Below are positions 1-28,970 of a DNA stretch of 28,970 bases, piece by piece. Made by a program: the position numbers and the translations under genes. Source of the stretch: a virus. The DNA lies in IMG/VR virus record IMGVR_UViG_3300027996_000127, positions 1 through 28,970 of that record; one strand, 5' to 3'. Position 1 is the first letter of the stretch, and each line of letters starts with the position of its first letter. The notes below the pieces were generated by a model. The model did no database searches. It was not told where the DNA came from and saw nothing but the letters and a program-made list of their open reading frames with translations.

Positions 1-778
1 TTCCAGAGTTCTTTTGGTTACCAAATAAAAACACTAATGCTGAGTTTAACCAAATAGCTTCACCCCCCTTAGCTTTAATCTTAGGTTGGCCGAAAGGGTT
101 GTCGGGTAATTCTACCCATGGTTGGTTTACTATCACTAGTGTGTTGTCGTAAGGATAATCTTCTCTTTTTGAATTTGTAATTCTAGAGGTTAATCCCATA
201 CCAATTTTATCAGCTAACACTCTAGCGTTGTGCATTGACCCGCCTTTACCGTCAAAGGTCATCTGACAAGGTATTGAACCTACAGAGTCCCATAAGAATA
301 GGTAACCTTTTAAGGGTTTTCCATCAGGTCCGTCAGGCATTCCATCCTTCTCTTGTATGTCTAACAATTGGTTAGCAAAATCCGTAACTTGTTCGATAGT
401 TTGAAAGTCATCATTGAATAGGAATAACCCATCTATAACTTCTTCACCTTCTTCATCTGTTATCGTCTCAGAGTGTAGACCTAACTTATCACAATATTCC
501 CAAGACCATTTTCTTTCAGTAATTAAAAACACAGGTAAGTACCCCTGTTTTTGTGCTGATACAGCTGATTTAATTAGAGCTGTGGTCTTAGACGAATTAG
601 AGTGTCCTAGGAACATATTAATATTGTGCATTACTGGTCCTGGTAATCCACTAGCTTTATGAAAAGCCTCCCCGACATCAAAGAATGATGTCGGTTTGTA
701 CTTTGTCTTACTGCTATGTGTTTTCTTTAGTGAATCTAAAGAGAAACTTTTCTTTTTAATTGAACTTTTCTTAGCCAT
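1..778 (-). CDS. uvsX: UvsX/RecA-like recombinase, 3' end cut by window edge
   Basis: The reading frame starts at ATG 778 and stays open to base 1, giving the first 259 residues of a protein that usually runs to 350-400. It is a RecA-fold ATPase for strand exchange and recombination-dependent replication. Walker A is GHSNSSKTT at residues 58-66, differing from RecA's GPESSGKT in the manner of T4-type UvsX proteins. Walker B is the hydrophobic stretch ending in D164 (YLFLWDSVGS). The segment KAKGGEAIW near residues 235-243 matches the conserved region after DNA-binding loop 2 of RecA. The N-terminus is lysine/serine-rich. The gene lies 11 nt downstream of the gp32-like gene, so the two are probably cotranscribed and act together on single-stranded DNA. 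No Shine-Dalgarno sequence precedes the start. The family call is firm; UvsX rather than a host-type RecA is inferred from the phage context. Confidence 0.9.
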   Translation of the reverse strand, partial: MAKKSSIKKKSFSLDSLKKTHSSKTKYKPTSFFDVGEAFHKASGLPGPVMHNINMFLGHSNSSKTTALIKSAVSAQKQGYLPVFLITERKWSWEYCDKLGLHSETITDEEGEEVIDGLFLFNDDFQTIEQVTDFANQLLDIQEKDGMPDGPDGKPLKGYLFLWDSVGSIPCQMTFDGKGGSMHNARVLADKIGMGLTSRITNSKREDYPYDNTLVIVNQPWVELPDNPFGQPKIKAKGGEAIWLNSALVFLFGNQKNSG

Positions 779-789
779 CTATATTTTTT

Positions 790-1656
790 TTAAAACGGCT
801 CTTCATCATTCTTTTCAGAAGAATTATTTACTGGCACATCTTCCTTTTTTTCTTGTTGTTTGAAAGAAGATTCACCTTCACTATCATCACCTTTAGCGAT
901 AAACTTATTTAAACTTTTATCCCAAGCTGGTGTTTCTCCATCAGCAATTAACTGTATATACTCTAATGGTTGAGCTTTGTAGATATCTTTCCATGAAGTT
1001 TCATCACTAACCCATTCTTTAGCTTTTGTAGATTTTGGGTCTGTTAAAACACCTGGGTCTTCTGACAAAATAGATGTAACTTTAGTATACCCCTTATTGT
1101 CTCTACCCATAATTATATTAATATCTCTACCTTCTCTTGGGTCTGTGATATCACCTTTTTTAGTGAATAATGGTATAATTTTATCTAGAATACCTTCACC
1201 TTTATAGTTATGTGGGAATCTCCAAAATTTAATACCATCCTCTTCTTTTGAACGGTCAATAATTCTAGCTAAATAAAATTTCTTAGCTGAATACTGTGTT
1301 GCTAAATCTTTGTCAGCTTTATTCCCAGTTTCTTTCCATGACTTAAATAAGTCATTCGAAACCTCACAAAGTGGGCAATGTTCCCCATCGTTATGTTTTC
1401 TACAGTAAAGTTTTCTCCACTTACCACCAACTTTAACTGAATGCCAATGGCCTTCATCAAATGGTGTGTCTTCTTTTTTGTTAACGGGATGGACATCCTG
1501 TTTTGGTGGCATAACCCTAATAGTTGATTCACCATTATTAATACCTTCTTCAAGTCTTACAGCAAAGTATTTACTGAAATCTTGTTCGTATGAAGTTCCA
1601 CTGCTCCCAGATTTACTACCTTCATACTGTTTTGCAATTGCATCGAGTACACTCAT
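790..1656 (-). CDS. 32: gp32-like single-stranded DNA-binding protein
   Basis: A 288-residue protein resembling T4 gp32 (301 aa), which coats single-stranded DNA during replication and recombination and partners with UvsX. Candidate zinc ligands are H72, C85, C94 and C97. T4 gp32 uses H64, C77, C87 and C90, so the spacing is nearly identical. An aromatic and basic core follows (about 125-235), and the last 30 residues form an acidic tail ending NDEEPF, as in gp32, whose acidic C-terminus recruits partner proteins. The N-terminus MSVLDAIAKQYEG may act as the cooperative-binding arm. The start is ATG 1656 behind an A-rich leader without a Shine-Dalgarno sequence. Upstream is a strong terminator (1734-1767), so the gene needs its own promoter. 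A weak Bacteroidetes-like candidate is TTG at 1729-1731 and TATACTTA at 1699-1706, 22 nt apart on the minus strand. Confidence 0.9.
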   Translation of the reverse strand: MSVLDAIAKQYEGSKSGSSGTSYEQDFSKYFAVRLEEGINNGESTIRVMPPKQDVHPVNKKEDTPFDEGHWHSVKVGGKWRKLYCRKHNDGEHCPLCEVSNDLFKSWKETGNKADKDLATQYSAKKFYLARIIDRSKEEDGIKFWRFPHNYKGEGILDKIIPLFTKKGDITDPREGRDINIIMGRDNKGYTKVTSILSEDPGVLTDPKSTKAKEWVSDETSWKDIYKAQPLEYIQLIADGETPAWDKSLNKFIAKGDDSEGESSFKQQEKKEDVPVNNSSEKNDEEPF

Positions 1657-1733
1657 AATTTTACTTTTTTTTTAATTATTAATTATTGTTATATAGTTTA
1701 AGTATAATGAAACATTTGTATATGTAAACAAAA

Positions 1734-1767
1734 AATGGGGCCAAAATCTTTTAATAATGGCCCCATT
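1734..1767 (-). terminator. Rho-independent terminator behind the acidic-protein gene
   Basis: A perfect 10-bp stem (AATGGGGCCA with TGGCCCCATT, 14-nt loop) is followed on the minus strand by a run of T residues. It lies about 20 nt beyond the stop codon at 1789. A smaller hairpin (AACAC/GTGTT, 1769-1782) sits between the stop codon and this stem. It should end late minus-strand transcripts before the ssb-uvsX pair. Confidence 0.85.
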
Positions 1768-1788
1768 CAACACTTTTGTGTTATTTTT

Positions 1789-2610
1789 TTAATTATTTTT
1801 TAAAGGGTTAAATGTGTTCTTAACCGTTTCCTCACTATAATCAGCGTTTAATTCTTCTGGTGTTAAAACGTATTCTTTTGTATCGCCGTTAGACACTTCT
1901 TCACCAGTGGATACTCTATATCTTTCGTCTTTAGATTTTTCTTCCCAATAGTCAGATAACTTAGTATTAAAAGGATAACTATCTAATGACCGTAACTCTA
2001 ACCTTTCTTGAGGTGTTTTAATATCTTGTTCTATTTTAGTAATTTTTGAGGCTATGGAATCCATTTTGGTTAACTGTGATTCAAGGTTTGATAACTTGTC
2101 TGTTAATGATTGTAAATAACTAGTATTTTCTTGTCCAACTGAAACCGCTTGTTGTGCCATTTCTTTAGCTTCGTCAGATTTAGAAACAATAGCTGTAACA
2201 TCTATTTCCTCAACATCTTCTTCTTCATCCGATTCTAAATCATCTGACGCTGAAAACGCTCCAGCTGTACCAAACTCATCTTCTTCAGGTGATGGCTCTT
2301 CTCCACCTTCTTCATCTTCCGGAGAACCTTCGTCACCAAAATCAAAATCTCCACCTTCTTCAGCTCCTTCTTCTTCGGTAGGTGTTTCTCCACCTTCTTC
2401 TCCACCTTCCTCAGCCCCAAAGTCAAATTCTTCAGTACTTTCATCTTCTTCTTCACCTGGTTCAGCTTCAGTAATAACTTCTTCGTTATATTGCCACGGT
2501 TGTCGACTTCTTTTTTCACTAATTAAAGATTCACCGTCAGGGTTATAATTAATAATTTTATTAAATTTCTTAAGTTCTTCGCTAATTAAATTTTGGCTAT
2601 TTTTTTCCAT
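1789..2610 (-). CDS. Acidic, coiled-coil phage structural protein of unknown function
   Basis: A 273-residue protein in three parts. The N-terminus (about 1-30) carries the helix-like motif NLISEELKKFNKII. A low-complexity region (about 45-140) is dominated by Glu, Gly and Asp. The part from about 145 to 210 looks like a coiled coil with polar heptads, followed by a conserved-looking tail (PQERLELRSLDSYPFNTKL... YVLTPEEL). Its ATG overlaps the stop of the preceding small gene (TAATG), suggesting coupled translation. A candidate late promoter lies upstream of that pair, and a strong terminator follows. The acidic, helical make-up and late position would fit a head-core, scaffold or internal virion protein, but that is inference. 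The polypurine coding strand here is fully explained by the Glu/Gly/Lys codons. Confidence 0.75.
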   Translation of the reverse strand: MEKNSQNLISEELKKFNKIINYNPDGESLISEKRSRQPWQYNEEVITEAEPGEEEDESTEEFDFGAEEGGEEGGETPTEEEGAEEGGDFDFGDEGSPEDEEGGEEPSPEEDEFGTAGAFSASDDLESDEEEDVEEIDVTAIVSKSDEAKEMAQQAVSVGQENTSYLQSLTDKLSNLESQLTKMDSIASKITKIEQDIKTPQERLELRSLDSYPFNTKLSDYWEEKSKDERYRVSTGEEVSNGDTKEYVLTPEELNADYSEETVKNTFNPLKNN

Positions 2611-2804
2611 TACACTGTATATTCACTTAATAGTTGTCTACCATCGTTGGTGATGATTTTCTTATGTTCTCTTTGGACTAACTCGTCAGCGTTTTTTATT
2701 AAACACTCTTCACTCTCACAATTTTCTTTATCATTTAAAAAATTGTTTAAGTTATCTTGGAGTTCTTTTTCTTTATTTTCTTTATTTTCTTTAGTATTTT
2801 CCAT
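2610..2804 (-). CDS. Small hydrophilic protein, unknown
   Basis: A 64-residue protein, rich in Lys, Glu and Asn, with a probable N-terminal helix (residues 1-25) and two cysteines in NCESEEC. I do not recognise a family. Support for it being real comes from context. Its stop codon overlaps the start of the acidic gene by two bases, and the TATTTATA element at 2818-2825 lies only 13 nt before its ATG. It would therefore be the first gene of a two-gene late unit ending at the terminator at 1734-1767. No membrane segment or signal peptide is visible. Confidence 0.65.
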   Translation of the reverse strand: MENTKENKENKEKELQDNLNNFLNDKENCESEECLIKNADELVQREHKKIITNDGRQLLSEYTV

Positions 2805-2817
2805 AACTAGTTTTTAT

Positions 2818-2825
2818 TATAAATA
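2818..2825 (-). promoter_or_regulatory. Candidate phage late promoter element TATTTATA
   Basis: Minus-strand context GCATATTTATAATAAAAA, 13 nt upstream of ATG 2804. It closely resembles the element at 27782-27789 (GCATATTTATAATTAAAG). The role is inferred from recurrence in five noncoding gaps in the same orientation. Confidence 0.5.
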
Positions 2826-2830
2826 TGCCA

Positions 2831-3235
2831 CTATCCTATAATCTTCTTTTTTAGTTGTAAAATTTCTAAATTATTGTTTTTTAAAGATATCATAGTGTTT
2901 TCATACTTTTCCCACTCTATTTGGTAGTTACTGTAATCAATATTGCCAGACACCAAATCGAAGTCTCTCTCTATTAATCTATTTAGTGAATTAATTGTAA
3001 AAAACGTGTTACCTTTCTTATGTATTTGTATTGTCTTTGTGAGTTCTTTTTTAAGATTTATTTTTTCGTCAACATTTAAAAATATTTTATAGGTTAATAT
3101 TAAGTCGCTATTTTCTGTTTCAAATATAAAAACAGATTTTTTATTTATATCGAAGTCATTTTTTAATTTATCTAAAAAAACATTTAAATTTTCTAACTTA
3201 ATAAATGTTGCGACTAATATTGTTTTTTTCTGCAT
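2831..3235 (-). CDS. Hypothetical protein (134 aa)
   Basis: A protein I do not recognise. It begins MQKKTILVATFIKLENLN and has alternating hydrophobic stretches suggesting a small alpha/beta fold, then GNTFFTINSLNRLIERDFD around residues 85-105, and a lysine-rich end. Its first 38 nt overlap the end of the preceding 188-residue gene in another frame. There is no later in-frame ATG before residue 116, so the overlap must be accepted if the gene is translated. Very AT-rich with many Asn, Lys and Ile codons, like its neighbours. Probably cotranscribed with the 188-residue gene. Confidence 0.65.
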   Translation of the reverse strand: MQKKTILVATFIKLENLNVFLDKLKNDFDINKKSVFIFETENSDLILTYKIFLNVDEKINLKKELTKTIQIHKKGNTFFTINSLNRLIERDFDLVSGNIDYSNYQIEWEKYENTMISLKNNNLEILQLKKKIIG

Positions 3236-3764
3236 TTAGATAGGGGATATACTTCGTATCGAGATTTTTTGGTAGATTCGGTATCTCTTTATTCTCTTTT
3301 AATTTTATTAAAGATTTAATCTTGTTTATTATGTTCCATGACATAAAATTTAATAAACCGATATCTATGTGATGTATGGTATCATCACAATAAACATATA
3401 ATTTATCTGAATATAAATATCCCTCACATCCCCTAATGCTCTTTGTTATATATTTTAAGTAGTCTTCTTCTGATTTAAAACCCAATGGGTTTAAATTTTT
3501 AATTTCTATGTTTGAAATTATATCATTTAAATAATCATCTAAAAATTCGTTTAAATGTTGTTTAAATAACTTTCTTTTCTCTCTTGGGGAGAATGTCCAA
3601 TATGTATTTTTATTAAGTTTATGTTCTAATATTTTTGCTCCATTTTCTTTAGCTAAGTCCCAACCAACGATAATTTCTATTAGACCTTCATCGAAAGACA
3701 TAGTGGGTGTCATGTATGGTTTTACCATATCAACATCGTTAGTTGTAATTTTAATTAGTTTCAT
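3198..3764 (-). CDS. Hypothetical protein (188 aa)
   Basis: A protein of unknown function beginning MKLIKITTNDVDMVKPYM. It is soluble, Lys/Asn/Ile-rich, with no signal peptide or membrane helix. A central stretch (about 115-140) has RGCEGYLYSDKLYVYCDD with two cysteines and a possible beta hairpin. It follows the three-enzyme envelope protein after a 39-nt gap that contains no clear promoter or terminator, so it may be the tail end of the long baseplate transcript. It overlaps the next gene by 38 nt. Both genes are much more AT-rich than the baseplate genes upstream. No catalytic motif could be assigned. Confidence 0.65.
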   Translation of the reverse strand: MKLIKITTNDVDMVKPYMTPTMSFDEGLIEIIVGWDLAKENGAKILEHKLNKNTYWTFSPREKRKLFKQHLNEFLDDYLNDIISNIEIKNLNPLGFKSEEDYLKYITKSIRGCEGYLYSDKLYVYCDDTIHHIDIGLLNFMSWNIINKIKSLIKLKENKEIPNLPKNLDTKYIPYLNAEKNNISRNIY

Positions 3765-3803
3765 TTAATAACGTTAAGTAAAAAATTAAAAACAATAAAG
3801 TGG

Positions 3804-5732
3804 TTAGGCCGTGTATGTTGGTATTTGGTCGGTGTCGGTTTTGTTTTTAGCTATATCAGCAGCCGCTAAACCTTCCTCTCCAGCACCCCATGACAAGTGA
3901 AAATGGGCTCCAGTACCGTTTGTTGTCCCCTCTCTATATTCGTCAAGGTATCTAACATTAGGGTACTCACCACCAACAAAACCTTGTATTATGGTTATTA
4001 CTCTATCTAAATCTACGGATGATGTTTTAGAAACTGTAAAATCTATACCATTTCCTTTTTTATGTCTAGAATTGTTATTATACGATTGATGGTAACTGTC
4101 ATTGCCACCCGTAACTTTTATTTTTATATCTGTTAGTTCATATATTTTACTAAAAAGAGCGGAAGCAACTCTTGCTATGTTTTCAGAAATGTCACCACCA
4201 TTTGACATTTCACCATCTGTATATGTTTGATTCAAAAGAAGTTTCCATTCCCCAGTATTTGGGTTAACTGTTGGCACTATGAAGTTTGGTCCAGTACCAC
4301 TACTTTTAGGCCTTGTTTGTGCCGCTATTTGAGCTACGGTGTATGCTGTAGTGTATACTTTCTCCCTAATCTTTAGATTAGCCATAACACGCCTTAGTTT
4401 GCTAGCGTTTGGTGTGGAATTTACTGGTGGTGTCTCACCGCCATTAAATTTGGTCCCATATAATTCAAACCATTTTTGGATTGCCTTTTTATGGTCTAAA
4501 CCAGGTACTTTTGTTACAAAACCTTTCCCATCTTTTATTTTATTTTCCAATATAGGATACCTAACACCCCAAGAACTATAACTTACCATATCATCTGAAC
4601 CCCAAACCATGACCGCGTTGCTACTATAAGTCCTATCTTCTGTATTTATCGGTGATGAAAGTGATGGGTCAATTAACCCACAGATTTTATAACTATCAAT
4701 TTTGCCACCCCCAGCATTAAATGGCGACTTCTCATAGTTATTGAATATGACCCTTCCACCGGCTGAGTACCCCATTATGTTTTTATCTTTCATTTTTTTA
4801 TAATCCCCCCCACTTCTAACAAAAAAAGATTTAAATGGTATCACTAGACCATCAACCGAGTAATTATAGTTTCCATTCACATATGGCGCAAAGTTCCCCA
4901 TTATAATATAATTTTTTTCTTTAACCCCTATCGGTATTTGGTCCCACTGTTTTTTTCTTGACAATAGGGTCTCATATCCACACCAAAAAAATATTACACT
5001 ACTAACTTCACTATCACTTGGCGTATTTACGTAAAATTTATCCGAATCTGTGGTAGTGCTTATTGTTGTTGTTGTGCCAAACTTCGGAATGAAGAACCCA
5101 CCTGCGTTAATATATATGGTTTTACTATTTGACGTATTTAAATTACTGGCTGTTCCGTTATTAGGTGTAGTATATTTTCCGTAAGCTCCTTTATACAATA
5201 CCCAACCCATTTCAATTGTTTTATGGAAGTTTCCGTTCAAAACCTTAGTAAGTGTCACCCATTTTTTTTCTAACTTTTTAATTACAGCCCAAAACTTTAT
5301 AATTGAATTTAAAGCGTTTTTTAGGTCAGCTTCTGTAACACCTGCCTGCCTAACATCCTCAACGGCTACCGTATTTTGGTTTTTCGTGGACATAGGGGCG
5401 TTAAACCCCAACCCAAGCTTTTTTGTTTTTAGTGCCCAACTATCCCCTACGTATTGATACCTTCCCGCTTCCGTTGTTTCATTAAGCCACGATATACTTT
5501 CCCATGTCGTATCTTGGCACACAACAAACCCCTCGTCTATTATTGTTTTCTCTGAAAGTCCTGGGGTTGGTCTTATGCATCTATGTCTTATTCTTGTTGT
5601 GTCTTCTGTCCACCCATTTATAGTTTTTTTACCACCAAAAAGAGTATTAAAACCATTTTGTGATTTACCCAATGTCCCCTCATAGTAAGCTATTGTGTCT
5701 AAAATTGTTTTTTCTAAGTTTGATAATGCCAT
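3804..5732 (-). CDS. Three-domain envelope-degrading enzyme: lambda R-like lysozyme, alpha/beta hydrolase, M15-like peptidase
   Basis: A 642-residue protein from ATG 5732, 4 nt after the hub gene's stop; an upstream in-frame GTG at 5759 would overlap that gene and is less likely. Residues about 1-165 match the lambda R endolysin (GH104 lytic transglycosylase): catalytic candidate E18 in IAYYEGT, then GFNTLFGG, AGRYQYVGDSW and FNAPMSTKNQN. Residues about 200-425 look like an alpha/beta hydrolase, with nucleophile elbow GYSAGG (S323), acid D380 or D381 in VWGSDDM, and H414 in GLDHKK. Residues about 490-615 carry an M15-type zinc peptidase pattern: H557 and D564 in SRHKKGNGIDF, then H610/H612 in HFHLSW. 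There is no signal peptide, so it is either virion-borne or an endolysin needing a holin. Domain calls are by motif; the hydrolase substrate is unknown. Confidence 0.8.
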   Translation of the reverse strand: MALSNLEKTILDTIAYYEGTLGKSQNGFNTLFGGKKTINGWTEDTTRIRHRCIRPTPGLSEKTIIDEGFVVCQDTTWESISWLNETTEAGRYQYVGDSWALKTKKLGLGFNAPMSTKNQNTVAVEDVRQAGVTEADLKNALNSIIKFWAVIKKLEKKWVTLTKVLNGNFHKTIEMGWVLYKGAYGKYTTPNNGTASNLNTSNSKTIYINAGGFFIPKFGTTTTISTTTDSDKFYVNTPSDSEVSSVIFFWCGYETLLSRKKQWDQIPIGVKEKNYIIMGNFAPYVNGNYNYSVDGLVIPFKSFFVRSGGDYKKMKDKNIMGYSAGGRVIFNNYEKSPFNAGGGKIDSYKICGLIDPSLSSPINTEDRTYSSNAVMVWGSDDMVSYSSWGVRYPILENKIKDGKGFVTKVPGLDHKKAIQKWFELYGTKFNGGETPPVNSTPNASKLRRVMANLKIREKVYTTAYTVAQIAAQTRPKSSGTGPNFIVPTVNPNTGEWKLLLNQTYTDGEMSNGGDISENIARVASALFSKIYELTDIKIKVTGGNDSYHQSYNNNSRHKKGNGIDFTVSKTSSVDLDRVITIIQGFVGGEYPNVRYLDEYREGTTNGTGAHFHLSWGAGEEGLAAADIAKNKTDTDQIPTYTA

Positions 5733-5736
5733 AATA

Positions 5737-8700
5737 TTAAGTAATTTGACCTGCCCCACCTAAAGCTTCTTGTGGTGTGTTTCCTGGGTCGTTTATTTGT
5801 GTTTCCGTACCTGGACCAACTGAGTTGGGTTCCGTTGGTTGTTGACCCCTTGTAACTTCTTGTTCAAGTGCATTATCAACAAAAGCTAAATCAATATTAG
5901 AGCTGTTAACATTGCTTGGGTCTCTACCGGCGACCCAATCAACACCACCTGGAGCTGTCCCAGAATATTTCAATTTTAAGTGAATATTCCTTGTCGCTAG
6001 TTCCGCTAATAACGTATCCCAAGGAAACTCTGAACCAACATCTGACTTACTACTGGAAAACCAATGATGTGATGTTACATATTTGATATTTGGGTATTCT
6101 TCTACAGCTAAAACAATTGCTTCTATTATTGCTTTCCATTGTTTTTTCGCTTTAAATGTGTCTCTACCATTTAAATTTAAATCTTCAGTGTTCCAATCGT
6201 TCGCTGTTCTAACATAAACATGCCCCTCCTTGTTATCTTCAACACCACCAGCATAAGAAATACCTATTGAGTACGAATTTATTGGCCGACCATGATAAGC
6301 TATCTTCTTGGTGTCAGAAAGTTTCCATAAACCACCGTCTTTATTTATCTCATAATGATAATGTAACCCTCTTCTTTGTAATGTTCTTGAATCTTCTACC
6401 TTTTGGTACCCTCCTGACCAATGTAAGGCAACATACTCTACGTTACTTGGGGTTATGTTAGACGTTGGTTGGTTGTATGCTACCCACCACCTATCTTTAA
6501 GTGAACCGTCATCATTATGAGATTCTTCCCATTTACCATCAACCTTTACAGTACAATTGTCACATAGTTTGAATTTATGGTTATAATAATTTGATTTGTC
6601 TGTTTCCCCAATATCATATATTTCAACACCTGAATCTGTTATGGATGTTGCTGACGTTGGTAAGTTTATCTCAATTGTGGTTCCATTATTAGTCTGTAAC
6701 ACATCAACACCATATAGTGGGTCCAGAGTTTTCATAGATAAGCTCATCGCTGTAGCTATATCTTCTACTATTGGCACAGTCGCTAATGGTTGTCTAACCC
6801 CCTTAAACGTTGTACCAATATGGTGTGGTTTAACGTTATGTTTTACCTCTGTAATTAGATAAGTCCCATAAAACATAGGTATATTTGTTAATTCAAAATA
6901 TTGTAGTGGTTGAATCATCATATTACCCATGGATTGCACCGTACATGAATAGGACCTTGTTAAATATAAATTATGTAAATTTTGTCCTTTATTTGTTTTA
7001 TCACCTGGATTACCCCCATTCGCCAATCTATCAATCACCAACAATGATTCATTTGTTTCAGAAAATTCAGATTGGTCTAACTCGACTGATTTAAACATGT
7101 TTTGATTTTCAATACCGTACGCAACCCTAAAAGCCGTAACACCATTACCCTCTATTCTACCTTTTGCTCCTTGGTACCCAACTTCATCTTCAAACTCCTT
7201 CTTTGTTTGCCCAATTAAAGGTTCCAATGGGTCTTGCCATTCGTTTGGTTTTGGGAAGGAATTTTCAGCGTCATTACTCATCGAAAACCCATCATCATTA
7301 TATGACATATCTTCATTGTCGGTGGGGCAATTACTACCTTTTGATTTTAAGGATACAGTTCTTGATGTCCCACCGACATACATACAAATAAAGTTTGGGC
7401 CACTACCCTTAGTTATTGAGTTAGTGTCAGACCTAAACATTGATTTTAAATTTGCGTCAGATTTATCATTGGCGAAGTTAGTATATGTCGGTAATGGGAA
7501 AAAATCAAAGTTATTTTCACCTAATAAATCAGATATTACGTTATAAAAACTCATTTTTGGGTTCTTTGGTATCTTTTTTAATCTCATAACATCTAATACC
7601 GCTTTATTACCAATTTCTTGCATAACCCTATTAACATAACTAAAATGACCCGCTAATGGTACATGGTCTGAACCCATTGAGTCATCTACGACATTAGTAT
7701 CTGTTATATTAAAAAAGTAGCTAGGAGTTCCTGCTTTAACTTTTGTACTACTAGAAATCCATTTATCAACGATTGATTTGAATGACCTATATAAAGACAA
7801 TTTTATGTCGTCATCATTTAATACTGAACCGTCATCCCTATTTTCTGGTCCTACTGTTAACTCCTCCCTCTTATCTTGGAAGTGGTCCTTCCATTCCTTT
7901 TGGAAACTATTTAAATATAGTTCAGCTAATTTTTTATTCGCGTAAAAAGCGTTCTTACTTACACCTTCACCATTTAATTCAGATTTATCACCATTCCAAA
8001 CATCTAAATTAAATATTCTGGGTGTCGGTATTATGGCGTAATAAAATTCTTTAACTAGGGTGTTCTGTAATTCTTGGAAATCATCACCATTCTGTGCGTC
8101 AGTAGATAATGTTGTTACCCCAAAAAAGTCTTCGGAACCACCTTCTTCTGGGCCTGTAAATTGTTTCACAGCCGTTATCCCCATTAAATCCTCTAATATG
8201 TCGGAATTAAAGAATTGGTCGTATCTATAAGACTCCCCCAACAGTCCAGTCTGAACATCTTCGTTTCTGTCCCCAGTTCTATTATTACCGTCTAGTTTAA
8301 AGTTAACTGGGTCCACAACACCTAAATATTTTCCCCTCCAATCATTGTCACACCAAGTTTCAAATTCTGTAACAAATTTTTCTTTGATGATTGTTGGCAA
8401 CAATGCCATCACTTCAGCGTATTTACCGCCCTCATAGCATAATAAAGCTGACTCACCCATATTTGGGGGCTTTGCTTTGATTACTAACTGTACGGTATAA
8501 GTTTCTACATCTGTAAGTGGAAGTGGTCTTTCATCTGGGAAAATAAAGGCTGTTGGTAGGTCTACTATTAGTGGGAACTTTACCTTAGTAATATCTACGC
8601 CTGCGTAGTTATTATTACTTTCACCTAAATAACCAAAATTACCAACATAATCCTTAAATATGGTGTCATACATTGGTAATGACATTGTTTGTTCCACAAA

Positions 8701-11700
8701 TTTGTTACTACTATCATCTTCTGCGTGTTGCAAACCTTTGGTTCCTGAGATAGCAATAGCTTCTGTGTAAAAATGTTGCCATGGAGCACACCACAATACA
8801 GGCCAAAAGCTATTTGATGCGGCCTCTTTAGCTGACCTCATTTGTAGTTCTAATGGGGGGTTACCGTCATCGGAAGTTTTTTGACCATTCTGCCAACCCA
8901 ATTGAGTTAATGTGGCGTTAGGAGTATTATATAGATTTCCTCCATCACCGGTACCTCGGTCATCAGCAAAATTATCCCACATGGCGGTCCAAGGTCCTCT
9001 AGTTTTGGGGTAAGAGTAGGAGGTGTAATATGTACCCCAACAGAATGGGCAGGTCAAAGTTGGCTTAGGTAGATAAACCCATTCAACCCCTGCGTGGATG
9101 CTGTTTGCGTTTGGTATCCACCCTTGTGGTCTAGACATATTTAATTTCTTGTCAGCGTTGTACACACCATAATAATCGAACATACACCCATAGGTGAAAG
9201 TGTCTCGCCATTCAATAGCAACTTCTGTTCCAGCTATTGTGGGGTCCATTGTACCATTGAACACAAGAGAGGTTGGCCCGTTTCCAGCATATGTGGCTCT
9301 ATTTATCGCGTCTACCCTAGTTACACCTCTTGAGAAGCAACTTATTTGTGTGTGTTTATGTTGGTCTATATTAGAACCCCATAAATTTTTTTCTGTTTGA
9401 AATACTGTGTTCGCGAAAGACTCACCTTGATTTAGGGACCATGATGTGCTTACTACTGAACCGCCATTATTTGGGGTAACGTTGCCATCTTGTGTTCTAC
9501 TCCTATTTTTTCTTCCAGTCCATTCATTATTACCTAGTTTAAAACCGTTTATTGGTACTTCCTCGCGGGACTCACAAGCAACACCTGGATGACCAGGTTG
9601 AGCTAATGGGTCCATACCCGTTGGTTCTTCACCAAATGCTGGATGTCGCCAACGTATGTTTCCGTTACCGTCAGTATTTGTGCCCATATACATTTTCCAT
9701 CTCCACATTACAGAACCCATGCCATAAACCCATATTTTTGGTATTTTAATTAGCCCTTGTGATGTTACAAATGGTCTTAAAGCTTTTGGGTAATGGTCAC
9801 CTCTATAATTGTATGCCCCATCTCCTGCACTATCGGATGTCAAGTAGAATGTTTTTTTTGTTGCTTCAGCCTGACCACAAGTTATAAAAGGTGTTGTTTT
9901 ACATCCGGCTAAAAATAAATAAGCTAAATTCCTACTTTCTATCTGTTTTGTTGTAAGACCGGCATCTGTAGGAGAGTGATTTAACTCACTAGTGCTTGTG
10001 GTAAGGGGTCTTTTGTACCCCCAATCAGCATTACTTGTTCGGGCATCGTGAAGAGTTTGGTCACTTGTAGATAATAATGGCTCAAACCCATCAACGGTGG
10101 TCGCGTTCCTAAATCTATTTACGTTATCCAACCACAATGGTATTTGTATTAGGTTGTTTATTTCTTGTACCCAACCCCAATTATATTCAGATGCGGTAGA
10201 AAACCCAGTACTAAGGTCACCCATTTTTGTGGGGTCCTTGGTGTTGTTTTCAAATGCAGGAAAACTATCACCACCATCATTTGAGTTCTTCATTCCCACC
10301 CCCGATAACATTCCTGTACCTGGTGGTTCCATGGTAAGACTCATGGGGAAAACTGATTGGCCACCACCACCACTATTAGTCCAATTTGCGTAGTCTTCCA
10401 GTCCCCTTTTTGTTGTATTACCCTCATTCCCTAAAAACATATAAGTGCTCTGCATAAAGGGGTATAAGGACTGTTTAATGCTACCCCACCCTGGAGCTAT
10501 CCTTGAGGTATTTGTTGGGTCGTCAGATGTTGGATAAAGTGGTATTCCAGAATATTTGAGGTCAAAACTTCGATATTCGTTATCGACTGACTCAGCACCT
10601 ATCCCTAGTGTTGTAAATAATCTTAACGAATCATTTATACTACCATCGAACATCACTAATTTTGTTTCATCATGTATGGTGTAACCCGCCTCCATTTCTT
10701 TTTGTGTTGAGGGGTTCTCATGCTTAGAAGACGCTTTTATGGCATCACCTAATTCTGTTTGTAAGTTAAGTCTTCTATCCGTTATGTCTCCAGGTGGACT
10801 ATAATTTAAATCAACGCGGTTTTCATTAATTGTATTTTCAAAATCACCCCCTTCTACTAGTTTGAATAAGTATTTTGGTTGCATTTTTCTTATATCAGAA
10901 TAGATTTTCATCGCGGTAGTACTATTCTCATCCCCAAAACCACCTATAGTAGCTTTTCCAAGCAACCGTATATACCCTCCCTGTGGGTAGTAAGCCCAAT
11001 AACCATCCTCCTTTTCGTAGTTATTTATATAGCTTACATTATCTTCTAATATGTTTGCTGGTGATATGTTTTCAGATAAATCTGTATATTCTGCGTCAGT
11101 AGTAAACCAAGAATTTGTGCCGTCTGTTGGTTTGTCCCTATCTTCTACAGCCCCTTTTAATGCCTGCTCGATTTTCTTTGATAAAAACCCTTCACCGCCA
11201 CTAAACAACCTTAGATTTAAATTTGATAGGGTATCTGCATCTGTTATACAACTCATTAAGTTGTGTGCGTCTATTCGTGCTAATGTTATTACTGGGTTAT
11301 TAGTCTCTTCATTGTTTACATTATACAATGTGTTACCCCAAAGTCGTTGTTTCTGAAACTGTGGTATTTCCTGCAGGTTACCCTCCTCTGTGTCTGCTAT
11401 TCTACCGGGATAATTAAATCCAAGACCCAAATTAAATTGGTTATACCTTATTGGGTCGAAATAAGAAAAGTCCAATGTTACAAACATTCTTTCAGCTATA
11501 ACTTCAGCAATACCATTATCAAGAGCTGTTGAGTCCTGTAGGCTTTTAATTTTCTCTCTATATTTTAACTGTACTTTACTGTAATATTTACTTTCCAATG
11601 GGTTTATTGGCATATAATTATCCCAACCTGGTCTACCCTCCTTATCTTCCAATAAATCTTCATCATTTTCATTAAGCCTATTACACGCGTCAAGAAAATC

Positions 11701-13647
11701 TTCAATAAATCTAACCTCTGGCCAATCCTTAAACTTATCGTTTACACCTGGATATTGTTCTTTTGTTTCTTCTCTATTATTAGCACTATAATTCGCTGTA
11801 GACCTATAATTTGTCTTATAATATGTTGGCCATGGGTATATGGTTTTTGGAGCTTCGCCATTAGCTTGTTTTTTTAATACCGATAATTGGTCGGTGGACC
11901 CACCATTGTTATCATTATTAAGTTCTATTTGTTTGTTTTCTTCATTGTGATGTTCTTCCGCTTCAATACTAACTTTTAAAAGTAACGCTACAAAATTTTC
12001 AACATTACACGACAAAATTGTAAATATATTTCTTATTGTTGGTCTAAACCCTAATATTCTTATAACGCCTTCATCTATCGCTTCTTTAACGGAGTTTCTT
12101 TTTTTCTCTATTTTTTCATCCAGTGTATTAATGTCGCCATCTAACAGTGTGGTTAAAAAACCAACATCAATGTAATAATCACCAACTTCAGCGTTTGTAT
12201 TAGGTACATTAGGGTAATTCAAATAATACCTAATCATACCATCTTGGAACATCATGTTGGGGTCGTCTAAGAAGTCTAACATTTGGTATCTTTCGGGTGT
12301 ACCTTCTTCCGCAATTTGTTTACACCCAGTTAAACCACCATTTATTTGTTTATTTGACGCTACAGCAATATGTGTTCCACCACATTCTTTTTGCTGACCT
12401 AGTTCTTTAGTTGGGGTTTCCTTAATTGTTGGTATGTTTGCTGTTATCTCACCAAAACCTGTCCCATCTTTGTCTTCATTAATATTACCTTTTATTATGG
12501 GTCTATTCCAAACATCATGAAATAGGGTGCTGAGTGCATCGTCTGGGGCTTGGTTAAAGACGTAAAGTTCTTTTATATTTCTTTTAGTACCATCTGGGTT
12601 TGCTGCTTGTGTGAGTAAAGTGTCCTTAATCTGCTCTTTAAAATCTCGTTCCAATTTGCTGGTGAATTTGGTTATTTCCGCCTTCATAGAGGCAACACTG
12701 TTTCTAACTGTGATTAGGTTAGCAATCTCTATATAATCCGCATCCCCTTTAGCTTGTTGTAAAAAAATTTTTATCGCACTTATATCGTCTAACATGTTAG
12801 ATATTGATTTACACTCAACATCGTCCCCACCCACTTTTCTACAAAATGGTTGTACTTTTCCGGCATGATGACCCCCCTGAATAGAAACTCTTTCGACTGT
12901 TGAGAAATAATCTGACTCATCAAAAATACCATTGTCCATATAATACGTGACCGCTTCATCGTATTTTTTTCTTAATGATGCTTTAGCTCCCCAACGGCTT
13001 GTCATATAGTTTGAACATCTAACAAACCCCATTAACATGTCAGCTAAAAAAGCGTAGGACCACCCAATAAATTCTGCTTTACACTCAAAATTACCCGTTT
13101 CTGTGTTAAACTTTGTATTGAACTTTTGTAAATTTAAAAAATATGTTGCGGGTTTACCATAATACCCCTTAAGTGTTAGTTCGAATATTGGGTACGGTAA
13201 GTGGAAGAACATTCCATATGGTGAACAAGAACCCTGTTCAAAAAGGGTGGCCCCTCTAATATCAACAAAGTCTATCACAACTTTTGGTACATAACTACCT
13301 TTGATTTCAATGTCTATATTTGTTATCCCAAAACCCTCAACATCTCCCCTGCTACCCGCGTCATCCATTTGTGAACCGCCAATATCTGACCACGCTGTTG
13401 TTAAAAATTCTCTTTTTTTACCATTACTAGTTGCTGTATCAGACACAACCATATCAACAGTGCTTATGTTAATATTTTCTTGTGATGTATCACCGTTAGT
13501 CCCTTCTGTTAAAAAACTCCTACCTTTTGTTTTAGCAACTAAACTTGCGTAGATATATAAATCTTCATGTTCAACGACTTGGTTTGGTGGGTTTGGGTCT
13601 ATTATAGTTATCGGACCATCACGATATATTTTCGGTTCTATTGCCAT
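5737..13647 (-). CDS. Giant baseplate hub protein with C-terminal N-acetylmuramoyl-L-alanine amidase
   Basis: A 2636-residue protein. The N-terminal part (about 100-220; FHLPYPIFELTLKGYYG, then FECKAEFIGWSYAFLADML) and the segment at about 2225-2286 (PLQYFELTNIPMFYGTYLI, then TTFKGVR) resemble contractile-tail hub proteins of the gp27/Mu gp44 type. Between them lie about 2000 residues, including a Trp/Gly/Asn-rich part (about 1030-1650) with a CPFC pair near 1535. Residues about 2395-2590 form an Amidase_2 domain. Its likely zinc ligands are H2409 (ALHWSGG), H2528 (SHHW) and D2536 (SDVGSEFPW), eight residues apart as H122 and C130 are in T7 lysozyme. The arrangement recalls T4 gp27 plus gp5 in one chain, with the enzyme at the tail tip. 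It starts 2 nt after the gp53-like gene's stop, so it is translationally linked. It is far longer than usual hub proteins. Confidence 0.8.
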   Translation of the reverse strand: MAIEPKIYRDGPITIIDPNPPNQVVEHEDLYIYASLVAKTKGRSFLTEGTNGDTSQENINISTVDMVVSDTATSNGKKREFLTTAWSDIGGSQMDDAGSRGDVEGFGITNIDIEIKGSYVPKVVIDFVDIRGATLFEQGSCSPYGMFFHLPYPIFELTLKGYYGKPATYFLNLQKFNTKFNTETGNFECKAEFIGWSYAFLADMLMGFVRCSNYMTSRWGAKASLRKKYDEAVTYYMDNGIFDESDYFSTVERVSIQGGHHAGKVQPFCRKVGGDDVECKSISNMLDDISAIKIFLQQAKGDADYIEIANLITVRNSVASMKAEITKFTSKLERDFKEQIKDTLLTQAANPDGTKRNIKELYVFNQAPDDALSTLFHDVWNRPIIKGNINEDKDGTGFGEITANIPTIKETPTKELGQQKECGGTHIAVASNKQINGGLTGCKQIAEEGTPERYQMLDFLDDPNMMFQDGMIRYYLNYPNVPNTNAEVGDYYIDVGFLTTLLDGDINTLDEKIEKKRNSVKEAIDEGVIRILGFRPTIRNIFTILSCNVENFVALLLKVSIEAEEHHNEENKQIELNNDNNGGSTDQLSVLKKQANGEAPKTIYPWPTYYKTNYRSTANYSANNREETKEQYPGVNDKFKDWPEVRFIEDFLDACNRLNENDEDLLEDKEGRPGWDNYMPINPLESKYYSKVQLKYREKIKSLQDSTALDNGIAEVIAERMFVTLDFSYFDPIRYNQFNLGLGFNYPGRIADTEEGNLQEIPQFQKQRLWGNTLYNVNNEETNNPVITLARIDAHNLMSCITDADTLSNLNLRLFSGGEGFLSKKIEQALKGAVEDRDKPTDGTNSWFTTDAEYTDLSENISPANILEDNVSYINNYEKEDGYWAYYPQGGYIRLLGKATIGGFGDENSTTAMKIYSDIRKMQPKYLFKLVEGGDFENTINENRVDLNYSPPGDITDRRLNLQTELGDAIKASSKHENPSTQKEMEAGYTIHDETKLVMFDGSINDSLRLFTTLGIGAESVDNEYRSFDLKYSGIPLYPTSDDPTNTSRIAPGWGSIKQSLYPFMQSTYMFLGNEGNTTKRGLEDYANWTNSGGGGQSVFPMSLTMEPPGTGMLSGVGMKNSNDGGDSFPAFENNTKDPTKMGDLSTGFSTASEYNWGWVQEINNLIQIPLWLDNVNRFRNATTVDGFEPLLSTSDQTLHDARTSNADWGYKRPLTTSTSELNHSPTDAGLTTKQIESRNLAYLFLAGCKTTPFITCGQAEATKKTFYLTSDSAGDGAYNYRGDHYPKALRPFVTSQGLIKIPKIWVYGMGSVMWRWKMYMGTNTDGNGNIRWRHPAFGEEPTGMDPLAQPGHPGVACESREEVPINGFKLGNNEWTGRKNRSRTQDGNVTPNNGGSVVSTSWSLNQGESFANTVFQTEKNLWGSNIDQHKHTQISCFSRGVTRVDAINRATYAGNGPTSLVFNGTMDPTIAGTEVAIEWRDTFTYGCMFDYYGVYNADKKLNMSRPQGWIPNANSIHAGVEWVYLPKPTLTCPFCWGTYYTSYSYPKTRGPWTAMWDNFADDRGTGDGGNLYNTPNATLTQLGWQNGQKTSDDGNPPLELQMRSAKEAASNSFWPVLWCAPWQHFYTEAIAISGTKGLQHAEDDSSNKFVEQTMSLPMYDTIFKDYVGNFGYLGESNNNYAGVDITKVKFPLIVDLPTAFIFPDERPLPLTDVETYTVQLVIKAKPPNMGESALLCYEGGKYAEVMALLPTIIKEKFVTEFETWCDNDWRGKYLGVVDPVNFKLDGNNRTGDRNEDVQTGLLGESYRYDQFFNSDILEDLMGITAVKQFTGPEEGGSEDFFGVTTLSTDAQNGDDFQELQNTLVKEFYYAIIPTPRIFNLDVWNGDKSELNGEGVSKNAFYANKKLAELYLNSFQKEWKDHFQDKREELTVGPENRDDGSVLNDDDIKLSLYRSFKSIVDKWISSSTKVKAGTPSYFFNITDTNVVDDSMGSDHVPLAGHFSYVNRVMQEIGNKAVLDVMRLKKIPKNPKMSFYNVISDLLGENNFDFFPLPTYTNFANDKSDANLKSMFRSDTNSITKGSGPNFICMYVGGTSRTVSLKSKGSNCPTDNEDMSYNDDGFSMSNDAENSFPKPNEWQDPLEPLIGQTKKEFEDEVGYQGAKGRIEGNGVTAFRVAYGIENQNMFKSVELDQSEFSETNESLLVIDRLANGGNPGDKTNKGQNLHNLYLTRSYSCTVQSMGNMMIQPLQYFELTNIPMFYGTYLITEVKHNVKPHHIGTTFKGVRQPLATVPIVEDIATAMSLSMKTLDPLYGVDVLQTNNGTTIEINLPTSATSITDSGVEIYDIGETDKSNYYNHKFKLCDNCTVKVDGKWEESHNDDGSLKDRWWVAYNQPTSNITPSNVEYVALHWSGGYQKVEDSRTLQRRGLHYHYEINKDGGLWKLSDTKKIAYHGRPINSYSIGISYAGGVEDNKEGHVYVRTANDWNTEDLNLNGRDTFKAKKQWKAIIEAIVLAVEEYPNIKYVTSHHWFSSSKSDVGSEFPWDTLLAELATRNIHLKLKYSGTAPGGVDWVAGRDPSNVNSSNIDLAFVDNALEQEVTRGQQPTEPNSVGPGTETQINDPGNTPQEALGGAGQIT

Positions 13648-13649
13648 AA

Positions 13650-13970
13650 TTATAACCCATTGTAATTTTTATATAATATTATTTGTCTCTCGTATTCTTG
13701 TAGAGACGCTTGTAATGGATATGGTATGTTTAGTATGGTACCTACTGGTATGTCAAACTCTAAACCCCCATATTGTGGGTTAGCTTGTAATATTAACCAC
13801 CCCATATTTGGGTTATTATAATGGTCATCACTAATAATGTCAAGCCTACTATTTCCATCATACTTTATTTTAATGTCAGTACTTTTTTCTGGTATTCTAA
13901 GAAATGGTAATATCTTCATTTTACCATCGAATTTAAATTCTTCGTACCTATCGTAATATCTTCTTGCCAT
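13650..13970 (-). CDS. gp53/LysM-like baseplate wedge protein
   Basis: A 106-residue protein. Residues about 41-86 read SRLDIISDDHYNNPNMGWLI, then ANPQYGG and DIPVGTILNIPYP. This is the LysM-like pattern seen in T4 gp53 and in gpX-type tail proteins: a residence motif, a W-x-I-A-N core and an IP-x-G-x-x-L-x-IP end. These proteins staple or cap baseplate and tail parts, or touch peptidoglycan. It is shorter than T4 gp53 (196 aa), nearer to gpX. It sits 9 nt behind the 1860-residue gene and 2 nt before the giant hub gene, in one tightly packed operon. The start is ATG 13970. The assignment is by motif and position; a general LysM tail protein is the main alternative. Confidence 0.7.
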   Translation of the reverse strand: MARRYYDRYEEFKFDGKMKILPFLRIPEKSTDIKIKYDGNSRLDIISDDHYNNPNMGWLILQANPQYGGLEFDIPVGTILNIPYPLQASLQEYERQIILYKNYNGL

Positions 13971-13979
13971 CTTTTAATT

Positions 13980-16900
13980 TTATTGTGGTTGTGCTCCTAC
14001 AGCCGCTTTTATAGTGTTTAAACCTACCTCAGTTATATACCCCACACATTCTATTCTACCGTGTTGTTTTTTTGGAGATTTATCCCCCCCATTTGCGACT
14101 CTCTTATCAATGCTTGCTTGGTTTTCTCTAAGTGTTATTGAGAATGTAGTTTCCCATTGTGCTTTACCATCCTTTTTGATTCTCTCTTCTATATTTTCAA
14201 TCAGGTCTGTAGACTCGTACTCATTTGTTCCAGCGTAAAATGCCCATTCCTGAAAAGAACTAATCCCACCACCTAACATGTATTGGCTTAAATTAAAGGC
14301 GAATAGTCCCCTACCAACTTGTTCCATTGGTACATTTCCAGATGAAATAACATATGCGTTTGAGTAATCACTGCTGCTGGCGGTGCTTTCTACTACAGCG
14401 TTATGGTCATCCCAAACAACAGCGGTATGAGAACCACCTTGACCAGCAGCAGTAGAACCGTCAAGTCTTAAACAAAAATTATCACTAGTTATTGTTACAT
14501 AGTAGTCATTATTAAGGTCAGGGTGTATTTGCCCACATACCCACTGTGGAAGTAATCCACCTGTAGGGTCTTGTAAGGTTGACGCAAAAACACCCACACC
14601 GTTATCAGCGTTAAGATAATCCCCAGATATAGTTATAGCTCCATTTTCGTTTTCGCGTGTTTCACCTTGGTTGTACCGTAAAGAACTTACTTCTTTAAAT
14701 GCCGGCCCACCTTCATCTGTTGTTGTATTTTGTTGTCCGGTTTCTTCGGTACCATCTTGTGTTTCCTCTATTATCTCTTCTTCTGTTTTGTTGATGTCAG
14801 GCGTTTTCTTTACCCAAAATGTTTGATTAGACATTTGACTCGGATATTCGTCATTACAATAATAAGCGTCCCAGTCATTTGGGTTTGCTTTAACCTCTGT
14901 CCACACTTCACTAGACACATTATCTTGTATGTCAAGTTCTAAAGCCGCACTTTTGTCTGTCTCACCAACTAGAGTAGTATCTAAACAACCTGGAATGGCG
15001 TTTTGTGTGTTACCATCGTTACCACCTTCACCTTGACTTGCCGCCTCTTCTGACTCGTTGGACTCATCGGGTTCATCGGACTCATTACTTATATCACCCA
15101 CATTAGATTCTTCATTTTTACCAACCCCTATCGCGTTGTCAAACTCTGTTGGCCCAGCAAATGGTCCGTAGAAATAATCTCTCTTTTCATTAATATTAAT
15201 ATCCTTTCTCTCATCCAATATTTTCTCCAATGGCATATATAATGCCGTATTAGCAAAGAAGTTATAAGAAACAGCGTTTTGTAGTGCTGATAATGGTCCT
15301 TGTAATGTTGAACCACCGATAAATTTAAAGTTTAAATCAACACTACATAACATTGGTTGTACACCTATACCTTCAGGGTTAAGGTCCCACTGTAAAGGGT
15401 CAAACGTAAAGTTAATTGAGTCTATTATTATTTTAGTAAAATAAAAATCACCTATCCTTAATACACACACAGGTGGTCTACCAAATGCTGTATTTTGTGG
15501 TTGGTTTGGGTCTATAAATGATGGTCCCTGTCTACCACATTGTTGTAAGAATGTAATTCTTGAGTTAAACCCTTCGGGTGTTATTGAATGGAAAGCTGGG
15601 TGGAAGTTTCTCAACTTATCCTTAATACTATCATATAAAAATGAATCCTCTTCTTTTATTTTCATAAAATAATCACACTCATTAATAAAGTTTTTAGCTA
15701 AATCAAGTGCGGCCTGTTTTTCGGATTCAGCTTCAGCTTTTGCTTTTGCTTTTTTTGCCTTAAATTCATCTTGTAAACCTTCATTAATTCCTTGTATTCT
15801 ACGGTCTTGTTCCTTTTGGAACTTATCTAAATACGGTTTAATTAATTTTTCATTTTTTTCTAACCGTATATCAACCCTCCTAGATTCTAATTGACATGTG
15901 TTTTCTGAATCTGATGGGTGTAACCTACTTGGGGTTCTAATAAATTGTCCACTTTTTGAACTACCACCACCACTTAAATTTGAATTGTTGCCTAATCCGG
16001 AACTTTGGTCCTCTCCTTTACCACTAACCTTCCATCTAGGTGATTTGGCTATAGTTTTAACGCCCCCATTTTCTTTATATGGGCTATATTTTTTTTCCGC
16101 TTCTTTATATAACCCAATAGGTTCGAATCCCTCTACAGCCATCGCAACTTTACCATTTTCAGTAGTAACATGGTCTATCTCACATTTTTTCATTTGGTCG
16201 TACATCCATGCCGCAACTGTTAATGCTCTATCATCGGCTAATTTGTTGTTGTATTTGCTATCACCTAAATTACTAGCGTTACCAGTTACAATAATTTTAT
16301 AACCCTTCCCTTCAGGTGTGGTAGATAAAAACTCTATTAACTGGCTTATACCTTGACCTATAACACCTGCTCCCGCAGTTGATACCTGAAATGACCACTC
16401 CTTATCCACACCCAAGTTCAATTTTGGGGTTTTGTTTGATTTATTATATGGTATGCTATCTGGTGTTGAGTCAGCGTCACCTGTACCGAAAAATCTCTCA
16501 TTATACCCATTTCTACTACCCTTAAAACCTAATTTATCCGCACTTATAATAGTACCTGTGGTTGTAGAACCTGTAGTTGGTAGGCATTGATTACAGAATT
16601 CTTGTTTATCATACCCTTGCCCAGACCCTATGTTATACCATAAATTTTTCAAATCCTTTGAAGTGTCTGGTCCCCATATTTGTTTTTGGCCGTTACCACA
16701 CGATAATTTAGTGATTTCCCCACCTCTAGAGTTGTATGTATATATCGGAATTTCCACTAACTCCTCTTGTGTGAATCCTTCTGGAATCAAGTCTGACTCT
16801 TCTAAAAGTAAATGATATGATGCATAAGCAGTTGCATTTGAATTATCAGATTCTGACTCGCTTGCTGATTGAACAATATCTCCTTTAGCGGCCTCTTCAC

Positions 16901-19562
16901 AAACAACAGCTCCAGAACACGACCCTTTCATAGTCACTGAACCTGTTTTATACAACTTTGGGTTGTCATACCAATCTAACAAGTCCTTTTCATAGTTATA
17001 ATCAAAACACCTACCCATGATGACGGATGTTTTAGAGTTAGCCCATTTATCTGATTCTTTACAAGAACTTGCTTTAGGAATTTCGGGGTATTCTGGATAA
17101 TCCCCAGTCACATCATTATGTCTACTACCCACAGCGTTTTTAAAATAAAAACTTAAACCATCTAATTGTTCAGCAATATCTATTATCACCTCTTTTTCCT
17201 CTACTTCTTCTGGTTTTGGTATTACTGTTTCTTCAGCTGGTATAATCTCTTTGTAAGCTTCCCTTATTATATTTTTTGTTGTATTAGCGTCACATCCAGC
17301 AAAGAATGTTTCTAAGTTTGTAGTTGAACTTACGGTTTCCACTTTCCCCTCTTCATTAACTTTTGTTGTTTTAAAGGCGTCATCTTTTAGTTTATTAAGT
17401 ACTGATGGATGGTCAACAACAATTGAAAATGTCAGTGTTCCCGTTCTTTCTGTATTATTGTATGTGTATATTGGTTCCGCTCTACCTATGAATGTTGTCG
17501 TGTCCCAATTAACGGATGTATTATCTGTGAAACTTATGTTATACGGTGGAAACCACATTAACCTACCACCAAAAGGTCCTTTCTCACATGCTGGTAATTT
17601 TCTATAATGTGGGGAGTCTTTCCAAGCTAAGTTTTCAATAGAAAACATATATGGTATAACATGTTTTTTATCAACAAGTAGACTATTTAGTTTTTCCGCT
17701 TTCATTATATCACCCTCTGTTAGTCCGTCCTTTTCCCAAGCTATTTTTGGTATCCCAGGGTTTCTTAATGTTGTGTACTTACCTAATTTTGTGCTTGGGT
17801 CTGATTTCCCATCTCTAATAGTACCAGGTTGGGTATTTCTCCATAGTTCATCATGTCTTATTAAGTCATGATATCTATTGTATGCGTTTCTTACTGACCA
17901 TGAACGACAATAATATTTGTTTTCTTTTGTTTCTTTAACTAAATTACCTTGGGACATCTGTGTGTGTCTTCTATCACCACTTTTAGCGTCATAGTTTTGG
18001 TCCGAGTTTGGCATACCAATAAACCTAGCTGGTGTTCCGGCAATATTTGTTGATTTATCAATCAATTTTTGTGTGTAAGCTAATAACCCCCTTTTAGGTG
18101 TGTCGAGGTCATCCTTACGTTCTTTCCAATATAAATCATCATTCCAAACTTGTGGACCTGGTTCGTGACCTTGACTTGAACCAGGAACTAATGTTCCATC
18201 ATTTTTTGTCCAAGTACCCTCAAAAGAACTTAATTCATCTAACCCAGGCGTTATTTTTCTGGGGCCTGATACCCAACGATTCCAATTTGAAATGTGTCCA
18301 TCATCATCCCCTTTTTTATAGTCTTTTAATAGATATTCAATTTCTTCACCATATTTTTCAAACTCAAAGCCTTGGTTTTTTAATTTATCATTTGTTACTA
18401 AAGCTACTGATGGGTTATCAGCCTCTGTAGGGGTGATTGGGATATCTGGTCTAGAATTTCTAACACCGTTAAGTTTTTCTTCAACGTCTTCAATAAAATC
18501 CGCACCAAAAGTTTTAGCACTTTCCGCAAGTCCTTTTAAATCTTCTTTGCGTCTTTTCTTTTCTTTTCTTTTTAACTTAAATTCTTTACTATTCGAAAAA
18601 GCTAAATAACCTAGTTTTTCTTTTGGTTCATCTTCTTTATTTGATTTTCTTGATAATTGTCTAGTGAATTTATCACTATCTATTCTTGGTCCGTATTTAT
18701 TTGGTGCTAACGATTTGAATAGTAAACCTCGTGTTCCTTTTCCGGTATGTTTTAATAGTGACTTTGTGATGTCTACCGTGGATGTTGAAAATGGGTCTGA
18801 CATTGGTTGGTCCCAATCAAAAGCACCATCTGGTAGTGGGTCACCCCTTAAAGCTAATAGATTAATGTCGGCTAAATCTGTTAGTATACCTAACCCTGGT
18901 ATTGGTATGCCTTTCGATGGTTTGGTTATTTTATAATCTTTACCAAATAAAGGTTGCCCAGATAGTAACCCTATTGGGTCTAAATTAACCCTACCAACAG
19001 TTTCATTTATAAGATTTTCTTTTATCCTACTCTTTAACTCAGTTAAACGTCTTTTGTTCGCTATCTCATTTAGTTCTGACGGAAAATCTATTAAAAAAGA
19101 GTTTAACCCACCCAAACCAACAGCATCTAAAGTTTCCCCCAATAAGTTAGTGAGAGCGTTTCCTCCAACCGATGTTTGGTACTGTATAAACCCTGTTTCA
19201 TCAACTTCTAGTTCTGGACAATTAAATTCCTCTGGGTAAGCTAAAGATTTCGGACCATACTCGTTTTCACCTAAAATAGTTTGGGTTCTAATATCATTTA
19301 GGTCAACAGGGAAATTACCCTCTAATAACCACTCATCTAAGTTACCAGGATTTGTTATTGGTCCGTAGTTTATGCTTTTTTCTAACCCCTTCTCATCATA
19401 CTTAGATAAAAAGTTACCAGCAGCTCCATCAATTAATTCTTGTGGTAGGTCTGGTAAATTTTGACTAAAAAGATATGTTAAATAGTTTGTATCCGTTATA
19501 TCACCAAAACTATAACTTTGGAAAAAGTCTATATTGTAATTGTTGGGATTTATCGCTGGCAT
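13980..19562 (-). CDS. Giant baseplate/tail-initiation protein with internal OmpA-like domain
   Basis: An 1860-residue protein. The N-terminal third is unassigned. Around residue 665-720 is MWFPPYNISFTDN followed by IGRAEPIYTYNNTERTGTL, a beta-rich pattern resembling tail-tube or tube-initiator proteins. Residues about 1050-1235 look like an OmpA C-terminal domain: IIVTGNAS, then NNKLADDRALTVAAWM and finally ESRRVDIRLEKN; such domains bind peptidoglycan. A Lys/Ala/Glu coiled coil (about 1235-1290) leads to a block conserved in large phage baseplate proteins, as I recall them (FHSITPEGFNSRITFLQQ; LRIGDFYFTK; WDLNPEGIGVQPM; about 1310-1430). An acidic Ser/Glu linker (about 1485-1515) and a C-terminal domain follow. 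It begins a late unit with the LysM-like, hub and lysozyme genes. The OmpA and baseplate calls are by motif; the exact wedge or hub role is unknown. Confidence 0.75.
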   Translation of the reverse strand: MPAINPNNYNIDFFQSYSFGDITDTNYLTYLFSQNLPDLPQELIDGAAGNFLSKYDEKGLEKSINYGPITNPGNLDEWLLEGNFPVDLNDIRTQTILGENEYGPKSLAYPEEFNCPELEVDETGFIQYQTSVGGNALTNLLGETLDAVGLGGLNSFLIDFPSELNEIANKRRLTELKSRIKENLINETVGRVNLDPIGLLSGQPLFGKDYKITKPSKGIPIPGLGILTDLADINLLALRGDPLPDGAFDWDQPMSDPFSTSTVDITKSLLKHTGKGTRGLLFKSLAPNKYGPRIDSDKFTRQLSRKSNKEDEPKEKLGYLAFSNSKEFKLKRKEKKRRKEDLKGLAESAKTFGADFIEDVEEKLNGVRNSRPDIPITPTEADNPSVALVTNDKLKNQGFEFEKYGEEIEYLLKDYKKGDDDGHISNWNRWVSGPRKITPGLDELSSFEGTWTKNDGTLVPGSSQGHEPGPQVWNDDLYWKERKDDLDTPKRGLLAYTQKLIDKSTNIAGTPARFIGMPNSDQNYDAKSGDRRHTQMSQGNLVKETKENKYYCRSWSVRNAYNRYHDLIRHDELWRNTQPGTIRDGKSDPSTKLGKYTTLRNPGIPKIAWEKDGLTEGDIMKAEKLNSLLVDKKHVIPYMFSIENLAWKDSPHYRKLPACEKGPFGGRLMWFPPYNISFTDNTSVNWDTTTFIGRAEPIYTYNNTERTGTLTFSIVVDHPSVLNKLKDDAFKTTKVNEEGKVETVSSTTNLETFFAGCDANTTKNIIREAYKEIIPAEETVIPKPEEVEEKEVIIDIAEQLDGLSFYFKNAVGSRHNDVTGDYPEYPEIPKASSCKESDKWANSKTSVIMGRCFDYNYEKDLLDWYDNPKLYKTGSVTMKGSCSGAVVCEEAAKGDIVQSASESESDNSNATAYASYHLLLEESDLIPEGFTQEELVEIPIYTYNSRGGEITKLSCGNGQKQIWGPDTSKDLKNLWYNIGSGQGYDKQEFCNQCLPTTGSTTTGTIISADKLGFKGSRNGYNERFFGTGDADSTPDSIPYNKSNKTPKLNLGVDKEWSFQVSTAGAGVIGQGISQLIEFLSTTPEGKGYKIIVTGNASNLGDSKYNNKLADDRALTVAAWMYDQMKKCEIDHVTTENGKVAMAVEGFEPIGLYKEAEKKYSPYKENGGVKTIAKSPRWKVSGKGEDQSSGLGNNSNLSGGGSSKSGQFIRTPSRLHPSDSENTCQLESRRVDIRLEKNEKLIKPYLDKFQKEQDRRIQGINEGLQDEFKAKKAKAKAEAESEKQAALDLAKNFINECDYFMKIKEEDSFLYDSIKDKLRNFHPAFHSITPEGFNSRITFLQQCGRQGPSFIDPNQPQNTAFGRPPVCVLRIGDFYFTKIIIDSINFTFDPLQWDLNPEGIGVQPMLCSVDLNFKFIGGSTLQGPLSALQNAVSYNFFANTALYMPLEKILDERKDININEKRDYFYGPFAGPTEFDNAIGVGKNEESNVGDISNESDEPDESNESEEAASQGEGGNDGNTQNAIPGCLDTTLVGETDKSAALELDIQDNVSSEVWTEVKANPNDWDAYYCNDEYPSQMSNQTFWVKKTPDINKTEEEIIEETQDGTEETGQQNTTTDEGGPAFKEVSSLRYNQGETRENENGAITISGDYLNADNGVGVFASTLQDPTGGLLPQWVCGQIHPDLNNDYYVTITSDNFCLRLDGSTAAGQGGSHTAVVWDDHNAVVESTASSSDYSNAYVISSGNVPMEQVGRGLFAFNLSQYMLGGGISSFQEWAFYAGTNEYESTDLIENIEERIKKDGKAQWETTFSITLRENQASIDKRVANGGDKSPKKQHGRIECVGYITEVGLNTIKAAVGAQPQ

Positions 19563-19635
19563 AATTAAATAATCTTTTTTATAATAAATATTTACTTATT
19601 GGGTTTTACTACACAAATTTGTTGCGCAGCTTCTA

Positions 19636-19643
19636 TATAAATA
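19636..19643 (-). promoter_or_regulatory. Candidate phage late promoter element TATTTATA
   Basis: Minus-strand context TTATTATTTATATAGAAG, 73 nt before ATG 19562. A second, near-matching copy (AATATTTATTATAAAAAAG, core 19584-19591) lies 21 nt before the ATG, so either could drive the giant baseplate operon. Confidence 0.45.
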
Positions 19644-19661
19644 ATAATGTCTGTTTTACAT

Positions 19662-19697
19662 AATTAAAGATTTAATAATAATTAAAGATTTAATAAT
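19662..19697. repeat. Perfect 18-bp tandem direct repeat, two copies
   Basis: The unit AATTAAAGATTTAATAAT occurs at 19662-19679 and 19680-19697 with no mismatch. It lies in the 169-nt gap between the tape-measure stop (19732) and the 1860-residue gene start (19562). A 10-bp palindrome ACAAATTTGT is at 19613-19622. Function unknown; position suggests a regulatory or binding site. Confidence 0.85.
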
Positions 19698-19731
19698 AAA
19701 AAGCATTAATAATAAGCTAATAAAATTTTAT

Positions 19732-22488
19732 CTAGGTCCCATTTTTATCTTTATATGTGTGTTTAGCGATTATCCTTTTAATCCCATTTGTAAACTCAGT
19801 ATCCGTCAATAAGTCTGAACTAACTTTTTTACCACCACCACCTACTAAGTCTATTTCACCACCAACATTAATATCACCGAATTCTATTTTAACTGTACTA
19901 CCCATCATGCCTAACCACATTGATAGTGATTTTAAAGCTTCAATGTTTTCCATATTCACCGAATTAATCGCGTTAACAGACTTTGTTATTCCATCAGCGT
20001 CAACACCCTTCATTGAGTCACCTAATGAATAAGCTGCCGCAGCTAACCCTATTAACCCTAAAAGACCGAATGGGTTTGCTAACGCAAGACCCATTATAAC
20101 AATGGACCCCGCTAAACTTATAATACCTAAACTAGCCAACATTAATGCTGGACCTAACATCATTATCGCACCAATATTATCCATACTAACAACACTAAAT
20201 AGATTTACAAAAGAATCTATAATAAGAGCTATACCGGCCGCGACAAAATAAACTGCTCCACCCATCATCATCATAGCCGCACCTAACCCTAATAATATTA
20301 GAATACCTATCCCAGATATCTCTACGGAAGCACCTAAAACACCTAAACCTGCCGCTAATGCCTCTAACCCCGCACCTACCGCTACACCTAAAAGAGCTAC
20401 ACCAGCCAAACCAAGTAAGCCAGCTGTCATAAGAGTAAAACCTATTGCGGCTAACGCTAATACACCAGCACCTCCCGCAGCTTGTGGTGTCCCCATCATT
20501 GTTAACCCTCTACCTAATTGACTTAAGTTTTTATAAAGAGATTTCAATTTTACTTTACCAAAAATTAATAGTGTCGGTATCGCTGGAACCATAGCAACCA
20601 TACCTATCGCTGTTGGTATTAGGTTAAACGCCCCAAATAACACTTTTGGTGTGCCCATAGCCCCTAGACCTGAAGCTAAACTTCTTAATCCGGCTCCTGG
20701 TTTTCCCTTTACTACAGACTTAACTTTTTTAGCACCGTCACCAGACCCAACACCAGCCGTGGTCCTAAAACCTAGACCAAGCATCTTTCCGGCTAAAAAT
20801 TGAGACCCAACCCAATACGCTCCCCATGCCACCGCAGAACCTATCAATATCTCTTTCCAATACGAACCAATCCATTTAAGGTTTTCCCAAAGACTTTTCA
20901 TCCCCTTTTTAATATCAGGCCAAGAATCTCTAATACTTTTAGCGAAACTAATTAAACCTTTAGTGAGTCCCATCATCCATTCTTTACCGGCACCAGAACC
21001 TAAAAAATCTACTAACGGTTGCATAACCTCAACAGCTACCAACATCAAAGCGTTTTGTATTGATGTCCACATCCTACCAACAGACATAGCTTGTTTAGCT
21101 CTTTCTTCATCATCCGCCGCTCTTTTAACTAACAATGCTCTATCTTTTACTGTTAGGTCTTCTAATTTTTCAGTAAACATTTTACCATCCTTAGAAAAGG
21201 TTATTTCAGCACCATTTTTAGTCATCTCAGACATACCTAGAATTAAATCTTTATCCTTTGAATCCATACCACTAGGGAGGAATTTCTCCATGTACTCCAT
21301 TTTAGAAGCTTGTTTCGCCGTTTTAACTAATTCAGAATAGTCCATACCTAAAGCTTTAGCCGCTTCACGCATTCTATCTAATTCGTGTGCCGACATTTCA
21401 AACTCACCAGTTTCTTTATTGAATGTAGCACTTTCTCTAGCCGCCTTAGTTATTGATTTAGCTAATTCTTCTGGAGCATTTCTAGCCTGATACATCAATT
21501 GGAATGGGTCACCTAATTGAGCTAAAGACCCACCCATCATCTGGAGTTGAGCCGCAGCTTCAATAGCACCTTCAGGTCTAAACACCTTCTCAGACACAGA
21601 AGCTACCGATTCCATACTTAACTTAAACTTCTCTGAATGGGCCGCCATTTTAGCTAAAGACTGCACACCACCCCTAAAGTTCATTTTATTTAACATACCT
21701 AGGTTAGCCTGAAACTTTTTAATAACTTTTCCAGAGTTAGCACCCATTTGTTCAGACATAGCCTGAATACCACCTATTATTTCAGCACTTTGTAAAGCTC
21801 CCATACCGAAAGCTTCCATTTGGCCGGCCATGGCCCCCATCTCATCTTCTGACATGTTTGTCGCTCTCGCAACCTCAAACATTTTTTTACTTGCTTCTGT
21901 TGATAATATTACCGCTCTACCTGTTTCCTGATTAAAGGAACCCATAAGTTTTACTCCAGCACCTAATTCAAAACCCCAAAGAGTAGCACTTTGTCGAGCC
22001 TCTTCAGTCGACATTTTTAACGCATCAAACCCAGCACCAGATAAACCTATTTGTGCGGCAGTATCTCTGGTGACATCGTCTAGTGCCATCACTTTGTTTA
22101 TTACTTCACTTAGGGATGGTATTAGACCCTTAAAGGAGGATAACATACTATTACCCATAGCCTTTAATAAATTATTCGAATTGTTTAGCTCTTTATTTGT
22201 TGCGATTAATTGAGCTCTTTTTTGAGCTAAATCTGCTTTATGTTTTTTAGCTAAATCTAATTCCTTTTGTGATAATATTATACCATCTTTCTTAGCTTTT
22301 GCTAAAGATTTTTCTATATCTAGAATGTCTTGGTCAAGACGTTTAATCTGTTTAGCGTTATCTCTAACCTCTTTTTGGCCCTCTCGGTAACTGGCCATAC
22401 TCTTAGTCTGCCTCTCAACCCTATTAGCAATATCATCCTCAACCCTAAGACGTTCCTGTTGTAACTTTACATCTTCTGCTAACCCCAT
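19732..22488 (-). CDS. Tail tape-measure protein
   Basis: A 918-residue protein with the standard layout of tape measures, which set tail length and are ejected ahead of the DNA. Residues 1-110 form a charged coiled coil (RVERQTKSMASYREGQKEV onward). Residues about 110-520 are helical and Ala/Met-rich with repeated AxxMxxx segments. From about 540 to 815 several long hydrophobic segments occur, rich in Gly, Ala, Leu and Met, which may help cross the host membrane. A short soluble tail of about 100 residues follows. At roughly 0.15 nm per helical residue the length implies a tail of about 130-140 nm at most. It starts 2 nt after the 610-residue gene's TAG stop. The family call rests on architecture and operon position rather than a conserved motif. 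Confidence 0.85.
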   Translation of the reverse strand: MGLAEDVKLQQERLRVEDDIANRVERQTKSMASYREGQKEVRDNAKQIKRLDQDILDIEKSLAKAKKDGIILSQKELDLAKKHKADLAQKRAQLIATNKELNNSNNLLKAMGNSMLSSFKGLIPSLSEVINKVMALDDVTRDTAAQIGLSGAGFDALKMSTEEARQSATLWGFELGAGVKLMGSFNQETGRAVILSTEASKKMFEVARATNMSEDEMGAMAGQMEAFGMGALQSAEIIGGIQAMSEQMGANSGKVIKKFQANLGMLNKMNFRGGVQSLAKMAAHSEKFKLSMESVASVSEKVFRPEGAIEAAAQLQMMGGSLAQLGDPFQLMYQARNAPEELAKSITKAARESATFNKETGEFEMSAHELDRMREAAKALGMDYSELVKTAKQASKMEYMEKFLPSGMDSKDKDLILGMSEMTKNGAEITFSKDGKMFTEKLEDLTVKDRALLVKRAADDEERAKQAMSVGRMWTSIQNALMLVAVEVMQPLVDFLGSGAGKEWMMGLTKGLISFAKSIRDSWPDIKKGMKSLWENLKWIGSYWKEILIGSAVAWGAYWVGSQFLAGKMLGLGFRTTAGVGSGDGAKKVKSVVKGKPGAGLRSLASGLGAMGTPKVLFGAFNLIPTAIGMVAMVPAIPTLLIFGKVKLKSLYKNLSQLGRGLTMMGTPQAAGGAGVLALAAIGFTLMTAGLLGLAGVALLGVAVGAGLEALAAGLGVLGASVEISGIGILILLGLGAAMMMMGGAVYFVAAGIALIIDSFVNLFSVVSMDNIGAIMMLGPALMLASLGIISLAGSIVIMGLALANPFGLLGLIGLAAAAYSLGDSMKGVDADGITKSVNAINSVNMENIEALKSLSMWLGMMGSTVKIEFGDINVGGEIDLVGGGGKKVSSDLLTDTEFTNGIKRIIAKHTYKDKNGT

Positions 22489-22490
22489 AA

Positions 22491-24323
22491 CTATTTCTTA
22501 ACTTTAAGGGATATTTTACCTTTGGAAGGTTTATCTAGTGACTCGTCAGCACCCGCTTTTCTACCTATTTCTACTTCTACATCATTAACACCACTACCCA
22601 TAATTCTATTAGAAAAATCATCAATATCCATACTTGGTTTTATTAATATAGCTTTGGTTGATTCAGCACCTATTTTTATGGGGTTTTTCCATTCTAGTAT
22701 TATAGTATTTTTATTCTTTTTAGACTTTCTTATTGAGACACCTTTTTTTAATTCGGAATTAACAACATTTTCAGCACCACTTATAGACCATAAAGGGTTA
22801 CCACCACCATCAGTTATTTTTAGTTTACCTATAACTACTGTTGGTTCATCGTTATCGTCCCTTTCTTTAGACGATTTATCATTAAAAACTGGTATTGCAA
22901 CTATTTTAAGTATTCTATCGTAATATTTTTTTGGTTTGACTTTGTCATCCCACTTTTCACCCTTACCTATGTCAGTACCTTTTGGTGGTGCTACCTTCTT
23001 TTTAGGGCCTCTCTTCTCATTTAAAAACTCCTCCAATATGGAACCAATAGACAATACGGATTCTTTTTTTGACCCATAAAACTTACCCCAATAGCTATTA
23101 ACTTTAGCTGAATCAAAGTCTATTTTATATGACTGAACTTTTCCTCTATATTTAATTGGTACTGCGAACCATTTTTTTGTTGCTAACATAAACTCTCTTA
23201 TGTTCTCATCTAAAGTATCAATAACATCATTACCAATAACATTACCAAAAACCATTTTCCACCGTTTATATTTATCAGTGTTGTCAACCTCCATTAGGTA
23301 ACCTTCATCCATTTGTTTGGTGTACGTTATATTAAATTCGGGGAAAGCTTTTTCCAGTTTCTTAAAAAAACTAGATGGGTAGGACTTTCTTAAGTTAGCA
23401 ATCATCATAGAGTAACTATCCCTACTAGACCCATCCCTAAACTCTTTTAATTTAGACTTATCTACATCACCCTTTTTAACAGCTTTTTGTAGTTTAGCGT
23501 ATTCCCTAGCTTCCTCTATTTTTTTAAACCCATCACCATAAACAACAGCCCCATCATATTTACCGTAATTTTTAAGTAATAATCTAAAAATTTCGTTTCT
23601 ATTCTTTTTTATTTCTGGCGGTATTGAAGGTCCAGAGACTTCACCTTCTTCACCTTTTTTATCTCCTTCTTCACCTTTTTTATCTCCTTCTTCACCTTCT
23701 TTATCCCCTTCTTCACCTTCTTTATCCCCTTCTTCACCTTCTTTGCCACCCTCACCACCTATAGAAATTTTAACCTCGTAATCTTCATTTTTAATTAACC
23801 TAGGTAAATCAAAAGCGGTACCTTTTAAATTCTTTTGTAGTGTTTTAGGTGAGAAATTAATTGTATAAACAACTTCACCCTTTTCACCTTCATGGGTAAA
23901 ATAAATAATAAACTTTTTAGCGTTACTCCTTTGGTCAACAGAAGCTTTACCCTTCACATCTTTTGACTCATCATTAAAAAACCCCTTTATAGGTTTATTA
24001 ATAGAAAAGGAAAATGGAAAAGTTTTTAAAGCTTTATAAGAATCTATAGTATCTTGGTCATCTATATCAGAAACCCTAATACCCATGTTCTGTAAATTAG
24101 TTGCAGCTAGGTCCGCACTAAACATAGCGTTCGCTATAGAGTTAGATAACCCACCATCCTCAGAATTAGCGACATCGGTGCCCCTTCTTTTGTGTGGTTT
24201 GTTTTTACCAAACTGTACTTTATCAAGAACCTTGTTTAACCCTATAGCTCCATTACCAGTGATAAAACTACCAAAATCTTTTTCCAATATGATATCTCGC
24301 ATTTTTAACCTAACCTTAGACAT
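22491..24323 (-). CDS. Probable virion/baseplate protein with acidic heptapeptide repeats, unknown
   Basis: A 610-residue protein I do not recognise. Residues about 1-190 begin MSKVRLKMRDIILEKDFG and form a mixed domain. Residues 194-228 are five copies of a seven-residue acidic unit (KEGEEGD, with KK variants). The remainder (about 240-610) is Lys-rich, with long helices and a beta-rich C-terminal part. No signal peptide, membrane helix or catalytic motif is evident. It lies between the gp26/gp51-like pair and the tape measure, 2 nt before the latter. A candidate late promoter falls in the 36-nt gap upstream, so it probably heads a two-gene unit with the tape measure. In T4 this position relative to gp51 is held by hub genes 27 and 28, but I see no similarity. 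Confidence 0.7.
   Translation of the reverse strand: MSKVRLKMRDIILEKDFGSFITGNGAIGLNKVLDKVQFGKNKPHKRRGTDVANSEDGGLSNSIANAMFSADLAATNLQNMGIRVSDIDDQDTIDSYKALKTFPFSFSINKPIKGFFNDESKDVKGKASVDQRSNAKKFIIYFTHEGEKGEVVYTINFSPKTLQKNLKGTAFDLPRLIKNEDYEVKISIGGEGGKEGEEGDKEGEEGDKEGEEGDKKGEEGDKKGEEGEVSGPSIPPEIKKNRNEIFRLLLKNYGKYDGAVVYGDGFKKIEEAREYAKLQKAVKKGDVDKSKLKEFRDGSSRDSYSMMIANLRKSYPSSFFKKLEKAFPEFNITYTKQMDEGYLMEVDNTDKYKRWKMVFGNVIGNDVIDTLDENIREFMLATKKWFAVPIKYRGKVQSYKIDFDSAKVNSYWGKFYGSKKESVLSIGSILEEFLNEKRGPKKKVAPPKGTDIGKGEKWDDKVKPKKYYDRILKIVAIPVFNDKSSKERDDNDEPTVVIGKLKITDGGGNPLWSISGAENVVNSELKKGVSIRKSKKNKNTIILEWKNPIKIGAESTKAILIKPSMDIDDFSNRIMGSGVNDVEVEIGRKAGADESLDKPSKGKISLKVKK
23640..23744 (-). repeat. 21-bp coding tandem repeat, five copies
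   Basis: Five consecutive 21-bp units encode KEGEEGD (three copies), KKGEEGD and KKGEEGE. Copies differ only by a few substitutions (AAAGAA versus AAAAAA; GGGGAT versus GGAGAT), pointing to recent in-frame duplication within the 610-residue gene. Confidence 0.9.
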
Positions 24324-24337
24324 GTTTTACTTTTATA

Positions 24338-24345
24338 TATAAATA
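24338..24345 (-). promoter_or_regulatory. Candidate phage late promoter element TATTTATA
   Basis: Minus-strand context GATATTTATATATAAAAG, 14 nt before ATG 24323, inside the only gap (36 nt) between the gp51-like gene and the 610-residue gene. Same core and orientation as the other four elements. Confidence 0.5.
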
Positions 24346-24359
24346 TCAGCAAAAATGTT

Positions 24360-24587
24360 TTAACGCCTTTTAGCTTTTTCATGTTGTCTTTTTTCTTCCT
24401 CCATCTCCTTTTTAAAATAATCGAGGTAAAGGCGTCTTTCATATATAGGCAAAGACATAACACTCTCATAAGAGAAGTTGATATGTTTTACCATATAGTA
24501 AATTTCTTGTGTTAACCCTAACTTATATTCTGGCGTTAGGCCAAAAAAAGTTGAGTCCAATTGGAATTGTGCTAAGAAAGGTCTCAC
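24360..24587 (-). CDS. gp51-like baseplate hub assembly protein, GTG start
   Basis: A 75-residue protein overlapping the end of the gp26-like gene by 65 nt in another frame. It reads FFGLTPEYKLGLTQEIYYMV, then ESVMSLPIYERRLYLDYF and a Glu/Lys/Arg helix to the end. The pattern LPxxERxLYxxxxxxxxEEE is what I recall from short gp51-like proteins next to gene 26 in T4-type phages, and T4 itself has the order 26-51. The likely start is GTG 24587, preceded on the minus strand by GGAGGG with an 8-nt spacer, unusual here because other genes lack a Shine-Dalgarno sequence. The first ATG would remove the conserved FFGLTPEYK part. A +1 or -2 frameshift at the run of seven T (24543-24549) is an alternative way of making it. 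In T4, gp51 is an assembly factor. Confidence 0.6.
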   Translation of the reverse strand: MRPFLAQFQLDSTFFGLTPEYKLGLTQEIYYMVKHINFSYESVMSLPIYERRLYLDYFKKEMEEEKRQHEKAKRR

Positions 24588-25296
24588 CAGATGGACCCTC
24601 CACGTCCACCATCATATCAATACCCGGTTCTATTTCATCGTTATATTTCCTAAATTGTAATGAATCGTATGCTGGCATTACTTGTATGTACCTACTTATG
24701 TAGTTTGGGTCCCTATTACCGTCAACCTCAACAATCTGTTTTTCTAACCTACTAGTTAATAAATTAACGATTGGTGATTTGGTTACTTTGACTCTTTTTT
24801 CACTTTTTGAAACAACTTCTCTTTCATCTCCCACAGTTAGTAATTTGAACTTAACGTTCTTTTTAGATTTGGGTAGTTCAAACGTGAATTCATTATTTTC
24901 ATTAGGTTGAGCCCCTAATGGTTTAGTTTTTAAATTATTTAAATCTACATCAAAATCGAACTCTTCAGCTGTAACTGGGTCCGTTAACCTGACAGGGTAC
25001 ATTTCACCATAACCAGTAGCTCTAAGCCATATCATTATAGCGTTTCTATCACCAACCAATAAATCGTTAAGTGGTACCGGTGACTCTTTAATTTTTCTCT
25101 CAATTAAAACATCAATAACTTTACCACTTTTAATTAAGTTTGGTGATGTTAATATGTTTTCATCTGAAGCCGTCATAAATTCTACCTTTATAGAATCTTT
25201 TTGACCAGGATAAAGAAGTCCACCTGACGGTAATGGTAACACATCGAAGGGAACCTCAAAATGAAATTCATTATTTTTTTCTTTTGGATTTGACAT
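24523..25296 (-). CDS. 26: gp26-like baseplate hub subunit (T4_baseplate family)
   Basis: A 257-residue protein resembling T4 gp26 (208 aa), a hub component of the baseplate. Features typical of the family are LPLPSGGLLYPGQ near residue 20, an EFMTASDENIL segment near 38-48, LNDLLVGDRNAIMIWLRATG around 77-96, a DP-x-TxEEFDFDVDL stretch (in T4-type relatives this is near a metal-binding-like or beta hairpin region), and the ending STIPIGLNFFWPNARI. ATG 25296 follows an A-rich leader. The gene is the first minus-strand gene left of the divergent promoter region. Its end overlaps the gp51-like gene by 65 nt, which may couple their translation. Confidence in the family is good; the precise location in the particle is by analogy with T4. 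Confidence 0.75.
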   Translation of the reverse strand: MSNPKEKNNEFHFEVPFDVLPLPSGGLLYPGQKDSIKVEFMTASDENILTSPNLIKSGKVIDVLIERKIKESPVPLNDLLVGDRNAIMIWLRATGYGEMYPVRLTDPVTAEEFDFDVDLNNLKTKPLGAQPNENNEFTFELPKSKKNVKFKLLTVGDEREVVSKSEKRVKVTKSPIVNLLTSRLEKQIVEVDGNRDPNYISRYIQVMPAYDSLQFRKYNDEIEPGIDMMVDVEGPSGETFLSTIPIGLNFFWPNARI

Positions 25297-25380
25297 TGTA
25301 AAAACTTTTTTTTATTTTTGCTGTTATTATAAGTTAACCTTAACTACTTTAGTGATAAAGTAAACATTAATTGTCTAACC

Positions 25381-25388
25381 TATAAATA
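25381..25388 (-). promoter_or_regulatory. Candidate phage late promoter element TATTTATA
   Basis: Minus-strand context TTGTATTTATAGG, 84 nt before ATG 25296 in the 180-nt divergent gap. It is farther from its gene than the other copies, and since this gap also serves a plus-strand gene its direction is less certain. Confidence 0.35.
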
Positions 25389-25416
25389 CAATATTTTATT
25401 TTTTTTAAAATTAATT

Positions 25417-25446
25417 TTGCCAATTAAAAAGTTATCACTATATTTG
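25417..25446 (+). promoter_or_regulatory. Bacteroidetes-type sigma-A promoter for the M20 peptidase gene
   Basis: TTG at 25417-25419, a 19-nt spacer, then TATATTTG at 25439-25446, matching the TTG/TAnnTTTG consensus of Bacteroidetes housekeeping promoters. The ATG at 25477 follows after 30 nt of A-rich leader lacking a Shine-Dalgarno sequence. Confidence 0.75.
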
Positions 25447-25476
25447 TATTATAAACCAATTAAAAAGAAACATTAA

Positions 25477-26559
25477 ATGAACGACTTAAAATTAAATAGA
25501 TTAAAAGAGGTATTATCAATACCCACTCACTCAGGTGAAGAAGAATTAATGATTTCTTATTTAGAAAAAGTTTTAACCGAAAAAGGTTATGACCACTATA
25601 AAGATGTTATTGGTAATATATACGTAACAAAAGGTGACGCAGAGTTTTACCCATGTTTCGTTTCACACACCGACACTGTACACTATGTAAACCACAATAT
25701 GAAAGTTGTAGAACTTGAAGAAAACGGTAAAAAAATACTTACTGGTATTGATACGACCACAATGACACCTTCAGGTATAGGTGGTGATGATAAATGTGGT
25801 GTTTATCTTTGTCTTGAAATGTTAGATAAATTGGATAGTATTAAAGCGGCGTTTTTTGTTTCTGAGGAAGTTGGATGTATAGGTTCTAGACAAGCAGACC
25901 CAAAGTTTTTTAAAAATGTTGGGTACGCGATACAATACGACTCACCAAAAGGGAATTCTATGAGTATGTCTTTAATGGGCAAAAACCTATTTGGTAAGAA
26001 AACTGTTTTTGGTGAAAAGGTTAGTCCTTTAATTCTTGAACACGGAATTACAGATTGGGCTAGACACCCATACACTGATATATGGCCTTTAATGGAGAAG
26101 TTTGGGTTTTCTTGTTTAAATCTAGCCGCTGGTTATTACAACTACCATACTAGTACGGAGTATGTGATAGTTGATGACGTTACAAACGCTTTTGAGTTAG
26201 GGTTAAAATTACACGAAACTTTAGGTGAAAAGTTCTATGAAAGACCAGAGGATAACGAAAAATCACCTTTTAAATCTTTATTTGGCGGTAGTTATTACGA
26301 TGAACGACAACTAATCACTGAAGACGATGAAGACGATGAAGACACTGACGATAGTTATTTAGATGACGACTTATATTTCGATGATGAAGATAATGATGAA
26401 AGTTTAACTAGTGATGACGAAAAAGAACTAATAGATGTTAGTAGTGGTTACAAAGTTGGTGAATTTGAGGATTTATGGGATTATAGTGACTTTAATGGTG
26501 GGTACACAATACAGAAATATGGTGAAACTTATTGTGGAGATGTTGATTTTGATTGGTAA
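25477..26559 (+). CDS. M20-type zinc metallopeptidase, compact, with acidic C-terminal tail
   Basis: A 360-residue protein. Metal-site motifs in order: H64-x-D66 in SHTDTV, D104/D105 in GIGGDDKCG, the E130-E131 pair in SEEVGCIGS, D155 in QYDSPKGN, and H224 in NYHTSTEY. This is the M20/peptidase T order for a two-zinc peptidase trimming short peptides or dipeptides. Only 69 residues separate D155 from H224, leaving little room for the dimerisation lid domain usual in M20 enzymes, so the protein would be catalytic domain only. Residues about 285-320 are mostly Asp and Glu, and a soluble tail with GGYTIQKYGETYCGD follows. It is cytoplasmic (no signal peptide). It has its own host-type promoter and terminator and opposes the late genes, suggesting early expression. 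Role in infection unknown: amino-acid supply or processing of a host or phage peptide. Confidence 0.8.
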   Translation: MNDLKLNRLKEVLSIPTHSGEEELMISYLEKVLTEKGYDHYKDVIGNIYVTKGDAEFYPCFVSHTDTVHYVNHNMKVVELEENGKKILTGIDTTTMTPSGIGGDDKCGVYLCLEMLDKLDSIKAAFFVSEEVGCIGSRQADPKFFKNVGYAIQYDSPKGNSMSMSLMGKNLFGKKTVFGEKVSPLILEHGITDWARHPYTDIWPLMEKFGFSCLNLAAGYYNYHTSTEYVIVDDVTNAFELGLKLHETLGEKFYERPEDNEKSPFKSLFGGSYYDERQLITEDDEDDEDTDDSYLDDDLYFDDEDNDESLTSDDEKELIDVSSGYKVGEFEDLWDYSDFNGGYTIQKYGETYCGDVDFDW

Positions 26560-26571
26560 TCTGTGACAATT

Positions 26572-26600
26572 AAGTGAATAAAGATTGGGTTCACTTTTTT
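26572..26600 (+). terminator. Terminator after the M20 peptidase gene
   Basis: A 7-bp stem AAGTGAA/TTCACTT (26572-26578 with 26590-26596, 11-nt loop) followed by TTTT, 12 nt after the stop. The T-run merges with the TTG of the next promoter. Confidence 0.65.
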
Positions 26601-26628
26601 GCCGTTTAAAAAAGATTTATTATATTTG
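26599..26628 (+). promoter_or_regulatory. Bacteroidetes-type sigma-A promoter for the cysteine-peptidase-like gene
   Basis: TTG at 26599-26601, a 19-nt spacer, then TATATTTG at 26621-26628. Both boxes and the spacing are identical to the promoter at 25417-25446. The ATG is at 26656. Confidence 0.75.
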
Positions 26629-26655
26629 TATAACAACCCCAAACAATAATAAACA

Positions 26656-27201
26656 ATGACAAAAACAATTTCGGATACAGCATTAATAAAAGGTTATAAA
26701 GAATCTAAAATAGCTAAATCAGAACATAACGATTGTTCTGTTAGAACTGTCGCTAACGCTTTTAATGTTAATTATGATAAAGCACACAAATTCCTAACAG
26801 AAAACTATTATAGACCTAATAGAAAGGGTGTTACCACACATCATTGGCACAACGTTAATGACAAGTTTTCTAACGATAACACCACGTTATTTGGTAAAAA
26901 AATTAAAACGATTGAATACCCTGAGATTGAGGTTAACGCGAAATGTTGTATTAGAAAATCTAGTTGTTGGAATGATGGCAGTTCTGTCAACTATAAAAAG
27001 AAACTAAAACTGTACACCAAAAGGGGTAACAAATATAGTCAAATGACTGTTGGTAGTTTTTTAAAAAAATATAAAGAAGGTACGTATATCCTTTCTGTTA
27101 GTTCACACACATTCACAATAAAAGATGGTGTTGTTTATGGTAATAATGTTGATGGTATGAAAATGAGGGTACCAATAGAAAAGGTTTGGAAAGTTGTTTA
27201 A
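26656..27201 (+). CDS. Small papain/C39-like putative cysteine peptidase
   Basis: A 181-residue protein. HNDCSVRTVANAFNVNYDKA near residues 24-43 places C27 at the start of a helix with N25 just before it, as in papain-fold enzymes where an Asn or Gln forms the oxyanion hole. GTYILSVSSHTFTIKDGVV at 142-160 supplies H151 in a beta strand, with D157 or N163/N164 as possible third residue. This N-D-C-x-V-R ... G-T-Y-x-x-x-x-x-x-H pattern recurs in small phage proteins of C39-like appearance. Between them lies a basic region with four cysteines (C97, C98, C104 and neighbours). It is cytoplasmic, with no signal peptide. Expressed from its own host-type promoter, directly after the M20 peptidase. 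Target unknown; it could cut a host or phage protein, or be a deamidase or transferase of the same fold. Confidence 0.65.
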   Translation: MTKTISDTALIKGYKESKIAKSEHNDCSVRTVANAFNVNYDKAHKFLTENYYRPNRKGVTTHHWHNVNDKFSNDNTTLFGKKIKTIEYPEIEVNAKCCIRKSSCWNDGSSVNYKKKLKLYTKRGNKYSQMTVGSFLKKYKEGTYILSVSSHTFTIKDGVVYGNNVDGMKMRVPIEKVWKVV

Positions 27202-27206
27202 AAAAT

Positions 27207-27230
27207 AAAAGGGGACATATGTCCCCTTTT
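27207..27230. terminator. Bidirectional terminator between convergent genes
   Basis: A perfect 24-nt palindrome with arms AAAAGGGGACAT/ATGTCCCCTTTT, flanked by T-rich sequence on both strands. It lies 5 nt after the plus-strand stop (27201) and 26 nt beyond the tail tube stop (27257), so it can end both transcripts. Confidence 0.9.
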
Positions 27231-27256
27231 TATGTGTGTATAATGTGTTAATAATT

Positions 27257-27745
27257 TTAAAATACTGAAATTGCTCTATCAAATCTGAGCGTACATGAAA
27301 TATCTGCAATATCTGAAGAAGAATAATCTAAATCACCGAAGTTAGCTGATGTAACCATAGTACCTTGTAGTATCCACTTTTCAATTACAACCCCCGTTGG
27401 GTCTAACATCTCTAACTCAACGTCCTTCTTGTAACCAGCAGCGTATCCTTGTCTTCCCGTTACAGATTCCGAGTGTAATCGAATCCACTCCATAAGTGCT
27501 TGAGTAGCTGAAGGCCCTATTGGGTCTCTGAATGTTACATCTATTGTCTCCCAAGTAAATCTACCTATTACAAAAGTTGATGTGTTTAAGAACTGAATTT
27601 CAGTTTCTTCTGCCGTGTATGTTGGTCTTGCTCCCGATGAAATGAACCATTCTTGAATACCCAAAGGTGTTGGGAATCTAAATATAAACCTGTTCTTCTT
27701 TTTTGGTTCATAAGGAACAGGCATCCTCATTAGTAAATCTGCCAT
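27257..27745 (-). CDS. 19: Tail tube protein, T4 gp19-like
   Basis: A 162-residue protein, almost the length of T4 gp19 (163 aa), which stacks in rings to form the inner tail tube. The N-terminus MADLLMRMPVPYEPKKKNRF leads into FIFRFPTPLGIQEWFISS, then a beta-rich core (WETIDVTFRDPIGPSATQAL, then MEWIRLHSES and DVELEMLDPTGVVIEKW) and the ending GDLDYSSSDIADISCTLRFD. These segments are the familiar marks of the gp19 family. It stands alone between the partial gene on the right and a bidirectional terminator. The TATTTATA element is 36 nt before ATG 27745, fitting strong late expression of an abundant protein. The sheath gene, usually next to it, is not in the window. Confidence 0.92.
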   Translation of the reverse strand: MADLLMRMPVPYEPKKKNRFIFRFPTPLGIQEWFISSGARPTYTAEETEIQFLNTSTFVIGRFTWETIDVTFRDPIGPSATQALMEWIRLHSESVTGRQGYAAGYKKDVELEMLDPTGVVIEKWILQGTMVTSANFGDLDYSSSDIADISCTLRFDRAISVF

Positions 27746-27781
27746 TGTTTAATGTTTTTTTTGTGTTTTATTATCTTTAAT

Positions 27782-27789
27782 TATAAATA
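27782..27789 (-). promoter_or_regulatory. Candidate phage late promoter element TATTTATA
   Basis: Minus-strand context GCATATTTATAATTAAAG in the 59-nt gap upstream of the tail tube gene, 36 nt before its ATG. Best match to the element at 2818-2825. Confidence 0.5.
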
Positions 27790-27804
27790 TGCTATAATTT
27801 TAAT

Positions 27805-28970
27805 TTATTTCATTAATTGTTTTATTCTTTTTATTTCTTCACCTAAAATATTCTCTCCTTCAACAAACTGATAGTCGTCATCCTTAGTTTGTTTGTATTT
27901 TTTACTAGAGCCACCCTTACATCCGTATTTTTTACAAAAAGTTAAAACAGCTTCTTTATTATACTCTAATTTTGAACCTTTAGCTCCATAATACATCATA
28001 GACAACATTTCCATAAATTGTGGTAAATTTTTCATAAACAAAGTCTCATCAAAACCAGCTTGACTAGCGGAAGAACCTAAACTTAATTCTGTTATTAAGT
28101 CAAACCTACCATTCAAAGACTCACCGGCTAACCCCATCGCTTTACCTCTCTCACCAGGTCTTAATACTTTAGCCTTTTGTCTAACACCAATCTCGAAATC
28201 TTCAGGAAACCCTTTTTTAAGTTTAGTGAAAAATGAACCAATACCCTTTCTTGTGTTTCTAACCCACTTAATTAAAGCTTGATTTTCATTACTCCGTACT
28301 TTAGTTAACCAAGCCCCCACATTAATTTTCTTAGTAAATGAACTTTTCTTTTCTAAATGTTTATGGAATTCGGTTAAGTATCTTTCAGAATCTAAATTTC
28401 TTTTACCACCACCTTGTGATAGCGCTGCATCAAAAAAGCTTGAAGCTAAAATTGTGCCCTCTTTTAAACCAAGTCTACTCCACAAACTCTTACCACCAGG
28501 TAAGAAATTTTGAGATAGATAAACTAATTGCATATTTCTATTACCCTTTAAAAAATCGGTAGGTATGTCCGATATTGGTGGTGTTACCTTTGGTTCTTCG
28601 GGGTCCTTATCTGGGTCCTTATCTGGGTCTTTTATAGGGTCTTTTATTACAGGTGGATTATCTTTTGTTGGTTTAACATCTTGTAATGATTGTAATAAAT
28701 CATTTAAAGTTTTAGCTCTAGATTGTCTCTGACCCTTTTCTCTTAAAAGTTTTGTTGTAACCCCAGCTAAAATTAAAGGTATAGCTAAATAACCCAAAAT
28801 AGGGGCTAATGAAATTAACTTACCACCAAGAGCTGTAGTAGCTACAGTTTTACCGGCTTGTTTTATTAAAACTCTTCTTGTTTTACTGATAATCATTTTA
28901 GCTATAGCTGTTTTAGCTCCACCATGTTGTGAAAATAAACCACCTCTAGAACCATAAGTACCTTCCTCTG
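27805..28970 (-). CDS. Unknown probable virion protein, 5' end beyond window
   Basis: The frame stays open through the right edge: 24 codons precede the first in-window ATG (28896) and include GSRGGLFSQHGGAKTAIAK, with no stop. The protein is therefore at least 387 residues long and ATG 28896 is probably internal. Just after that point is a hydrophobic stretch (ISLAPILGYLAIPLILAG), perhaps a membrane or hydrophobic core helix. A Pro/Asp/Lys linker with DPDKDPDKDP follows, then a helical domain with LGSSASQAGFDE and a Cys-containing KKYGCKGG segment. It ends with ENILGEEIKRIKQLMK, a motif like one at the start of the acidic 273-residue protein. It sits directly upstream of the tail tube gene, so a structural role is likely, but I recognise no family. 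Confidence 0.7.
   Translation of the reverse strand, partial: EEGTYGSRGGLFSQHGGAKTAIAKMIISKTRRVLIKQAGKTVATTALGGKLISLAPILGYLAIPLILAGVTTKLLREKGQRQSRAKTLNDLLQSLQDVKPTKDNPPVIKDPIKDPDKDPDKDPEEPKVTPPISDIPTDFLKGNRNMQLVYLSQNFLPGGKSLWSRLGLKEGTILASSFFDAALSQGGGKRNLDSERYLTEFHKHLEKKSSFTKKINVGAWLTKVRSNENQALIKWVRNTRKGIGSFFTKLKKGFPEDFEIGVRQKAKVLRPGERGKAMGLAGESLNGRFDLITELSLGSSASQAGFDETLFMKNLPQFMEMLSMMYYGAKGSKLEYNKEAVLTFCKKYGCKGGSSKKYKQTKDDDYQFVEGENILGEEIKRIKQLMK

Follow-up and report, generated by a model that had tools for sequence, protein, structure and literature searches.

Esterase-type and peptidase domains are known to occur together in Gp44 (Tal) of Staphylococcus phage phi11, which contains an endopeptidase and an SGNH lipase/esterase (PMC5380687). 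The protein described here is predicted to be like Gp44 in placing an esterase-type and a peptidase domain within one (probable) baseplate protein; it differs in that the esterase of Gp44 is of the SGNH and not the alpha/beta hydrolase type, that no glycan-cutting domain is listed for Gp44, and that the host of phi11 is Gram-positive. Since phi11 Gp44 has both in one baseplate protein, the idea of joining an esterase to an endopeptidase is not new. Mycobacteriophage LysB (PMC6116005) is another phage esterase by which a layer of the envelope is opened, but it is the product of a separate lysis gene and acts on the mycolyl esters of mycobacteria. No phage protein combining a transglycosylase, an esterase and a peptidase was found in the open-licence literature; measured against that literature, the triple combination, the use of an alpha/beta hydrolase in such a role, an esterase embedded in a hub-like protein, and the unnamed hedgehog/M15-like family described below all appear to be new.

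The DNA analysed, here called the window, is a virus fragment of 28,970 bases (IMG/VR record IMGVR_UViG_3300027996_000127), and IMG/VR holds a second contig near-identical to it. The gene of interest is an uninterrupted frame of 642 codons on the minus strand, running from an ATG at 5732 to its end at 3804, with an in-frame GTG at 5759, upstream of the ATG, as a possible longer start. It begins 4 nt past the stop of a giant hub-like gene:

3804..5732, minus strand: the whole gene, 642 aa, with three predicted enzymatic domains (open frame; homologues L008, L004 and L010).
5737..13647, minus strand: giant hub-like baseplate gene, 2636 aa, preceding the 642-aa gene (by position; the L062 equivalent contains an esterase domain).
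6040..6447, minus strand: aa 2401-2536 of the hub-like protein, a C-terminal Amidase_2 domain (Pfam E=1.8e-7).

Pfam matches in the window included a T4 baseplate protein (PF12322) and gp32, with a gp19-like tail tube protein below cut-off, and because of these three genes we assign the fragment to a T4-like contractile phage. The nearest relatives of the tail tube protein were in an uncultured phage, Microcystis phage Mel-JY01, Rhodothermus phage RM378 and Flavobacterium phages. Two other window genes are recorded in passing: an 1860-aa baseplate-region protein (13980-19562, minus strand), in which aa 1073-1122 resemble OmpA at a score below the Pfam cut-off, and a weakly M42/M28 aminopeptidase-like protein whose gene (25477-26559, plus strand) is flanked by tail genes and read from the opposite strand.

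An earlier note on this DNA had proposed that glycan-, ester- and peptide-cleaving domains follow one another in the 642-residue chain; this was confirmed by profile comparisons, by fold searches and by recurrence of the arrangement. All three domains are present in the same order in the homologue L008, where 57, 49 and 40% of residues agree with the window protein in the N-terminal, middle and C-terminal domains, respectively, and the middle and C-terminal domains are both found in L004 and L010, which are incomplete contigs. The recurrence of the order in L008, and of the last two domains in L004 and L010, indicates that the arrangement is more than chance. Scans of bacterial genomes revealed no relatives of the window protein.

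The N-terminal domain resembles the lambda R endolysin:

5163..5732, minus strand: lambda R-like (GH104) lytic transglycosylase domain, residues 1-190 (profile, PHROG and L008 homologue).
5679..5681, minus strand: codon of E18, the predicted catalytic Glu (lambda R E19; AYYEGT aligned on AWSEGT).

Lambda lysozyme was matched by the single N-terminal sequence at E=0.0047 and, as 3d3d/1am7, by a two-sequence N-terminal profile at E=1.5e-5. In the alignment the catalytic Glu of lambda is paired with E18, within a short opening segment that would be weak if taken alone; together with the profile match, the expected homology to lambda lysozyme, catalytic Glu included, was borne out. The same domain matched a tail fiber/lysozyme PHROG (E=3.5e-6), while its L008 homologue matched phrog_90, an endolysin (E=5.7e-18), as well as GH104 proteins of plasmids (tblastn); a viral scan with the N-terminal domain found no further relatives. 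The domain is thus homologous to lambda R (GH104) and has its catalytic Glu motif in common; lambda R, however, is a single-domain, free lysis enzyme, and the window domain is fused to two others. That lambda R is an endolysin, and that the PHROG match of L008 is an endolysin, would favour the view that the 642-aa protein is a usual endolysin, produced late for lysis and absent from the particle; the window, moreover, covers only a 29-kb fragment. The gene neighbourhood considered below weighs against that view.

The C-terminal domain had been proposed to be an M15-like zinc peptidase with ligands H557, D564 and H610/H612, and was examined in a second model with a core pLDDT of about 90:

3873..4415, minus strand: hedgehog/M15-like zinc peptidase domain, residues 440-620, with a well-modelled core at about 515-618 (model, Foldseek, VIA and profile).
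4062..4064, minus strand: codon of H557, predicted Zn ligand (invariant in 49/49; falls on the His of Shh SLHYEGRAVD).
4041..4043, minus strand: codon of D564, predicted Zn ligand (invariant in 49/49; falls on the Asp of Shh SLHYEGRAVD).
3939..3941, minus strand: codon of E598, predicted catalytic base (EY motif, invariant in 49/49).
3903..3905, minus strand: codon of H610, predicted third Zn ligand (invariant in 49/49).

Scanning viral contigs with the C-terminal core found 116 relatives, of which 80 were kept; 49 distinct sequences were aligned, and T541, N544, D545, H548, S555, H557, G560, D564, E598, Y599 and H610 were invariant in all 49. A profile built from 28 of the sequences matched Sonic hedgehog (E=0.003), and the fold search with the model placed hedgehog first, followed by VldE, LdcB, VanXY, Ply500 and MepA. 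The fold match is only moderate, since the best Foldseek E was 2.9e-3 and the VIA Z scores were 8.7 or less; sequence and predicted fold nevertheless agree, and with moderate confidence we regard the domain as having a hedgehog/M15-like fold. The zinc fold and motif of the original proposal therefore stand, the hedgehog branch being closer than classical M15, and three of the ligands (H557, D564 and H610) were upheld while H612, an Asp in one homologue, was not. The Pfam M15 families (VanY, M15_3 and M15_4) matched neither the window protein nor the related members tested, and Pfam, NCBIfam and PHROG scans returned no family for this domain. With the hedgehog N-domain and the M15 enzymes (VanXY, Ply500, LdcB and VldE) it has in common the fold, HxxGxxxD, a Glu and a later His; it differs in reading EY...HxH where hedgehog/M15 peptidases have ExxH, and in lacking a Pfam/PHROG family.

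A homologous hedgehog/M15-like domain, at about 30% identity, is found in a large putative endolysin/tail fiber protein of Erwinia phages Joad and RisingSun; that is a large jumbo-phage protein, in which no match to the window alpha/beta hydrolase was found. Some relatives carry lysozyme-type domains (Phage_lysozyme2 and SLT in L202, GH19 in L225), and PG_binding_1 was matched in several. As a separate observation, L150, L158, L202, L225 and others make up a broad phage family with invariant ND-H-S-H-G-D-EY-H and without a Pfam/PHROG name.

Between these two domains lies the predicted esterase:

4437..5135, minus strand: alpha/beta hydrolase (esterase D/IroE/CE1-like), residues 200-432 (model and fold search).
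4764..4766, minus strand: codon of S323, predicted nucleophile in GYSAGG (follows strand 316-322; kept in 4/5 sequences).
4668..4670, minus strand: codon of D355, an invariant Asp-Pro and candidate acid (follows strand 349-354; 5/5 sequences).
4491..4493, minus strand: codon of H414, predicted catalytic His (kept in 4/5; L010 lost both His and Ser).

The AlphaFold2 model containing this domain is of low confidence (mean pLDDT 50.5). Residues 195-432 nonetheless gave 40 Foldseek matches in the PDB at E<=0.001, with feruloyl and other esterases on top, and VIA Z scores of 10.8 to esterase D (over 202 residues, rmsd 3.9) and 10.7 to IroE; identity in the structural alignments to the esterase D/IroE/CE1 type was about 6-16%. 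The proposal that the middle segment is an alpha/beta hydrolase is thus corroborated by predicted and matched fold, at low model confidence. S323 after strand 316-322, D355 after strand 349-354 and H414 a few residues past strand 405-409 follow one another as they should in an alpha/beta hydrolase, within that low-confidence model. The esterase D/S-formylglutathione hydrolase/IroE/CE1 group (PF00756 type) has the predicted fold and GxSxG in common with the middle domain; unlike the esterase D type, the latter has no Pfam match and no conserved acid after the strand that precedes the strand of H414. Scans of Pfam (PF00756 included), NCBIfam and PHROG found no family for it.

The comparison of the middle domain comprised only five distinct sequences (window, L008, L004, L016 and L010). 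GxSxG and the C-terminal His are kept in the first four, so that S323 and H414 of the triad proposed earlier hold up; the D380/D381 site reads GSDD, GSDA, GSSG or GSPG where Ser and His are intact, and because it is not conserved we rejected D380/D381 as the catalytic acid. D355, in a DPS motif, is invariant in 5/5. To judge from these sequences, the catalytic acid may be D355; if not, the enzyme would work by a Ser-His dyad, as does IroE (PMC2661963), an enzyme with the same type of fold.

L010 (3-590) has lost both the Ser (MGVGNRAN) and the His (TDQ) of the middle domain. It is 78% identical to L008 over the C-terminal domain and only 40% over the middle domain, where mismatches by codon position were nearly even (0.44, 0.41 and 0.51). 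Window and L004, which keep Ser and His, are 58% identical over the middle and 59% over the C-terminal domain, with changes biased to third positions. The pattern in L010 fits relaxed constraint after catalysis was lost, in one lineage only. It could also be read to mean that the middle domain has a hydrolase fold but serves to bind and not to catalyse, seeing that L010 keeps the domain despite the loss of both residues and that the active site of one known carbohydrate esterase doubles as a non-catalytic binder (PMC2661963). We consider this very unlikely: GYSAGG and the His are retained in four of the five sequences, and the middle domain equals its C-terminal neighbour in conservation where the residues are kept (window/L004) and diverges where they are lost.

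The neighbourhood of the gene bears on where the protein would act. Neither the PDB nor PHROG gave a match for the domain conserved in the hub-like protein; because of this the label "hub" is based on the protein's size and position, its baseplate neighbours and a neighbouring gene in L039 that matches a PHROG for baseplate hub/tail lysozyme. The alpha/beta hydrolase of L062/L016 sits inside the hub-like ORF, at about aa 811-1045 of 3370. What lies in the slot separating the hub-like gene from a conserved 188-aa gene differs among relatives, and either the slot or the hub C-terminus may hold Phage_lysozyme2, Amidase_2, VanY, M15_4 or SGNH-like domains. An SGNH-like domain lies downstream of a tail lysozyme domain in L012 (7080-7736), with homologues in L018 and L021, and another, 33% identical to that of L012, forms part of the hub C-terminus of L023; their Pfam GDSL matches are weak (E=0.002 and 0.08). 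Esterase-type domains of two folds thus recur beside muralytic domains in one clade, and the recurrence of two unrelated esterase folds at this spot suggests that ester groups are probably a regular envelope obstacle for these phages. Gene context and the esterase embedded in the hub-like protein of L062 favour a particle-borne location for the 642-aa protein. Since that esterase is inside a hub-like ORF, and the other enzymes of the slot either form the C-terminus of a hub-like protein or are encoded by adjoining genes, we think it unlikely that the protein serves only in lysis.

Several further features of this region were seen. In L012, L018, L034 and L039 the part conserved in the hub-like protein is found in two or three tandem gene copies, with differing C-terminal enzymes; the hub C-terminus of L020 (5291-7927) has an amidase, a tail lysozyme and an M15_4 domain in a single chain; and a C-terminal stretch of L016/L023 resembles a transglycosylase by motif alone. 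A C-terminal stretch of L034, considered as a degenerate alpha/beta hydrolase, was dropped when profile comparison gave no match.

The reading that we prefer, at a probability of roughly 0.45, is that a T4-like contractile phage carries the 642-aa protein in its virion, in association with the baseplate, as an enzyme for breaching the wall, with an esterase that acts in the same layer as its neighbours. The activities and the substrate that we infer are as follows: glycan strands would be cut by the N-terminal lambda R-type transglycosylase and stem peptides by the C-terminal hedgehog/M15-like zinc domain, and the alpha/beta hydrolase would remove ester groups from the same layer, most plausibly the MurNAc 6-O-acetyl. 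Lytic transglycosylases need the free C-6 hydroxyl of MurNAc for their reaction, so O-acetylation there precludes them and leaves peptidases unaffected (PMC6174289); an esterase beside the transglycosylase would lift this block. It counts against this reading that the Ape peptidoglycan O-acetylesterases are SGNH enzymes, not of the esterase D type (PMC6174289).

The earlier note had suggested that an outer-membrane or capsule ester might be the target. On this alternative the esterase would attack an ester of the outer membrane, capsule or exopolysaccharide (O-antigen O-acetyl or lipid), and the protein would open several layers in turn. The nearest folds, which are general carbohydrate and small-ester esterases, are consistent with it, as are the virion O-antigen deacetylases, and the predicted virion lipases in eight Cellulophaga phages, that have been reviewed (PMC5380687). 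It is also favoured by LUCX_176 of Xanthomonas phage LucasX (L228:4162-6648), an 829-aa protein annotated as hypothetical, with a DUF7941 N-terminus, no muralytic domain found, and a C-terminal alpha/beta hydrolase that matches Pfam Esterase and gives a weak tblastn match to the window middle domain (E=8e-3). The window domain, though, is flanked by two peptidoglycan enzymes and encoded next to the hub and not in a fibre or spike, and the SGNH-like domain of L012 follows a tail lysozyme domain; we judge an outer-layer target to be rather unlikely, and a peptidoglycan O-acetyl ester plausibly suits the adjacent domains no less.

If the preferred reading of a virion-borne wall enzyme is true, the protein would be a wall drill with three activities in a single chain, and ester groups would be a barrier to be cleared on entry. 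We suggest, tentatively and as a possibility that we ourselves hold in some doubt, that the clade carries a built-in de-O-acetylase with its baseplate muralytic enzymes, recruited separately as an alpha/beta hydrolase and as an SGNH enzyme, which would counter peptidoglycan O-acetylation during DNA delivery. The analysis also exposes a wide family of hedgehog/M15-like phage peptidases without a name in Pfam or PHROGs, and if the esterase does de-acetylate peptidoglycan, phage counter-measures to O-acetylation would become testable.
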